Assembly: GCA_028279405.1 (NCBI GenBank) | Contig: JANQNU010000008.1 | Coordinates: 1 to 64,000 of the forward strand | Source of the DNA: Phycisphaerae bacterium | Lineage (GTDB): Bacteria; Planctomycetota; Phycisphaerae; UBA1845; Fen-1342 | DNA: 64,000 nt | Reading direction: 5' to 3' | Shown: piece after piece, positions 1 to 64,000 of the stretch | How the letters are laid out: each line of letters starts with the position of its first letter | How positions within the stretch are numbered: the stretch's first letter is position 1 | Program-made: the position numbers and the translations under genes | The notes under the pieces: model-generated | Databases searched by the model: none | What the model saw: the letters and a program-made list of their open reading frames with translations, nothing else | What the model was told of the DNA's origin: nothing

Positions 1-207
1 TTGACTGCTCGCTCGCGCTCGCGGCTCGCATTGGCGCCGCCTGGCTCCGTAACGGCCTACGAGGATCAAACACAACGAGCCCCGAGCGCGAGCGAGGGGG
101 ATGGGAGGGGGAGGAAGCAAGCTCCCTTTGCGAGGCCTGTGTCTACGCCACAGGCCCCGACGCGAACCAAACGCCAAACACAACGAGCCCCGAGCGCGAG
201 CGAGGGG
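1..207. repeat. Intergenic GC-rich palindromic repeat block A
   Basis: This stretch is built from modules that recur across the window. At 1-44 there is a GCTCGCTCGCGCTCGCGG-type module. Two copies of its opposite-strand form (GAGCCCCGAGCGCGAGCGAG) lie near 76-98 and 184-206. A GCAAGCTCC module followed by a CTACGCC-containing hairpin lies near 114-160. An open frame runs through the block, but its translation is the low-complexity Arg/Ala/Pro/Ser-rich product that these repeats give elsewhere, so I do not call a gene. The block precedes dnaX, and its left neighbour lies outside the window. Confidence 0.7.
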
Positions 208-539
208 ACTAGGGAGCCCGAGACCATAGACTCGGCTGTTGCGAAGAAGGCGCACGAAGGGCGCGAACAGATTAGCGAGCCCGCACCCCTCTCGCCTGGG
301 ACCGCGTTCCGGGCATTTCCCGCGGCTGGAAGGGGGGCGGACTTGGCGATACACTCGGCTTGTCTGAGGCGATGAAGGTCGGGCCGGGGCAGTGCGTCGG
401 TCGGACAATGGGTCAGGGCGGGAACGCAGCAGCCCACTCGGCGCGGCCCACGTGCTTCGTAAACCCGGCTGGAGCCTCAGGCATTCTTTTTTCGGACCCC
501 ATTCCGGTTGGCACCCTGTCGCCGGTTGAGTGATCTGAT
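208..539. other. Non-coding stretch upstream of dnaX
   Basis: No convincing gene is visible. The sequence lacks the repeat modules of the preceding block except for short GC-rich runs. It should contain the dnaX promoter and leader, but I see no clear -35/-10 pair, and the bases just before the dnaX ATG show only a weak ribosome binding site. Confidence 0.4.
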
Positions 540-2129
540 ATGGCATACACGGTCCTGGCACGGCGGTACCGCAGCAAGACGTTCGATGAGGTGGTCGGGC
601 AGGGTCCGATTGCAACCACGCTCCAGAACGCGATCGCGGCCGGCCGCATTCATCACGGCTATCTGTTTACGGGCACGCGCGGCGTCGGCAAGACGAGCAT
701 GGCGCGAATTCTGGCGAAGGCCCTGAACTGTCTCAACGCTGACGCGCCGACCGGTACGCCGTGCTCGGCGTGCGATGCGTGCACGGCGATTGCGCAGGGA
801 CAAGACATCGACGTGGTCGAGATCGACGCGGCGAGCCACACCGGGGTCGACCATATTCGCGAATTGCGCAGCAACGCGGCGTATCGGCCGGCGCGATCAC
901 GCTTCAAGATCTACATCATCGACGAAGTGCACATGCTGTCTACAGGAGCGTTCAACGCGCTGCTCAAGACACTCGAGGAGCCGCCCGAGCACGTCAAGTT
1001 CATCCTTGCCACGACCGAGATCCACAAAGTGCCGGCGACGATCCAGAGCCGTTGCCAGCGCTTCAACTTCCGCAACATTGCGCAGGAGGAGATCGCGGCT
1101 GCGCTCGACCGTGTCTGCACCGCGGAGGGTGCGACAACGGACGAACGGGTCGTGCAACGAGTGGCTCGTTTAGCGAACGGATCGATGCGCGACGCGCTGA
1201 GCATCCTCGATCAATTGCTTTCTCTATCGCCAACGAAGGTGACGGCGACGGTTCTGGAGGAGGTTCTGCCGCCGGCGCAGGACGAGCAGCTGGCGGAGTT
1301 GATGCGGCATGCAGCGCAAGGCGAATCCGCGGCTACGCTCCAGATGCTGGATCAGGTCCTGGCAGGCGGACGGGGGCTGGAGGCGCTCTGTACAGATACC
1401 ATCGAGTTGCTGCGAACGCTGATGGTGTTGCGGGTATGCGGGCCGGACAGCGATCTGGTTGACCTGCCGACGGCGATGCGGAAGGACTATGCTGCGCTCG
1501 CCGACCAGTTCGCGGTTTCGCATTACGTGCAGATGATCGCGATGCTCGAGGAATTGCGGCGAAACGTGCGTTTCAGCGGCGCGGGTCGGGCGCTGGCCGA
1601 CGCGCTGATGGTTCGTTTTTCGAAGATGGCTGCCTGGGGTTCGATCGAGACGTTGCTCGGGTCGGCGTCGGACGAAAAAAAAAACGTCCCAGCGCTCGTC
1701 GGTAGTGCTCGAACACACGCCCCAGAACACCCCCCCGAAGCAGCCGGCAGGTCATCACAAACGTTGACGGCGCCGGTCGATGCATCATCGTTGGACGGAG
1801 GGTCCGTCACTCCGCGAGAGATGTCGCCAGACGGCGTGATCACGGAGGCGACAGCCGACGTTGGTTCTCGAGCGCTCTTTTCAGCGGGATTGCCTCCTGC
1901 GGATCATCCGGAATCGGTTTCGGATGCGATGGAAGCGGAGCCTTCCGATGAAGGGCCCGCGCCGGAGGCCCCAACCGAGCGCGTCGCGGTTACGATTAAC
2001 GAGGCCTTACGCCGTCAGATTACCGGGGACGCGCTTGTGCAGCAGGCGCTCGATCTATTCGGCGGTCGGTTGACCAACGTCGTTCGGCGGCAGGCAGCGC
2101 CGACCGTCGGCGACGATGAAACGGAGTAG
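540..2129 (+). CDS. dnaX: DNA polymerase III subunit gamma/tau
   Basis: This is the clamp-loader ATPase that loads the beta sliding clamp during replication. The 529-residue protein starts with the family-typical [11 protein letters not shown]. The Walker A motif GTRGVGKTS is at residues 45-53. The zinc module has C64, C75, C78 and C81, and the Walker B motif IIDEVHML is at about 126-133. Clamp-loader domains II and III run to about residue 370. A Ser/Pro/Ala-rich linker and a short C-terminal segment follow, so this is a compact tau-like form. The stop lies two bases before the ybaB start, the classic dnaX-ybaB arrangement. The recR gene that often follows in bacteria is absent here. Confidence 0.95.
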
Positions 2130-2131
2130 CC

Positions 2132-2467
2132 ATGCTGGGCAATATCGGACAAATCGCGTCGCTGTTGAAGAACAGCGGCAAGATCCGCGAACGCGTCGAA
2201 GAAGTGAAGCGCCGGCTCGATGAGGCGCGGTTCGAGGGAGAGGCGGGAGCGGGCCAGGTGCGCGCAATCGTCGACGGCAAGGGCGAGCTGATGCGCCTTA
2301 CGCTCGAACCGCAGCTCGTCGCGGACGGGGATCGCGAACTGATCGAGGAACTGGTCGTTGCCGCGGTGCGCAGTGCCGTCGTCAAGAGCCGTGAGGGCGC
2401 CCAGCGCGAGATGCAGGCCGCCGCCAACGAACTGGGGCTACCCGCGTTGCCCGACATGTTTGGGTAG
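2132..2467 (+). CDS. ybaB: YbaB/EbfC family nucleoid-associated protein
   Basis: This 111-residue protein belongs to the small dimeric DNA-binding family often encoded next to dnaX. It has the usual layout: an N-terminal helix with charged residues (KIRERVEEVKRRL), a central beta region (GAGQVRAIVDGKGELMRLTL), and a C-terminal helical segment ending in LPALPDMFG. The N-terminus is unusual in opening with a short hydrophobic LGNIGQIASLLKN stretch. It is almost certainly co-transcribed with dnaX, with two bases between the genes. Homologues bind DNA and influence nucleoid structure or recombination; its specific role here is not shown by the sequence. Confidence 0.9.
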   Translation: MLGNIGQIASLLKNSGKIRERVEEVKRRLDEARFEGEAGAGQVRAIVDGKGELMRLTLEPQLVADGDRELIEELVVAAVRSAVVKSREGAQREMQAAANELGLPALPDMFG

Positions 2468-2827
2468 CTCGATACGCTCCGTAGTAAACTACAATCGCTA
2501 CCGTCGCGCGCCAGCGCCGTAACCAAAGGGTGGCTTGTCCGCCAATGTTCGGGCCATGCGCTAATCAAAGGGTGGGGCGTCCCGCCCGCCATTGACCGCT
2601 CGCCATCGAACCGTTCGCTCGCACTCGCGGCTCACACTGGCGCCCGCCGCGAAACAACGTGCCCCGAGCCCAAGCGAGGGGATCGAGGGGCGCGGGTCGA
2701 AAATGGTGCCCCACCCTTCTAGGGTGGGGACATGTTTCGGGAAGCAAGTTGATGTGTCCCCCAGGGTTCAACCCTGGGGCACCAAGCCGCCGGTCCTTGG
2801 CGCGCGTCCATTTCCTACTGCTCCGTC
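2468..2827. repeat. Intergenic palindromic repeat block B (convergent junction)
   Basis: This block fills the gap between the 3' ends of ybaB and the SulP gene. It contains a GGCGTCCCGCCCGCC-type module near 2575 and a GCTCGC-rich module near 2600-2690. A composite element at 2709-2779 consists of two perfect hairpins: 9-bp arms with a TCT loop at 2709-2729, and 10-bp arms around one base at 2759-2779. A linker of about 29 bp joins them. The same composite occurs in the opposite orientation at 14080-14152 and 55258-55329. No gene is visible. Confidence 0.8.
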
Positions 2828-4576
2828 TCAGCTGGTCGGCGCAGCTTCGGCGGAGGGCTTCTGCGTTCCCGTTGGCGCCGTCAGGGTCGCCGCATTCGCG
2901 CTGCCTTCGACGAGCGGGCGGTCCTGTCGGAAACGGGCGGTCAGGTTGTCCCAGTCGATCATCAATCGACCGCCGGTGGCGTGGTGCTGACGCTCCCACT
3001 GCATAAGCAGGTCCAGGCACGCATGATCGATGTAGTCGAGGTGCTCGAAGTGCACGTGCAGCTCCGTATTGGGCGGCACCTCTTCGAGCTTCGACGCCAG
3101 CAGCGGTAGACGCACAATCGTTGCGGCGCCGTTCAGGTACAGCGTGGTTCGCTGAGTCTTCGGGTCGATCTCCAAACGCACGACCAGATGGCTGAACGTA
3201 TACAGCAGTTTGGCCAGAGATAATCCGACGCCGATCAGCACGCCGGTGAGCAGGTCGATCGTGACGACGCCGACCACCGTGGCAACGTAGATCGCGAATT
3301 CGCTACGACCGTAGCTGAGCAAGGACTTCATCGCCTTGACGTTGACCAACTTGTAGCCGGTGAACACCAGGATCGCCGCCAGAGTTGCCGTCGGGATCAT
3401 CTTCAAGACCCACGGCAGTGCAGCCACGAAGATCAGCAGCCACGCGCCGTGCAGGATCGCGGAAGCGCGGGTCTTGGCGCCGGCCGCGACGTTGGCGCTA
3501 CTGCGGACGATGACGCCGGTCATCGGCAGACCGCCGACGAACCCGCAGATCGTATTGCCAACGCCTTGGGCCATGAGCTCACGGTCATATCGCGTACGCG
3601 GGCCGGTGTGCATCTGATCCACCGCCGTTGCGCAAAGTAGCGTTTCCGCGCTCGCGACCAGTGCCATCCCCAGTGCGGCGAGAATGATCGATCCGCTGAG
3701 CGCGCCCTGCAAATCGGCCCACGTCGGCACCTCGATGGACTGCAGCAGGTTGCTCGGAACGTCGACCCGATTGATCTCGAGCCCGAAGACCGTTGCCGCG
3801 GCCGTACCCAATACCACCGCCAGCAGTGGCGCCGGGATCAGTCGCAGCTTCTTCGGCGCACCCACCTGCCAGACGATAATGGCAATAATGGTCAGCAGCC
3901 CGATCCCCGCCGCCTGCCGATGCGCGGCCTGGGTGTGCTCCCGGGGTGGCCCGGTAGTCGATCCGCCGTGAACGACGGCCGGCGCTTCGTCCGTTGACGC
4001 AGCCGGCGAGCCCTCCTGCGCCATGGCGGGCGAGTCCTCTGACGACTCGTTCGCCCCGTCGTGGCCTGCGGGATCGATCCCTTTCCAGATGGCCCCGGGA
4101 ATTGTGATGAGGTTTTGGACGCCGCTGCCTTTCGGGGCGTCGTCGACCATCACATGGAACTGACTCGCGAAGATCAAGATGCCGATCCCGGCGAGCATGC
4201 CCTGAATGACCGCCGGCGAGACGGCACGGAACCATTGGCCGAGCTTGAGGATGCCCGCTGTCAGTTGGATCAGGCCGGCGAGCAGCACGATCACGCCCAA
4301 TACGGCGATACCGTGCTCGTGAATGAGTTCGTAAACGATCACGGCCAAGCCCGCTGCGGGACCGCTGACCTGCAATGGCGAGCCGGCAAACCAGCCCACG
4401 ATCAGGCCGCCAACGATGCCGGTGATCAGTCCCGCGGCTGGCGGTGCACCCGACGCAATTGCGATACCCATACACAGCGGTAATGCGACCAGGAAGACCA
4501 CGATCGAGGCGACGAAGTCCTTTTGAACGGTGCTGCCGGCTTGACCGGCCTCCACTGATTGCGTCTGGGTATTCAC
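2828..4576 (-). CDS. SulP family inorganic anion transporter (sulfate or bicarbonate permease)
   Basis: This 582-residue integral membrane protein has the SulP fold: an N-terminal signature near residues 25-80 (VVFLVALPLCMGIAIASG, then SPLQVSGPAAGL), multiple membrane spans, and a C-terminal STAS domain from about residue 450. A hydrophilic insertion of about 50 residues rich in Ser, Glu, Ala and Gly sits between membrane segments near residues 170-220, which is unusual. The start is a GTG preceded by GGAG at suitable spacing. Immediately upstream on the same strand lies a decayed beta-carbonic anhydrase. In this family such pairing usually indicates bicarbonate rather than sulfate as substrate. 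Substrate is therefore an inference from context. Confidence 0.9.
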   Translation of the reverse strand: MNTQTQSVEAGQAGSTVQKDFVASIVVFLVALPLCMGIAIASGAPPAAGLITGIVGGLIVGWFAGSPLQVSGPAAGLAVIVYELIHEHGIAVLGVIVLLAGLIQLTAGILKLGQWFRAVSPAVIQGMLAGIGILIFASQFHVMVDDAPKGSGVQNLITIPGAIWKGIDPAGHDGANESSEDSPAMAQEGSPAASTDEAPAVVHGGSTTGPPREHTQAAHRQAAGIGLLTIIAIIVWQVGAPKKLRLIPAPLLAVVLGTAAATVFGLEINRVDVPSNLLQSIEVPTWADLQGALSGSIILAALGMALVASAETLLCATAVDQMHTGPRTRYDRELMAQGVGNTICGFVGGLPMTGVIVRSSANVAAGAKTRASAILHGAWLLIFVAALPWVLKMIPTATLAAILVFTGYKLVNVKAMKSLLSYGRSEFAIYVATVVGVVTIDLLTGVLIGVGLSLAKLLYTFSHLVVRLEIDPKTQRTTLYLNGAATIVRLPLLASKLEEVPPNTELHVHFEHLDYIDHACLDLLMQWERQHHATGGRLMIDWDNLTARFRQDRPLVEGSANAATLTAPTGTQKPSAEAAPTS

Positions 4577-4668
4577 GATGATGTCTCCAGTGCGAACTCA
4601 CCGCGACAGTTCGCGTAGTGTCGAATAAGCGGTGAACAACCTTCAGTCAGATGAGTCGCCCGCGGCAA

Positions 4669-4852
4669 TCACGCCAGACCGGTCGCGACCAGCGGAACGA
4701 ACCGGTCGCCCCGCGAATTGTCGTTCAGATCCTCTGGACTCGATGTGGTAGACCCACCCCTGTAACGTCGGCTGACCCGAATCGAGCGCGACGTGATCCG
4801 GAAAGACGTTCTGTCGAAAGGCTGCGACGCCTTGATCGATCTTATCGAACAT
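4669..4852 (-). pseudogene. Beta-carbonic anhydrase remnant (internal deletion plus frameshift)
   Basis: The translation opens MFDKIDQGVAAFRQNVFPDH, which resembles the N-terminus of beta-carbonic anhydrases. It then jumps directly to LQGWVYHIES, which resembles their C-terminus. The zinc-binding and catalytic core, normally about 150 residues between these points, is missing. After HIES the expected ending continues in another frame (EDLNDNSRGDRFVPL), so a small frameshift follows the deletion. The surviving reading frame runs on to 4643 without homology. A good ribosome binding site (GAAAGGAAG) still precedes the ATG. It lies 66-90 bp upstream of the SulP gene, a common CA/SulP pairing. Family assignment is by eye and should be treated as probable. 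Confidence 0.55.
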
Positions 4853-4996
4853 TGGCTTCCTTTCGAGAAAGGAGTCAGTCCTATCTTGCCGTTCGTGACC
4901 CGCTTCCCCTCGTCGACAACAGCATCCAGCGAGAATCGAACAGCGCGAATACTCAGTTTTGATACGAATGACGGACTACCCGGTCGGGCGTCCGCT

Positions 4997-5311
4997 TCAA
5001 CAGCGGAGCGGCGATCCGCAGCCGTTATGCGAGGTGAAAGCGCGCAGCGCCGGATCGCTCTTACAGCGTTGGGCGTGACACTGGCCAGAGAAGTTGACCC
5101 GTAGCCCAACCGGCCCCCAAGCTTCCAACCGACGACCCCCAACCGCGCCGCCGGAGCGCGGTGCCACCACATGATGAACGGACTCGATCTCCTTCACGGC
5201 ACCCGACGTCTCTGATTCGACACTTGCCGACCGGTACCCGCCGTGCAACGCGACAAGCGCCGCCAAGAGCGTGATCCATGAACGCGCAAGCTGATCGATC
5301 CGAAACGCCAT
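4997..5311 (-). CDS. Small hypothetical protein, 104 residues
   Basis: I do not recognise this protein. It begins MAFRIDQLARSWITLLAALV, which suggests one N-terminal membrane segment or uncleaved signal. A Gly/Arg/Ser-rich body with three cysteines near the end follows. Support for a real gene is an AGGA ribosome binding site seven bases before the ATG and an operator-like palindrome 29 bp upstream. Against it, composition in the C-terminal half looks like ordinary high-GC translation. It lies upstream of the carbonic anhydrase remnant and SulP on the same strand, so it may be the first gene of that decaying operon. The rest of the 4577-5426 interval shows no other gene. Confidence 0.3.
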   Translation of the reverse strand: MAFRIDQLARSWITLLAALVALHGGYRSASVESETSGAVKEIESVHHVVAPRSGGAVGGRRLEAWGPVGLRVNFSGQCHAQRCKSDPALRAFTSHNGCGSPLRC

Positions 5312-5339
5312 GCTGATCCTGATATCGAGAGGTTCGTCT

Positions 5340-5362
5340 TTTGGTACCAGATTAGTACCAAA
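5340..5362. promoter_or_regulatory. Operator-like inverted repeat
   Basis: Two perfect 8-bp arms (TTTGGTAC and GTACCAAA) are separated by 7 bp. The site is AT-richer than its surroundings and lies just upstream of the 104-residue reading frame on the minus strand, near a plausible -10 region. Its size suits a dimeric repressor such as an Rrf2- or MarR-type protein. The cognate regulator is not identifiable here. Confidence 0.4.
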
Positions 5363-5426
5363 TAGTCGATTTTAGACCAATTTCACCGACGGGCAAGTCG
5401 GGTCGACAAAATCGCACGACCGACGC

Positions 5427-6347
5427 TTACCGCGCGCCACGTGCCGTCCGACGCCGATTGTTTCCGCGTTTGACAGGCGGGTGACTGACGAGGCCCAGTA
5501 GGCGATAGGCGAGCTTGGCTGCAAGAAACTCCGTAACCGTACTCGGCGGCAGCGGGCGGACTTCGACGATGTCGGCCGCGACGATTGTTCGCCGCGCTGC
5601 GACGGCAGCGAGCAGGTCGACGACCTGATACCACCCGAGTCCTCCAGGTTCCGGCGTTCCCGTTCCGGGTGCATAAGCGGGATCGAAGCCGTCGATGTCG
5701 ATCGTGACATAAACGGAATCCGTCAGCGGCTCGATGGCGCGTTCGATCCAGTCCGTTGTTTCATGGCAGGTGCGTGCCGCCACGATTGGCTTGTGCTCCC
5801 GGCGGATGAACCGGGCTTCGGCGGCGGAGTAGTTCCGGATACCGACGCCGACAGCCGGCACGCCCTGCTCGTGAATGCGGCGCATGACGCATGCATGGCT
5901 GAACGCGGAACCCTGATAGCGATCGCGCAGGTCCGCGTGCGCATCGATCTGAAGCACGCTGAGCTGCTTGTGCCGGGTTCTAACGGCACGGACGAGCGCC
6001 GCGGAAATGCTGTGTTCGCCACCAAGCGCGAGCAGAAACTTCCCGTCGCGCACAATGCCGCGGGCAGTATCGAAGATGCGTCGATGCATTTGTTCGGGGC
6101 CGCGCACGTCGGGTTCGATGGCGGTCAGCGTTGCAACCCCGCGCGTTACGGATTCACGCGCCAGTTCGTCGTCGTAAAGTTCCACCTGCTGTGAGGCGGT
6201 AATGATGGCGCGCGGTCCTTCGCGCGTGCCGACGCCGAAGCTGGTCGTTGCGTCGTACGGGATCGGGAGAACCGCGAACCGAGCGTCCTCATATGCGGCG
6301 TCCGTCGTCGGCAAACCGAGGAAGTTGTCGGGGATCGCGTGTGCCAT
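5427..6347 (-). CDS. speB: Agmatinase (agmatine ureohydrolase)
   Basis: The enzyme hydrolyses agmatine to putrescine and urea with a binuclear manganese centre. The 306-residue protein has all the ureohydrolase signatures: GGEHS at 109-113, DAHADLRD at 135-142 and DIDGFDPAYAPG at 217-228, which supply the metal-binding His and Asp residues. Length matches the family. It lies 58 bp downstream of the pyruvoyl-dependent arginine decarboxylase on the same strand. Together the two genes form a complete arginine to agmatine to putrescine pathway. Confidence 0.95.
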   Translation of the reverse strand: MAHAIPDNFLGLPTTDAAYEDARFAVLPIPYDATTSFGVGTREGPRAIITASQQVELYDDELARESVTRGVATLTAIEPDVRGPEQMHRRIFDTARGIVRDGKFLLALGGEHSISAALVRAVRTRHKQLSVLQIDAHADLRDRYQGSAFSHACVMRRIHEQGVPAVGVGIRNYSAAEARFIRREHKPIVAARTCHETTDWIERAIEPLTDSVYVTIDIDGFDPAYAPGTGTPEPGGLGWYQVVDLLAAVAARRTIVAADIVEVRPLPPSTVTEFLAAKLAYRLLGLVSHPPVKRGNNRRRTARGAR

Positions 6348-6405
6348 GTGTACGTTCCGTCCCGGCTCTCGATGGGGGATGCTGCCTCAGGTGTCGCGGT
6401 CGGGC

Positions 6406-6957
6406 TCAATCGAAGACGAAGATTGCGGCGGAGACGACGGTGGTCCACAGCCCGTTCTTGTCGCCCTCCGCAGTCTGGACGTATGCTCGCGTCTTGACGA
6501 TCTCGCCGCTCATCTTGTACACCTCGCGCCGCGCGTCGTAGTCGGCATCCGCGTCGAAGTCGATGTCGAGGGTCGTGGCCAGCATGCTGGCGGCCATGTC
6601 CTCGACGTAGTCGGCCATGCGTTTTTCCTGCATGCCGAATCCGTGGTGTTCGGAAATGTATCCATACTGCTCGCCGCGCGCTGGGATCGCGAGACCGATG
6701 CCCGCGCCCACCAGGCGGTTGGGCTCGTTGGTGCGTTCTTCGGCCATGACGCAGTAGACGATGGACCCGGGTTTCAGCCGACGCAGTCCGACCGAGCGCG
6801 TCACGATCTTGCAGCTCGGAGGGAAGATGCTGGAGACTTTTACCAGATTGAACTTCTCGATCTTGGCGGCCCGCAACGCTTTCTCGAATGATTCGAGGTT
6901 ATTCTTGTGCTTGCCGACGCCGCGGGTGAAAAAGGCCCGCGTAGGGACTACGTTCAT
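6406..6957 (-). CDS. pdaD: Pyruvoyl-dependent arginine decarboxylase
   Basis: This enzyme decarboxylates arginine to agmatine using a pyruvoyl group made by self-cleavage. The 183-residue proenzyme matches the family in length. Its cleavage site is the Ser-Ser pair in NLVKVSSIFPPSCK, at residues 42-43. Other family features are the N-terminal PTRAFFTRGVGKHKNNLESFE block and the late GDKNGLWTTVVSAA block. I chose the ATG at 6957 rather than an upstream GTG because AAGGAGGTG lies six bases before it. The gene is followed by agmatinase. The family is best known from archaea and chlamydiae and also occurs in planctomycetes. Confidence 0.95.
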   Translation of the reverse strand: MNVVPTRAFFTRGVGKHKNNLESFEKALRAAKIEKFNLVKVSSIFPPSCKIVTRSVGLRRLKPGSIVYCVMAEERTNEPNRLVGAGIGLAIPARGEQYGYISEHHGFGMQEKRMADYVEDMAASMLATTLDIDFDADADYDARREVYKMSGEIVKTRAYVQTAEGDKNGLWTTVVSAAIFVFD

Positions 6958-7102
6958 TCGCACCTCCTTACTGGCTGGGGTCTATCGTGCGGCGCGCTCG
7001 AACCGCCGAACGAACCGACGACAAGGGGCCGGAGTATACACGCTGGCCGCGCGGCACAATACCGCCTGAGCCGGATTTGGAGCGACGATTCGATGCGGTC
7101 GG

Positions 7103-7696
7103 TCAGGCACCCTCGGCGGGCCGGACGAACCGCGAGAGGTAGACGGCCTCGGCCTCGAACTCCGCGTGCGTGGCGCAGGTCTCCGCGATTGCAAGGCGGG
7201 TGAATGCGACGAGCTTCCGACGGGCACGCCAGACGCGCGTCCGATCCTGTTTGTCGCCGACCAGGTGCCGCTGCAAGGTTGCGTACGCGTCGGGCGCTTC
7301 GGCCTGTAGCCGATCGAACGCCAAACCGAGCAGGCACATCGCCCATTCCCGATCGAAGGTGTCGTCACGGGCATCGTTCGGATCGGCAGGGTCGGCGTCG
7401 AGGCTGGCGGGCGTGGGCTTCGCTTGTCGATAGCGGTCCGCAATCACGCGCTTGGTGATTGTCAGCAGCAGGCTCCGGAACCGTCCCCGTTCCGGGTCCG
7501 CGCTACGCAGCACATTGCCGCTCAACACCCGCACGAAGACGTCCTGGCAGACGTCCTCGGCGTCCGCGCCCAGGCCGCGTTTCCGCAGAAACGCGAGGAT
7601 CGCCGGCCGGTATCGGCGTGCCAGCCGATCGAGCGCGGCATGATCGGCCGAGCCGGCCTCGCGGATCGTCGACCAGACCGTCGTCGGGAACATCAA
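7103..7696 (-). CDS. ECF-type RNA polymerase sigma factor
   Basis: The 197-residue protein is a sigma-70 family factor with region 2 near residues 25-90. Visible features are RYRPAILAFLRKRGLGADAE, the core-binding DVCQDVFVRVL and the promoter-melting FRSLLLTITKRVIADRYRQ. The C-terminal half contains a less clear region 4. The gene is divergent from a Ser/Thr kinase gene 77 bp away, an arrangement common in planctomycetes, where kinases are thought to control partner ECF factors. No anti-sigma factor is adjacent. The partnership is inferred from position. Confidence 0.85.
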   Translation of the reverse strand: MMFPTTVWSTIREAGSADHAALDRLARRYRPAILAFLRKRGLGADAEDVCQDVFVRVLSGNVLRSADPERGRFRSLLLTITKRVIADRYRQAKPTPASLDADPADPNDARDDTFDREWAMCLLGLAFDRLQAEAPDAYATLQRHLVGDKQDRTRVWRARRKLVAFTRLAIAETCATHAEFEAEAVYLSRFVRPAEGA

Positions 7697-7773
7697 TGAC
7701 CGTCGCCCGAGGGGCGCACCCGCAAAGAAAGTTGTACGTGGAAGACGTTCAAAGCCGTTATAGTTTAACCCGC

Positions 7774-9957
7774 ATGGCCGATTCCGAAACGATCATCGAA
7801 CAGACGATCACCCACGACCTGTTCGGCAGCGCCGGGCTGACCGAGCCGGCCGAGGTCGAACTGCCCGAGAAGTACGAGGTGCTCGAGTGCCTCGGGCGCG
7901 GCGGTTGCGGAATCGTCTACAAGGTGCGCGATACGGCCCTCGATCGGCTGGTCGCCGTCAAGTTTCTCCGCGACGCGCGGCCCTCCGATCTCGAGCGATT
8001 CCGACGCGAGGCGCGATTCACCGCCCGACTTCAGGACCCAGCGATTGTCCAGATCTTCGAGCTGGGCGAGTTCGCGAACCGGCCGTACATCGTAATGCAG
8101 TACATCGATGGTGTGCGCCTCGACCACGCCGGCCAGACCTCGGAGCAGGTCCTGCGAATCATGAGTGAGGTCGCCGATGCGCTCGTGCGGGCTCACGCCG
8201 AGGGGATCGTGCACCGGGACATCAAGCCGGCCAACATCCTGATCGATGGCGCCGGTCGTGCCTACCTTACCGATTTTGGCGTGGCGCGCGACCTCGCTGC
8301 CGGCGCTCACGCCACGCTGAGCCACGATGGTGCCATCATCGGTACCCCAGCCCTGATGGCGCCCGAGCAGGCCCGCGGAGCGTTGGCCGCGATCGACGGC
8401 CGTACCGACGTCTACGCGGTCGGTGCCACGCTGTACCTGCTGCTCTGTGGTCGGTATCCGTTTACACAGCGGAATCTTCCGGACCTGCTGCACGCGATCA
8501 TCCATGAGGAGCCGCCGCTGCCGCGCGCGCTCAACCCCGAGATCCCCCGTGCCGTCGAAGACATCATCCTCAAATCCATGGCACGTTCGCGCGCCGATCG
8601 CTATCGGACCATGGGCGACCTCGCGTCGGCGATCCGGGCCAACCTGGCCGGCGATGCCGCGCCGCCGCCGGCGTCCGCCTGGTTCCGCAAGCTGGTCGGC
8701 GGAGATCCGCTGCCGGCCGACGACGGGCCCGGGAGCGATTCGCTCGACAAGCTCAGTATGGATGTCGCGCGCGAGTTGGCCAGTTGGGATGCGAATCTCT
8801 ACCGCGTTTCGCGGAACTTGAACCGCTACTATCCGGCCCTCGACGCGCTGATCGCACGGCTCGAGCAGTTGGTCGCCGAGCGCCCCGACGCTGCGTGGGT
8901 CCGTTTCCACCTCGGCTCCGCGTTGGCGCGCCGTCCCCGACTCGACGAAGCGCTCGATGCTATGGAGCGTTCGATTGACCGGCTCGCCGATCGCGCTTCG
9001 GCGCAGTTCGAGATCGGCCGCGTTTATCTGGCCCTGTACCTGCGGGACTTGCGTCAGGCGTACAAGCACATGAGCCGCATCGGTGTGCAGAAACACCTTA
9101 CAGGCGCACGCAAACGCCTGCGCCAGGCGCAAGTCGCGTTTCTGGCAGCCCGCGGACTCAAGAGCGATACGCTCGACTGGCAGCACCGCTTTGCAGATGC
9201 GGTCGCACGGCTGGCCGACGAGGACTTCATCGGCTGCATCGCGGCGTGCGACGCGATCTTGCAGGACGATCCCGACCTTGAAGAGGTCTGGAAGCTTCGC
9301 GGTGACGCACAGCGAATCAGCGTGCAGGAGGGGGGTGCCGTCGCCGACGCGGCACCGTTCGAGAGCTACGAGGAGGCGTTGCGAATTCGACGCAGCTTTC
9401 TCGAGGCCTACTACGCCAGCGCCGAATGCCATATCGATCGCCAGCAGTGGACGGAGGCCCGCGCCGTGCTGGAGCGCGCTCGTCAGGTCGATTCGGACGA
9501 CGTCCACGTCCTCGCGCTGTGCGGCGAGCTTTGCCTGAACGAGTCCGAGGCCTCCGGCGACGAGACGCGCCTTGACGACGGCATCGCTTGCCTCGAGCAA
9601 GCGGCCGCGATCGACGCCGACAACTACGAGATCGCGCTCACGCGGGCGCGGATCTATCTGGCACGCGGCGGTCGCAATTCGGATGCGGCAGATCTGGAAA
9701 TGGCCCTTGGTCAGCTCGAGCATGCCTCGCGCCTGGCGGGATGCCAGAACCGCGTCAAGTTCTTTCAGGCCCGCACGCATGTCGAACGGGCCCGACTGCG
9801 TCTGGCCGCAGGGCTGCCGATCGCGGGGGACATCACGCAGGCGCTGGAGCTCGAGGACCACATGCGAAAGGTCCTTCCGGAGAACGATCCGTGGATCGAT
9901 CTGTTTCGCGAGGCCCGGCAACTGGGGGAGACGGCGCACAAACACGGCAGCGGGTGA
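7774..9957 (+). CDS. Ser/Thr protein kinase with C-terminal TPR-like region
   Basis: The 727-residue protein has a Hanks-type kinase domain at about residues 33-290: glycine loop GRGGCG at 41-46, catalytic lysine K63 in VAVKFL, HRDIKPAN starting at H147, and DFG at 167-169. Activation loop and APE region (MAPEQ) are intact, so it should be active. Residues 350-727 form a helical region of degenerate TPR-like repeats, suited to protein docking. I see no membrane segment, so it is probably cytoplasmic. The ATG at 7774 is chosen because kinase homology starts soon after. No Shine-Dalgarno is visible, and a TATAGT -10-like box lies only 9 bases before the ATG, so the mRNA may be leaderless. The open frame extends upstream to 7459 but overlaps the divergent sigma gene. 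Confidence 0.9.
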   Translation: MADSETIIEQTITHDLFGSAGLTEPAEVELPEKYEVLECLGRGGCGIVYKVRDTALDRLVAVKFLRDARPSDLERFRREARFTARLQDPAIVQIFELGEFANRPYIVMQYIDGVRLDHAGQTSEQVLRIMSEVADALVRAHAEGIVHRDIKPANILIDGAGRAYLTDFGVARDLAAGAHATLSHDGAIIGTPALMAPEQARGALAAIDGRTDVYAVGATLYLLLCGRYPFTQRNLPDLLHAIIHEEPPLPRALNPEIPRAVEDIILKSMARSRADRYRTMGDLASAIRANLAGDAAPPPASAWFRKLVGGDPLPADDGPGSDSLDKLSMDVARELASWDANLYRVSRNLNRYYPALDALIARLEQLVAERPDAAWVRFHLGSALARRPRLDEALDAMERSIDRLADRASAQFEIGRVYLALYLRDLRQAYKHMSRIGVQKHLTGARKRLRQAQVAFLAARGLKSDTLDWQHRFADAVARLADEDFIGCIAACDAILQDDPDLEEVWKLRGDAQRISVQEGGAVADAAPFESYEEALRIRRSFLEAYYASAECHIDRQQWTEARAVLERARQVDSDDVHVLALCGELCLNESEASGDETRLDDGIACLEQAAAIDADNYEIALTRARIYLARGGRNSDAADLEMALGQLEHASRLAGCQNRVKFFQARTHVERARLRLAAGLPIAGDITQALELEDHMRKVLPENDPWIDLFREARQLGETAHKHGSG

Positions 9958-10155
9958 ATTTTGCCGCATTCGATCGGCCGGGAAGCGATTTCGCCGAGGG
10001 TTTCAGGGGGCAGTTTGCTATCATGAGCGGGTCGTGCTCACAGCACGTTCGGGTGTAGAGCGACTTGAACGCACATTCAGCGTCCGATGTCGATGCGCCG
10101 CCGATGCGATCGCAGGCAGTGCGCCGGGACATGCGGGCCAGGAAGGAGCAGGGAG

Positions 10156-11547
10156 TTGACAGTCTGCCGTAGGTGTTTTGTTTCGGCTGTGATCGTGGGC
10201 GGTTCGTTGACAGCATTCGGTGACGTTCCGACCTACGAAGAACCCGAGTTGCAGTGCCGGTCGAATTTTTCGGGCGCGTTCAATCTTCCGAACGCAGCGT
10301 TCTTTACGAACAGTACCTCTTCGGTGAACGACCTCGGCGAGGTCGCGATCGAGATTGGCGTCATCGGCGGCTCGAACAGCCAGGGTGTCTGGTTCGGATC
10401 GGAGGGTGCGGGCTCGATCGTCTATCAAAGTCAGCCGGGCGCAAGTTTCAGCGACGTCTCGCTCAACAATGCCGGTCGCATTGTGACCACGCAGATATTC
10501 TCCAGCCCGGAAGGAGTCTTCTTCTACGATACGAGCGATTCGAGTTCCGGGTTGCTGACGACGTTGCCGTTCGGCGCCTCGGGGTGGAGCACGCCGCAGA
10601 TCAACGACGCCGGCCAGCTCGGTTTCCGAGCGATCTTCTCGGGCCGCAACGCCTGGGCCTCTGTTGAAGGTAACGCGTCTGCGATTCACGCCTCGGAAGT
10701 CGATTTGGATCCGCAGAGCCCGTACTCCTTCCTGTTCACCCCCGCGTTCAACAATAGCCGACAGATTGCCGGCAAGGTGCGCCTGGGGCCGGCAGGGCAA
10801 TTTGGAGAAGATCGACCGGATCAGATCGTGCTGACCGACGCCGACGGCAGTGTGCAGATCATCGCCGAGGATCAGGACAGTGATCCCGAATCCAGCTTTA
10901 CGCGTTTCAACAACAGTGTTGCGGTCACCGACGACGGCCGTGTTGCGTTCATCGCGGGGCTCGCGAAGGGCGGACGCGGGTTGTACCTGTCCGACGGGAC
11001 CACGACGGTCGAGATTGCAAACACCAATAGCGATCCGATCGACGATATCGATTTCTTCAGTCCCGCGGTAAACAACGCTGGCGTGGTGGTGTTTCGCGCG
11101 TTCGACGCGACTGGGCGCGCGATCTACGTCGGAGACGGCGACACGCTCGTTCGGCTGGTCGGCGAGCACGACCTGGTGATGACCGACCTCGGCATGGGGC
11201 GGATCGACCAGAACGACAACAGCCCCGTGCTCGGCGGAAGCCCGTCAATCAACAACAACGGCGATGTCGCCTTCCAGGCGACGCTCACCCCGCCGGACAA
11301 CAACCAGATCGAATGGGGCAGCGGCGTTTTCCTCGCGCGCGCCGCGGTCGAGCTGCTCGGCGACATGAATTGTGACGGGCAGTTATCGGTCGGAGACATC
11401 AATCCGTTCGTGTTGGCGCTGACAGACCCGCCGGGCTATGCGAAGCAGTTCCCGGACTGTCCGATCACGAACGGTGATATCAACGACGATGGCAGCGTCT
11501 CGGTCGGCGACATCAACGGCTTCGTGGCGCTGATTGTTGGAGGTTAG
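10156..11547 (+). CDS. Secreted NxxGxxAF tandem-repeat protein with dockerin-like C-terminus
   Basis: The protein is predicted to be exported. I prefer the TTG start at 10156, where AGGAG lies seven bases upstream; it gives 463 residues beginning with a short signal peptide (RRCFVSAVIVGGSLTAFG). The body carries at least six repeats of the type NNAGxxxF: INDAGQLGF, VTDDGRVAF, VNNAGVVVF and INNNGDVAF are clear examples. This is the pattern of the choice-of-anchor tandem-repeat family, probably a beta-propeller-like fold. The last 65 residues are a dockerin-like module with two EF-hand-like segments (DMNCDGQLSVGDI and DINDDGSVSVGDI). Molecular function is unknown; a cell-surface role is inferred. 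Confidence 0.8.
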   Translation: MTVCRRCFVSAVIVGGSLTAFGDVPTYEEPELQCRSNFSGAFNLPNAAFFTNSTSSVNDLGEVAIEIGVIGGSNSQGVWFGSEGAGSIVYQSQPGASFSDVSLNNAGRIVTTQIFSSPEGVFFYDTSDSSSGLLTTLPFGASGWSTPQINDAGQLGFRAIFSGRNAWASVEGNASAIHASEVDLDPQSPYSFLFTPAFNNSRQIAGKVRLGPAGQFGEDRPDQIVLTDADGSVQIIAEDQDSDPESSFTRFNNSVAVTDDGRVAFIAGLAKGGRGLYLSDGTTTVEIANTNSDPIDDIDFFSPAVNNAGVVVFRAFDATGRAIYVGDGDTLVRLVGEHDLVMTDLGMGRIDQNDNSPVLGGSPSINNNGDVAFQATLTPPDNNQIEWGSGVFLARAAVELLGDMNCDGQLSVGDINPFVLALTDPPGYAKQFPDCPITNGDINDDGSVSVGDINGFVALIVGG

Positions 11548-11821
11548 GCGCTGGGGAGCGTGAGATTACCGGCGGCGAACGCCGGCGGTTGCGGGCGCGC
11601 GCCGACGTCGGTGGGCGTGCGCTGGAGATTATCGGGCAAGTGCTGGAAGTGTCGGGAATGCCGGCTAACAATAGATTGTTGTACGGTCAGTGACGCTTCA
11701 TACAATTTAGGGTTGGAGAGGTTGGGGAAGGATCAGAGTGCGCGATATTGCGCCGCTGCATCTCTGGCTAGCGCCTTCCCCGCATTGACGTCCATTTCAA
11801 GCCGCTCAGGAGTGGTGCCGC
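11548..11821 (+). promoter_or_regulatory. Intergenic region with hairpin and possible promoter
   Basis: A hairpin with 6-bp perfect arms (CCGGCG/CGCCGG) at 11569-11585 follows the upstream stop codon and could act as a terminator, although no T-run follows. A possible promoter is TTGTAC at 11679-11684 and TACAAT at 11701-11706, with 16 bp between them. AGGAG precedes the next ATG. Promoter support is weak. Confidence 0.3.
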
Positions 11822-14002
11822 ATGCGATTCGGATTTGGCCTCACGGGGTTTGTTGTCGCCACATGTTGTGTTTCTGCCGCGTTCGCAGGTAGCGGTACGC
11901 CGCCAACGGTGGCCGTGACGGCGCCCAATGCCGGCGAGACGCTCACTAGCGGAACCGACGTGACGATCAGTTGGACGGCCAGCGATTCGAGCGGCCTGAT
12001 CGTCAACACGGATGTTTTCATAAGTTATGACAACGGCGCAACGTGGTTGCCGCTCGCGCTGGGTCTGTTCGAGGTCGAATCTCTGAATTGGTCGGTCGTC
12101 AATCGCCCGACGAATCAGGGCTTTGTCCGAGTCGTCGTAATGGATCCGTTTTCGAACGTCGCTCAGGACGAGAATGACGTGCCGTTCACGATCGTCTCCG
12201 GCCCGGTCGGTGCTGTCCCGACCACGTTGCGGGACTTCGACCTGCCCGGCACGCAGCCGTTGCAACAGACGTTCAACCCGGCCAGCGAGTTCACCGAGAA
12301 CCTCGGTGAGCTGAACAGTCCCAGTTCCTGTTCCGGGTGTCACGGGTTCTTCTCCGAGACTGCGATGTACGAGAGGTGGCAGGGCAGCATGATGGCCCAC
12401 GCCTCGATCGATCCGATCTTTCATGCGGCCCTGGAGGTGGCCAATCAGGACGCGCCGGAGTCCGGTGACCTGTGCCTCCGTTGCCACGTTGCCGCCGGCT
12501 GGCTGATGGGACGATCCAGCCCCACGGACGGTTCGCGGATCCTGCATGAGGACATGCACGGCGTGAGCTGCGATCTTTGCCACCGCATGGTCGACCCGAT
12601 CTACGAGGTGGGCGTCAACCCGGTAGAGGACGAGTACATTCTCGACGCGCTGGCCGAGATTCCCGTCGATCGTGGTGAGGGGATGTACATCGTCGATCCC
12701 AGCAACTTTCGGCGGCGCGGACCGTTCGACGATGCGCTCGTGTTCCACGACATCCTGGTCTCTCCGTACCACCGCGAGGCGGCCCTGTGCGGTACCTGCC
12801 ACGACGTCAGCAATCCGGTGCTCGACAAGCAGCCGGACGGGACGTATCTGCCGAACGCGTGGGACACACCGCCGACCTCGCTCGCTCCAGGCGACATCAT
12901 GCCCGAGCAGCGGACGTACTCGGAATGGTTCCACAGTGCGTTCAACTCGGTCCAGGGTGTGTTCCGGCCCGAGTTCGGCGGCAATTTGCAGTACGTGTCG
13001 AGCTGTCAGGATTGCCACATGCGTGACTTCACCGGCCGCGGGTGTTTCTCGATGGAGGCACCCTTACGTGAAGATCAACCGCTGCACGACTTCTCGGGCG
13101 CGAACACGTGGGTGTTGAGCATCATCGATCAGCTCGATCCGTCGGTCAGTTCGGACATCATCGCGGACGGCGTCGCGCGGGCGCGCTACATGTTGCAGAA
13201 CGCGGCCGATCTCGACCTTGATCGTGACGGCGACAACCTGCTGGTCAAGATTACCAACCGGACCGGGCACAAGCTGCCGACCGGGTATCCGGAAGGTCGG
13301 CGGATGTGGATCAACGTCGCGTTCTATGACGCCGCCGACATGCTAGTCAGTGAATCCGGTCACTACGACTCGAAGACGGCCGAGTTGCTCGATGATCCGC
13401 AGCTGAAGGTCTACGAGGCACGGCTCGAGATCGACGAGAATATCGCGGGGGCTGTCGGGTTCCCGGCCGGGACTGAGTTCCATCTGGTGCTGAACAATCA
13501 CGTGCACAAGGACAATCGGATTCCGCCGGAAGGGTTCACCAATGCGGCGTTCGAGTCCGTTGCCGCTCAGCCGGTCGGGGCTGTTTACGCCGACGGACAG
13601 CACTGGGATACCACGTCGTACACGATCCCGAAGGGCGCGGATCGTGTCGAGGTTCGCGTGTACTACCAGACGACGACGCGCGAGTACATCGAGTTCCTGC
13701 GCGACACGGCCACCGGCGGTGCCGGACAGGCGATCTACGACCTGTGGAACAACAATGGGCAGGCGCCGCCGGAGCTGATGAACGAGGCGATGCTGAACCT
13801 CTCGACGCTCATCGGCGACATGAACTGTGACGGCCAGATCTCGGTCGGCGACATCAACCCGTTCGTGCTTGCTTTGACCGATCCCAGCGGCTACGCGGCG
13901 ATGTTCCCGGATTGCGACATCCTCAACGGCGACTGCTCGGGTGACCAGCAGGTCACGGTCGGCGACATCAACTGCTTCGTTGCGCTGGTCGTCGGCGGAT
14001 AG
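11822..14002 (+). CDS. Secreted multiheme (five CXXCH) cytochrome-like protein with dockerin-like C-terminus
   Basis: The 726-residue protein has a signal peptide (FGLTGFVVATCCVSAAFAG). An Ig/fibronectin-like domain at about residues 27-130 follows (VTAPNAGETLTSGTDVTISW, then YDNGATW). Next is a haem region with five CXXCH motifs beginning at C170, C218, C250, C323 and C395. This is followed by a domain containing NRTGHKLPTGYPEGRRMW, a motif frequent in multihaem cytochromes of the NrfA/hydroxylamine-oxidoreductase-related class. The last 65 residues are the dockerin-like module seen in four other proteins here. It is probably an extracytoplasmic electron-transfer or redox protein. No cytochrome maturation genes or redox partners are nearby, and the substrate is unknown. 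Confidence 0.85.
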   Translation: MRFGFGLTGFVVATCCVSAAFAGSGTPPTVAVTAPNAGETLTSGTDVTISWTASDSSGLIVNTDVFISYDNGATWLPLALGLFEVESLNWSVVNRPTNQGFVRVVVMDPFSNVAQDENDVPFTIVSGPVGAVPTTLRDFDLPGTQPLQQTFNPASEFTENLGELNSPSSCSGCHGFFSETAMYERWQGSMMAHASIDPIFHAALEVANQDAPESGDLCLRCHVAAGWLMGRSSPTDGSRILHEDMHGVSCDLCHRMVDPIYEVGVNPVEDEYILDALAEIPVDRGEGMYIVDPSNFRRRGPFDDALVFHDILVSPYHREAALCGTCHDVSNPVLDKQPDGTYLPNAWDTPPTSLAPGDIMPEQRTYSEWFHSAFNSVQGVFRPEFGGNLQYVSSCQDCHMRDFTGRGCFSMEAPLREDQPLHDFSGANTWVLSIIDQLDPSVSSDIIADGVARARYMLQNAADLDLDRDGDNLLVKITNRTGHKLPTGYPEGRRMWINVAFYDAADMLVSESGHYDSKTAELLDDPQLKVYEARLEIDENIAGAVGFPAGTEFHLVLNNHVHKDNRIPPEGFTNAAFESVAAQPVGAVYADGQHWDTTSYTIPKGADRVEVRVYYQTTTREYIEFLRDTATGGAGQAIYDLWNNNGQAPPELMNEAMLNLSTLIGDMNCDGQISVGDINPFVLALTDPSGYAAMFPDCDILNGDCSGDQQVTVGDINCFVALVVGG

Positions 14003-14673
14003 GGGAGCAAGCTCCCGCTGCGAAGCCCGTGCCTACCGGGTGGTACGGGCGTTCTGGACACGATTAGTAGATGTTTGGTCCCCCAGGGTTCTACCCTGGG
14101 GGACACCTTGACTTGCTGCTCGAAACACGTCCCCCACCCTAGAAGGGTGGGGTATCAGTCTTCCAGCAAGAATCCCGCACCCAACGAGCGACGAGCGCAA
14201 GCGAGCGGGGAGCAAGCTCCTTCTATGAGACAGGCATCTACGCCGCCTGTCCCGACAAGAGTGGTCCCAAAAATCGGAGGGTGGGGCGGGCGTCTCGGCC
14301 GCCATTGACCCGTCGCTTGCGCTCCGGGCTCGCAGTGGCGCCCCTGGGCATCCAACGAGCCGCGAGCGCAAGCGAGGGGGGAGCAAGCTCCTTCTATGAG
14401 ACAAGCATCTACGCCGCCTGTCCCGACAAGAGTGGTCCCAAAAATCGGAGGGTGGGGCGGGCGTCTCGCCCGCCATTGACCCGTCGCTTGCGCTCCGGGC
14501 TCGCATTGGCACTGCTGGCGAGGGGATCAAGGTGCGCGACAGGCGAGTACACTCACAGCCCCCGATGCAGAACGTGTACCCGGCCGGGTGGCACTGGCGG
14601 CTTGTCCGCCAGTGTTTTGGACGTGCGCCCGATCAATCCTGTTGTCGCTTGAATCGCGGCGGCCTTGCCCGAC
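14003..14673. repeat. Intergenic palindromic repeat block C with tandem duplication (convergent junction)
   Basis: This is the largest repeat block, lying between the 3' ends of the cytochrome-like gene and dxs. A composite two-hairpin element occupies 14080-14152. Two near-identical units of about 130 bp follow, near 14208-14340 and 14379-14510. Each unit is made of GGAGCAAGCTCC, a CTACGCCGCCTGTCC module, a GGGCGGGCGTCTCG hairpin and a GTCGCTTGCGCTCCGG module. A further hairpin, ACTGGCGG/CCGCCAGT, lies near 14594-14614. Open frames through the block are repeat-derived and not called as genes. Confidence 0.85.
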
Positions 14674-16617
14674 TTACGATCGCCGTCGGCGGTTGGGCGC
14701 CTTCTCCACCGGCGGGGTTTCCTCACGTGCCGCACGTTTGGCTTTCACGGCCCGTCGCACCGTTGCTGCGATCCCGTCGGCATCGATTCCCGCTTCCTTG
14801 AGTTGCTGGGCACGGGACGCGTGGGCGTAGAAACGATCGACTGCGTGCCCGAGCCGGATCAACGCATCGGTTGGCAGTCCGAGGCGATTCGCCGTTTCGA
14901 GAACGGCGCTCCCGAAGCCGCCTGCCAGCGAGTGGTCTTCGACGGTGATGACCGGGCACCCGCGGGTGATCGCGGTGACGACCATGTCTTCGTCGATCGG
15001 CTTGGCGAACCGTGCGTTGACGACCTCGACATCGATGCCTTCGGCTTCGAGCGTTTCCGCGGCCTCCATCGCGAATTGCACCTCCGTGCCGAACGCCAGC
15101 ACGGTGGCGTCGGTCCCGGGGCGCATCGTGCGCGACTTGCCGAGGTAGAACGGCGGTGCTTCGGCGCTGAAGGGCGTCGGTACGCTATCGCGCGGGTATC
15201 GGATGGCGAACGGCACGTCCAGCTTACGGCCGAGTCGCAGGCACTCGCTCAGTTCTGGCTCGTCCGCCGGTGCCATAACGACCATTTCCTGCAACCCGCG
15301 TAAATACGCGATGTCCAGATAGCCGTGGTGGACCGCGCCATCACTGCCGACGAACCCGGCGCGATCGATGCAGAATCCCACCGGCAGTTTCTGCAGCGCG
15401 ACCTCCTGGAACACCTGGTCGAACGCCCGTTGCAGGAAGGTCGAGTAGATGCACGCGAGCGGCCGCATACCGGACTTGGCCAGCCCGGCGGCAATGTCCA
15501 CCGTACAGCTCTCGGCGATCCCGCAGTCGAGCGCCTGGCTCGGCAGCGCATCCATGATCTTGGAAACGCCGGTGCCGTCGGGCATGGCGGCCGTCAGCGC
15601 GAAGAGCAACGGGTCGTCCTTTGCAAAGTCGATGAAGGCGTCCGCGAAGGCTGAAGTCCAGCTCTTCCGGCCTCCTTTGACGACCGTCGCGACGCCGCCC
15701 TCCACCTTGACGCCGCTGGGGCTGTGGAACGCACACGGGTCGGTGGCAGCCCACTCGCAGCCGCGTCCCTTCTCGGTGTGTACATGGAGCAATACCGGAT
15801 GCTCGACGTCTTTGACCAACTGCAGTGTTTCGATCAGGTGCCGCAGGTCGTGCCCGTCTACCGGGCCCACATAGACGAACCCAAGCTGTTCGAAAATCTG
15901 GTGCGGCGACATCGTCGCCTTGATCCCTTCCTTGAGGTGGTCGAGCGCGTCGAACATGCCCTTGCCCACCACCGGCACCTTGGGCAACGTAGCCTTCACC
16001 TGGCGTTTGACGTCCTCATACAGATGGCTCAGCCGAAAGCGCGACAGATACGATGCCAGGCCGCCTTGCGTCTTGGCGATACCCATCGAATTGTCGTTGA
16101 GGATCGTGAGAAACTGTCGGCGAAGCGTGCCGGCCTGATTCAGACCTTCGAACGCCACGCCGTTGACGATGCTGGCGTCTCCAACGAGCGCCACGACCCG
16201 GTTCTGCCGGCCCATGGTGGCGTCGCCACGAGCCATGCCGACCGCCGTGGCGATCGCCGTGCCGGCGTGTCCGACGTTGAACAGGTCGTAGTCACTTTCC
16301 GCGGTGCTGGGAAAGCCGCTGAGCCCGCCACCCTGACGGATCTGATCGAAGCGGTCGTTGCGCCCGGTCAGCAGCTTGTGGACATAGCACTGATGGCCGA
16401 CGTCCCACAGCAGGCGGTCGCGTGAGAAATCGAACACGCGATGCAGCGCCATCGTCAGTTCGACCACCCCGAGATTGCTCGCGAGGTGTCCGCCCGTGTG
16501 CGAAATCACCCCGATGATTCGCTCGCGGATCTCCCCAGAGAGCGTGTCGAGTTGCTCGATCGAGAGCTTGCGAACATCTTTGGGCGATCGGATCTTCTCC
16601 AGCAAGCGCGTCATCAC
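14674..16617 (-). CDS. dxs: 1-deoxy-D-xylulose-5-phosphate synthase
   Basis: The enzyme condenses pyruvate and glyceraldehyde 3-phosphate to DXP, the first step of the MEP isoprenoid pathway, using thiamine diphosphate. The 647-residue length is typical. Visible signatures include GGHLASNLGVVELTMALH near residue 43, the ThDP-binding VALVGDASIVNGVAFEGLN, YVGPVDGHD, and the transketolase C-terminal domain (FCIDRAGFVGSDGAVHHG). The C-terminal tail after about residue 615 is rich in Arg and Lys. It lies 109 bp downstream of a polyprenyl synthase on the same strand, so isoprenoid precursor supply and chain elongation are co-located. Confidence 0.95.
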   Translation of the reverse strand: MMTRLLEKIRSPKDVRKLSIEQLDTLSGEIRERIIGVISHTGGHLASNLGVVELTMALHRVFDFSRDRLLWDVGHQCYVHKLLTGRNDRFDQIRQGGGLSGFPSTAESDYDLFNVGHAGTAIATAVGMARGDATMGRQNRVVALVGDASIVNGVAFEGLNQAGTLRRQFLTILNDNSMGIAKTQGGLASYLSRFRLSHLYEDVKRQVKATLPKVPVVGKGMFDALDHLKEGIKATMSPHQIFEQLGFVYVGPVDGHDLRHLIETLQLVKDVEHPVLLHVHTEKGRGCEWAATDPCAFHSPSGVKVEGGVATVVKGGRKSWTSAFADAFIDFAKDDPLLFALTAAMPDGTGVSKIMDALPSQALDCGIAESCTVDIAAGLAKSGMRPLACIYSTFLQRAFDQVFQEVALQKLPVGFCIDRAGFVGSDGAVHHGYLDIAYLRGLQEMVVMAPADEPELSECLRLGRKLDVPFAIRYPRDSVPTPFSAEAPPFYLGKSRTMRPGTDATVLAFGTEVQFAMEAAETLEAEGIDVEVVNARFAKPIDEDMVVTAITRGCPVITVEDHSLAGGFGSAVLETANRLGLPTDALIRLGHAVDRFYAHASRAQQLKEAGIDADGIAATVRRAVKAKRAAREETPPVEKAPNRRRRS

Positions 16618-16726
16618 ACCAGTCCTATCGAAAGAGCGCTGGGTTGGGCCTGCGGCCCAGCCGTTATCGTTCCTGTGGCACGGGCGCGCGGCCCGTGACG
16701 GTCTACTCCGCTGCCGACGTTCGTCG
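16618..16726. other. Two hairpins between the polyprenyl synthase and dxs
   Basis: This gap contains two GC-rich hairpins. One has TGGGCC/GGCCCA arms with a 3-base loop at 16645-16659. The other has 7-bp CACGGGC/GCCCGTG arms around GCGCG at 16679-16697. Neither has a T-run. They may attenuate or stabilise the transcript between the two co-directional genes. Confidence 0.4.
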
Positions 16727-17647
16727 TTAGTGGACGCGTGTCAGCAGGTAGCGGGCAAGTTCCCGCAGCCGATCGGCGCCGTCGTCGAATTCACGCAGCG
16801 CGTCGATCGCAAGGTCGATTGCCTCCCGCGCTCGGATCCGGCTCGACTCGAGCCCGAACGCCGCGGGATAAGTCTGTTTTCCGCGAGCGGCGTCCTTTCC
16901 GACACGCTTCCCGGTCGTGACCGACTGCCCGGTGGCGTCCAGCAGATCGTCCGTGATCTGGAACGCGAGCCCGAACTGTCGCCCGAACGAGACCAGGGCC
17001 GCCAGTTGCCGCTCATCGGCCGCCGCACACAGTCCGCCGAGGCGGCACGCGGCTTCGAACAGCGCCGCGGTCTTGTGCCGATGGATGAACGCCACCCGCT
17101 CGGCGTCAATCGACATCCCTTCTCCGCCGATGTCCGCCGACTGTCCGGCGATCATCGCGGTGGTCCCCGAAGCCAGGGCCGAGACAAGCGCCACTCGCGT
17201 AGCGGCGGACACCCTTGCGGCCGCGACGATCTCGAACGCGTGCGTCAGGAGCCAATCGCCGGCCAGAATCGCCTCGGCCTCGTCGAACTGCCGATGGACC
17301 GTCGGTCGGCCGCGCCGGAGATCGTCATCGTCCATCGCCGGCAGGTCGTCGTGCACGAGCGAGAACGTGTGAACGCACTCAATCGCGATCGCAGCCGGTA
17401 TCGCCGACTCGATCGGCGTTCCGCAGGCACTCGTCGATTCGAGCACCAGTATCGGACGCAGACGCTTTCCGTTTCCAAGTATGGCATACTGTACGGCGTC
17501 GGGCAGCCGGGAGTGCGTTTCTTTTTGAGTTTCAAAACTGACAAAATGATCGCGAAGCGCTTGCTCGAACCGGCTCCGGCTGTCTGCGAGCCACGCCGGC
17601 GGGGTTGCGATAGCCGGATCATTCGCATCGGGCTGGACACAACTCAT
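16727..17647 (-). CDS. Polyprenyl synthetase (farnesyl/geranylgeranyl diphosphate synthase family)
   Basis: This is a trans-isoprenyl diphosphate synthase of 306 residues, within the short-chain family range. Both aspartate-rich motifs are present: the first in HDDLPAMDDDDLRRGRPTVH, the second in FQITDDLLDATG. The GNGKRLRP substrate-binding motif lies near residue 58. The protein should elongate dimethylallyl diphosphate with isopentenyl diphosphate. Product length (C15 versus C20) cannot be decided from the sequence alone. It lies upstream of dxs on the same strand and divergent from aat. Confidence 0.9.
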   Translation of the reverse strand: MSCVQPDANDPAIATPPAWLADSRSRFEQALRDHFVSFETQKETHSRLPDAVQYAILGNGKRLRPILVLESTSACGTPIESAIPAAIAIECVHTFSLVHDDLPAMDDDDLRRGRPTVHRQFDEAEAILAGDWLLTHAFEIVAAARVSAATRVALVSALASGTTAMIAGQSADIGGEGMSIDAERVAFIHRHKTAALFEAACRLGGLCAAADERQLAALVSFGRQFGLAFQITDDLLDATGQSVTTGKRVGKDAARGKQTYPAAFGLESSRIRAREAIDLAIDALREFDDGADRLRELARYLLTRVH

Positions 17648-17739
17648 GACCCCAGCATAAATTCCAGTCGGCGATGATGCCAGTGCGGAGCCCGCTGAAG
17701 TAGGCTTCCGCCGGCCGCCCCAGCGAGATCTGGGCCTGG

Positions 17740-18330
17740 ATGACGCGCGACGATCCCCAACTGACCCCGGACCTGATCCTGCGCGGCTACTGCGCCGGCG
17801 TCTTTCCGATGGCCGACGTCGACGGACGCGTGCTCTGGTTCAGCCCCGACCCGCGCGGGATCTTTCCCCTGGACGGACTTCACGTGTCCCGGTCGCTCGC
17901 GAAGACCATTCGCCGAGGCGTTTTCGAGGTGCGTTGCGACACGGCGTTCGCCGACGTCATCGCCGCGTGCGCGCACCGGTCCGAGGGCACCTGGATATCG
18001 GACGAGATCCGGACGCTGTACACCGAACTGCATCAGTTGGGCTTCGCGCATAGCGTGGAAGTCTGGCAGGAGGGTGTGCTGGCCGGCGGACTCTACGGTA
18101 TCGCGATCGGCGGCGCATTCTTCGGCGAGTCGATGTTCCATCGCGCCCGGGACGCGAGCAAGGTCGCACTGGCGGCGCTGGTCGACCGGCTCCGCGCCCG
18201 CGGATTCACCCTGCTCGACACCCAGTGGACGACCCCGCACCTGGAACGACTCGGCGCGATCGACATTCCGCGCGAGGAGTACATGCAACGCCTCGACGCA
18301 GCCATCCAACTGCCGGCACAGTTCGACTAG
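17740..18330 (+). CDS. aat: Leucyl/phenylalanyl-tRNA--protein transferase
   Basis: The enzyme transfers Leu or Phe from aminoacyl-tRNA to N-terminal Arg or Lys of proteins and so feeds the N-degron pathway. The 196-residue protein begins with the diagnostic LTPDLILRGYCAGVFPMAD, followed by WFSPDPRGIFPLD, SVEVW...LAGGLYG, FFGESMFH and TLLDTQWTTPHLERLGA. Length is at the short end of the family. It is divergent from the polyprenyl synthase. No clpS or clpA gene is nearby. Confidence 0.93.
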   Translation: MTRDDPQLTPDLILRGYCAGVFPMADVDGRVLWFSPDPRGIFPLDGLHVSRSLAKTIRRGVFEVRCDTAFADVIAACAHRSEGTWISDEIRTLYTELHQLGFAHSVEVWQEGVLAGGLYGIAIGGAFFGESMFHRARDASKVALAALVDRLRARGFTLLDTQWTTPHLERLGAIDIPREEYMQRLDAAIQLPAQFD

Positions 18331-18579
18331 AGCCTGCCCTGACACGCAGCTGTTTGTACTGGGCCGGTGGGCGCGAATACGAGCCCGGAGCGCGAGCGAC
18401 GGGTCAAGACTTCGCGTTCGACCGCTCGCTTGCGCTCGCGGCTCGCATTCGCGCCCACCCCCGGCGGACACAACGAGCCCGGAGCGCGAGCGACGGGATC
18501 TGACGGCGCCCGCTCGTGTTCCGGGGAGTCAATCAGTGCCAGGGTGGGGCGGGCGTCTCGCCCGCCATAGGGATCAAGC
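18331..18579. repeat. Intergenic palindromic repeat block D (convergent junction)
   Basis: The block separates the 3' ends of aat and the Usp gene. It contains GAGCCCGGAGCGCGAGCGACGG modules at about 18381 and 18476, an opposite-strand CGCTCGCTTGCGCTCGCGG module near 18420, and a GGGCGGGCG/CGCCCGCC hairpin near 18545-18567. No gene is present. Confidence 0.8.
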
Positions 18580-19509
18580 CTACTCGCTGAACAGTGTGCT
18601 GAAGAAGCCGGCGTGACGGCCCTTTTGCTTGACGATCAAGACCGGGAGCGTGGCCTTCATCAGAACACGTTCGGTGGTCTTGCCCATGAGCGCGACGGCA
18701 CTCGAGGTGACACCGCGGCTGCCGATGACGATCGTGTCCATCTTGCGTGCCGTTGCCAGCTCGTTGATCGCGTCGGACGGGGATTCCGAGCAGGTCGCGA
18801 ACCGCTCGACCTGCAGACCACCGAAGTCGATCCCGCTCGTGAACTTGTCCAGTTTGCGGAGCGTGATGTCTTCGAGTTGCTGCCCGGCCTGGTGCAGAGA
18901 CATGCCAGTCTTGGTGTACCCATACGACACGCAGTAGACCGATTGGATGAAGACCTGCGCGTTCGGCTGTCCGGTGGCTTTCGCGAGCGCGACTGCCGCT
19001 TCCAATCCGAAGCGCGCGTGTTCCGAGAAGTCGACCGCGACGAGGAAACGCGACAGGTGCGGATTGATCATCTCCGGCACGACGAGCAAGCTGCAGGGGG
19101 CCTTGCGGGCCAGACGCGTGAACGCCGACCCGACGCCCAACTCGTCCGACGGCAATCGTTTGCCGACGATGATCAGGTCGAGGTCCTCTTTTTTCGCGGT
19201 CGACAGAATTTCGTTGACACCTGTGCCAAGATGGACTGCAACGCGCGTCTTTTGCGCGATATCTGCGGGCATGGTGCTCGAAACGCGCTGCTCGAGCGCT
19301 CCGAGGCTGGGGTCACTGTGTGCGGGCGCGTGGGGGTCCCGTGCGTGGATGCAGAACACCTCGTCCGCCCCGGCGGCGGAAGCGAACTTGCCCGCGAGCT
19401 TCAGCGCCTCGTCGTCCCCCGCGTTCGATTGCTGAAATACGCCGATCCGTCGAAACAGGTGTTCCGGCGAAGCTGACTGGTTTCCGTGGGGTGCCGCCTG
19501 CGTGGTCAT
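18580..19509 (-). CDS. Universal stress protein with two Usp domains
   Basis: The 309-residue cytoplasmic protein contains two tandem Usp-type alpha/beta domains. The first spans about residues 20-150 and carries the ATP-binding-like pattern IVGKRLPSDELGVGSAFTRL. The second spans about 155-300 and carries VIGSRGVTSSAVALMGKTTE. Both look compatible with ATP binding (GxxG followed by G-S/T). Its start overlaps the stop of the upstream YhbY-like gene by four bases, so translation is likely coupled. The physiological stress it answers is not shown. Confidence 0.88.
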   Translation of the reverse strand: MTTQAAPHGNQSASPEHLFRRIGVFQQSNAGDDEALKLAGKFASAAGADEVFCIHARDPHAPAHSDPSLGALEQRVSSTMPADIAQKTRVAVHLGTGVNEILSTAKKEDLDLIIVGKRLPSDELGVGSAFTRLARKAPCSLLVVPEMINPHLSRFLVAVDFSEHARFGLEAAVALAKATGQPNAQVFIQSVYCVSYGYTKTGMSLHQAGQQLEDITLRKLDKFTSGIDFGGLQVERFATCSESPSDAINELATARKMDTIVIGSRGVTSSAVALMGKTTERVLMKATLPVLIVKQKGRHAGFFSTLFSE

Positions 19510-19802
19510 GCCGTCTCCGCCGACTCGATCCGTTCTTCCTGCGTCCTATGCAACACCAGCACGCGACCGACGCGTTTTACGAGGTCGCACGGGACATGCT
19601 CGGCCAGCCATTGGCCGACCCTGTCGCACGCGTCCCGCTCGTCGGTCTGCACGCGTACCTTGATGAGCGACCGGTGCTCGAACGCCTGCCGGACGTGGAC
19701 CACGGTCGCTTCTGATAACGTATCGGCAGAAACCGCGATCTCGGCCCGAATTTGATGACTCGCCGCCATCAACCGCCGACGATCCGTCGGGCTCAATGCC
19801 AT
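19506..19802 (-). CDS. YhbY/CRS1-domain RNA-binding protein
   Basis: The protein matches the small CRM (YhbY) fold: LSPTDRRRLMAASHQI at the start, a central VHVRQAFEHRSLIKVRV, and a C-terminal GRVLVLHRTQ strand. YhbY proteins bind pre-50S ribosomal particles. I chose the ATG at 19802, preceded by AAAGGA at seven bases, giving 98 residues; the family is usually 95-105. A longer open frame extends upstream but has no homology. The usual GxxG RNA-binding loop appears altered (AEIAVSADTLSE), so the assignment is probable rather than certain. Confidence 0.7.
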   Translation of the reverse strand: MALSPTDRRRLMAASHQIRAEIAVSADTLSEATVVHVRQAFEHRSLIKVRVQTDERDACDRVGQWLAEHVPCDLVKRVGRVLVLHRTQEERIESAETA

Positions 19803-20005
19803 CAATTCGTTCCTTTCCATAGCCAAATGTCCAGCTCGGACCGCCCGGAGGCCGCGTCCGACAGGTCGGGGGCGGGCCCTTCTCTGGCATGCGGTCCGAT
19901 CAACCCGGGCGCGAGTTCTGCCACGACGGGCCCGACGCCTGTACACGTCCCGCCCCTATGCTACCATAACGACGCGAATAAACTGGTGCAGGGAGGCACG
20001 TTGCG

Positions 20006-22009
20006 ATGTCCCGCCGAAAGATGGGCCCGGCGCCCGGCCTGTTCGACGTTCTCGATGAAACGGATGCGCCCGCCGATTCGGTGCCGCTCGATTCACCGTC
20101 CGGCGCCCGTCGCCGATCGCGCAGCAGCGCTGCCAAGCGGCCGCTCGAGCGTGTCGAGGTCGCACGTGTCGTTCAGGACGTAGACGAGGAGGCCGATTTG
20201 CCCGCGAAATCGCGCAGCGGAAGCACGAAACGAGTTCGCGAGCCCGGGGCTCCGAAACGCGGTCGACGCCCGGCGGCTGGCAAAGTGACCGCCGAGACGC
20301 TCGCGCAAAAACAGCGCGAAATCTCCGTCTCCGAGTTCTTCGCGAAGAACCGTCACCTGCTCGGATTCGACAACAAGCGCAAGGCGCTGCTGACGACGGT
20401 CAAGGAGGCGGTCGACAACAGCCTCGACGCTTGCGAAGAAGCGGGCATTCTGCCCGAGGTCCACATTCTGATCGATCAACTCAGTGAGGACCGTTTCCGC
20501 GTCACGATCCGCGACAACGGGCCCGGTATCGTCAAGGCCCAAATTCCGAACATCTTCGGCAAACTGCTCTACGGCTCCAAGTTTCACCGCTTGAAGATGT
20601 CGCGCGGACAGCAAGGCATCGGAATCTCGGCGGCGGGCATGTACGGCCTGCTCACTACCGGCAAGAGTATCGTGGTCACGTCGCGGACCGGTCCGCGAAA
20701 AGCGGCTCATCATTTCGAGATCCAGATCGACACGCGCAAGAACCGCCCGGACGTGATCAAGGACGAGACGGTCGAGGTGGACTGGGATCGTGGGACCGAG
20801 GTCACCATCAACCTGGTCGCCGGGTACGCCAAGGGTCGTCAGTCGGTCGACGAGTACATCGAGCAGACCGCGATCGCGAATCCGCACGCTTCGATTTACT
20901 ACCGCGCGCCGACCGGGGAACAACGCGAGTTCCCACGCGGGTCGGACGACCTGCCCGCGGACACCAAGGAGATCAAGCCGCACCCGCATGGAATTGAGCT
21001 CGGCTTGCTGATGAAGATGCTCAAGGAGAGCATCGGCGTGAAGCTCGCTGGCTTCCTGCAGCACTCCTTTTCCCGCGTGTCGTCGCGCGTATCCACGCAA
21101 ATCTGCGAAAAGGCCAAGCTCAGCCCGCGCGCCGCGACGGCATCGATCAGCAGCCACGACGTCGAAAAGCTCTACGAAGCGATGCAGCAGGTGCGCATCC
21201 TGGCACCGCCGACCGATTGCCTGGCACCCATCGGCGTACGCAATCTGCTCGCGGGCCTGCTCAAGGAAGTCAAAGCGGAGTTCTACACTGCCACGACCCG
21301 CTCACCAGCGGTCTACCGCGGCAACCCTTTCCAGATCGAGATCGCACTCGCGTTCGGCGGCAACCTCACGTCCGACGACGGTGCCCGCGTCATTCGCTTC
21401 GCGAATCGCGTTCCGTTGCTGTATCAGCAGAGCGCGTGCGCGGCGTTCAAGAGTGTGCTCGACGTGGATTGGCGAAATTACGGACTGTCGCAGCCCGGCG
21501 GCGGCGCGCCTGTCGGGCCACTGGTCATCATGGTGCATATGGCCAGTGTGTGGGTGCCGTTCACGAGCGAGAGCAAGGAGGCGATCGCCGACTACGATGA
21601 GATCCGCAAGGAGATGAAGCTCGCGATCCAGGAGTCCGGTCGCAAGCTTGCGACGTACGTCCGTCGACGTCGTCGACAGCAGCTCGAAGCGGACAAGCGC
21701 AACATTTTTGAGCGGTACATTCCGGACGTCGCCGAAGCGATCGCGACCTTGACCGGTAAGAGTGAGCAGCGCCTGTTGTCGCGCTTGCAGCAAATCGCCC
21801 GCGCGCGAACCGCGGAAGCAGACGTGGAACTGGACGAGGACGGCAACCCGATCGAGCGCAACGGCAGCGGACGCAACGGCGACAGCTTCGCGAAGGATGA
21901 CAGTACGGTCATCATTCCGGAGAACGAAGCGGTCGCAAACCCCGCGGACAACCTCTTCGACGAGAACGACACACCCAAACGCAAGAAACGCGGCAAGAAG
22001 AAGCGGTAG
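20006..22009 (+). CDS. top6B: DNA topoisomerase VI subunit B
   Basis: This is the ATPase subunit of the archaeal-type IIB topoisomerase. The GHKL motifs are clear: EAVDNSLDA with N138, DNGPG at 170-174 and the ATP-lid GQQGIGISA at 201-209, preceded by the subunit-B motif [12 protein letters not shown]2TH and transducer domains follow to about residue 590. Compared with archaeal subunits of about 530 residues, it has a basic, disordered-looking N-terminal extension of about 95 residues and a C-terminal tail ending [10 protein letters not shown]. Both may bind DNA. GGGAGG precedes the ATG. The catalytic A subunit is not adjacent or anywhere in the window. Confidence 0.93.
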
Positions 22010-22214
22010 GGACGTCGCGCCACCCGGAACGACCGAGTGGCCTCGCGGGAGATTGCCGCTCTAGCGATTTCGGGGGTACCACAATTCCGGGCGATCTTCG
22101 ATTTGCCGGTAACCGGTTTACGCGTGTCATCATCCAAATCGTAGTTGGTTCACCGGGGGTCTGGCACGCCATGTGTGCGGTCTTCCGCGGCGTGGCATTG
22201 TAAAGGAAGCGGCA

Positions 22215-22739
22215 TTGAGCGATACGTTGCGCGCGTCATCATCGTTGGAGTGGATCGAGCAGTTCGAACGGCATTACGACTACGACTGTAGCTACTTGAA
22301 GGAGATGTTGCAGCATTCCCCGGAAGGGTTTGCGACCTTCGAAGGTTTTTCACCGATGGGTCGCTTCGAGAAGGCGATTCCCCGGGACGTCCTGTGGGTG
22401 GCCAAGATCGCCACGATGACGTCGGAGGATTGCGGCGCCTGCACCCAACTCAACATCCGTATGGCTAAGGAGGCCGGCGTCGCGCCCGACGTGCTGCGTT
22501 CTGCGGTTCGCGATGGTGAAGGGTTGCCTGACGAACTTCGGGACGTGCGTGACTTCGCGGCCCGGGTCGCACAAAATCAGGAAGTCGCGCCCGATCTTCG
22601 CGAGCGGATCGAATCGCGTTACAGCAAGGAGATCATGGTCGAGCTTGCCCTGGCAATCGCCTCGGCGAAGATCTATCCGACACTCAAACGAACGTTGGGG
22701 CACGCCGGTAGCTGCGCGCTCTACGACTTCGAGTATTGA
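22215..22739 (+). CDS. AhpD-like / carboxymuconolactone decarboxylase family protein
   Basis: The protein resembles the all-helical AhpD fold, with the redox motif CGAC in TMSEDCGACTQLNIR-like context (sequence TSEDCGACTQLNIRMAK). Members act as peroxidase-system adaptors or lactone decarboxylases. I prefer the TTG start at 22215, which AAGGAAG precedes at a good distance; it gives 174 residues. An upstream ATG at 22173 is in frame but has no ribosome binding site. The gene follows top6B by about 200 bp on the same strand. No peroxiredoxin partner is adjacent. Confidence 0.75.
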   Translation: MSDTLRASSSLEWIEQFERHYDYDCSYLKEMLQHSPEGFATFEGFSPMGRFEKAIPRDVLWVAKIATMTSEDCGACTQLNIRMAKEAGVAPDVLRSAVRDGEGLPDELRDVRDFAARVAQNQEVAPDLRERIESRYSKEIMVELALAIASAKIYPTLKRTLGHAGSCALYDFEY

Positions 22740-22794
22740 CGCTTGCGTTGACCGCGGTGCCCGGGTTCGGCGTCGGGGCACGAATGCGTCGGAC

Positions 22795-22962
22795 CGAGAC
22801 AGGGTGGGGTGGGCGTCTCGCCCGGGCAGCAAGCTGCCAGGACGAGGCAGGCGGGGAGCAAGCTCCAACTATGACACAGGCGTCTACGCCGCCTGCCCTG
22901 AGAAGAGCAGTCCCAAAATCAGAGGGTGGGGCGGGCGTCTCGCCCGCCGTCAAGGAATGTAT
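22795..22962. repeat. Intergenic palindromic repeat block E (convergent junction)
   Basis: The block lies between the 3' ends of the AhpD-like and zinc-ribbon genes. It holds two GGGGTGGGCG/GGGGCGGGCGTCTCGCCCG hairpin modules (near 22802 and 22925). Between them are GCAGCAAGCTGC and GGAGCAAGCTCC palindromes and a GGCGTCTACGCCGCCTGCC module. Confidence 0.8.
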
Positions 22963-22990
22963 GCGCCAACGAGGATCGCGTGCCGCACGT

Positions 22991-23518
22991 CTAAGCGGCA
23001 CCGACGGCAAGGCAGACCCCGCAGCCGAAGATTCCGATCAGCGCTTGCACGACGTAAAGTCCTCCACCGATGGCCCCGACGATCAGCAGGCTCGGCTTGG
23101 CAGGTTGCTCCATGCCGAGTTGCCGGGTGTATTCGATCCGCCGTGCGATCCAGAAACAGTTGAACAGGCTATAGCCTGCCACGAAGAACATCGTGAGATA
23201 CAACAGGAGGATCCCGGCCTGTTCGTGAATGGCGATCACCATTGGTGTCAGGCTCAGAACGGTTGCCGGCCACAACCAGTGGAGCAGCGCGCGCGATAGG
23301 TCGATTCGGCGGGCCGCCCATACCTGTTCGATTTCGTCTGCGGGGGAAAAATCGCCGCATTCCGGACAGCGGCCGTCTGACAGTCCGGTCAGGTTGTAGC
23401 AACAGTTCGGGCAGAGCTTCCGGTGCCGGCCCGTCTCTGGAACGAATGACCGGCCGCAATTCGGGCATCGGTCGTCGGTGACGCCGGTGAGGTCGTGGTT
23501 GCAGCCGGTGCAGTACAT
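22991..23518 (-). CDS. Zinc-ribbon membrane protein
   Basis: The 175-residue protein has two N-terminal zinc ribbons: CTGCNHDLTGVTDDRCPNCG at residues 3-22 and CPNCCYNLTGLSDGRCPECG at about 36-55. Three or four hydrophobic segments follow from about residue 80. The CxxCxYxLxGL...CPECG pattern is very common in planctomycete membrane proteins of unknown function. The ribbons probably face the cytoplasm. The gene is convergent with the AhpD-like gene across a repeat block. A second protein of similar design lies at 48156-48788. Confidence 0.75.
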   Translation of the reverse strand: MYCTGCNHDLTGVTDDRCPNCGRSFVPETGRHRKLCPNCCYNLTGLSDGRCPECGDFSPADEIEQVWAARRIDLSRALLHWLWPATVLSLTPMVIAIHEQAGILLLYLTMFFVAGYSLFNCFWIARRIEYTRQLGMEQPAKPSLLIVGAIGGGLYVVQALIGIFGCGVCLAVGAA

Positions 23519-23575
23519 CGAGCCAGGCCTGTGGAACGGATTCGAACTATGCGAAGACCCATTGTACGGTCCGCG

Positions 23576-24304
23576 TCATTCGCGGACGAGCGCCATGGTG
23601 GTCATTCCACGCTCCTGGTACTCCCAATCCACGCGCAGCCCGTTGGCCCGCGCGTCGTCCCGGATTTCATCAACCGGGAGAATCAGCTTAGGGTAGGCGC
23701 TCTTGTGGAGGGTCCATGATTCGCTCGTGCGGACGTGAATCAAGTCATGCACGATGACCACATCTCCCGCGCGTTCGAGAAAGCAGGTCATGATCTTGTC
23801 TTTTGTGCTTCGCAGTGGGATGAATCGTTCCGTGCCGGTGGGCGTCGTGGACAAGTCGCGGAAGCTAATGACGCAGCGGCCGTCGGCGTGAAGCGCGCCA
23901 GCAACTTGCGCGAAGAGTCGCGCAACGTCCTGCCGTCGCGACAGGTGGGTAAGTGTGTCGCCCATGCACACGATCGTATCGATGCGATCCGGAACGACCT
24001 CGGCGAATGCCAACAGGTCTCGGCAGCAGGCGCGAACGCCGGGCGCTTCGACACGTTGTGCAAGTTCCTCGAGAAGCGTTCGGCTCGTGTCGAGCGCATA
24101 CACGGTGCGCGCGCCGAGCTGGACCAGCGCTGCCGTTTGGAAGCCCGGTCCGCAGCCGAGGTCTACCGCGACGGATGGTTGCGTGACGCCGGCAGATCGC
24201 AGCAGCTGCACCTGCTCCCGGACCTTCTCGGCGAACGGTACGCCGAACATCCACGTGTAGTGTTCGGACAACAGGTTGTCGTAGTGTTGCTGTGGAGTAC
24301 CCAA
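23576..24304 (-). CDS. Class I SAM-dependent methyltransferase
   Basis: The 242-residue protein has a Rossmann-type methyltransferase core. The SAM-binding motif I, VAVDLGCGPGFQTAALVQLG, starts near residue 47; the acidic motif II follows as VYALDTS, and IDTIVCMGDTLTHL supplies motif IV. The C-terminal part (SWTLHKSAYPKLILPVDEI) resembles small-molecule methyltransferases. The substrate cannot be assigned. The N-terminal YDNLLSEHYTWMFG is typical of a branch of uncharacterised methyltransferases. It appears monocistronic. Confidence 0.85.
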   Translation of the reverse strand: MGTPQQHYDNLLSEHYTWMFGVPFAEKVREQVQLLRSAGVTQPSVAVDLGCGPGFQTAALVQLGARTVYALDTSRTLLEELAQRVEAPGVRACCRDLLAFAEVVPDRIDTIVCMGDTLTHLSRRQDVARLFAQVAGALHADGRCVISFRDLSTTPTGTERFIPLRSTKDKIMTCFLERAGDVVIVHDLIHVRTSESWTLHKSAYPKLILPVDEIRDDARANGLRVDWEYQERGMTTMALVRE

Positions 24305-24453
24305 TGCCGACCGTCCTTTCCGTACGCGTGCTCCGAGATTTTAGGAGTCGGCGTTCGGTTGACCAGTCGGAAACCGACCCGCGGGCGCCGGCCCTCGACC
24401 GGGCGGCGCCTCACGGGGGGTGGAGGGAGTTATCTGGCGACGCGACGGATCCG

Positions 24454-26817
24454 CTACCCGCCGGTGACGAGGGCGACGAAGCAGTTAATGTCACCAACAG
24501 TCAGTTGGCCGTCGTCCGAGCAGTCGCCGTTGAGCAGATCGCAGTCCGGGAACGCGTTGGCGTAACCGGCCGGGTCGGTTAGTGCGAGTACGAACGGGTT
24601 GATATCGCCGACCGTTACAGCCCCGTCGCAGTTCATGTCGCCGAGGAGGCCGCCGACCTGGAACTCAAAGGCACCCATGTCAACGATCGGCGCACTTCCC
24701 TGACCGGTGTCGGCGATGTCCGGGTCGTCCACGAATCGCAGCTCGCCATCGAAGTCGAGCGGTAGGGCTTCGCTTGTGTCCTCATCACCGTCGAGGTCGG
24801 CAGTATCCTGCGGCACACGCTGGTTGTCGCCGGCGTCGATGCACGGCGAGCCGGCGCCGAGCCGGTAGTCATTGTCGCGCGCGGTGCTGGGGTCATTGTC
24901 AGTCCCGTCCGGGTCGACGAAGAGCGGGTCGGCGTCGATGTTGCCCGGCTCCCAGGTCAATCCGCCGACGGCGAAGATTGCGGCTTGCCCGCCTTGGACG
25001 TCCGAGTGTCCGACGGTCATGTTCATGTTGACGTTGATGGACGCGACAGCGCCGACAGGGGCCATCGTCCCCCACACGACGGTGTTGTAGAGCTTGGTCG
25101 GCTCTTCTACGAGGCCGGTGCAGGTGAGGAAGAATGATCCGCCACTGGCCGTTGCCGAGTTGTCGACGATCGTCGTGTTAACGAACGTCGGCGAATCGCA
25201 GGCTGCGTACACGGCGCCGCCGGTAGTGGCTTGGTTGCCGGCGATGAGCATTCCGGAGTAGGTCACGGACGACGAGTCCCAGATGGCTCCGCCTTGCTCA
25301 GCGCCGTTCTCCAGTAGCGCGCAGTTAACGTACGTCGTGTTTGCGTTCGAATTGCTGTCGGAGATCGCACCGCCGCGGAGCGCGGTGTTGCCGGCCAACA
25401 CGCAATTGCGAAAGATCCCGGCATCACCGGAGCTGTTGTTCAGGCCGCCCCCGTTTCCGAACGCTCTGTTGCGCTCGAAGGAGCACTCATCAATGAGGAA
25501 GTTGATCTCGGGGAACGCGAACCCGAATCCGCCACCGCTACCCGTGGCGAAGTTGTCTTCGAATCGGCAGCGTGTCATGCGCGTCCGTTCGCCGAAGGAC
25601 ATGCTGGCGCCGCCCCCGGCGTCGCCGGCGCGATTGTTGGTGAAGTCGCAGTCATCGATGTTGAACTCGGAGAACACGAATTGGGCGCCGCCGCCGTCAC
25701 CGTCCGTCGTGTTGTCGTCGAACGTGCATTGTCGGATGACGTGCCTGCTATCCACGCCGCCCAGGTGCGCGCCGCCGCCGCCACGCACGGCATCGTTTCC
25801 GGAGAATTGACACATTGCGACGGTTGAATCCGCCAGGAAGACGTGGAGTCCGCCGCCACTGCGATCGCTCTCGTTGTCGGTGAACGTGCAGTCCTGGACG
25901 CTGAGTTCGCTGTGGAAGATTGCGTTCACGCCGCCGCCATTGTCGACTGTCGTGTTCAGCACGAATTCGCAGTCGCTGATTGTGGCCTCACCGTTCCAGA
26001 TGAAGAGGCCACCGCCGTCATCGCCGGAGTCGTTCATACGGAAGTCGCAGTCCGTTACCTGGATGACCGATTTGTCGCCGTTGCCGCGCACGTACGCGCC
26101 GCCCCCGGAGTCGTCGGCGTTGTTGTTCTCGAAGTCGCATCCCATTATTGTCGCACTGTCGCCGGACCAGGTGAGTCCGCCGCCGTCTCCGGTGGTGTTG
26201 TTGTCGCGGAAGAGACAATTGACGAGCGTCAGTGGGTTGTTTTGCACGTATAGTCCGCCGCCGGACCGCGCCGAGTTACCGATGAACTCACAGCCGGTGA
26301 ACGTGATGGGGCCGCCGAAGCCGCAGTAGACACCGCCGCCGGGCGCGTCGGCGTTTGTGCCGTTGTTGTCCACGAACCGGCAATTGGTCACCGTCGGGTT
26401 TGATTGGAACATGCCCAGTCCGCCGCCGGCGAAGAGGCCCGCGCCGTTGGATGCGGCGCCGCCTCGGATTGTCAGACCGAGCAACATCGTGTCCGGGCCC
26501 TCGTTGTTGCGGCAAGCAACGACGGTGCCGACGTTCTGTGGAAAGCCGGGGGCATCGGGGTCGTTCCCGCCGTCGATGATCGTCGTCGCGACAATCGTGG
26601 GATCGTCCGGATCTTCGCTTCGTACGGTAATCGCCTTGCCGAGCAGGTCGATCTGTTCCATGTAGACGCCCGGCGACACGACGACGGTCTCTCCGGCCGC
26701 GGCGGCGTCGATGGCGGATTGAATCGTGGGAAACTGACTGGGTACGAGCAGTGTCTGTGCGCCAGCGTTCGCGCAGCACAGACACGCGAAACAGAGGGTA
26801 GCTACGCGGGAAATCAT
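24454..26817 (-). CDS. Secreted right-handed beta-helix protein with dockerin-like C-terminus (copy 1)
   Basis: The 787-residue exported protein opens with a signal peptide (MISRVATLCFACLCCANAGA) and a pectate-lyase-like start (IQSAIDAAAAGETVVVSPGV). More than ten parallel beta-helix coils follow, each marked by GGG plus a Cys/Asn ladder, for example NNADDSGGGAYVRG and SDRSGGGLHVFL. Near residue 660 lies a PCIDAGDN motif of the choice-of-anchor Q type. The last 62 residues are the dockerin-like module. The ATG at 26817 has GGAG seven bases upstream. It is a tandem duplicate of the next gene, which has exactly the same length. No lyase active site is evident, so an adhesive or structural surface role is more likely than catalysis. 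Confidence 0.88.
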   Translation of the reverse strand: MISRVATLCFACLCCANAGAQTLLVPSQFPTIQSAIDAAAAGETVVVSPGVYMEQIDLLGKAITVRSEDPDDPTIVATTIIDGGNDPDAPGFPQNVGTVVACRNNEGPDTMLLGLTIRGGAASNGAGLFAGGGLGMFQSNPTVTNCRFVDNNGTNADAPGGGVYCGFGGPITFTGCEFIGNSARSGGGLYVQNNPLTLVNCLFRDNNTTGDGGGLTWSGDSATIMGCDFENNNADDSGGGAYVRGNGDKSVIQVTDCDFRMNDSGDDGGGLFIWNGEATISDCEFVLNTTVDNGGGVNAIFHSELSVQDCTFTDNESDRSGGGLHVFLADSTVAMCQFSGNDAVRGGGGAHLGGVDSRHVIRQCTFDDNTTDGDGGGAQFVFSEFNIDDCDFTNNRAGDAGGGASMSFGERTRMTRCRFEDNFATGSGGGFGFAFPEINFLIDECSFERNRAFGNGGGLNNSSGDAGIFRNCVLAGNTALRGGAISDSNSNANTTYVNCALLENGAEQGGAIWDSSSVTYSGMLIAGNQATTGGAVYAACDSPTFVNTTIVDNSATASGGSFFLTCTGLVEEPTKLYNTVVWGTMAPVGAVASINVNMNMTVGHSDVQGGQAAIFAVGGLTWEPGNIDADPLFVDPDGTDNDPSTARDNDYRLGAGSPCIDAGDNQRVPQDTADLDGDEDTSEALPLDFDGELRFVDDPDIADTGQGSAPIVDMGAFEFQVGGLLGDMNCDGAVTVGDINPFVLALTDPAGYANAFPDCDLLNGDCSDDGQLTVGDINCFVALVTGG

Positions 26818-26980
26818 CACGAATCTCCGTTCCTGGATAAACAACTCTCCGGGCGTGCGGGTACTTCGTTCACGGCCGGTCGAATTACTGTCGCCGACAG
26901 CCTGCCTGCCGGCCAACTTCTTGCTCTTACACTGAGCGCGGAGCGAGCGCTTCCAGCGCGCCCGCCCGGCGCGGCGCGCT

Positions 26981-29344
26981 CTACCCCCCGGTGATGAGCG
27001 CGACGAAGCAGTTGATGTCACCGACGGTCAGTTGACCGTCGCCCGAGCAGTCGCCATTGAGCGGATCGCAGTCCGGGAACGCGGCTGCGTAGCCGGCCGG
27101 GTCGGTCAAGGCGAGTACGAACGGGTTGATATCGCCGACACTGACGACGCCGTCGCAGTTCATGTCGCCGGGCAGTCCGCCGACCTGGAACTCGAAGGCA
27201 CCCATGTCAACGATCGGCGCGCTTCCCTGGCCCGTGTCCGCCGTGTCGGGGTCGTCCACGAACCGCGGCTCGGTATCGAAGTCAAGCGGGAGCACTTCCC
27301 CTGTGTCTTCATCGCCGTCGAGGTCGGCAGTATCTTGCGGCACTCGTTGGTTGTCGCCGGCGTCGATGCACGGTGAGCCGGTGCTGAGCCGGTAGTCGTT
27401 GTCGAGCGCGGTGTTCGGATCGTTGTCCGCGCCGTCCGGATCGACGAAGAGCGGGTCGGCGTCGATGTTGCCCGGCTCCCATGTCAGCCCGCCGACGGCG
27501 AAGATTGCGGCCTGCCCGCCTTGGACGTCCGAGTGTCCGACGGTCATGTTCATGTTGACGTTGATGGTTGCGACGGCACCGACGGGGGCCATCGTTCCCC
27601 ACACCACGGTGTTGTAGAGCTTGGTCGGCTCTACTACGAGGTTGGTGCAGGTGAGGAAGAACGATCCGCCGCTGGCGTTCGCTGAATTGTCGACGATCGT
27701 GGTGTTGAGGAACGTCGGCGAATTGCACCCCACGTAGGCGGCACCGCCGGTAGTGGCGGTGTTGCCGGCGATGAGCAGGCCGGAATAGGTCACGGACGAC
27801 GAGTCCCAGATGGCTCCGCCTTGATCAGCGCCGTTCTCCAGTAGCGCGCAGTTAACGTAGGTAGTGCCTGCATCCGAGTTGACGTCGGAGATCGCACCGC
27901 CGCGTAACGCGTTGTTGCCGATGAATAGGCAATCGCGAAAGAACCCGGGATTGCCGGAGGAGTTGCTCAGGCCGCCTCCGTTCCCGAACACTCTGTTGCG
28001 CTCGAAGGAGCAATCGTCGACGATGAAGTTGAACTCGGGGAACGCGAACGCGAATCCGCCACCGTTGTCCGTGGCGAAGTTGTCTTCGAAGCGGCAACGC
28101 GTCATCCGCGTCCGTTCGCCGAAAGACATACTGGCGCCGCCGCCGTTGTCGCCCGCGCGATTGTTGGTGAAGGCGCAGTCGTCGATATTGAACTCGGAGA
28201 AGGCAAAGGCTGCTCCGCCGCCGCTGCCGGCGGTCGTGTTGTCGTCGAATGTGCATTGCCGGACGACGTGCCTGCGGTCGACGCCGCCGAGATTGACACC
28301 GCCGCCGCTGCGCTCGGCATCATTCCCCGAGAACTGGCACATTTCGATGGTCGAGTTTGCGAGGAAGACGTGCAGCCCGCCCCCGTTGCGGTCACCTTCG
28401 TTGTCCGTAAACGTGCAGCCTTGCACGCTGAGTTCGCTGTTGAAGCCCGTGTTCAGACCGGCGCCGTTCCTGCCGGACGTGTTCATCACAAAATCGCAGC
28501 CACTGACCGTGACCTCCCCGTTCGTGATCGTCAGGCCGCCGCCGTCGTCGCCGGAGTCGTTCATGCGGAAATCGCAGTCCGTCACGTTAATGATCGATGC
28601 GTCGTCGCTGCCCCGGACGTTCGCACCGCCACCCGCGCCGTCGGCGTTATTGTTCTCGAAATCGCAGCCCGTGATCGTAATGCTGCCTGCGATGATATTC
28701 GCACCGCCGCCGTTCTGGGTGGCGTTGTTGTCACGGAAGACGCAGTCGATAAGCGTGCATGGGTTGTTTTGTACGTACAGGCCGCCGCCTGATAGCGCCG
28801 AGTTGCCGATGAACTCGCACCCGCGGAACGTGATGGGACCGCCGAAGGCGCAGTAGACGCCACCACCGGTGGCGTCGACGTTCGCGCCGGTGTTGTCCAC
28901 GAACCGGCAATTGGTCACGGTCGGATTCGACTGGAACATGCCGACGCCACCGCCGGCGAAGAGGCCGGCGCTATTGGAGGCGGCACCGCCACGGATCGTA
29001 AGGCCCAGCAGCGCCGTGTCCGGGCCTTCGTTGTTGCGGCAGGCAACGACGGTGCCGACGTTCTGTGGGAAGCCGGGGGCGTCGGGGTCGTTCCCACCGT
29101 CGATGATCGTCGTTGCGACGACCGTTGGATCGTCGGGATCTTCGCTGCGCACGGTAATCGCCTTGCCGAGCAGGTCGATGTGTTCCATATAGACGCCCGG
29201 CGACACGACGACGGTCTCGCCGTCCGCGGCGGCGTCGATGGCCGATTGGATCGTGGAAAACTGACTGGGTACGAGCAGTGTCTGTGCGCCAGCGTGCGCG
29301 CAAAACAGGAACGCCGCGAACAGCGAGGCCACGCGGAACATCAT
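26981..29344 (-). CDS. Secreted right-handed beta-helix protein with dockerin-like C-terminus (copy 2)
   Basis: This 787-residue paralogue of the preceding entry aligns with it end to end without gaps that I can see, at roughly 85% identity by eye. Signal peptide (FRVASLFAAFLFCAHAGA), beta-helix coils, PCIDAGDN motif and dockerin-like tail (GDMNCDGVVSVGDINPF) are all conserved. Differences concentrate in the helix coils near residues 190-330. The two genes are separated by 163 bp and read in the same direction, this copy first. The DNA is also highly similar, which indicates a recent duplication or gene conversion. Confidence 0.88.
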   Translation of the reverse strand: MMFRVASLFAAFLFCAHAGAQTLLVPSQFSTIQSAIDAAADGETVVVSPGVYMEHIDLLGKAITVRSEDPDDPTVVATTIIDGGNDPDAPGFPQNVGTVVACRNNEGPDTALLGLTIRGGAASNSAGLFAGGGVGMFQSNPTVTNCRFVDNTGANVDATGGGVYCAFGGPITFRGCEFIGNSALSGGGLYVQNNPCTLIDCVFRDNNATQNGGGANIIAGSITITGCDFENNNADGAGGGANVRGSDDASIINVTDCDFRMNDSGDDGGGLTITNGEVTVSGCDFVMNTSGRNGAGLNTGFNSELSVQGCTFTDNEGDRNGGGLHVFLANSTIEMCQFSGNDAERSGGGVNLGGVDRRHVVRQCTFDDNTTAGSGGGAAFAFSEFNIDDCAFTNNRAGDNGGGASMSFGERTRMTRCRFEDNFATDNGGGFAFAFPEFNFIVDDCSFERNRVFGNGGGLSNSSGNPGFFRDCLFIGNNALRGGAISDVNSDAGTTYVNCALLENGADQGGAIWDSSSVTYSGLLIAGNTATTGGAAYVGCNSPTFLNTTIVDNSANASGGSFFLTCTNLVVEPTKLYNTVVWGTMAPVGAVATINVNMNMTVGHSDVQGGQAAIFAVGGLTWEPGNIDADPLFVDPDGADNDPNTALDNDYRLSTGSPCIDAGDNQRVPQDTADLDGDEDTGEVLPLDFDTEPRFVDDPDTADTGQGSAPIVDMGAFEFQVGGLPGDMNCDGVVSVGDINPFVLALTDPAGYAAAFPDCDPLNGDCSGDGQLTVGDINCFVALITGG

Positions 29345-29374
29345 GAAAATCTCCGGTGCGAATGAGCGACACGC

Positions 29375-29405
29375 AAAGGCCGGCGCGCGGTCTCGCGCAC
29401 CGGCC
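29375..29405 (-). terminator. Terminator-like hairpin after PEP-CTERM gene
   Basis: On the minus strand a 12-bp stem (GGCCGGTGCGCG against CGCGCGCCGGCC, one wobble) with a 4-base loop is followed by TTT. It begins 24 bases beyond the stop codon of the PEP-CTERM gene. The T-run is short, so strength is uncertain. Confidence 0.55.
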
Positions 29406-29428
29406 CAACCCTACATGGAGAGGAGGAG

Positions 29429-30439
29429 TCAGCCGATCATCGATCGCCGACGTAGCCCGAACAGACCAACGGCACCGAGCAGCGCCAGCGTGCCGGGCTC
29501 GGGGATCGAAATCCGTTCGATGTAGAGCGGATCGCCTTCGCTCACCAGCGAGGCCGTCCCGGTGCCGACGTCGAGCACGTAGACGCCGTTGTTGTTAACC
29601 GTGAACAGGATGTTTCCGTTACCGAGTTCGTGCACGCCGAAGATGTTGTTGGTGATACCAATGTCGAGACCGAGCCAGTCGTTCAATGCCGTTCCGTCGA
29701 GCCCGAACTCGAAGATACCCACGGGGAAGAACTCGCTGGCGACCAGCAGGCCGTTGCTCGACATTGTGATTTGTTGCGGCGAGTTGAGTTCGTTGAAACC
29801 GCCCGCTTCGACGACCGTTCGCAGGTAGTTGCCGTCGAGATCGTAGACGTCGATCGTGTCATCGGCGCCGATGCCGGGCGAGTTGTTCCCATCAACGTTG
29901 GTGACGAACAGCTCGTTGCCGACCACAAGGACGTCTTCGGCCTCGCCACGCAGTTGAAAGTTGCTTTCGATGGCGCCAGTAGTCGCGTTGATCACCACCA
30001 TCGTGTCGTCGCCGGGGGCCCCGTTGGAGCTTCCGTCGTTGACGATGTAGACGCGATTACCCGCCTGGTCCATGCCGCGAATGTCGTTCAGGCCGCCGGT
30101 CCCGCCGAAATCACTCGTGCTTCCGCCGATCCGGCCGAATACCTCGAGGTTCGAGTTCACGCGGAAGATCGAGTCTTCGCCGGTGTCCGCCACCCAAAGC
30201 TCGTTGCCGACCTGAATCACATTGTTCGGCGTCCGCGCCGAATCGAAAATGCTGCCCGTCCAGGCCTCAACCAGATCGTCCATCAACAGAAAGTTCTCAT
30301 CGATTACCGAGCCGTCAAACGCGTCAAAGAGCATCACGCGATCGTCATCGGTCTCCGCCACTGCCAAAAAGTCCGCTTGTGCGGCCTGTACGATACCTGC
30401 GAGCAACACGATGCCCGCAACTGCTTCTCTCCTGGACAT
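29429..30439 (-). CDS. PEP-CTERM sorting domain protein, NHL/beta-propeller-like
   Basis: The 336-residue exported protein has a signal peptide (REAVAGIVLLAGIVQAAQA) and a C-terminal PEP-CTERM tag: SIPEPGTLALLGAVGLFGLRRR, that is a PEP motif, a hydrophobic span and an Arg cluster. Such tags are cut by exosortase, which is not in this window. The body has repeated strands with GNELWVADTGEDSIFRV, GNRVYIVNDG and GNELFVTNVDG, the pattern of a surface beta-propeller. GGAGGAG precedes the ATG at 30439. Its ligand is unknown. It is divergent from an unknown HTH-like gene across palindromic DNA. Confidence 0.85.
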   Translation of the reverse strand: MSRREAVAGIVLLAGIVQAAQADFLAVAETDDDRVMLFDAFDGSVIDENFLLMDDLVEAWTGSIFDSARTPNNVIQVGNELWVADTGEDSIFRVNSNLEVFGRIGGSTSDFGGTGGLNDIRGMDQAGNRVYIVNDGSSNGAPGDDTMVVINATTGAIESNFQLRGEAEDVLVVGNELFVTNVDGNNSPGIGADDTIDVYDLDGNYLRTVVEAGGFNELNSPQQITMSSNGLLVASEFFPVGIFEFGLDGTALNDWLGLDIGITNNIFGVHELGNGNILFTVNNNGVYVLDVGTGTASLVSEGDPLYIERISIPEPGTLALLGAVGLFGLRRRSMIG

Positions 30440-30518
30440 GGAATCTCCTCCGACTTGTTGATCCAAAAACACACACCTGACGCAATCCACGCCGCGCAAA
30501 TATTCGTAGCGACCTGGG

Positions 30519-30553
30519 AATATCTCTAGATATTACACTGGTGATATCACTAG
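30519..30553. promoter_or_regulatory. Two palindromes in divergent promoter region
   Basis: AATATC and GATATT arms around TCTA lie at 30519-30534. The perfect 10-bp palindrome GTGATATCAC is at 30541-30550, and its flanks (CT/AG) extend the symmetry to 30538-30553. They sit between the PEP-CTERM gene and the HTH-like gene in AT-rich DNA, where a regulator could control both. The HTH-like protein itself is an obvious candidate binder, but that is inference. Confidence 0.45.
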
Positions 30554-30613
30554 AATCAATCCTAATGCTCTCGGAAAGTTTGCCAGATCGAACAGCACCG
30601 GCGAGAATTGGCT

Positions 30614-31864
30614 ATGGCTCGTATTGACCCAGCTCCCGCAAGACCGCCGCTCGATGACCTGGTAGTTGATCTGGACTCTGCTTATGCGGACTTTCGCGTT
30701 TGCGTTGCACGCGTGCTTCGCAGCATCGCGGTCGATCCGACGTCGGGAACCTCGATTGCGGCCACGCTCGGCATCAACCGCCAAACGGCCTGGCGACTCG
30801 CTACGGTTGTTGGCGAGTCGCTGTGTCCGATTGGTCTGCAGACCCTGCCGGGGGACCGCGGTCTCGCGATATTCCTCCGCGCTTGTGTGGTGCACGAAGC
30901 GGACAAGGGTGCCATCGCCGCGCTGGAGTCGGCGATGAAGACACTCGCGAGTGCGGTCGCGCATCACGCCGGCGACCGCGCGTTCCTCGAGTTGATGACT
31001 GCCGCCTGGGCGCCGGACGGCCTCGATCGACGAACGGCAGCGTTGCGCCGCGACGGCTGTCGCGCCCAGAGCGCGCTGCTCGGCGTGAATGCCCGCCATC
31101 AGATTCGCGGCGCGATCCACGGTGCGTCGCGCCGTGGCGACCCTACGCGCCTTTCGCTTGCGAGCTACCAGATCTTCACCGACTTGGTCCGGCTTCGGCG
31201 CGATCGCGCCTGTCGCATTTTCTTTCTGGATGCGCCCACCAACGACGACGGCACGCTCGGTATCGCGATCGAGGACCTGCCGCAGCACGTTCGCGAGCGG
31301 TACGAGCTGGACGAGGAGCTGTCGAGTATCACGGGCAACGACGTCGAAATCTCGACCTCGGGCAACCGCGGCATCGTGACACTCGCTGCCGGCCCGCTGG
31401 GTCGGTCGGCTTCGGCTACGATCGCCTTCACCGGATGTACGACGTGGGAGCCGGACCGGTACCTGAACCGACGTAACCTCATCGCACAATCGGCCGTCAG
31501 TTCGCTGGTGCCCACCGAAACCCTCTACATTGACTACCTGATGCCGCGATCGCTGGCCGAAAGCAAACAGCTTCACAAGGCCGTGGAAGTGTTGTGCTAC
31601 GACGCTGCACTCGGCCTGCCGGAGCTGCCGGCAACCAACGACGATCCGGCGTTCCTGTTTGAGCTCGAATCTCCGGAAGTCGTTGGAATGACAGACTTTA
31701 CGGGAGACGTCGACATCCCCATTCTGGCCGAAGTGGTCGATAAGGCCGCACAACGGATCGGCCATCGGCTTGAGGATCTGGTCGGTGTCCGGTTCAAGTG
31801 CCCGTACGTGATGTCTCCCACGAGCTTCATCGTGAGCCGCAAGCCCCCAGTTGCGCCGGACTGA
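30614..31864 (+). CDS. Uncharacterised HTH-like protein (paralogue A)
   Basis: I do not recognise the family. The 416-residue cytoplasmic-looking protein has an N-terminal helix-turn-helix-like segment (SIAATLGINRQTAWRLATVV) at about residues 47-66. A helical stretch to about 200 and a mixed alpha/beta C-terminal part follow. No catalytic motif or membrane segment is visible. It is a distant paralogue of the convergent gene at 32091-33317: both are just over 400 residues, both begin with a winged-helix-like region, and both end with a VDK/VDM...RIG/RLG...F motif. The ATG at 30614 is preferred over a TTG six bases upstream; the ribosome binding site is weak. A DNA-binding regulator is the best guess. 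Confidence 0.7.
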   Translation: MARIDPAPARPPLDDLVVDLDSAYADFRVCVARVLRSIAVDPTSGTSIAATLGINRQTAWRLATVVGESLCPIGLQTLPGDRGLAIFLRACVVHEADKGAIAALESAMKTLASAVAHHAGDRAFLELMTAAWAPDGLDRRTAALRRDGCRAQSALLGVNARHQIRGAIHGASRRGDPTRLSLASYQIFTDLVRLRRDRACRIFFLDAPTNDDGTLGIAIEDLPQHVRERYELDEELSSITGNDVEISTSGNRGIVTLAAGPLGRSASATIAFTGCTTWEPDRYLNRRNLIAQSAVSSLVPTETLYIDYLMPRSLAESKQLHKAVEVLCYDAALGLPELPATNDDPAFLFELESPEVVGMTDFTGDVDIPILAEVVDKAAQRIGHRLEDLVGVRFKCPYVMSPTSFIVSRKPPVAPD

Positions 31865-32025
31865 GCCGGCGCGCTCCCGACCGATCGCCATCTGGCTCAC
31901 TCCTCTCCCGGACCCACGACCCAAGGGCCAACTCACACCTCACAACCAGGCGACTACCCCGGGCGCCTTCGCGTGTGACCCTACGCTACGAAACAGCCTA
32001 GCAAGTCGGCCTGGACAACGCAATG

Positions 32026-32042
32026 ACATATCCAGGATATGT
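32026..32042. repeat. Inverted repeat between convergent HTH-like genes
   Basis: Perfect 8-bp arms ACATATCC and GGATATGT surround a single central A. The surrounding 32020-32090 segment is much AT-richer than its neighbours. It could be a regulator-binding site, related in its GATAT core to the palindromes upstream of paralogue A, or a weak bidirectional terminator. Confidence 0.4.
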
Positions 32043-32090
32043 TCATGATCTTTCGAGGATGTATTCTAGAAAATTATAGGACTTTCTGGA

Positions 32091-33317
32091 TCATTCGGGA
32101 GGGTTGAAGATCGCGGAGACTTGCGTGCCGTAAACCGGATAGTCGATGCGATAGCGGAAGGCTCGAAATCGTGAACTGTCCCACCCGAGCCGGTTGCAGA
32201 CGTGCTGGACCATGTCGACGTAGTGCGCAACTTCGGCCACGCGGAGGCGTTCCAGGGCGCCCATCTCCTGCATCGGGCCGGCGGTTTCGACTCGATCGAT
32301 ATCGCGCTCGGGGTCGCAGGCGTCGACCACTCCGCGACCGGTGGTGTCATACATTCGCAGCTCGGGCTTGACGCCGGGCCACAGATCTTCGTGGACCAGC
32401 ACGTCGAAGAGCACCATCTTGACGGGCAGATCCAGGACGTAGCCCGGCATCGCGGGACGGTCATCAACGCCTTTTCGAGTCGGGTAGCGCCGGGGTGTGA
32501 TGTCCCCGAAACAGAGGTCCACCAACGAACCCACGCCGACGCGATCGCCTTTGAGCAGGTAGTGGAAGACCGTCCCGCCCGGACGCACCTCGAACTCGGG
32601 CGTCGGCCGCGAAGAGAACTCCGGGATGATGGGGACGGGATGCTCCGGGTCCACGGGGCGACCGTCGAGCGCGTAATGTTGCGACCACACTGGCGGCGCC
32701 ACGCTACAGCCATGGAGGAAGCTGATCGGCGTGCCGGGACGCAGCCGTTTCATGCGAACCATGCCGGCCACAGCAGCGCGGTCCGCCCAATCCGGATCTT
32801 CTCGACTCGGATGGATAAGCGCCACGGAGAAATCGACATCGGCGGCAACGCCCTTCAGATTGCTCATGGCCCGAAAGGCGGTTTGCCGATTGGCAAGTTC
32901 GAATTCGAGCCGCGCATCCGGGAGCCATCCCGTAATCGCGGCGTTCAGCTCTTGCCAGGTGCCGACTTCGGTTGCGACAACATGCTCGAGCGTCGAAAGG
33001 GCTTGATTGGCACGTTCGATGAGCACCGGATCGACATGTACGACCGCAGCTGCCGACAGCAACTGCCGAATCCCGTTCAGCCCCGGCATGCGAAAGAGCG
33101 TTGCAAGTGGGTCCGCCAGCCGAACTGCACGCAACAGCCGACTCGAAAGCGTTGGGTCGAGCTTCAGAACCCGTCGAAACTCTGATGGCTTCTTGACCGC
33201 TACCGGCACTTCCTGAATGACCGCGTTAACGGCCTCGCGCAAATCTTCCGCTACGCTGATGAGCCGTTCTTGTAGCGACCCGCCATTTTTTTGAGTCGTT
33301 ATCTCCACCATATACAC
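32091..33317 (-). CDS. Uncharacterised HTH-like protein (paralogue B)
   Basis: The 408-residue protein is not one I recognise. The N-terminal 90 residues are helical with a possible helix-turn-helix (SEFRRVLKLDPTLSSRLLRA). A middle region (NLKGVAADVDFSVALIHPSR, then VRMKRLRPGTPISFLHGCS) aligns with the middle of paralogue A. The end (VAEVAHYVDMVQHVCNRLGW, then FRYRIDYPVYGTQV) aligns with A's end. It lies tail to tail with A, 226 bp apart, and divergent from an MFS-like gene. The start is uncertain: ATG codons at 33317 and 33311 are both possible, and no clear ribosome binding site is seen. Confidence 0.7.
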   Translation of the reverse strand: MYMVEITTQKNGGSLQERLISVAEDLREAVNAVIQEVPVAVKKPSEFRRVLKLDPTLSSRLLRAVRLADPLATLFRMPGLNGIRQLLSAAAVVHVDPVLIERANQALSTLEHVVATEVGTWQELNAAITGWLPDARLEFELANRQTAFRAMSNLKGVAADVDFSVALIHPSREDPDWADRAAVAGMVRMKRLRPGTPISFLHGCSVAPPVWSQHYALDGRPVDPEHPVPIIPEFSSRPTPEFEVRPGGTVFHYLLKGDRVGVGSLVDLCFGDITPRRYPTRKGVDDRPAMPGYVLDLPVKMVLFDVLVHEDLWPGVKPELRMYDTTGRGVVDACDPERDIDRVETAGPMQEMGALERLRVAEVAHYVDMVQHVCNRLGWDSSRFRAFRYRIDYPVYGTQVSAIFNPPE

Positions 33318-33547
33318 ATTATGTCAACCGAGGTGTGCAACGTCGAGAGGCGATTCGCGCCAACCGTCGCGATTCCCGCAACCTGCGCCCCTGCGCCGTT
33401 TGGCGCGTCGGTGGCAAGACAGCAGACGGATTGCCCTCTATGATCGACAATGGGTGGCTTGGACCTACCGCCACGTGCGGCTGCCGATGGCTTGGCGCAG
33501 CCACGGTACCGTTTCCTCCCTCGACGACCGAGGATTGCAGCCCCAGT

Positions 33548-34915
33548 ATGCAGCGTTTGCTTGGTTTTTTTCAGACGACAGATATTCCCCCGCTGAGTCG
33601 ACGAAACTACCTCCCCGAACTACAGCACATGGCGCTCTGGGGAACCGTCGTGGGAGCAGTCGAGGGAAACCTGGCCGGGATCGTGGCCAGCAAGACCTTC
33701 GGAGCGTCCGCATTCCTGACAACGGTCGTCTGCACGCTCCCGATCGTCATGAACGCGATCAACTTCCTCTGGGCGGGGCTCATTCGCGGTCGGTCGAAGA
33801 TGCCGCTCCTGTTTCTCATCAGTGGCGGTGTTTGCCTGAGCCTCCTGTCCGTATTCTGGACACCGAGGAATGCGGAGTGGGCCGCGCCGCTCTTCGCTGC
33901 ACAAATGGCCGCGGCACATTTCTTCTTGTCGGGACTCTTGCTGGTCCGCACTGCCATCTGGCAAGCCAACTACCCGGAAGCACATCGGGGACAGGTCGCC
34001 GCCCGGCTTCAGGCCCTGCGCCTGTTTACAACGATGATCGCCAGCACCGTCTTCAGCGGCCTCTTCGACCGGCACCCGGAAGCGTACTTCCTGGTCTACC
34101 CGCTGGTCGGATTCGCCGGTCTCGCGGCCCTGATCCCGCTGCGAACACTGCGCATCCGGCGCGAGCGACCGACGCTCGTCCGCTATGCCTCGCAGAACCA
34201 CTCCAGGACCGCGAGCTTCGGCACGGCACTCGTCGCGATCGTTGCCATCTTGCGGCAGGATCGAGTCTTCGCTCGATACATGGCGGGCCAGTTCCTCCTC
34301 GGCTCGGCAAACTTTTTCACCGAGCCCGTACTCCTCATCCTCCTCACCCAACGACTGGGGTACGGCTACCTGATATCGACATTCCTGATGACGATCCTGC
34401 CGCTGCTGCTCCAGATCGCCTTCATGCGCGTCTGGGCCCCTTTCTATGATCGTGTCGGTGTCGTGCGGTTCCGCGTCTTCCAGAGCGCTCTCTGGTTCTT
34501 CGCCTACACGCTCGTCGCGGCGGGCGTCTCCTGCGTGCTAACTGGCTCCACCGCACTGACCGCGGTGGGCGTGAGTCTCATCGTCGGTTACCGAATCCTC
34601 TTCGGCGTGAGCCGCGCCGGCGGCCAGATCGCATGGACGCTGGGCCACCTGCACTTCGCTAGGCCGGACCAGTCAGAACTCTATCAGACAGTCCACATCG
34701 TGCTCACCGGCATCCGCGGGTTGATCATGCCATTGCTCGGCTTGTTCATGTTCCAAGTCCTTGGCGGAGCCTCATTTGTGGTCGTATTGTCGTTCGTCGC
34801 ACTGGCCTACGGCATCTTCCTGCGACTCGCGCAGGACGATCGCGGCGTCATTTCCCGAGAGGAAGCGTGCGCCGACGAGCTCACACCCACCGGAACCCCG
34901 AGCAACGTGTCCTAA
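33548..34915 (+). CDS. MFS-like multi-spanning membrane protein
   Basis: The protein has about 12 hydrophobic segments across 455 residues, matching a major facilitator superfamily transporter. An early motif (YLPELQHMALWGTVVGAVEG) is followed by paired six-helix halves separated by a basic loop near residues 190-215 (LRIRRERPTLVRYASQN). I chose the ATG at 33548 because membrane homology starts soon after it, and the upstream extension looks non-coding. The substrate is unknown. It lies divergent from HTH-like paralogue B, which may regulate it. Confidence 0.75.
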   Translation: MQRLLGFFQTTDIPPLSRRNYLPELQHMALWGTVVGAVEGNLAGIVASKTFGASAFLTTVVCTLPIVMNAINFLWAGLIRGRSKMPLLFLISGGVCLSLLSVFWTPRNAEWAAPLFAAQMAAAHFFLSGLLLVRTAIWQANYPEAHRGQVAARLQALRLFTTMIASTVFSGLFDRHPEAYFLVYPLVGFAGLAALIPLRTLRIRRERPTLVRYASQNHSRTASFGTALVAIVAILRQDRVFARYMAGQFLLGSANFFTEPVLLILLTQRLGYGYLISTFLMTILPLLLQIAFMRVWAPFYDRVGVVRFRVFQSALWFFAYTLVAAGVSCVLTGSTALTAVGVSLIVGYRILFGVSRAGGQIAWTLGHLHFARPDQSELYQTVHIVLTGIRGLIMPLLGLFMFQVLGGASFVVVLSFVALAYGIFLRLAQDDRGVISREEACADELTPTGTPSNVS

Positions 34916-35157
34916 ACCGCGTTGCTTAATTGAATCTTAACAAAAACTGTTGGTAAGCCTCACCGAGAATGGTTACGCTACTCGGTCAGGTGGAGGAAGA
35001 AAGAGGGCCCGCTGGCGAACGGCGCTCCTTGATGGGAAAGAAGCAACCCCGTCTACTCCCCCAGTTGTATTAGTAGGCAAGGCTCACCCGTTGAGGGACG
35101 GGGAGTCCGTGTCCGTTTTGGCACATCCCAGTATTGGCACCCAGTAAGGAGGAGACT
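34916..35157 (+). promoter_or_regulatory. Long leader region of PEP-CTERM gene, possibly structured
   Basis: The 242-bp region upstream of the PEP-CTERM gene begins AT-rich. It then contains several potential stems, including ACCGAG/CTCGGT near 34963-34987 and a GATGGG/CCCCGTC stem near 35033-35056. It ends in a very strong ribosome binding site, AAGGAGGAG. It does not match a riboswitch class that I can recognise. A structured 5' leader is possible but not shown. Confidence 0.3.
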
Positions 35158-35868
35158 ATGAAGCGCATTCTTGGTGTGGCCCTGAGTGGCCTGCTGGCTA
35201 GCTCGGCGTTTGCCGCGGGTCTCAGCGAGATCCGTATCGATCAGCCCGGCACCGATCTGGACGAGTACTTCGAGATTTCCGGCACGCCCGGCGAGTCGCT
35301 TACCGGCCTGACCTACATCGTCATCGGCGATGACGGTGGCGACGGCAGCGGTAGCAACGGCAAGCGCAGTGGCGCGATCGAGGCCGTGATCTCGCTCGAT
35401 GGCCTCAGCATCCCGGCTGACGGCTTCTTTCTCGCGGCGGAGGGTAGCTTCGGCGATCCCGGCGGCCTGGGCCTGAGCGGCTCGGTCGACCTGACCACCG
35501 ACCTGAACTTCGAGAACAGCGACAATGTCAGCCACCTGCTGGTCATGGGCTTCACCGGCGCCGACGGCGACGTGCTCGACACCGACCGTGACGGCACGCT
35601 CGACATTACGCCGTGGACCTCGGTCGTTGACGGCATCTCGCTCGTCGAGACGGTCAACCCGCCGGACAGCAACACCAATGAGTGGAACTACGGCTTCGGC
35701 GGCGGCATCGGCCCGGCCGGCGATTTCGTCCCGGGTCACATCTTCCGCGACGATGCCGGCGCCTGGCAGATCGGTAACTTCGGCGGTGGCGATGACACCC
35801 CCGGCGTTCCGGAGCCGGCCTCGCTGATGCTGCTTGCGTTGGGCGCCGTCGCGCTGCGCCGTCGCTAG
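35158..35868 (+). CDS. PEP-CTERM sorting domain protein, lamin-tail-like
   Basis: The 236-residue exported protein has a signal peptide (KRILGVALSGLLASSAFA) and a C-terminal tag VPEPASLMLLALGAVALRRR, a canonical PEP-CTERM signal. The N-terminal part (LSEIRIDQPGTDLDEYFEIS) resembles the lamin-tail-like fold common in secreted planctomycete proteins. The rest is Gly/Asp rich and acidic, typical of surface proteins. AAGGAGGAG gives a strong start, and a good terminator follows. Function is unknown. Confidence 0.85.
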   Translation: MKRILGVALSGLLASSAFAAGLSEIRIDQPGTDLDEYFEISGTPGESLTGLTYIVIGDDGGDGSGSNGKRSGAIEAVISLDGLSIPADGFFLAAEGSFGDPGGLGLSGSVDLTTDLNFENSDNVSHLLVMGFTGADGDVLDTDRDGTLDITPWTSVVDGISLVETVNPPDSNTNEWNYGFGGGIGPAGDFVPGHIFRDDAGAWQIGNFGGGDDTPGVPEPASLMLLALGAVALRRR

Positions 35869-35931
35869 GCGATATCGACCTGCTGTGTCGCGCTCCGTCG
35901 GGGGGGCGGCACCGCACGGATCCATCGGAAG

Positions 35932-35968
35932 GGCGGGTTCCCGTTCCAGGGAGCCCGCTCTTATTTTT
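35932..35968 (+). terminator. Rho-independent terminator
   Basis: A 10-bp stem (GCGGGTTCCC against GGGAGCCCGC, one G-T wobble) with a 6-base loop is followed by TCTTATTTTT. It lies about 64 bp after the stop codon of the PEP-CTERM gene and is the best intrinsic terminator in the window. Confidence 0.85.
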
Positions 35969-36029
35969 GCGCCCACACATTCCACCGGTAAACTGATCGC
36001 GGTAGATGTCACGCCACGGAGCCGCGCGC

Positions 36030-36533
36030 ATGGACCTGCTCGATCGACTGTTGGGTCACGATGCCTGGACGACTCGCCTGCTGCTCGAACGCAGCCGCGC
36101 GCTTGCCGACGCCGACCTGGATCGACCGTTCGACATCGGACATCAGACGCTCCGGGCGACCTTCACGCACATCATCCGTAATATGGAGATCTGGTCCGCC
36201 TTGATGGCCGGATCTGATCCGTCGTCATTTCCCGGCCCGAATCCGGAGCGACCGACGCTCGACGCGCTGCTGGCACGACTCGACGTGGCGGCGGCGCGAT
36301 TTGCGCGCACTGCACGATCTGTCGCGGCGCGCGACGGGTGGGACGAACGCTGGCTCGACGTATTGGATACGCCTCCCGTCGAGAAGACCTTTGGGGGTGC
36401 GATCGCGCACCTTCTCACGCACAGCATGCACCACCGCGCGCAGGTTCTTTTTATGCTGCGACAGCTTGGCGTCGATCCGCTACCTGAAGGCGATGTATTG
36501 AGTTGGGAGCAGGAACATGCCAAAGAGAACTGA
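36030..36533 (+). CDS. DinB-family metalloprotein
   Basis: The 167-residue four-helix-bundle protein matches the DinB/YfiT family. Putative metal-binding histidines lie in LLGHDAW, ATFTHIIRN and LLTHSMHHRAQ. Members act as thiol transferases or S-transferases using bacillithiol or mycothiol, or have unknown roles; nothing here identifies the substrate. The ATG at 36030 is preferred over an in-frame ATG 24 bases upstream because the helical bundle begins there. The gene is convergent with polA across a repeat block. Confidence 0.8.
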   Translation: MDLLDRLLGHDAWTTRLLLERSRALADADLDRPFDIGHQTLRATFTHIIRNMEIWSALMAGSDPSSFPGPNPERPTLDALLARLDVAAARFARTARSVAARDGWDERWLDVLDTPPVEKTFGGAIAHLLTHSMHHRAQVLFMLRQLGVDPLPEGDVLSWEQEHAKEN

Positions 36534-36840
36534 ACTGCAGGGGGCGGTTGGGTGGGGAGCAAGCTCCCTCCACGAGGCAGACGTCTACGCCGTCTGCCCC
36601 GGCAAGAGACGCTTCTTTAGGGGTGGCACTGGCTGCTTGCCCGGGCAGCAAGCTGCCAGGATGAGGTAGGCGTCTACGCCGCCTACCCCGACAAGAACGA
36701 TCCCCGATAAACAATGGGTGGGGTGGGCGTCTCGCCCGCCGGTGGGGAGCAAGCTCCCGGCAGGCGTCTACGCCGCCTACCCCGACAAGAACGATCCCCG
36801 AAAAACAATGGGTGGGGCGGGCGTCTCGCCCGCCGATCGC
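36534..36840. repeat. Intergenic palindromic repeat block F (convergent junction)
   Basis: The block lies between the 3' ends of the DinB and polA genes. It contains three GGAGCAAGCTCC or GCAGCAAGCTGCC palindromes, three CTACGCCGYCT modules, and two near-identical copies of a segment (near 36680-36745 and 36770-36836). Each copy runs from GGCGTCTACGCCGCCTACCC through GACAAGAACGATCCCCG to the GGGCGTCTCGCCCGCC hairpin. No gene is visible. Confidence 0.85.
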
Positions 36841-36879
36841 GGTGCCGCAGCAGCTCTCTTCAAGGAGCGCACCATCGCG

Positions 36880-39741
36880 CTACTTCGCCTCGAGCCAGTT
36901 GTCGCCGAGTCCGATGTCCACCTTGACCGGGACGTGCAACGGCAACGCCGTCGACATGACTTCACGCACGACGGTTGCCAGAGCCTGCACCTTGTCGGTC
37001 GGTGCTTCGCAGACCAGTTCGTCATGGACCTGAAGAAGCAGTCGTAGCGGCAGTTCGTCGGCCCGCACGCGGTCGTCCAGTCGGATCATGGCCGTCTTGA
37101 TCAGGTCCGCTGCCGAGCCCTGGATCACGGTGTTGACCGCCAGCCGTTCGGCTTGCGCGCGTGCGGACCGGTTGCGCGAATCGAGGTCCCAAATCGGTCG
37201 TCGGCGTCCGAGGATCGTACGGACGTATCCGTCGCGTTTGGCGGTAGCGATACACTCGTTAATGAACGCTCGAATGCGCGGATAGCGGCGAAAATAGCCG
37301 TCGATGAACGCCTGGGCTTCGTTTCGGCTCATGCCCGTGGTTCGCGCCAGGCCGAAGGCCGTCTGGCCGTAGACGATTCCGAAGTTGACCGCCTTGGCTC
37401 GCGAGCGCATCTCGGTCGTGACCTCGTCCAGCGAAACGTTGTTGACTTGCGAAGCGACGAACGCGTGAATGTCCACGTCGTCCGCGAACGCTTGTCGCAG
37501 CGCCTCATCGCCGGAGAAGTCGGCCAGGATCCGCAACTCGATCTGCGAATAGTCCGCGACGATCAGTCGTTCATCGGTCGTTCTGGGCACGAATGCCCGC
37601 CGAATCTCGCGGCCGGTCGCAGTTCGGATCGGGATGTTCTGCAGGTTCGGTTCGCTGCTGGACAGTCGACCGGTGATCGCGCCAGTCTGGTGATAGCTGG
37701 TGTGAATTCGTCCGGTCGACTTCGCGCGGGCCGCCGGCAGCGCGATCACGTACGTTCCGTGCAGCTTCTGCAACTCGCGGTATTCGAGCACGTGCCCCGG
37801 TAGCGGGTGGCCCGTTTCTCGTGCCAGTTGCTCCAACGTCTCGGCGTCGGTCGAGCGCGCCGTACGCGTCTTGCGCACGACGCGAAAGTCGAGCTTGTCG
37901 AACAGCACTTCGGCGAGTTGCTTCGTGGAGTCAATGTTGAACGCCAGGCCGGCGTCGGCGTGGATCTGATCGGCCAGTGCGTTGATGCGTCGCTGCATCT
38001 CCATGCTCATCGTTCCGAGATAGTCGGCGTCGAGCGCGACACCGTGACGCTCCATCTCGGCCAGCACCCGGACCAACGGCATCTCGGTCTCGCGGAAGAG
38101 CGATTCGACGCCGCTGGTCGCGAGTCGATCGCGATAGTACCGATACAGCCGCCAGCTGTAGTCGGCATCTTCGCCCGCGTACTCGGTCACCTGCTCCACG
38201 GGCACCTGGTCCATCCGGAGCTGGTCGCGACCCCGTCCGATCAGATCCGTGATCGGGATCGCTTCGTGCTGAAAGAGGTCGAGCGCCAAGCGACTCAATC
38301 CGAACGACAGGCGTGTCGGGTCGGCGCAGAACGCCGCGATCATCGTGTCGAACAACGCACCGCCGACGCTTATCCCGTGCTGTTCGAGGACCAGCAGGTC
38401 GTACTTCAGATTGTGCCCAACCTTTTCGATCTCCCGCTTCGCGAATACCGGGCCCAGGTGCTGTCGGACGGTCTCGAGCGGAATCTCGCCGCCGTAGATC
38501 GTCTGTGTTGGAATGTAGCACGCGGAGCCGACGTCCCATGCCAGTGCGATGCCGACCAGCTGAGCATCCACCGGGGTCGTTCCGGTCGTCTCCGTATCGA
38601 ACGCGAACGCATCGCGCGTCGCGAGCATCCGGGCAACGTCGACCAACGCCGCTTCCGTTTCGATCGTACGATACGCACCCAGCGCCGGTTCACGCAGCGC
38701 AGCGACGTCGGCCGCACCGTCCGGCTCCGGGGCGGATTCGGATGGGCGCGTGTCGGATTCGGGCGGTGTTGGCATTTCTGCCGTCGGTGTCGACAACGAT
38801 GTTTCACGTGAAACGTTGTTGCTCGTTGGCAGTTCGTCGTCCGGCCCAGTCGGCGTTGTCGACGAGCTGGGGCTCGTTTCCGGATCGGCGTCGGGCAGTT
38901 GTTCGATGAGTCGACGAAAGCCGAGCTCATGGAACAGGTTGCGTACCGCGTTCCACGTGAAACACTGCGGATCGGCGCGCTCGAGGTCGAAGTCGACCGG
39001 GACGTCGTCGCGCAGCGTGACCAGTTGACGGGTGATTTCGAGCTGCGGCGCAAACGCGCGCACGTTCTCCCGCTGCTTCGGTGTCAGCTCGTCGGCGTGC
39101 TCGATGACTCCCTTGGCGGACCCATATTTTTCGATCAGCTTGGCGGCGGTCTTCGGGCCGATGCCGGGGACGCCGGGAATGTTGTCGACGCTATCGCCGA
39201 TCAGCGTCTGGGCATCCACCGCTTGTGTCGGCGTCCAGCCGCGCAGTTCCACGAGTCCGTCCGCTGTGATCACCGTGTCTTTCATCGGGTCGAAAAGTGA
39301 CACGTGCTCCGACAACAACTGCTCCAGGTCCTTGTCGCGGCTCACGAAGTAAACGTGCAGGTCCTCCGATGCATATCGTCGCGCGAGGGTCGCGAGGATG
39401 TCGTCTGCTTCGAACCCGTGCACGCGAACGATCGGAACTTGCGCCTGTTCCAGGATGCCACGGATACGGTCGATCTGTAGCGGCAGGTCCTCCGGCGGCG
39501 GATCCCGATGCGCCTTGTATTCGGGATAGATTTCCGTACGGAAGACCGTCTCGTCAGAAACATCAAGCACGGTCGCGAGGTAGTCCGGCTGCTTGTCGCG
39601 GATCAGGTTCAACACCATCTGGAGGAAGACGTGCGTCGCGCGGGTGGGTTCGCCGGACGGTGCGGAGAGGTTGCCGAACGGCGCATAGTACGCGCGGTAG
39701 ATCTGAGCATGTCCGTCGATCAGATAGAGCGTCTTCGACAT
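36880..39741 (-). CDS. polA: DNA polymerase I
   Basis: The 953-residue protein carries all three activities of DNA repair and Okazaki-fragment processing. The 5'-3' exonuclease domain (about 1-290) begins LYLIDGHAQIYRAYYAPFG. A variable linker of about 60 residues follows, and then the 3'-5' exonuclease domain (about 360-540), with its acidic motif in AFDTETTG. The polymerase domain has motif A (DYSQIELRILADFSGD), the O-helix region (RAKAVNFGIVYGQTAFG) and motif C (LLLQVHDELVCE). All catalytic residues I can check are present. The gene contains two parS-like sequences, one in the variable linker and one near the end of the 5'-3' exonuclease domain. Confidence 0.97.
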   Translation of the reverse strand: MSKTLYLIDGHAQIYRAYYAPFGNLSAPSGEPTRATHVFLQMVLNLIRDKQPDYLATVLDVSDETVFRTEIYPEYKAHRDPPPEDLPLQIDRIRGILEQAQVPIVRVHGFEADDILATLARRYASEDLHVYFVSRDKDLEQLLSEHVSLFDPMKDTVITADGLVELRGWTPTQAVDAQTLIGDSVDNIPGVPGIGPKTAAKLIEKYGSAKGVIEHADELTPKQRENVRAFAPQLEITRQLVTLRDDVPVDFDLERADPQCFTWNAVRNLFHELGFRRLIEQLPDADPETSPSSSTTPTGPDDELPTSNNVSRETSLSTPTAEMPTPPESDTRPSESAPEPDGAADVAALREPALGAYRTIETEAALVDVARMLATRDAFAFDTETTGTTPVDAQLVGIALAWDVGSACYIPTQTIYGGEIPLETVRQHLGPVFAKREIEKVGHNLKYDLLVLEQHGISVGGALFDTMIAAFCADPTRLSFGLSRLALDLFQHEAIPITDLIGRGRDQLRMDQVPVEQVTEYAGEDADYSWRLYRYYRDRLATSGVESLFRETEMPLVRVLAEMERHGVALDADYLGTMSMEMQRRINALADQIHADAGLAFNIDSTKQLAEVLFDKLDFRVVRKTRTARSTDAETLEQLARETGHPLPGHVLEYRELQKLHGTYVIALPAARAKSTGRIHTSYHQTGAITGRLSSSEPNLQNIPIRTATGREIRRAFVPRTTDERLIVADYSQIELRILADFSGDEALRQAFADDVDIHAFVASQVNNVSLDEVTTEMRSRAKAVNFGIVYGQTAFGLARTTGMSRNEAQAFIDGYFRRYPRIRAFINECIATAKRDGYVRTILGRRRPIWDLDSRNRSARAQAERLAVNTVIQGSAADLIKTAMIRLDDRVRADELPLRLLLQVHDELVCEAPTDKVQALATVVREVMSTALPLHVPVKVDIGLGDNWLEAK
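38800..38815. promoter_or_regulatory. parS-like ParB binding site 1
   Basis: The 16-bp sequence TGTTTCACGTGAAACG matches the widely conserved parS consensus TGTTNCACGTGAAACA at all specified positions except the last. It lies in polA, in the region encoding the variable linker, where it reads NVSRET. A linker can tolerate such an insert without loss of enzyme function. A second site lies 149 bp away. Confidence 0.8.
38949..38964. promoter_or_regulatory. parS-like ParB binding site 2
   Basis: The sequence CGTTCCACGTGAAACA matches the parS consensus at all specified positions except the first. It lies in the polA region encoding the end of the 5'-3' exonuclease domain. Two such sites so close together are very unlikely by chance: fewer than 0.01 single sites of this quality would be expected in 64 kb of random sequence. 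Confidence 0.8.
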
Positions 39742-39748
39742 GGTCCGC

Positions 39749-40945
39749 TCAGCTGCGGTCGATCAGTGTGGCCACACCCTGTCCGACGCCGACGCACAGC
39801 GCCGCGAGTCCGTGCGACGTTCCGCTGCGAATCATCTCATGCACCAATGTGACAACCAGCCGCGCCCCCGTCGCGCCGAGCGGATGGCCGAGCGCGATGG
39901 CGCCGCCGACCGGGTTTACGATCGTCGGGTCGAGTTCCAGTTGGCGAATGCATTCCAGTGATTGCGACGCGAACGCTTCGTTCAGTTCCACGCGTTCGAT
40001 TTGCGAGATCGTGCGCCCGGCGCGTTGCAGCACCTTCCGCACCGCCGGCACCGGCCCGAGGCCCATACACGCGGGGTCGACGCCGGCGACGGCGCTGGGT
40101 CCGACGAACGCGATCGGCGTCAGCCCGAGAGCCGCCGCCCGACGCTCTTCGACCAGCAGCAGCGCCGCTGACCCGTCGTTAACGCCGCTGGAGTTCCCGG
40201 CTGTTACGGTGCCGTCCTTGCGGAACGCGGGCCGCAGACGTCCTAGCGCTTCGGCGGTCGTATCCGGACGCGGATGCTCGTCGACAGCGACGATGATCGG
40301 ATCACGTTTGCGTTGCGGGATCGAGACCGACACCAACTCGTCGCGAAACAGCCCGGCTTCTTGCGCCGCGTGCCAGCGCCGCTGGCTCTCGAGCGCGAAC
40401 GCGTCCTGGTCCGCGCGTGAGACCTGGCCCTGCTCCGCGACGTTCTCCGCGGTCTCGCCCATGCTGAACGGGTAGTGTAGCTCGGCAAGTCGTGGATTGG
40501 TGAAACGCCAGCCGATCGTCGTGTCATACATCTCGGCGTTTCGGCTGTACGCGTCGTAGGCCTTCGCGACGACGAACGGCGCGCGGCTCATGCTCTCGAC
40601 GCCGCCGGCAATGAAAACCTCGCCGTGGCCGGCTTCGATCATCCGTGCCGCAAGGTTGACCGCTTCGAGCCCGGACGCACAAAGCCGATTGACAGTGCAG
40701 CCGGGCACTTCGATCGGTAGGCCGGCCAGCAATCCCGCCATTCGTGCGACATTCCGGTTGTCCTCGCCGGCCTGGTTCGCGGCGCCGAAGTAGACGTCCT
40801 CGATCAGGCTCGGGTCGATCCCCGATCGGTCGATGACGGCCCGAATGATGTGCGCCGCGAGGTCGTCGGGACGGACAGGGGCCAGGGCGCCGCCGTAGCG
40901 GCCGATGGGGGTTCGAAGGGCGGCGATGATCGCGGCGCGGGGCAT
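39749..40945 (-). CDS. Thiolase (acetyl-CoA C-acyltransferase)
   Basis: The enzyme forms or cleaves 3-ketoacyl-CoA. Catalytic residues are present: Cys89 in VNRLCASGLEAV, the His of GHPLGATGA, and the second Cys in LCVGVGQGVATLI. The GGVESMSRAPFV motif is typical of the family, and 398 residues is the usual length. I chose the ATG at 40945, preceded by GAGAGGAA; the open frame upstream is not homologous. No beta-oxidation or polyhydroxyalkanoate genes are adjacent, so its pathway (degradative or biosynthetic) is open. Its stop lies 8 bp before the polA start. Confidence 0.92.
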   Translation of the reverse strand: MPRAAIIAALRTPIGRYGGALAPVRPDDLAAHIIRAVIDRSGIDPSLIEDVYFGAANQAGEDNRNVARMAGLLAGLPIEVPGCTVNRLCASGLEAVNLAARMIEAGHGEVFIAGGVESMSRAPFVVAKAYDAYSRNAEMYDTTIGWRFTNPRLAELHYPFSMGETAENVAEQGQVSRADQDAFALESQRRWHAAQEAGLFRDELVSVSIPQRKRDPIIVAVDEHPRPDTTAEALGRLRPAFRKDGTVTAGNSSGVNDGSAALLLVEERRAAALGLTPIAFVGPSAVAGVDPACMGLGPVPAVRKVLQRAGRTISQIERVELNEAFASQSLECIRQLELDPTIVNPVGGAIALGHPLGATGARLVVTLVHEMIRSGTSHGLAALCVGVGQGVATLIDRS

Positions 40946-41137
40946 CGTAATTCCTCTCAGCATAGGGCCAGGTGCAGGGTGCATCATAGTTATGATTTGA
41001 CGCGGCGCGTAGCGCGTCGTTGCGGGCCCGTTCGCTTTGCCGGATCGTCCATGATATGATACACGGCTCGCGCGAGATCGCTCCGGCAGGCGGCGGTCCC
41101 GTGCCGGAGAAACCAGCCGCCGTTCCCTGACAGGACG

Positions 41138-41575
41138 ATGATGACCGCAGCTCAGCAGAACAATCGCGAACGTACGCACCACGCGGAACAGTCCCTCGAA
41201 TTCGCGATCGAAGCGGCCCGGCTGTGCGACGACAGCAAGGTCGCCGAGATCGTCGTTTTCGACATGCGTGGAATCAGCAGCCTTGCGGACTACTTCGTGA
41301 TTGGCACCGGAACGTCATCGCGTCAGATGAATGCCGTGCTGGAACAACTCAAGGCCTACGGCAAGACCGTTGATCGTCGGCCATTCCGCGTCACGGATGT
41401 CGATTCGTCCACCTGGCTGCTCGCGGACTACGTCGATGTCATCGTCCACCTCTTCGACACCGAGCACCGCGAGTATTACGACCTCGACGGTCTTTGGGGC
41501 GACGCGCCCAAGATCGAATGGCGACGCGCATCGTCCGAGGAAAACGGCAACGCCGACACACCCGACGACGAGTAG
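41138..41575 (+). CDS. rsfS: Ribosomal silencing factor RsfS
   Basis: RsfS binds ribosomal protein uL14 on the 50S subunit and blocks subunit joining during starvation. The 145-residue protein has the family core: VAEIVVFDMRGISSLADYFV, then GTGTSSRQMNAV, then WLLADYVDVIVHLF and YYDLDGLWGDAP. A 20-residue acidic tail (SSEENGNADTPDDE) follows the conserved end. The start is one of two consecutive ATG codons. A -10-like TATGAT lies at 41055-41060, divergent from the thiolase gene. Confidence 0.93.
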   Translation: MMTAAQQNNRERTHHAEQSLEFAIEAARLCDDSKVAEIVVFDMRGISSLADYFVIGTGTSSRQMNAVLEQLKAYGKTVDRRPFRVTDVDSSTWLLADYVDVIVHLFDTEHREYYDLDGLWGDAPKIEWRRASSEENGNADTPDDE

Positions 41576-41589
41576 CCAGCGCTCCGAAC

Positions 41590-41790
41590 GCGTCCCCCAC
41601 CCTAGAAGGGTGGGGCACCCGGCGAGAACTCACCCCACCATAACGAGCCCCGAGCGTCAGCGAGGGGATTGAGTTGCGCGAGATGAACTGGACCCGTCGC
41701 TTGCGCTCCGGGCTGGCACCGACGTCGCTTGGCCCCGGCTTGCCCGGTATCGGGCATAACGAGCCGCGAGCGCGAGCGAGCGGTTCCGAC
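41590..41790. repeat. Intergenic palindromic repeat block G (convergent junction)
   Basis: The block lies between rsfS and the nucleotidyltransferase/radical-SAM-like gene. It begins with the perfect hairpin CCCCACCCT/AGGGTGGGG (9-bp arms, AGA loop) at 41595-41615, here without its usual partner hairpin. GAGCCCCGAGCG-, GTCGCTTGCGCTCCGG- and GAGCCGCGAGCGCGAGCGAG-type modules follow to about 41787. Confidence 0.8.
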
Positions 41791-41814
41791 AGCAAGCATT
41801 GCTGCGAGAGGGCG

Positions 41815-43452
41815 CTACGGCCGGTGCCATTCCTGGCAATTCGCGCACAGCGGCACGGTTGCCCACTCACCGGTGGTGTGCAGTGCCAGGAGGCTCTGGC
41901 GCGGCGCTGCGTTCCAGACTTCGTCGAGCGATTGCGTGAACCAGTTGCCGAGTGCGTGTTTACCGTTCACGTCCTGGCCACATTGCGCGACTGCTCCGTC
42001 CGCCAGCAGCATCAGCCGATTCGGCAGTCGTCGACATGCAACGCGCGTCGGCGGTGTCGTATACAACAGGGTGTCGGTAGGAAGGACGCCGCAATAGTCG
42101 TTGTACCCGCGGATGACGGCTGACCCGCACCGACGAATCCAATCGTCATAAAACGCCTCCATCTCTGGCAGGTTGGCACCGCACTTGGTGAAGCCGGGGA
42201 CGAGTAGGGGAGCTGCTCGTTGCTCGGCATTGCGGCGTTGTGCGATCGCGTCGATCGCGGCCAGCGCCTCGTGCAACCGCGGCGCGCCATGCAGCGCCTC
42301 GTACGTTTCGGCACTGTGCGCATCGAGGCGGACAAACAGCGTGTCGACTGCGTACTCGAAGAGCGCGTCGATCGCGATCGGCGGTGCCTCGAGTAGCGTG
42401 GTTTCCACTGCGATGCCGAACACGCCGACCTCTCGCGCCAGTCGGCAGACGTCGGGAAACAACGGCGACAACAGGGGTTCGCCGAAGCCTGCCAATACCA
42501 ATAGTCTGTCGTCATCATTCGCAAAATCGGTCAACAGTCGTTCGACTACGCCCAAGTCCGTGATTGCGCGTTCCGCAGTCCGCTTACCGCGCGGCGACAA
42601 ACGAGTGGCCGGCAGTGGGTCCGCTGTTGTCAGTTCGAGTTCGATCTCGAACGGCAGCGACGCGGGTCGCTCGGCGTAGGTCGATCTGGCCCATTGGCAC
42701 AACGCGCCCGCCGACACGTCCTGTCCCAACGCGTCGATTGCTTGTTCGAGGCAACTGCGTGCCGTGTGCGTGTCGGCGACGAATCGTTCGCCGGTAGCGC
42801 TGATGCGCGGATCGACGTGAAGGCATGTCGGGTGAATCAGCGGGTCGGTCGACGGTCGCTCGGGTCGATAGGTGAGCAGGAAGCCGAGGGGCATGTTGTC
42901 CGTCGCCAGCTCGTCGAGCAGTTCTCGTCGTAGCAGCAACCCGCTCAGTCCCGGGGGGGCCGCCGTGAACGTGAAGCCCGCGTCCGTGTGTCGGCGTTGC
43001 TGCCGCACCATGTCGTCAAGGATTGCAGGGTCGACCAGCGGCTGGTGGCCGTCGACGGCGAGGACCGCATCAACACCTGCGTCTTGGCAGACCTGCCGAA
43101 GCAGTCCGGGCGCGATGTACTCGTCGTACCACGTGAACCCGTAGTGCCCGCCGCGCCAGGAGTGGAGGTTCCATTTGCGTGCAGCACGAACGAGTGCGAG
43201 TCGTTTTTGCACGATCGGCGCGTGCGTGTACAGCGTGAAACGTTCGTGGTCGATCGCATCCATCAGCCCCCGCGCGGTGTCGGCAGCGCGTTCGTCGACA
43301 ACGAGCAGATGCGTGTCCACGGACGTGCATTGTGCGGTGCGTCGCAGCGTATGGATGAGTGTCGCGGTGCCGGCGAGGGGTTCGGTCAGCATGGACGGGC
43401 CACCGACCGGACGCTCTGCGAAGTTCGCGATTACCGCCAGCGCGATCTTCAC
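41815..43452 (-). CDS. Nucleotidyltransferase-like / degenerate radical SAM-SPASM fusion protein
   Basis: The 545-residue protein joins two parts. Residues 1-230 resemble a nucleotide-sugar transferase of the CMP-NeuAc synthetase type: MKIALAVIANFAERPVGGPSML at the start, then a DAVLAVDGHQPLVDP core. Residues about 265-545 resemble a radical SAM barrel with a SPASM end. GFGEPLLSP (322-330) corresponds to the GGEP motif, and cysteines lie at C473, C491, C536 and C539. Where the CxxxCxxC iron-sulfur motif should be, the sequence is ELTTADPLPATRLSP (273-287), with no cysteine. The barrel therefore probably no longer makes 5'-deoxyadenosyl radicals. The stop overlaps nothing downstream; the start overlaps the DUF115 gene stop by four bases. 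A role in surface glycan synthesis is inferred. Confidence 0.7.
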   Translation of the reverse strand: MKIALAVIANFAERPVGGPSMLTEPLAGTATLIHTLRRTAQCTSVDTHLLVVDERAADTARGLMDAIDHERFTLYTHAPIVQKRLALVRAARKWNLHSWRGGHYGFTWYDEYIAPGLLRQVCQDAGVDAVLAVDGHQPLVDPAILDDMVRQQRRHTDAGFTFTAAPPGLSGLLLRRELLDELATDNMPLGFLLTYRPERPSTDPLIHPTCLHVDPRISATGERFVADTHTARSCLEQAIDALGQDVSAGALCQWARSTYAERPASLPFEIELELTTADPLPATRLSPRGKRTAERAITDLGVVERLLTDFANDDDRLLVLAGFGEPLLSPLFPDVCRLAREVGVFGIAVETTLLEAPPIAIDALFEYAVDTLFVRLDAHSAETYEALHGAPRLHEALAAIDAIAQRRNAEQRAAPLLVPGFTKCGANLPEMEAFYDDWIRRCGSAVIRGYNDYCGVLPTDTLLYTTPPTRVACRRLPNRLMLLADGAVAQCGQDVNGKHALGNWFTQSLDEVWNAAPRQSLLALHTTGEWATVPLCANCQEWHRP

Positions 43453-45431
43453 ACGACACCTCCCCGCAGTCGGTCGATGGCCTTGGGAATCGTCTGTTCC
43501 AGGAACGCACAGCCCTCGAGGAAGTCGCGCACGAAGTTGCGATCCCGACGCAAACGCAGGCGAGCGACCACGGTACTTTCCGCCGCGCTGTCGTTGTCTT
43601 CCAACTGACGGTCTGCGCGGATCCGCCGATACTCGGCCAGTTGAGCGATGCTGGTGACCACACGGTAGAGCGCCTCGTGCGCCTGCATTCGAACCCGTAG
43701 TTCGTCCACGTCGCCGATGAGTCGATTGAACCGGTCAGGCTGATCGAACAGGTCCTCGAGTTCAGCGAGAAGCGTCTCCATCCGCTCGGAAATCGAGCGT
43801 ACCTCCGCGAGTTCGTCGAGTCGTTCCTCGAGCGCGGCTGCGATCGCGGTCCGACGCGGCGCCGACGGGGCGCGAAAGTCAACGCGGAGCTGGTCGGCGC
43901 CGAGCGGCTGTCGGCAATACTGCTCGACGACGGATTCCAATGGCAGCAGCTCGGTTCCGCCGAGCGTGCGCCCGCTGGCGCTGGTGTTGATGATTCGCGT
44001 GTCGGTTTGCGCGAAGTCCGCCTCGAACTGCTCGGCGTAGGTAAACATCGGCTCGTCGGTATAGACCAGCCCGTCGCGGCTGTCCGGCACTTTTCGCAAG
44101 ATCGGACGGATGCGGATGATTCGTTCCCATTGACGCATCTCGACCGTTTGATAGCGACTCGACTCCGGCTGCCAACTCGCTTCCACGGGCATGCCCGGTG
44201 CGTAGTACATTCCGTCGCTGAATGCGAGATCCTGCCCGACCAGCACGATCGGATTGCATGCAAGATGCTCCGCAAAGTAGTAGGCGAGGTGCGCTACCGT
44301 TCCGCCGGCCTTCAGCGCACCGCGTCGTGGAAGTTGTTCCCCAAGCAGGTCGTCCAGTACTCGCGCGTGCAACATGTGGACGCGGCCCGGGTACGCGTCA
44401 GGTACCTGCCACGCGACCTTCGGTTCGGCGATCAGCGCGCAGTCCTGAACGTCTGCGAGATCACTGTAGAACTGGGCCGAGATCTCGTGATAGTCCAGGC
44501 TCGCTACGAAATGCGGTCGGATACCCTGTTGGAGCAGTGGCTTGAGAACCGTCTGTACTGCGATCAGCACGGCCCGATCCTGAATTTCCCGCAACAGCGG
44601 CAGCTGGCGTGACAGCGACGGGCCGGCAGCAATCAGCACGGCCGGGAAGCCGCGGCCGCGACCCGCGAAAGCCTCGATCCCCGGCTCATTTAGATAGCTC
44701 GGCAAATTGTTGATGATGTTCTCAAACGTGATCCGCGAGTTACGCAGTGCCGTCACCAGCTGCGTTCTCGCAAACGAGATGTAATCGGTCACCAGCGCCT
44801 GAAAGCGGGTGAACTCGTCGACCCGACATCGCGCCGCATGCGGTAGTACGACGTACCGCGTGCCCAGCATCAGTGTCGTGCTGATCAGTTTGAGGCGTTC
44901 GTGTATTGCGCCCTTTTCGGTGGTCGTCACGAAACGCAAACGGCCGGAGTCGAGTTGGTCGTGCAGTTCGAATAGACACAGCGCCAGCTTGATCAGATGC
45001 AGATCGGGCTCACAGACCACGATCGTCGGCCGCAGCGCCGTCCGTTCGCACGCAACGATGTGGTACCCGAGTCCGAGTCCAAACAGAACGACTGCGGCGC
45101 CGTCGTCGCTATGGTCTGCATTGCCCTCCGCAGCGCCGGTCGGGAGTGTCTCCGGCGGCTTCTCCATGCGAGCGGCGACCAGCCGCTGGGCCTCCTCGAG
45201 CGGGCGGTAGCGGCTGTGTACGTATACCGACGGTCCGGCATCGCTGGGGAGTTGTACCGTGAAGCCCGCATCACGCGTCGGCTCCAGCGCCGGCAACGTG
45301 CTGAACGGCAGTCGATCGATCGACGACGCCAGCCCAGGATCGGTTGCGTACAGTGCCCGCAGGTTGGTGCAGTAGCGTGCCCGACACGCGTCGAGGGTGG
45401 TGGGCATCGTCAGCGCCCCGTCGGCATCCAT
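43449..45431 (-). CDS. DUF115 / MptE-like motility accessory (Maf-type) glycosyltransferase family protein
   Basis: The 660-residue protein has the DUF115 core near residues 265-450: AVLIAAGPSLSRQLPLLREI, then VQTVLKPLLQQGIRPHFVAS, then IVLVGQDLAFSDGMYYAPG. The N-terminal half is a Rossmann-like region (AAVVLFGLGLGYHIVACE), and the C-terminal 150 residues are helical and Arg/Glu rich. In spirochaetes, Campylobacter and others, relatives attach nonulosonic acid sugars to flagellin. The next gene overlaps by four bases and is nucleotidyltransferase-like, which fits a glycosylation pair. No flagellin is in the window. Confidence 0.8.
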   Translation of the reverse strand: MDADGALTMPTTLDACRARYCTNLRALYATDPGLASSIDRLPFSTLPALEPTRDAGFTVQLPSDAGPSVYVHSRYRPLEEAQRLVAARMEKPPETLPTGAAEGNADHSDDGAAVVLFGLGLGYHIVACERTALRPTIVVCEPDLHLIKLALCLFELHDQLDSGRLRFVTTTEKGAIHERLKLISTTLMLGTRYVVLPHAARCRVDEFTRFQALVTDYISFARTQLVTALRNSRITFENIINNLPSYLNEPGIEAFAGRGRGFPAVLIAAGPSLSRQLPLLREIQDRAVLIAVQTVLKPLLQQGIRPHFVASLDYHEISAQFYSDLADVQDCALIAEPKVAWQVPDAYPGRVHMLHARVLDDLLGEQLPRRGALKAGGTVAHLAYYFAEHLACNPIVLVGQDLAFSDGMYYAPGMPVEASWQPESSRYQTVEMRQWERIIRIRPILRKVPDSRDGLVYTDEPMFTYAEQFEADFAQTDTRIINTSASGRTLGGTELLPLESVVEQYCRQPLGADQLRVDFRAPSAPRRTAIAAALEERLDELAEVRSISERMETLLAELEDLFDQPDRFNRLIGDVDELRVRMQAHEALYRVVTSIAQLAEYRRIRADRQLEDNDSAAESTVVARLRLRRDRNFVRDFLEGCAFLEQTIPKAIDRLRGGVV

Positions 45432-45493
45432 GAACGTACGATGGTGCGATGGACCAGGGGCGTCAAGCGCGCGGCGGGAGGCGGCGACCCGGC

Positions 45494-45534
45494 AACAGAA
45501 AAGGCCGTGCCGGACTCAGGGGTCCGACACGGCC
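45494..45534 (-). terminator. Rho-independent terminator after the acidic surface protein
   Basis: On the minus strand a 13-bp stem (GGCCGTGTCGGAC against GTCCGGCACGGCC, one wobble) with a 6-base loop is followed by TTTTCTGTT. It begins 32 bp beyond the stop codon at 45566. Confidence 0.85.
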
Positions 45535-45565
45535 GAGCGCGTGTGGAGAGCACGGCGTTGATTGC

Positions 45566-47056
45566 TTACCGTTCGATGCGACGCGTGGGTTTCCGAGTGC
45601 GGATCCGCACACCCGCGAGCGAAAGCGTGCACATCATGGTCGCGGACAGTGCACCGAAGCCACACGGTGCCGGGAGCAGCGGGGCCACGTCGAGATCCTC
45701 GTCCCCGTAGTCGTAGTCGTCACGGCCCTCATCGTGCCCGTTGTCGTTCCCGTTATCGACGCCATCCTCTTCGCGATCGTCATCGTAGACGTCGTCGTCA
45801 TTCTCTTCGCGATCATTATCGTCGACGTCGTCGTCCTGGCCGCCGTTGTCGTTTCCGTTCTGGTTCTCGTCGTCGTTCTCGTCTTCGTTCTCATTCTCCT
45901 GCGGGTCTTCGCCGTCGTGTGGATCGAACGGGAAGGCATCGTCACAGTCGAGCGTTCCGTCATCGTCGCTGTCGACGTCGGCGACGCCGCAGCCGCACGT
46001 TCCGGGGTCGAGCTTGTTGGCGTCGTTCGGGCAGCCGTCCTGAATGTCGGGCGTTCCGTCGTTGTCGCTGTCGAGGTCGTCCGCGATCGTCGGGAACGCG
46101 TCGCAGGCATCGATCAGGCCGTCGTTGTCGTTGTCCGGGTCGCAGACGTCGGGCAGGCCGTTACCGTCGCAGTCCTCGGCCGAGCCATCCGCGATCTCGG
46201 TTGCGTCGTCGACACCATTGCCGTCGCAGTCCACGATCGTGCCTTCCGCCGTCAGCGCGAGGTCGAACTGATCGATCTCGGCGTTCGTCGCGATCTGCAA
46301 ATCGACGGCGTGCGGTCGCTCCTCGGTCGGCGAAAAGGCGACGCGGAACGCGGTGGTCAAGCCTGGGGGAACGATCGCGTCGGGCTGCTGCGTGACCGTC
46401 ATCGTGGCGGCGTCACTGCCAACGATCGAGACCGGCGGGTTGCCGAGCAGGTTCAGGTCTGCCAGTCCATCGTTGAAGATCACGAACTCGACTTCGCGGG
46501 TCTCGCCGACGCGAACGGCTCCGAGATCGAACTGGTCGGCATCCTGCAACGTGTTACCGTCCTGGCGGAGTTCGATAATCGGGAAGATCACCTGGCCACG
46601 GACACCGATATTGAATGGCGCGGCGCTGGCGTTCGTGTAGATGAACGTGCGGGCGCTGAGCGCGTTGTTCGCACGGACATCCGGGCGGATGTTAATCGCG
46701 AATGCAGTGCTGCTGTTCGGGGAAAGCTTGTTGCCCACCTCGAGTGCCGGCTGAACGAGTTGGAAGCTGGTCGCGAATCCCGAGACCATCTGAATCGCCG
46801 GTTGCTCGAGAAACACCAGGTCCTCGTCGCCAGTATTTCGCAGCACGACGACCAACTGTCGCTGCTCGCCGAAAAGGGTATCCGGGAAAACGAAGTTGAA
46901 CGGCGAGTTGATCGTTTGGCCGTCGATCTGAACGGTAAGCTCCGGCTGCGCCCAGGCCGGGACGGCAGCGCCGATAACAAGGGTCGCGATCGCGGCCATC
47001 TGCGCGATGCGATTCGAGCGACGGTTGGCGGTCTTGGCTGCATTCGTGCGGTACAT
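45566..47056 (-). CDS. Secreted acidic calcium-binding-type protein with choice-of-anchor D domains and a Cys-Gly C-terminal tag
   Basis: The 496-residue protein has a signal peptide (AQMAAIATLVIGAAVPAWA). Two Ig-like choice-of-anchor D domains follow (about residues 30-150 and 150-275; FGEQRQLVVVLRNTGDEDL and VGETREVEFVIFNDGLADL). Next come thrombospondin-3-like calcium motifs (DCDGNGLPDVCDPDNDNDG, then DLDSDNDGTPDIQDGCP). A 75-residue Asp/Glu/Asn-rich linker fills about 382-456, before a 40-residue end with PAPCGFGAL, a hydrophobic run and an Arg-rich tail. That end looks like a sorting tag different from PEP-CTERM. AAGGAG precedes the ATG at 47056. A surface role is inferred. Confidence 0.8.
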   Translation of the reverse strand: MYRTNAAKTANRRSNRIAQMAAIATLVIGAAVPAWAQPELTVQIDGQTINSPFNFVFPDTLFGEQRQLVVVLRNTGDEDLVFLEQPAIQMVSGFATSFQLVQPALEVGNKLSPNSSTAFAINIRPDVRANNALSARTFIYTNASAAPFNIGVRGQVIFPIIELRQDGNTLQDADQFDLGAVRVGETREVEFVIFNDGLADLNLLGNPPVSIVGSDAATMTVTQQPDAIVPPGLTTAFRVAFSPTEERPHAVDLQIATNAEIDQFDLALTAEGTIVDCDGNGVDDATEIADGSAEDCDGNGLPDVCDPDNDNDGLIDACDAFPTIADDLDSDNDGTPDIQDGCPNDANKLDPGTCGCGVADVDSDDDGTLDCDDAFPFDPHDGEDPQENENEDENDDENQNGNDNGGQDDDVDDNDREENDDDVYDDDREEDGVDNGNDNGHDEGRDDYDYGDEDLDVAPLLPAPCGFGALSATMMCTLSLAGVRIRTRKPTRRIER

Positions 47057-47216
47057 GCTGGTCTCCTTTTGCGTTTCGTTTGGGTCCACCCTTCTCACGA
47101 ACCAGCCCCGCGGACGGACCGCCAAAACCGACCGAGGGGGCAAAAAAGCCTCTGACACCGGCGGGTGACCGTTGGAAGCAGGTGCCGAAAGGCGAACGTC
47201 GGGTAAACTCAGCAGG

Positions 47217-48116
47217 ATGCCGGAGTTACCGGACATTCTGGCTTATGTCGAGGGGCTAGGCCGACGGGTGACCGATGCGCCGCTGGAGCAGGTGCTCGTT
47301 CGCAGCCCGTTCGTGCTGCGATCGTTCGACCCGCCGATCGAGGCCGCGGAGGGCCGGGTCGTGCAGCGCGTCGGGCGACTCGGGAAGCGGGTTGTCCTCT
47401 CGTTGACCGACGATCTTCATCTGGTGTTTCACCTGATGATCGCCGGGCGGTTTCAGTGGAAACAGCCAGGCGCGAAACCGCCGGGCAAGATCACGCTCGC
47501 CACCTTTCGTTTCCCGACTGGCACGCTCGTGTTGACTGAGGCAAGCCAGAAGAAGCGGGCTGCACTGCACGTGGTCAGCGGGCAGGCAGCGCTTGTGGCG
47601 CACGAGCCGGGCGGGATCGATGTGCTCGAAGCGGACCTGACTGCATTTGCCAATGCCTTGCGAACAGGAAACAACACGCTGAAGCGGGCCCTGACCGATC
47701 CTCGGCGCTTCAGCGGTATCGGCAACGCGTATTCGGACGAGATCCTGCACGCGGCGGGTCTGTCGCCGGTGATGCTGACCGGGCGGCTTAGTAACGATCA
47801 GGTCGCACGCCTCCACGATGCGACGCGCCAGGTACTAATGCATTGGATCGAAAAGCTGTCGGCACGTTTCGCAAAGCGGTTTCCCGGGCCCGGCGAGGTT
47901 ACTGCGTTTCAGGACGGCTTCGCCGTGCATGGACGGTACGGAAAGGAATGCCCGATCTGCGGTACAACCGTGCAACGCATCCGGTACGCGGAGAACGAGA
48001 CGAACTACTGCCCGCGTTGCCAGACGGACGGTCGCGTGCTCGCCGACCGATCGCTATCGCGGCTGCTCAAAGACGACTGGCCGCGGACGATCGAGGAACT
48101 GGAGGAGGGGCTCTGA
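47217..48116 (+). CDS. Fpg/Nei family DNA glycosylase
   Basis: This base-excision repair enzyme removes oxidised bases and cuts the abasic site. The 299-residue protein starts MPELPDI, giving the catalytic Pro2 and Glu3 after Met removal. The helix-two-turn-helix signature RRFSGIGNAYSDEIL is present, and the C-terminal zinc finger has CPICG and CPRC pairs. The usual MPELPEVET start is changed to MPELPDILA, which fits Nei-like or bacterial Fpg2 relatives better than MutM proper. It is divergent from the acidic surface protein and convergent, 39 bp apart, with a zinc-ribbon gene. Confidence 0.88.
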   Translation: MPELPDILAYVEGLGRRVTDAPLEQVLVRSPFVLRSFDPPIEAAEGRVVQRVGRLGKRVVLSLTDDLHLVFHLMIAGRFQWKQPGAKPPGKITLATFRFPTGTLVLTEASQKKRAALHVVSGQAALVAHEPGGIDVLEADLTAFANALRTGNNTLKRALTDPRRFSGIGNAYSDEILHAAGLSPVMLTGRLSNDQVARLHDATRQVLMHWIEKLSARFAKRFPGPGEVTAFQDGFAVHGRYGKECPICGTTVQRIRYAENETNYCPRCQTDGRVLADRSLSRLLKDDWPRTIEELEEGL

Positions 48117-48155
48117 GCACGGACGATGCCATTGGCAGCCGCCCGGTGCGCTGCA

Positions 48156-48788
48156 CTACTCCCGCGGGCGCACCAGCTTGCGGTGGATCACGAGGTGCAG
48201 AAAGAACAGGTAAAGGACCGTCGCACCGATGAAATAGCGATGCCACGACGACGGCGCCAACACTGCTACGAGAATGATGCCGACGGGTATTGCCACGCCA
48301 TGAATCACCAGCAGGTGAAAGACTTGCCGGGTGCGCCGTGCTTTGTCCGCCTCCTCCGGTTTCTTGATCGGGGTTGCGCACTCGGGACAGAGCGACCCGA
48401 CGTTCGCGTGGCGTACGTCGTAGCCGCACTTCCAGCAGATTCCACCCTGCACGCTCGGGAGCGGTGGGAGCGGCAGGGGCGGCGGGGGCGGCGGGGGCGG
48501 CGGGCTCACGCGCTCGCTGCATGCGGTGCATCGGCTGCGCCACGACCTAGCAAAGGGAAGCGTTACAATCGCGAGTAGGGACGTGATCACCCAAGACGCA
48601 TAACGCGAAAGCCGCTCGAATGATCCGTCGCGAAGAATGTACCAGACCCAGACCAACCAAAGTGTCGACGCCGCCAGGACCGACACCAGCAACAACCCGT
48701 TGAACCTCTGTCCTTTGCCGCGACAAACAGGGCAGATCTTATTTGTCGGCGAGCTTTGCCGTTGCGTCGATATGTTGCGTTTCCCCAT
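48156..48788 (-). CDS. Membrane protein with zinc ribbons and polyproline tract
   Basis: The 210-residue protein has an N-terminal CPVCRGKG motif and two membrane segments near residues 30-80. A CTAC pair follows, then an uninterrupted run of nine prolines within PPPPPPPPPLPLPPLP, and a second zinc ribbon, CWKCGYDVRHANVGSLCPEC. The C-terminus has two more membrane segments. The ribbon resembles that in the protein at 22991-23518, so the pair belongs to the same broad planctomycete group. Function is unknown. The polyproline run would need elongation factor P for smooth translation. Confidence 0.7.
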   Translation of the reverse strand: MGKRNISTQRQSSPTNKICPVCRGKGQRFNGLLLVSVLAASTLWLVWVWYILRDGSFERLSRYASWVITSLLAIVTLPFARSWRSRCTACSERVSPPPPPPPPPLPLPPLPSVQGGICWKCGYDVRHANVGSLCPECATPIKKPEEADKARRTRQVFHLLVIHGVAIPVGIILVAVLAPSSWHRYFIGATVLYLFFLHLVIHRKLVRPRE

Positions 48789-49071
48789 CAGATCACCCCT
48801 AGATCACGCCGTTCAGGTAGTCCAGATCGTCAGTATAGCCGGAACGAAATGTCGGGTGGCATGGAGGCTTCGTGCCCATTCCATTCAGGGACGGGGGACT
48901 GATGAACACACTTGCCTGTCCCCCCCCAACCCCAAATGGGGTGAGCACCCCCTTTGGCTGGATCTGACGCGCCACCGCGCCGCAGCGTACGATTACCTAT
49001 CCCCGTCATCCGGCGATGATTTCAGCGTTCTTTGACCGCTATCTGCGCTGACGCCGGGCCATGACGAGTAC

Positions 49072-49551
49072 TCAGGATGGCCGGAAGCGCAATACGAGCG
49101 AAGCGCCCGCGGCGGCGACCACGATTCCGACAAAGAACATCGGACTGGGAACGTTCTTGGGTGGGTGAACCAGTAGCCCGATCAGCGTCGCGACGATCGG
49201 CGTTCCTGCGAATACCAGTGAAGGCACGACGACCGGGCTGACATTGGCGCCAACGGCGTACATCAAGGCAAAGATCAACGAAAGCGCGCCGGCGGCGCCC
49301 AAAATCCCGGCGATAATGCCGAGCGTAATGCTCTTCGTGGTCGGCGTCTCCGCGATCGTCCCGCGGTTCCAGTAGAGCACGCCGATCGGTACGAGCACTG
49401 CGGTCAGGAAGTATGCGATTCCGACGAACAGGAACGTCCAGACACCTTTGTATTTGCCGCCCGTCGCCAGCTGCGCCGAGTGAATCACCGGAATGTAGCT
49501 GCCCCAGAAGAGCATCGTCCCGACCGCGTAGAGAATCCAGCTCCATTTCAT
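49072..49551 (-). CDS. Half-size EamA/DMT-like membrane protein
   Basis: The 159-residue protein has four to five hydrophobic segments and the look of a single EamA repeat (YAVGTMLFWGSYIPVI near the start and GTPIVATLIGLLVHPPK near the end). Drug/metabolite transporters with one EamA unit work as dimers. The ATG at 49551 is chosen because GAAGGAA lies seven bases upstream; an ATG at 49557 is too close to it. It is the last gene of a seven-gene minus-strand operon, 30 bp after the thioesterase, and may export the operon product. Confidence 0.7.
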   Translation of the reverse strand: MKWSWILYAVGTMLFWGSYIPVIHSAQLATGGKYKGVWTFLFVGIAYFLTAVLVPIGVLYWNRGTIAETPTTKSITLGIIAGILGAAGALSLIFALMYAVGANVSPVVVPSLVFAGTPIVATLIGLLVHPPKNVPSPMFFVGIVVAAAGASLVLRFRPS

Positions 49552-49581
49552 GCGCATTTCCTTCGTTGGATGGAATCGTGT

Positions 49582-50016
49582 TTAGTCGTCGGCCAGGGCG
49601 TACGGCTCGAGTTTCGCGCGCAACGCTCCTGGGATTTCGGTCGTATCGAAGCGGCCGTGTTGCATGTGACAACACACTGCCGTCATCCGGCCGCGCGCGA
49701 GCTGCTCGAGGTCGCGATAGAAATCCACCTCGAACGTGATCGACTTCTGCCCCAGCCGGGCGACCCGCAACTCCAGGCGAATCTCGTCCTCGAACCGCGC
49801 CGGACTCGAGAAATCGCAATGGGTCGAGACGCGCGGCCAGCTGATCGTCTGATCATGTTCGATCCGCACGACGCTCTCGTTGATCGAACGCCAGAACGCG
49901 TGCTCGACTTCCTCCATCAGGCGGAAGTAGTTCGAGAAGTGCATCACGCCGGCCATGTCGGTCTCGGCGAAACTCACCATCCGACGGATCGAGAAGACGT
50001 GCTCCGGTCGGCTCAT
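49582..50016 (-). CDS. 4HBT-family acyl-CoA thioesterase
   Basis: The 144-residue hot-dog-fold protein is a YbgC/FadM-type thioesterase. The active-site motif is FAETDMAGVMHFSNYFRLME, with the catalytic Asp at D20 and a conserved His at H26. It would hydrolyse acyl-CoA or acyl-carrier thioesters. Its start overlaps the stop of the symporter gene by four bases, and it belongs to the seven-gene operon ending at 49072. Relatives occur in aryl-polyene and flexirubin-type clusters, but here no ketosynthase or carrier protein is visible. Confidence 0.85.
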   Translation of the reverse strand: MSRPEHVFSIRRMVSFAETDMAGVMHFSNYFRLMEEVEHAFWRSINESVVRIEHDQTISWPRVSTHCDFSSPARFEDEIRLELRVARLGQKSITFEVDFYRDLEQLARGRMTAVCCHMQHGRFDTTEIPGALRAKLEPYALADD

Positions 50017-51716
50017 GCTGTGCTCCCGACCCGGGGCGTGAAGAACTTATCGATCGTCGCCGCACTCGGTCGCGGCGTCATCAGCGACACGACCACGAGT
50101 GCCAATGTAGAACCGATGATCATGGTAGCGACCGGCATCATTCCCAGGACCAGGTACTCGCCGCCTTCGCGCCCCGTGTGCGGCAAACGCTCGGCGAGTC
50201 CGACATTTCCAGTCTGTGCGTCGTAGAAGAAAAGCACCCACAGAACCGCCGCGACCAGGACGCACGCGTAGGCGCCGAGCTTGGTGGCACGCTTCCAGTA
50301 CAGCGCGCCGAAGATCAACGGCGAGAGTGCCGCGAATCCGGAAAAGCACCATACCGCAAGCGAAAACACGCTCGCACCCGGGATGCGGAGTGAGATTCCG
50401 TAGCTGGCAGCGACGACCAGCACCACGAAAACGCGACCCCATAGGAGCCGTTGGGCATCGGTCAGTCGGTCGCGTCCCAGATAGTGGGCGACCACGTCGT
50501 TCGAGAAGATGCTGCTGATACACAGGAATTGCGAATCGAGGCTGGACATGATCGCCGCCAGCACGCCAGCCGTGAGTAGCGCCCCCATGATCGGCGTCGA
50601 GAGTTTCCGCACCATCAGCGGCAGGACGGCGTTGGCCCGCGCGAAGTCGGGAGGCACGACCGCCTGACCGTCCACGATCGCGGAGGTTGCCCAGACGCCG
50701 ATCAACACGCACGGCACCCACACCATCAGCATCAGCAGCGGATGAACGATCACGGCGAGCTTGAAGTTGCTGGCACGCTGCGCGGTCAGCCAGTGCTGGA
50801 ACAGATGCGGGAACATCGCGACGCTCAACGGAACGAATGCGTACGTCAGAAACACCAACGGCGGGATCCGTTTGGGCGCCCGGGGCTTGATCGGCGAGGA
50901 GCCGGCCTCGAAGGCCGCGAGCTGCGATTCGTACACGGCCTCGTCCGCTTCGGTCGCCCCGACCTTCAGGTGCGCCGGATTGTGATCGATGACCATTTGC
51001 GTTGCGCTTTGCACGCCGCCGAGTTTGTCGGAGATCACCCAAAAAGTGACGCCGCCCAGAACAATGAAGATCAACGTCTGAAGCGAGTTCGCCCAGGTTG
51101 TCCCTCGAACGCCGCCGAAGAAGACGTAGACCAGGACGACCAGGCAGATGGCCAGTGCACCGATCCAGAAGGGGATTCCGCCCTTCGATTCGCTGAACGT
51201 CTCCGGAAAGGCGCCACTAGTGACGGTCTGGATCGCGAGTCCGCCGCCGATGACCCCGATCAGCAGGTAGGGCACGACCAGGCCGACCAGCACCGGGAAC
51301 AGCAGCAGACCGAGGTTGTTCGATTCGAACCGTGCGCGGAAGTACTGGATCTGCGTGACGTAGCCATAGCGTCGGCCGTAGGACCAGACCTTGATGCCGA
51401 TCAGGAAAAAGCAGAGCGAGTGGATCAGGCCGGACCAGGAGACCATTTTTCCGTACACGCCGATGCCGCCGACGAACGCTTCGCGGCTGCTGCCGATGAG
51501 CGCGAAGGCGGTCATCGTGGTCCCGAAAAGGGTCAGCAGCAGGAAGACCGGGCCAACGCCGTGCGAGGCCGTGAAGTAGTCGGTGGCGGTGCCACGGAAG
51601 AAGCGATTGCTCAACCATGCCAGCGCCAGCAGCATCAGCAGGTAGCCGGCGATTACGTAGACCGAGAGCTGACCGGGGTTGGCGGCCAGCAGGAGGGTCG
51701 GGGACAGCCCGCTCAT
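50013..51716 (-). CDS. Sodium:solute symporter (SSS) family protein
   Basis: The 567-residue membrane protein has about 13 hydrophobic segments with the SSS pattern. Visible examples are YLLMLLALAWLSNRFFRGTA at the start, a FGTTMTAFALIGSSREAFVG region, and IMSSLDSQFLCISSIFSNDV. A hydrophilic loop near residues 260-290 is longer than usual (NPAHLKVGATEADEAVYES). The stop overlaps the thioesterase start and the start overlaps the DUF3311 gene, each by four bases. Pairing with DUF3311 is standard for one SSS subfamily. The substrate is unknown; an operon-related aromatic or organic acid is only an inference. Confidence 0.88.
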   Translation of the reverse strand: MSGLSPTLLLAANPGQLSVYVIAGYLLMLLALAWLSNRFFRGTATDYFTASHGVGPVFLLLTLFGTTMTAFALIGSSREAFVGGIGVYGKMVSWSGLIHSLCFFLIGIKVWSYGRRYGYVTQIQYFRARFESNNLGLLLFPVLVGLVVPYLLIGVIGGGLAIQTVTSGAFPETFSESKGGIPFWIGALAICLVVLVYVFFGGVRGTTWANSLQTLIFIVLGGVTFWVISDKLGGVQSATQMVIDHNPAHLKVGATEADEAVYESQLAAFEAGSSPIKPRAPKRIPPLVFLTYAFVPLSVAMFPHLFQHWLTAQRASNFKLAVIVHPLLMLMVWVPCVLIGVWATSAIVDGQAVVPPDFARANAVLPLMVRKLSTPIMGALLTAGVLAAIMSSLDSQFLCISSIFSNDVVAHYLGRDRLTDAQRLLWGRVFVVLVVAASYGISLRIPGASVFSLAVWCFSGFAALSPLIFGALYWKRATKLGAYACVLVAAVLWVLFFYDAQTGNVGLAERLPHTGREGGEYLVLGMMPVATMIIGSTLALVVVSLMTPRPSAATIDKFFTPRVGSTA

Positions 51717-51943
51717 GCATCGCCTCCGTCCGCGGATGGCCCTTCGAGCACTTCGGCGTCAGTAGGCCAGCAGAAGCGGACGGCCAGCGCCCAGACGACG
51801 GCGGCGCCGATCGAGATGCCGACGTGCCATGCGAGTCCGATCGGAATGAACCCGAAGACGAGCGGTTGGTGGGTCTGCCAGTTCCAGAAGTCGTGGTGCA
51901 GGATCATCAGCAGCGCCACGAGCAGAAAGACCGGGATTTTCAT
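51713..51943 (-). CDS. DUF3311 small membrane protein
   Basis: The 76-residue protein has two membrane spans, PVFLLVALLMILHHDFWNW and WHVGISIGAAVVWALAVRF, with the DUF3311 pattern between them (FGFIPIGLAWH). Such proteins are encoded next to sodium:solute symporters and probably act as accessory subunits. It overlaps both neighbours by four bases, so it is translated with the FAD enzyme upstream and the symporter downstream. Confidence 0.85.
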   Translation of the reverse strand: MKIPVFLLVALLMILHHDFWNWQTHQPLVFGFIPIGLAWHVGISIGAAVVWALAVRFCWPTDAEVLEGPSADGGDA

Positions 51944-53220
51944 GTTGCGGCTTTCGCAGAGTCGCGCGGAGCGGTCGTTTCCAGGGGCATCGGCTCCGGC
52001 AGCGATGTCCAGTCGCGCATCTTATCGAAAATTGCGCCGACTTCATCATTGAACACGTCGCCGATCAGAATCCGCACGAGATGATCCTGGAATTCCGGGT
52101 GGGCCTTCATGAAGGCGCTGAAGCTGAAGTCACGGTCATAGAATGCGTGTACGAGTTGCTTGATCAGGTGCATGGCCGCGACGAAGCGCGGACCGAAGGC
52201 ACCGAGCCGGTCCGCCGACAGATCGTCGGCGCGCAGCGCATCATCGATCGTGTCCGCCGCCATTTCACCACTGGTAAGTGCGAGCATGACACCCGAGGAA
52301 TAGAGCGGATCGAGAAAGCCGAAGGCGTCGCCGACCAGCACCCAGCCGGGCCCTGCGATGCGCGTCGCGCGGTATGAGAAGTCGCTCGTGACGCGAACCT
52401 CGCCGACGCGTTCGGCGTTCTCGAGCCGTTTGGCGATGCCCGGTGCCTTGGCGATTTCCTCGTCCAGCGTGCGGGCCGGGTCTGCACCGCGGCCGGTCGT
52501 CAGGTACGCCGGCGGAGCGACGACGCCGACGCTCGTGACCTCGTCGGAGAGCGGGATTGACCAGAACCAGCCGTTGCCTTCGGGTGTACTGATCACGATC
52601 GTGGCGCCCGCGTTCCGACCGCTGTCGCGCTGTGCGTTGCGGAAATAGCCGTAGATCGCGGCGTGCTTCAAGTGCGGATCGGGTCGTCGCAGGTCGAGCT
52701 GCCGTGCGAGGAGGGTGTTCATTCCCGTTGCGTCCACGATCACTCGGCCGTTGATGGTTGCCGTCGTTTCTCCAATTTTCGCCTCGACGCCGACGGCCCG
52801 ACCGTCATCGAATACCACGCGTCGCACCTGGACTTCCTGGTGAGTTTCGACGCCGTGCTCGGCGGCGTTGGCGAACATCATCTCGTCGAAGACATCTCGG
52901 CGAACCTGCCAGGTTCGCGAGCACTCGTGCGGGTCGCGGTCCGTGAAATAGTAGGGTCGCGAGTCGCGGCCCTCGGCGTTCACGAACTGCACACTTTCCT
53001 TGGTCGGGAAAAGCGAAGCCTTCAGCTTGTCGAGCATGCCGATCCGCTTGAAGGTGTGGTACGTGTGCGGCATCAGCGACTCGCCGATGTGATGGCGCGG
53101 GAAGCGGCTCTTCTCCAGTAGCAGGACGGAATGGCCGGCATCGGCCAGTAGCGTTGCGGTCGTGCTCCCGGCCGGGCCGGCGCCGATCACGATCACATCG
53201 TAGGATTCGCGCACAATCAT
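51940..53220 (-). CDS. FAD-dependent oxidoreductase, halogenase-like
   Basis: The 426-residue flavoprotein has the GxGxxG FAD motif (GAGPAG at 13-18), the HIGESLMP motif at 44-51, and the second FAD site GDAFGFLDPLYSSG. It also has WFWSIP at 218-223, the WxWxIP signature of flavin-dependent halogenases, and a Lys at position 74 (FPTKES) where halogenases carry their catalytic lysine. Geranylgeranyl-reductase-like and monooxygenase relatives can share the first motifs, so halogenation is plausible but unproven. GGAAATG precedes the ATG at 53220. It follows the chorismate-lyase-like gene by 25 bp in the seven-gene operon. Confidence 0.75.
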   Translation of the reverse strand: MIVRESYDVIVIGAGPAGSTTATLLADAGHSVLLLEKSRFPRHHIGESLMPHTYHTFKRIGMLDKLKASLFPTKESVQFVNAEGRDSRPYYFTDRDPHECSRTWQVRRDVFDEMMFANAAEHGVETHQEVQVRRVVFDDGRAVGVEAKIGETTATINGRVIVDATGMNTLLARQLDLRRPDPHLKHAAIYGYFRNAQRDSGRNAGATIVISTPEGNGWFWSIPLSDEVTSVGVVAPPAYLTTGRGADPARTLDEEIAKAPGIAKRLENAERVGEVRVTSDFSYRATRIAGPGWVLVGDAFGFLDPLYSSGVMLALTSGEMAADTIDDALRADDLSADRLGAFGPRFVAAMHLIKQLVHAFYDRDFSFSAFMKAHPEFQDHLVRILIGDVFNDEVGAIFDKMRDWTSLPEPMPLETTAPRDSAKAAT

Positions 53221-53245
53221 CAAGTCATTTCCTGATATGACGCGG

Positions 53246-53805
53246 CTACGACGCCGCACTCACGAGTTCGAGCAGCTCGATCGCTGGCGCCTGCTCGCAG
53301 TGGATTACGCCGACGCGCCCGTACGCCTGCTCGAGATCTGGCTTGTCGAAGTGAGACAGCAGCGGCGACCCCGCATCGAAGCGATAGAACCAGCGCGGCT
53401 GGATATCGCGCAACACATCGTACGCGATCAGGATCTCTCCCAGCGGACGTCGACGTTCGAGAATCTCGTTCCGCACGTCGGAAGCGAGGTATTGCAGGTG
53501 GATCCGCGCGACGCCGACTTCCGTTACCGTCTCCGCAGGTCCCGGGTGGAGCCGAATACAGCGCGTGTATACGTCACCAGCATGTGTGCATGATGCAACC
53601 TCGAGCCTCACAGGCGCCGAATGGAACTGCTCGAGTCGTGTCGTCATGTGCTCGTGGTGCACGAGCAGCCAATGGAAGGGCTCCGGGACCTCCGCGGGCA
53701 GCACGCATGTAGCGCCAGCCTCGCCCTCCGGCTGCCAAACGCCAGCCAGATCCGCCAGCGGCTGCGCCGCCTCGCGAAAATACTGTTGAGTATCGTCGAT
53801 CAGAA

Positions 53806-53809
<4 letters not shown>
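53246..53809 (-). CDS. Chorismate lyase-like (UbiC/DUF98) protein
   Basis: The 187-residue protein resembles the UbiC/DUF98 fold, which converts chorismate to 4-hydroxybenzoate and pyruvate. Support comes from the ARIHLQYLASDVRNEIL strand-helix and from RRRPLGEILIAYDVLRDIQ, matching the conserved RPLG segment near the C-terminal third. The match is by eye and the family is divergent, so other small-molecule lyases cannot be excluded. Its start overlaps the radical SAM gene stop by four bases. Confidence 0.5.
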
Positions 53810-55119
<1,310 letters not shown>

Positions 55120-55234
55120 CCTGCTCCCGGTGGTTCGAATCTGATTCCGACTTCTCATTTACATTGTACCGAGTCTATGCGGGGGAGACGCGCCGGGCCG
55201 CTACGATCCTTCAAAATATGACACGTACCTTGGG

Positions 55235-55459
55235 CTGGTACCGCGGACGGTTTGGTGCCCCAGGGTTGTACCCTGGGGGACACGTTGACTTGTTGCGCGA
55301 AACACGTCCCCCACCCTAGAAGGGTGGGGCACCATGCCCGGAGCGGAGCACCATGCCAAGGGTGGGGCGGGCGTCTCGCCCGCCATTGACCGCTCGCTCG
55401 CGCTCGCGGCTCGCTTGGCGCCCACGGCGACATTACGAGCCCCGAGCGCAAGCGAGGGG
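55235..55459. repeat. Intergenic palindromic repeat block H
   Basis: The block holds a composite two-hairpin element at 55258-55329: CCCCAGGGT/ACCCTGGGG around TGT, a 29-bp linker, and CCCCACCCT/AGGGTGGGG around AGA. It is followed by a GGGCGGGCG/CGCCCGCC hairpin near 55364-55383, a CGCTCGCTCGCGCTCGCGG module, and GAGCCCCGAGCGCAAGCGAG near 55437-55459. It reaches the last codons of purB. The flanking genes run in the same direction: purB ends here and the radical SAM gene begins at 55119. Confidence 0.85.
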
Positions 55460-56899
55460 TCACACCCGCAGGGTCGTTGGGGCGACCTTGCGAACCTTGA
55501 TGCGTCGAAGGGTCTTGCGGACCTGCTTGACGAAGTTGCGCGTCTGCTGGGGTGCCAGTCCCACGTATTGCGACGGTTCGAGCACGCGGTCCCAGCGGAC
55601 GTCGGCGAAGGCCGGATCGCGCTGGAGGCGCTCGATCAGGTCGTTGGGGCGTCCGTGTTGCTTGACCTGCTGCCCTGCGGCCTGACTATGGTCGCGGATT
55701 CGTTCGTGCAGGTCCTGGCGGTCGCCGCCGCGCGCGGTTGCGGCCATGAGGATGTTTTCGCTGGCGATGAACGGCAACTCGGAGACGATGCGGGCGGCAA
55801 TCGTCGCCGGGTACACCACCAGGCCGTCGAAAATGTTGCCGAGCAGAATCGCGAGTGCGTCGGCAGCGAGGAACGCGTCCGGGAAGACGAGCCGTTTGTT
55901 GGCGCTGTCGTCGAGGGTGCGTTCGAGCATCTGGTCGGCGTGGGTCATCAGCGGCGAGCTGGCCAGGCTGATCAGGTAGCGAGCGAGGCCCGTGGCCCGT
56001 TCGCAGCGCGCCGGGTTGCGTTTGTACGGCATCGCCGAACTGCCGACTTGTTTCTTCTCGAAGGGCTCTTCGATTTCCTTCAGCATCGCGAGGATGCGGA
56101 TGTCGTTGCAGATCTTCTCGACGCCGGCGGCGAACGACGCGAGTGCGTTGATGATCTCGATGTCGACCTTGCGCGAGTAGGTCTGGCCACAGACCGGGTA
56201 GCACGCATCAAAGCCCAGCTTGTCCGCGAAAAGACGCTCCAGTTTGCTGACCTTCGTGGCCGACCCGAGTAGCTTGAGGAATGATGCCTGGGTGCCGGTT
56301 GCGCCCCGCAGCCCGCGGCACTTGAGGCTGACGCGGATTCGGTCGAGCTGTTCGACGTCATCTGCGAGGTCGGAGAGCCACAACGCTGCCCGTTTGCCGA
56401 CGGTCGTGAGTTGAGCCGGTTGCAGGTGCGTGAACCCGAGTGCGGGCAGGTCCGCGTGTTTCTCGCAGAAGCTGGCCAGGGTCGCGACCGTGGCAGCGAG
56501 TCGATCTACGAGCAGATCGAGTGCGGCCCGCGTCAGTAGCAGGTCGGCGTTGTCCACGACGTCCATACTCGTCGCGCCGAGGTGCAGGATCCCGCGTGCG
56601 CTTGGCGCTGCGTCCCCGAAGGCATGTATATGGGCCATAACATCGTGGCGCATTCGTCGTTCGTGGCGGGCCACTGCACCAAAGTCGATATCGTCGATGG
56701 CGCGGCGCAAGGCTCGGATCTGACTTTCGCGGATCGGCAAACCGACCTCGCGCTGCGATTCGGCCAGCGCGATCCATAACCGGCGCCAGGTTGCATGTCG
56801 GTGTTGCGGGCCCCATAGCGCGGCCATTTCCGTCGACGCATAACGGGTGACGAGCGGGTTTTCGTAGCGGAGATGAGCGGTACGGCGCGGTTTCGGCAT
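55460..56899 (-). CDS. purB: Adenylosuccinate lyase
   Basis: The enzyme acts twice in purine synthesis, releasing fumarate from SAICAR and from adenylosuccinate. The 479-residue protein has the family signature GSSAMPYKRNPARCERATGL at about 300-319 and the upstream RHDVMAHIHAFGDAAP and LGATSMDVVDN motifs with the catalytic histidines. Length is typical. A Lys/Arg-rich C-terminal tail (TLRRIKVRKVAPTTLRV) extends past the core. It is divergent from the metal ABC transporter genes. Confidence 0.96.
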   Translation of the reverse strand: MPKPRRTAHLRYENPLVTRYASTEMAALWGPQHRHATWRRLWIALAESQREVGLPIRESQIRALRRAIDDIDFGAVARHERRMRHDVMAHIHAFGDAAPSARGILHLGATSMDVVDNADLLLTRAALDLLVDRLAATVATLASFCEKHADLPALGFTHLQPAQLTTVGKRAALWLSDLADDVEQLDRIRVSLKCRGLRGATGTQASFLKLLGSATKVSKLERLFADKLGFDACYPVCGQTYSRKVDIEIINALASFAAGVEKICNDIRILAMLKEIEEPFEKKQVGSSAMPYKRNPARCERATGLARYLISLASSPLMTHADQMLERTLDDSANKRLVFPDAFLAADALAILLGNIFDGLVVYPATIAARIVSELPFIASENILMAATARGGDRQDLHERIRDHSQAAGQQVKQHGRPNDLIERLQRDPAFADVRWDRVLEPSQYVGLAPQQTRNFVKQVRKTLRRIKVRKVAPTTLRV

Positions 56900-57037
56900 C
56901 GAGACTCCCTTCGGTGCGTGAACCCTTCAGACTACGCGCCGACGGCATTTTGGCAAGTCGGCGCGGACGGTAACCGGCAAACAGGAACCGCTTTGGTTTC
57001 TTGCGCGAGTCGCAATTCCGCGTTAAGATCGATTGGC

Positions 57038-57799
57038 ATGGAAACGCCGGCGATCCAGATCGACAATCTGTCCTTTCGGTACGACGAACCGCTCGTGCTC
57101 GAGGACGTCAATCTTTGCCTGCACCGCGGCGAGTTTGCGTGCATCGTCGGCCCCAACGGCGGCGGAAAGACGACTCTGCTCAAGCTGCTGTTGGGCCTGC
57201 TCGAGCCCACGCGCGGCACGATTCAGATCTTCGGCGCGAGTGTTGCTAGTGCGCGGGGCCAGATCGGGTATATGCCGCAACATGCCGCGCTGGATCGCCA
57301 GTTTCCGGTCAGCGTGCTCGACGTCGTGCTGCTGGGTCGGCTCACGGGTCGGCTCGCGATCGGTCCCTATCGGAAGGCGGACCGGGCCGCGGCCCACGCC
57401 GCCCTCGACAGTGTCGGGCTGACGTCGCTGGCGCAGCGCCCGTTCTCCGACCTCTCCGGCGGTCAGCGGCAGCGCGTGCTGATCGCGCGAGCGCTGGTCT
57501 GCAATCCACGGCTGCTGCTGCTCGACGAACCGACCGCAAATCTGGACCGTATCGTCCAGGACGATTTCTATGCGCTCGTTCGCGAGCTGAAGCGTGATAT
57601 CTCGATCGTCATGGTTTCGCACGACCTCGGATTTGTCTCCAAGGAGGTCGAGCGCGTCATCTGCGTCAATCGCGAGGTGCACGAGCATCCCACACGTGAA
57701 CTGACTGGCGACGCGCTGGCCCATATCTACGGTACGGAGATGCGCATGATTCGTCACGATCAGGAGCAGCCGCACCGACACGAACAGGAGCCCGCATGA
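57038..57799 (+). CDS. Metal ABC transporter ATP-binding protein
   Basis: The 253-residue ATPase has Walker A (GPNGGGKTT, residues about 37-45), the ABC signature (LSGGQRQRVLIARAL) and Walker B (LLLLDEPTANLD). An LGR...IGPY motif near residue 100 is typical of the zinc/manganese (ZnuC/MntB) subgroup. The C-terminus is His-rich (RHDQEQPHRHEQEP), which fits metal handling. The stop overlaps the permease start by four bases. No substrate-binding protein is adjacent, so the third component must be encoded elsewhere. Confidence 0.9.
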   Translation: METPAIQIDNLSFRYDEPLVLEDVNLCLHRGEFACIVGPNGGGKTTLLKLLLGLLEPTRGTIQIFGASVASARGQIGYMPQHAALDRQFPVSVLDVVLLGRLTGRLAIGPYRKADRAAAHAALDSVGLTSLAQRPFSDLSGGQRQRVLIARALVCNPRLLLLDEPTANLDRIVQDDFYALVRELKRDISIVMVSHDLGFVSKEVERVICVNREVHEHPTRELTGDALAHIYGTEMRMIRHDQEQPHRHEQEPA

Positions 57800-58644
57800 T
57801 CGAGTTCCTGACCGCGCTGGGACAACACGAGTTTCTGCAACGGATGGTGATCTGCGCCTTGCTGGCGAGTGTCTCGTGCGGGGTTGTCGGTAGCTTCGTT
57901 GTCGTTCGACGAATCAGCTACCTGGCCGGGAGCATCGCGCATTGCGTCCTGGCCGGAATGGGGGCGGCGGGATATCTCAACAAGGTCCATGGCGTCAATA
58001 TCACACCGATGGTGGGGGCGGTCGTCGCTGCGCTGGTCGCGGCGTTGATCATCGGACTGGTCAGCCTGCGGGCCAAAGAGCGCGAGGACACCGTGATTGG
58101 CGCGGTGTGGGCGATCGGTATGGCGGTCGGGTTTCTCTTCATTCACAAGACGCCGGGCTACAACCAGGACCTGATGAGCTACCTGTTCGGCAGTATCACG
58201 CTGGTCGGTATGTCCGACATCGTCCTGCTGGCTGTGCTGGATCTGGTGGTCGTCGTCACCGTGCTGCTTTTCTTCAATCCGCTGGTGGCCGTGTGCTTTG
58301 ACGAGGAGTTCGCTCGGTTGCGGGGGATTCATGTCGAGTTCTGGTATCTGCTGTTGCTCTGCCTGGCCGCGTTGACCGTTGTTCTGCTGGTGAGCGTGGT
58401 GGGCATCGTGCTGGTGATTGCGCTGCTGACCCTCCCGGTCGCCATCGCGAGTCAGTTTTCACGCAAGTTGCTGACCATCATGATTCTGGCGACCGTGGTC
58501 ACGGCCACGCTGACGCTGGGCGGTATCGTGGTAAGTTACAGGCCGGGGTGGCCGGCAAGCGCCACGATCATCACGCTGGCCGGCAGCGTTTATCTCATCG
58601 TCCTGATGCTCAAACGGCTCATCCGCGCACGCCCATCGGCGTGA
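57796..58644 (+). CDS. Metal ABC transporter permease (ZnuB-like)
   Basis: The 282-residue membrane protein has about eight spans and the ZnuB/MntC-type pattern. Visible elements are FLQRMVICALLASVSCGVVG near the start, RRISYLAGSIAHCVLAGMG, and the loop FDEEFARLRGIHVEFWYLLL. It forms the pore for the ATPase encoded just upstream, with which it shares four bases. The metal (zinc or manganese) cannot be fixed from sequence. No Fur/Zur-type box is obvious in the 138-bp promoter region before the ATPase gene. Confidence 0.92.
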   Translation: MIEFLTALGQHEFLQRMVICALLASVSCGVVGSFVVVRRISYLAGSIAHCVLAGMGAAGYLNKVHGVNITPMVGAVVAALVAALIIGLVSLRAKEREDTVIGAVWAIGMAVGFLFIHKTPGYNQDLMSYLFGSITLVGMSDIVLLAVLDLVVVVTVLLFFNPLVAVCFDEEFARLRGIHVEFWYLLLLCLAALTVVLLVSVVGIVLVIALLTLPVAIASQFSRKLLTIMILATVVTATLTLGGIVVSYRPGWPASATIITLAGSVYLIVLMLKRLIRARPSA

Positions 58645-58686
58645 TGCCGGCACCGGCACTCCGGTCCGGCGGAGTCTTGAACGCCT

Positions 58687-60111
58687 ATGGCCGACGTTCA
58701 TCTCATCGCAGAACTCTACTTCGTCTCGGAGTGGATCATCCGGATCGCGATGCTGGTCGTGATCACGTGGCGACGACGATCGGCGACGTCCGCGACCGCG
58801 TGGCTGCTCGTGGTGCTGCTGATCCCCTGGGTTGGGCTGATCGCGTACCTGCTGATCGGCGAGAACCGCCTCTGGTCGCGGCGCGGCGAGCGTCAGGCGC
58901 GACTCCTCGAGAAGTGGCAGGACCTGATCCAGCGGATGGAGCAGCCCGACCACGCCGACGGCAACGATCTGGTCGAGGTTCGACCGGTGATGGAGCTCAC
59001 GCATAAGCTAGGGCGTTTTCCCCTAGTCGGCGGCAACCACCTGGTGCTAATGGACGAGCATGCGGAATCGATCGCACGACTGATCGAGACCATCGATGGC
59101 GCTCGCGATCACGTGCACCTGCTCTTCTACATCTTCGAGCATGACGAGACGGGGTTGGCGGTGCTCGACGCCTGCGAGCGGGCGGTGAAGCGTGGCGTGA
59201 GCTGCCGGCTGATGGTTGACTCGGTAGGTTCGGCTGTACTGCTGCGGCACGCGCGGCAGCGCATCAGCGATCGCGGTATCGAGTTGTGCGAGGCGCTGCC
59301 GGTGCGGTTCCTCCGTCGACGGGCGGCGCGCATCGACCTGCGCAATCACCGTAAGATCGCAGTGATCGATGGCCGGATTGGGTTCACCGGGTCGCTGAAC
59401 ATGGTCGATCCATTGGAAGGCGGGCTGCCCGTTCACGACGTTTTTGCGGAGGTACAAGGCCCGATCGTCTGGCAACTGCAGGCAGTCTTTCTGGCGGATT
59501 GGTATTTCGAAAACGACGAGATGCTCGACGACGAGCGGTTCTTCCCGAAGAACGAACCGCGCGGCGATCTCGCGATGCAGTTGCAGCCGAGCGGGCCGAA
59601 TACGCCCCAAACGTTCGCGCGGGTGGTCGTGTCGGCGATCTACCGCGCGCAACGCCGAATCGTCATCACCACTCCGTACTTCGTGCCCGACGATCCGTTG
59701 CTCCAAGCGCTGATCGCAGCCGCTTCGCGTGGTGTCCAGGTTCGGCTGATCCTTCCACGCAAGACCGACCACCCGATCGTCGACTACGCATCGCGGGCCT
59801 ACTACGAGGAACTGCTCGAAGCCGGCGTCGAGATCCATCTGTACCAGGCCGGTGTGCTGCACTCCAAGACGCTTACGACAGATGATGGACTTGCCTATGT
59901 CGGTTCGAGCAACCTCGATCCGCGCTCGTTCGAGCTGAATCTGGAAGTCAACCTGCTGTGCTACGGTCGACCGGCACATCGACGCGTCATGGAGATCCAG
60001 GATCACTACCTGACGGAATGTCGCCAGTTGACACTCGAAGAATGGCGGGACCGCTCGCGACTTACCCGCCTCGGACAGAATCTGGCGCAACTGATGAGCC
60101 CGCTGCTGTGA
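58687..60111 (+). CDS. cls: Cardiolipin synthase
   Basis: The enzyme joins two phosphatidylglycerol molecules to make cardiolipin in the inner membrane. The 474-residue protein has two N-terminal membrane spans (residues about 10-60) and two HKD motifs of the phospholipase D superfamily. The first has H221, K223 and D228 (NHRKIAVID); the second has H392, K394 and D399 (LHSKTLTTDD). The usual GSSNLDPRSF follows the second. It begins 42 bp after the permease gene in the same direction, so it may be co-transcribed with the metal transporter. Confidence 0.93.
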   Translation: MADVHLIAELYFVSEWIIRIAMLVVITWRRRSATSATAWLLVVLLIPWVGLIAYLLIGENRLWSRRGERQARLLEKWQDLIQRMEQPDHADGNDLVEVRPVMELTHKLGRFPLVGGNHLVLMDEHAESIARLIETIDGARDHVHLLFYIFEHDETGLAVLDACERAVKRGVSCRLMVDSVGSAVLLRHARQRISDRGIELCEALPVRFLRRRAARIDLRNHRKIAVIDGRIGFTGSLNMVDPLEGGLPVHDVFAEVQGPIVWQLQAVFLADWYFENDEMLDDERFFPKNEPRGDLAMQLQPSGPNTPQTFARVVVSAIYRAQRRIVITTPYFVPDDPLLQALIAAASRGVQVRLILPRKTDHPIVDYASRAYYEELLEAGVEIHLYQAGVLHSKTLTTDDGLAYVGSSNLDPRSFELNLEVNLLCYGRPAHRRVMEIQDHYLTECRQLTLEEWRDRSRLTRLGQNLAQLMSPLL

Positions 60112-60159
60112 CGCTTGCCCTTCGTTTGCGTTGACCTCTGACGGCTTGCGGAAGGGTGT

Positions 60160-60310
60160 TTGGGGGCAGTACGAGCCCGGAGCGCCAGCGACGGGAACCG
60201 ATGGCGTTGGTTTGGTGATTTGGGCTCCTTGATCCCCTCGCTTGTGCTCGGGTTCGTTGTCTGCAGAGCTGGCGTCCTCATGCTTGCGCTCGGGTTCGTT
60301 GCGGCCCGGG
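60160..60310. repeat. Intergenic palindromic repeat block I
   Basis: This smaller, more degenerate copy lies between the cardiolipin synthase and WD40 genes, which run in the same direction. Modules are GAGCCCGGAGCGCCAGCGACGG near 60173-60194, CCCCTCGCTTGTGCTCGGG near 60234-60252, and a GCTTGCGCTCGGGTTCGTTG copy near 60281-60300. The GGGCGGGCG hairpin is missing here. The remaining 60112-60423 sequence shows only the ribosome binding site of the next gene. Confidence 0.65.
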
Positions 60311-60423
60311 CGTCGGCGATAGAGGCTTGCATGCCGGCCCCTCGATCGGCTAATCTGGCAGCGCCAGCCTAACTCAACATTCTCGCGACAATCTGTCATG
60401 TGCCGCCGCCAAGGAGGTCTTTC

Positions 60424-62574
60424 GTGTTCCGACCTGTATCACGATGGGGAGCGGGTGTTCATTCAGATGGGAGCAGCTTGTTCAGCGGTGCGGTCTTGCA
60501 CGCCGTTTGGCTGGGACTGGCGGTACTGACCGGCGCCGTGGTTGCTCCGGCTGCGCCTCCCGTACTTCGGGACGTCGCCGTGATTCCCGGTCACGGACAC
60601 GGCGTGTTCGGCGCCGCGGTCTCGCCGAACGGGGAGTTGATTGCGACGGGGAGCGCAGATCAGACACTGAAGATCTGGCGGCGAAGCGACGGACAACTGC
60701 TGCGGACGTTCTTCCGAGAGTTCGGCAGCTCGGACGTCCTCTTTTCCGCGGACAGTTCGGCGATCTTCTCGGCGGGCAACGGTGGTGCTGCCGGCTGGGA
60801 TCTGACGACCGGAACGCCGCTCGGCGATTCCGGTTTCTTCGGGATGATGGAGACGGGCGGCGATCTCGACTGCAGCGCCGATGGTACGTTGCTGCTGGTG
60901 GCGGGGACTGCGGGTGGGACGGAAGAGACCGCGCAGATCGTGCGCGTTTCAGATGGCGCGATTGTCCAGCAGTTCAATCGGCTCGAGTCGCACGTTGTGA
61001 GCGCGGGGCGGTTCATTCCCAACAGCAATCGAATCGTGACCGGCTCCAGTGGCGTCTTTGGGAGTTCGGTGGGTTTCCTGCGATTCTGGGATCTTGATAC
61101 CGGCGAGCTTCTGCAGACCATCGAGATCCCGGGGAACGGCATACTCGGGCTCGATGTCTCGGCGAACGGCGAATCCGTGGCGGTTGCGAGCTGGGACGGG
61201 CGCGTCGAGTTGCGGAGTGCGGCGGACGGGGCGTTTGTGCGGGCGTTCGTCGGGCACACAGGACTCGCGGCGAGTGTCGCGTTCTCACCCGCCGGCGATC
61301 GGTTGGCCAGTGTCGGCGCGGACGGTGTCTTGCGGATCTGGAACGCCGCGACTGCGGAGTTGGTTGACGCCATACCGGTCGGCGCCGCACTCGCGGACCT
61401 GGCATGGACCCCGGACGGCGGGCAGATTGTCGCGGTGAGTGGCGCCTTTGCCCCGCCGACAAACGCGGCGGACAATCACGTGCGTGTCATTGATGTGCCC
61501 ACGGCGTCCGAGGTCGGTCGTCTGACGCAGTTGACGGCCAGCACGACCACGTTTGCGATCTCGCCGAACGGGGGTCTGCTCGCAGTCCCGGCGATCAGGG
61601 ATGTCAAGTTGATTGCACGAGATACGTTCGAGGTCGTTGATACGATCGCGGTCGGCGAGTCGTCGACGGGCATTGCATTTTCACCGAACGGGAAGTCACT
61701 TGCGTTGTCCGGATTCGGGTCGGTGCGAACGGTCGATTTGACGGATGGTTCGACGCGCGTGTTCGAGGAGCCGCCGACGCCGTTCAGTATCGTTGCAGTT
61801 GCGTACTCGCCGGACGGAGCGTTGTTGGTGGCAGGCAATCTGAGCGGCAGCGCCCAAATCTACGACGCAGCGACGGGCGTCGAGTTGCAGGAGATCTTTC
61901 CGCCGGGCTTTGGCACGCGCGCGGCGCAGTTCACGCCGGATGGTGCGTTTCTGGTGACGGGTGGCGCAAATGCCTACCTGTGGCGCACGTCGGACTGGCA
62001 GCGGATTCGCGGTTTCGGGGATCGCTCGTTCTCGGTTTCGGACCTCGAGATCACGGCAGACGGTAGCACGCTCGTCATCGGCACGGTTGATGGTGCCGTC
62101 GAACTCTACACGTTGGACAACAGCGACCCAATCCAGACGTTCGATACTGCTGCGGGTTGGGTGCAGAGTGTGGCGATTTCGCCGAACGGGCGTTGGGTGG
62201 CAGCGGTCACCGACGTTGATGACCAGCTGCTGTACGTCTGGGATGTGGAGACGGGCGCGTTGCGGGCGACGGAGCCGATCGGGAATCGTCCGACCGGGCT
62301 CATGTTCAGCGACGACGGTCGCTCGCTGGCGCTGTTGCGCGTCGACGGGACGATCCGGTTCCTGAATGTTCCGTTTTCTGTGGACGGTGACATGAATTGT
62401 GACGGCGTCGTGACGGTAAGCGACATCAACCCGTTCGTGTTGGCGTTGACCGACGTGGACGCGTTCTGCGCGAGCTTCCCGGACTGCGCGCCGACCAACG
62501 GTGACTTCACGCGCGACGGCGTGTTGACGGTGAGCGACATCAATGATTTTGTAGCGGCTTTGACTGACCGATAG
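60424..62574 (+). CDS. Secreted WD40-repeat beta-propeller protein with dockerin-like C-terminus
   Basis: The 716-residue exported protein has an N-terminal hydrophobic segment (LHAVWLGLAVLTGAVVAPAA). More than ten WD40-type blades follow, for example AAVSPNGELIATGSADQTLK, ASVAFSPAGDRLASVGADGV and DLAWTPDGGQIVAVSG. They should form one or two propellers for protein interaction. The last 60 residues are a dockerin-like module (GDMNCDGVVTVSDINPFVLA) with serine replacing the usual glycine. I chose the GTG at 60424, because AAGGAGG lies six bases upstream; a GTG at 60400 is also in frame. Function is not shown. Confidence 0.85.
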   Translation: MFRPVSRWGAGVHSDGSSLFSGAVLHAVWLGLAVLTGAVVAPAAPPVLRDVAVIPGHGHGVFGAAVSPNGELIATGSADQTLKIWRRSDGQLLRTFFREFGSSDVLFSADSSAIFSAGNGGAAGWDLTTGTPLGDSGFFGMMETGGDLDCSADGTLLLVAGTAGGTEETAQIVRVSDGAIVQQFNRLESHVVSAGRFIPNSNRIVTGSSGVFGSSVGFLRFWDLDTGELLQTIEIPGNGILGLDVSANGESVAVASWDGRVELRSAADGAFVRAFVGHTGLAASVAFSPAGDRLASVGADGVLRIWNAATAELVDAIPVGAALADLAWTPDGGQIVAVSGAFAPPTNAADNHVRVIDVPTASEVGRLTQLTASTTTFAISPNGGLLAVPAIRDVKLIARDTFEVVDTIAVGESSTGIAFSPNGKSLALSGFGSVRTVDLTDGSTRVFEEPPTPFSIVAVAYSPDGALLVAGNLSGSAQIYDAATGVELQEIFPPGFGTRAAQFTPDGAFLVTGGANAYLWRTSDWQRIRGFGDRSFSVSDLEITADGSTLVIGTVDGAVELYTLDNSDPIQTFDTAAGWVQSVAISPNGRWVAAVTDVDDQLLYVWDVETGALRATEPIGNRPTGLMFSDDGRSLALLRVDGTIRFLNVPFSVDGDMNCDGVVTVSDINPFVLALTDVDAFCASFPDCAPTNGDFTRDGVLTVSDINDFVAALTDR

Positions 62575-62754
62575 TGCCGCGTGAGAGCGCGCAATCAGCA
62601 CCGCGGGGCGCATCTCCTGGGAAGCACCCCATGGTGTTTTCTCGTTCTGCCTTTTTTTGTCTCGGCGGGGGAAGTTTCTCGAGGTTGGTGCTGTTTTTTT
62701 GAATGGACTCATTCAATACCAAGGGGGCAGCCCATACCTCAGGGAGGCAAGAAA

Positions 62755-64000
62755 ATGCGAATGTCGATGTACCTGGTGGCTTGTGTAGTTATTGCGCGTG
62801 GGGGTGTTGCAGGCGCGCTGGGAGGGCAGTGCGGTCCGCCGCAGTTTACGAACCACACATCGGATCGGGTGATCCAACATTTGGCTGTTCATGGCGATAC
62901 CGTGTGGATCGGCACGCGCTCGGGCGGCGTTTCACGATACGACACTGTGACGGGGCAATTTACGCAGTACACGCGGCTCGCGGATGGGCTTCCCGATAAC
63001 TCGATCAAGGACGTGGCAGTCGGTCCGACGGGCGTCGTCTGGGCTGCAACCAAGTTCGCCCTGTCGTTCTTCGACCCGAATGGCGTCGCGGGGTGGCAGA
63101 CATTCGACGAGAGCAACAGTCCGCTGCGCGGTGAGATCTGGGCGCTCGCCGTGGATGGCGAGAGTTCGGTCTGGGTTGGCACCGATAGCGGCCTGTTCAT
63201 CTTCGACGGGGCCGGGTGGCAGCATCCGACGCCGGACAACAGCGGCATCTCAGGAGGTGCACTCACGTCGATCGCATTCGATCTCGACGGAGACGTGTGG
63301 ATCGGCGTCCGGGGTGCCGGCGTCGATCGTTTCGATGGCAAGACCTGGACCCACTACACCCCGACGTCGACGGGAACGCCGGAGGGTTGCGACGAACTGC
63401 TCGATCTTCCTCCTGACGAACTCGGGCTGATGTCCACGGTCGTTTGGGTCCTCGGCGTCAACCCGATTACCGGCGATGTCTGGTTCAGCAACGGTTTCGA
63501 GCCCGACTGCCGCAGCCTCAGGGGGTTGACCGTCTTCGACGGCCAGAACTGGCGCACCTACACCGGGCGCAACAGCCCCGGAAGCCCCGTATCGATCGGC
63601 AGTACGTCGGACGTGGCTTTCGATGGCGCCGGTGTCCCGTACTTCTCCGCCGGTGTCCTATACAGGCATGAGGATGGCGTCTTTTCCGCGTTACCGGTTG
63701 CTTCAACGGCCGTGGTTGTTGATGGCGACGACATCTACACCGGTTCTACTTTCTTGGGCCTGGACTCGGTGACTACCGGGCTTTCTCGCATCCGAAACAA
63801 CGAAATCGTTGCATTGAACAACGACACGTTGCCCGCACCGGATGTATACGACCTTGCAGTCGGACCGGGACCCGACCCGGAGGTATGGGCAGCGACACAC
63901 CACGGCGTGGCGCGATGGACCGGCAGTGGTTGGGAGCATTTCGATACGGACAACAGCGGTATCCTAATGAACTACCTGGCTTCGATTGCCGTTGGCGCGG
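62755..64000 (+). CDS. Two-component-regulator-type beta-propeller protein (partial, runs off the window)
   Basis: The frame opens at an ATG with AGGGAGG upstream and stays open to the window end, giving at least 415 residues. A signal peptide (SMYLVACVVIARGGVAGALG) is followed by seven-bladed propeller repeats of the periplasmic sensor type: DTVWIGTRSGGVSRYD, SSVWVGTDSGLFIFDG and DVWIGVRGAGVDRFDG. In sensor kinases such propellers precede a membrane span and a kinase; whether that follows here is outside the window. Given its neighbours, a secreted protein ending in another dockerin-like module is equally likely. Confidence 0.8.
   Translation, partial: MRMSMYLVACVVIARGGVAGALGGQCGPPQFTNHTSDRVIQHLAVHGDTVWIGTRSGGVSRYDTVTGQFTQYTRLADGLPDNSIKDVAVGPTGVVWAATKFALSFFDPNGVAGWQTFDESNSPLRGEIWALAVDGESSVWVGTDSGLFIFDGAGWQHPTPDNSGISGGALTSIAFDLDGDVWIGVRGAGVDRFDGKTWTHYTPTSTGTPEGCDELLDLPPDELGLMSTVVWVLGVNPITGDVWFSNGFEPDCRSLRGLTVFDGQNWRTYTGRNSPGSPVSIGSTSDVAFDGAGVPYFSAGVLYRHEDGVFSALPVASTAVVVDGDDIYTGSTFLGLDSVTTGLSRIRNNEIVALNNDTLPAPDVYDLAVGPGPDPEVWAATHHGVARWTGSGWEHFDTDNSGILMNYLASIAVGA

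Follow-up and report, generated by a model that had tools for sequence, protein, structure and literature searches.

The effector part of LysR-type transcription regulators has a periplasmic-binding-protein-like fold, and PrsK/PrsR is a sigma-54 histidine kinase/response regulator pair. The control of PEP-CTERM genes by PrsK/PrsR and RpoN is treated in two papers (PMC1569441 and PMC9850573), and a search of the literature on regulators of PEP-CTERM genes in planctomycetes returned nothing relevant. In ChiS, a beta-sheet is inserted between helices 2 and 3 of the DNA-binding domain, which is located at the C terminus of the protein (PMC8092284). The genome analyzed here contains about 70 credible PEP-CTERM genes and two exosortases, and we found no paper on the gene-by-gene control of such genes in planctomycetes. 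Its best match to the PrsK profile (TIGR02916) scored 106 bits against a cutoff of 300 and covered the C-terminal kinase part only. Two genes in the window (the whole stretch of 64,000 nucleotides that was analyzed) encode members of a protein family whose genes are arranged back to back with those of exported surface proteins and which apparently control these neighbors via a palindromic switch in the DNA between them.

The preliminary description of this locus reported two unrecognized proteins of 416 and 408 residues that face each other tail to tail across 226 bp, and the open reading frames bear this out. Paralogue A (30614-31864, forward strand, 416 amino acids) starts at an ATG at 30614 in a frame that also opens at a TTG at 30608, and paralogue B (32091-33317, reverse strand, 408 amino acids) starts either at a GTG at 33317 or at an ATG at 33311; the 226-bp gap separates their stop codons. 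An antisense open reading frame over A (30533-31936, reverse strand) was judged to be a high-GC artifact. As had been proposed, A and B are true homologs, because they match in BLASTP (25% identity over 303 residues, E = 3e-8) and because one family profile matches both alike at an E value of 4e-101 or better (3.5e-101 for A and 1.5e-144 for B). Profile searches had been suggested for both proteins, and Pfam, NCBIfam, and PADLOC describe neither of them, with nothing above chance in any of the three libraries. The 26 further relatives (28 members with A and B) likewise gave nothing above chance against Pfam and NCBIfam. The best matches in a profile search of PDB sequences were a designed bundle and ribosomal protein S25e, at about 1e-3 to 1e-2, and winged-helix profiles gave chance-level matches only (IclR 5tjj, E = 0.11; MarR_2, E = 0.11; BirA, E = 0.1); the matches from the PDB-sequence search (designed bundle, S25e, and IclR 5tjj) were excluded as evidence of membership. 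A and B belong to an undescribed family of the Planctomycetota.

The helix-turn-helix (HTH)-like N termini noted earlier are backed by alignment and by two AlphaFold models. The model of B (pLDDT 91.6) consists of an all-helical N-terminal part (residues 15 to 155) and a beta-rich C-terminal part (residues 157 to 404), and the N-terminal part folded alone reached a pLDDT of 92. Helices 44-51 and 55-66 of B are joined by a three-residue turn and form a normal HTH in the predicted models (residues 44 to 66, PSEFRRVLKLDPTLSSRLLRAVR, encoded at 33120-33188 on the reverse strand); a beta wing after the recognition helix is absent, and no strands are predicted in residues 1 to 155. The HTH of A (GTSIAATLGINRQTAWRLATVV, encoded at 30746-30811 on the forward strand) was placed by alignment to these two helices. 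The top structural match of the N-terminal domain was the ChiS DNA-binding domain (7kpo), with a Z score of 8.2 over 93 residues, which is under the trustworthy level for a helical fold and serves only as a lead. Foldseek returned zero matches at an E value of 0.001 for the N-terminal domain alone, and no winged-helix regulator stands out in the structural match lists, which does not exclude winged-helix kinship. C-terminal residues 150 to 407 have a predicted fold like that of the M1 aminopeptidase saddle domain, OST1, and 3kd4 (Z about 9 to 11.5); the M1-saddle-like fold is shared over 156 to 184 residues of the predicted model, with no match in sequence. The HExxH motif is absent in 108 of 109 members, and the model of B ends with the beta-domain and lacks a catalytic domain. 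Structure prediction, which had also been suggested as a check, thus gave an HTH at the N terminus of B and no M1 catalytic domain, and the members of the family are predicted to combine an N-terminal HTH domain with a C-terminal M1-saddle-like beta-domain.

The family profile found exactly 11 members at 10 dispersed places in the 5.63-Mb genome. Members were present in 21 of the 25 genomes of the same taxonomic family (this genome included), in 1 of 16 genomes from other families of the order, and in 37 of 392 genomes sampled across the phylum, and the named records that contained them were mostly Phycisphaerae/Planctomycetota metagenome assemblies. A degenerate-DNA scan was run with a four-row subset, since the diversity of profiles A1 and A2 was too great for it. 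Two non-planctomycete records also held members, namely, a 5.5-kb contig of Ideonella azotifigens (L060), in which the good match is confined to the C-terminal third, and an "Actinomycetes" metagenome-assembled genome (L052); contamination or misbinning is the likely source of both. The family tree, built from 109 members, places B with three orthologs (L027, L047, and L048) in one ancient clade and A, as a long branch, in another. A and B are therefore not the products of a tandem duplication, an origin that the tree rules out. The preliminary description regarded the pair as a self-contained module and proposed a survey of whether the two genes are always adjacent. They are not: none of the fetched B orthologs has an A or any other second member alongside, and this, the different clades of A and B, and the 9 other members dispersed in the genome all speak against such a module. 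Two family members lie within a few kilobases of each other at L049, L050, L051, and L096; local pairs recur, and the identity of the pair does not.

Upstream of A, and divergent from it, is a PEP-CTERM gene (29429-30439, reverse strand; PF07589, E = 1e-4, and TIGR02595) for an exosortase-sorted, exported protein, with an ATG at 30439 and GGAGGAG upstream. This gene was correctly placed in the preliminary description and was taken as incidental; it is the key partner of the locus and the probable target of A. The MFS-like gene that had been noted on the other flank is divergent from B (33548-34915, forward strand, in a frame that opens at 33335); the match of the frame (33335-34912) to PF07690 is weak (E = 1.6e-6, below the curated cutoff), and the gene is a possible target of B. 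A second PEP-CTERM gene (35158-35868, forward strand; PF07589, E = 7e-5) lies past the MFS gene. Two adjacent genes elsewhere in the window (24454-27021 and 26981-29344, both reverse strand) code for large exported proteins that are nearly identical to each other and that have Gly-rich, beta-helix-like repeats and a dockerin-like tail; they probably arose when a surface-protein gene was duplicated locally and recently.

In the genome as a whole, 9 of the 10 family places have a PEP-CTERM motif within 1.2 kb (binomial p = 2.5e-10, with the 2.5-kb neighborhoods of PEP-CTERM motifs, 6.7% of the genome, as the background), and one member, C92:85149, has zero PEP-CTERM genes within 4 kb. A divergent upstream neighbor with a PEP-CTERM motif or dockerin tail was found for 17 of 39 held-out members compared with 2 of 85 control genes. 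Over all loci, the upstream neighbor was divergent at 83 of 102, and a signal-peptide-like start was present in 61 of 82 divergent partners versus 43 of 117 control genes. Simple custom scripts called the genes at these loci and tested them for PEP-CTERM motifs, dockerin tails, and signal peptides. Most partners show no relation to one another (97 of 3,321 pairs match), whereas nearly all of the regulators match (3,257 of 3,321 pairs), and the tie is thus to a class of genes and not to a single gene. A similar protein of ~676 amino acids (L019:108-2138 and L048:3793-5826), with a RVLLIGWDAADWK-like start and by eye resembling the AlkP superfamily, adjoins members of two different clades.

An unsupervised motif search in 70 upstream regions yielded one 21-bp palindrome, aGAAgTTTCccgGAAAcTTCt, with a log-likelihood of 216 compared to 45 to 58 on shuffled sequences, the matrix having been built with a forced palindrome for the real and shuffled sets alike. 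Matrix sites of at least 8 bits were present in 48 of the 70 upstream regions and in 6 of 71 downstream regions. Among the 39 members outside the training set, the motif was found in 18, versus 6 of 95 control promoters (p = 3e-7). The held-out promoters are AT-richer than the controls (GC of 0.57 versus 0.65), and when only regions with a GC below 0.58 are considered, the motif is found in 12 of 24 held-out regions and 1 of 10 controls. About half of the held-out members have no good matrix match, perhaps because the sites differ by clade. By a generic test of the longest inverted repeat, upstream and downstream regions could not be told apart (p = 0.10); the sequence-specific motif alone distinguished them. 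A further signal at 22 bp suggests extended arrays of alternating half-sites; an 11-bp signal is partly inherent in the matrix. The −35-like hexamer TGTCAA abuts the site on the side of the neighbor in 18% of cases versus 2% at random positions, and TTGACA abuts it on the side of the regulator in 11% versus 3%, the latter arrangement being present in the HRKLAWQ clade.

The palindromes with a GATAT or ATATC core named in the preliminary description are all present, in intergenic DNA that is indeed AT-rich (GC of 0.47 between A and the PEP-CTERM gene and 0.57 between A and B, compared with 0.63 for the window). The palindrome AATATCTCTAGATATT (AATATC-TCTA-GATATT, 30519-30534) lies in the divergent promoter region of A and the PEP-CTERM gene and is a candidate operator of A, with GTGATATCAC (30541-30550), 19 bp away from center to center, as a second candidate operator element. 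The best family-matrix match upstream of A, CTAATGCTCTCGGAAAGTTTG (30562-30582), is an imperfect palindrome with a modest score of 10.8 bits. Between the convergent genes A and B lies ACATATCCAGGATATGT (ACATATCC-A-GGATATGT, 32026-32042), a candidate operator of the B-clade type; beside it, TTCTAGAA (32064-32071) may represent extra half-sites, a weak indication that alone is within chance. By themselves, the window palindromes exceed chance only modestly: dinucleotide shuffles match the best inverted repeat of the A/PEP-CTERM intergenic region in 4% of cases and that of the A-B intergenic region in 2.5%. The family-wide motif test backs palindromic sites far better than the window does. AATATCTCTAGATATT and ACATATCCAGGATATGT each have one perfect copy in the genome, and this single-copy state and the family motif test make the earlier proposal that the palindromes are binding sites a plausible one.

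Clear counterparts of CATATC-N3-GATATG occur directly upstream of B orthologs in L048 (CATGTCTCAGATATG) and L046 (CGTGTCTGGGACATG), with a weaker counterpart in L047 (CATATCCGAGAGAAT), and the pattern of the B-clade site can be written as CATRTC-N3-GAYATG-like. Because of these counterparts, the palindrome at 32026-32042 is best read as the putative operator of B. It is situated 49 bp past the B stop codon, while the counterparts in L046, L047, and L048 are upstream of the ortholog; it is possible that B has been inverted or that an unseen transcript accounts for the downstream position. The intergenic region between B and the MFS gene contains nothing operator-like, with a matrix score of 0.4 bits upstream of B.

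Across the family, the operator sequence appears to follow the recognition helix. Members with a DKVLxSR helix have GTTTC-N3-GAAAC in nearly every case, those with NKDLxSR have ATTCTC-N3-GAGAAT, those with HRKLAWQ have TTTC-N1-GAAA, and those with HRTLxxR often have ATGCTC..GAGCA. Once C-terminal similarity is allowed for, the partial correlation between site and helix is small (0.10) but beyond permutation (p = 0.024), and it controls only partly for common descent and clade history. This apparent coupling provides indirect support for sequence-specific DNA binding.

From the homology, predicted domain make-up, adjacency, shared palindromic motif, and tracking of motif and helix computed here, we infer DNA binding, dimerization, a sign of regulation, and a role for the C-terminal domain. 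It is likely that the proteins of this planctomycete family are local HTH regulators, each with a palindromic operator of its own, and are dedicated to neighboring exported-protein genes. A and B would be sequence-specific transcription regulators, and this part of the preliminary description, which had suggested a regulatory role, is still the best reading of the two proteins. The N-terminal HTH would bind the palindromic operator aGAAgTTTCccgGAAAcTTCt as a dimer, and the operator would often continue as a series of alternating half-sites spaced by roughly one turn of the DNA. Located between the regulator gene and a divergent gene for a PEP-CTERM or dockerin-tailed exported protein, the operator when bound would control the neighbor and probably the regulator's own gene as well. 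A would control the PEP-CTERM gene at 29429-30439, and ACATATCCAGGATATGT would be the site of B. Each paralogue would pair a distinct recognition helix with a distinct site and thus form a private, local switch for a single surface-protein gene. Activation is slightly favored over repression because some of the sites, a small fraction, abut the −35-like hexamer of the divergent promoter. The M1-saddle-like beta-domain may be the sensing or oligomerization part. A more speculative and rather doubtful extension is that it senses when the partner protein is exported or is processed by exosortase and so closes a feedback loop. The surface repertoire would then be set gene by gene through a large family of one-gene switches, in which recognition helix and operator tie each regulator to one exported surface protein.

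It could be argued that these proteins are autoregulators only, which bind their own promoters and have exported-protein genes as neighbors only by coincidence, since variable islands are where such genes collect. Every count of the site was made upstream of the regulator's own gene, the member at C92:85149 lacks a PEP-CTERM gene within 4 kb, and the HRKLAWQ clade has its TTGACA on the side of the regulator, all as this explanation would have it. However, the divergent orientation of the neighbor at most loci means that the two genes share their intergenic DNA, and some sites abut a −35-like hexamer of the neighbor; we therefore regard control of the regulator alone as unlikely.

It is much less probable still that A and B are DNA-binding proteins that recombine or invert surface-gene cassettes, or that serve plasmid- or phage-like maintenance, with the palindromes as their sites. 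An inversion would leave the site of B on the unexpected side relative to its orthologs, as is seen here, and members do sometimes occur in local pairs, but there are zero matches to recombinase or nuclease families among the 28 members, the predicted C-terminal fold resembles a noncatalytic beta-domain, and the longer window palindromes are single and not paired in the genome. The defense-like module of the preliminary description, or a toxin-antitoxin module, would account for two adjoining unknown genes with palindromes, yet no PADLOC family matched A, B, or the MFS gene, the A-B pair is not conserved, and members mostly occur singly and are tied to exported-protein genes, which makes this the most improbable of the explanations.

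Dedicated local regulators of exported-protein genes, the reading that we prefer, would provide a handle on the control of surface proteins, with a regulator adjoining each of several exported-protein genes and with a predicted binding site. The naturally occurring pairs of recognition helix and operator, such as DKVLxSR with GTTTCCnGGAAAC and NKDLxSR with ATTCTCnnnGAGAAT, offer material for studying how HTH specificity diverges. The pairing of an HTH with an M1-saddle-like domain is not described in the family libraries searched. More generally, the layout is a familiar one, but our searches of libraries and papers turned up no description of the protein family, of the way its domains are paired, or of its link to PEP-CTERM genes. 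As in M1 aminopeptidases, a saddle-like beta-domain is predicted, but the family lacks their catalytic domain. Unlike the domain of ChiS, that of the family is N-terminal, and in the predicted model it has a normal short turn with strands absent between the two helices. A close arrangement is that of LysR-type regulators, in which the regulator gene is also back to back with its target, the operator lies in the shared intergenic region, and there is one regulator per target with autoregulation likely. The family differs from these regulators in that no sequence relation was found, in its wingless HTH, and in its effector part, which is predicted to be an M1-saddle-like beta-domain instead of a periplasmic-binding-protein-like fold. 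With PrsK/PrsR it has in common that the regulated genes would encode PEP-CTERM exported proteins; unlike that system, the family appears to act gene by gene.
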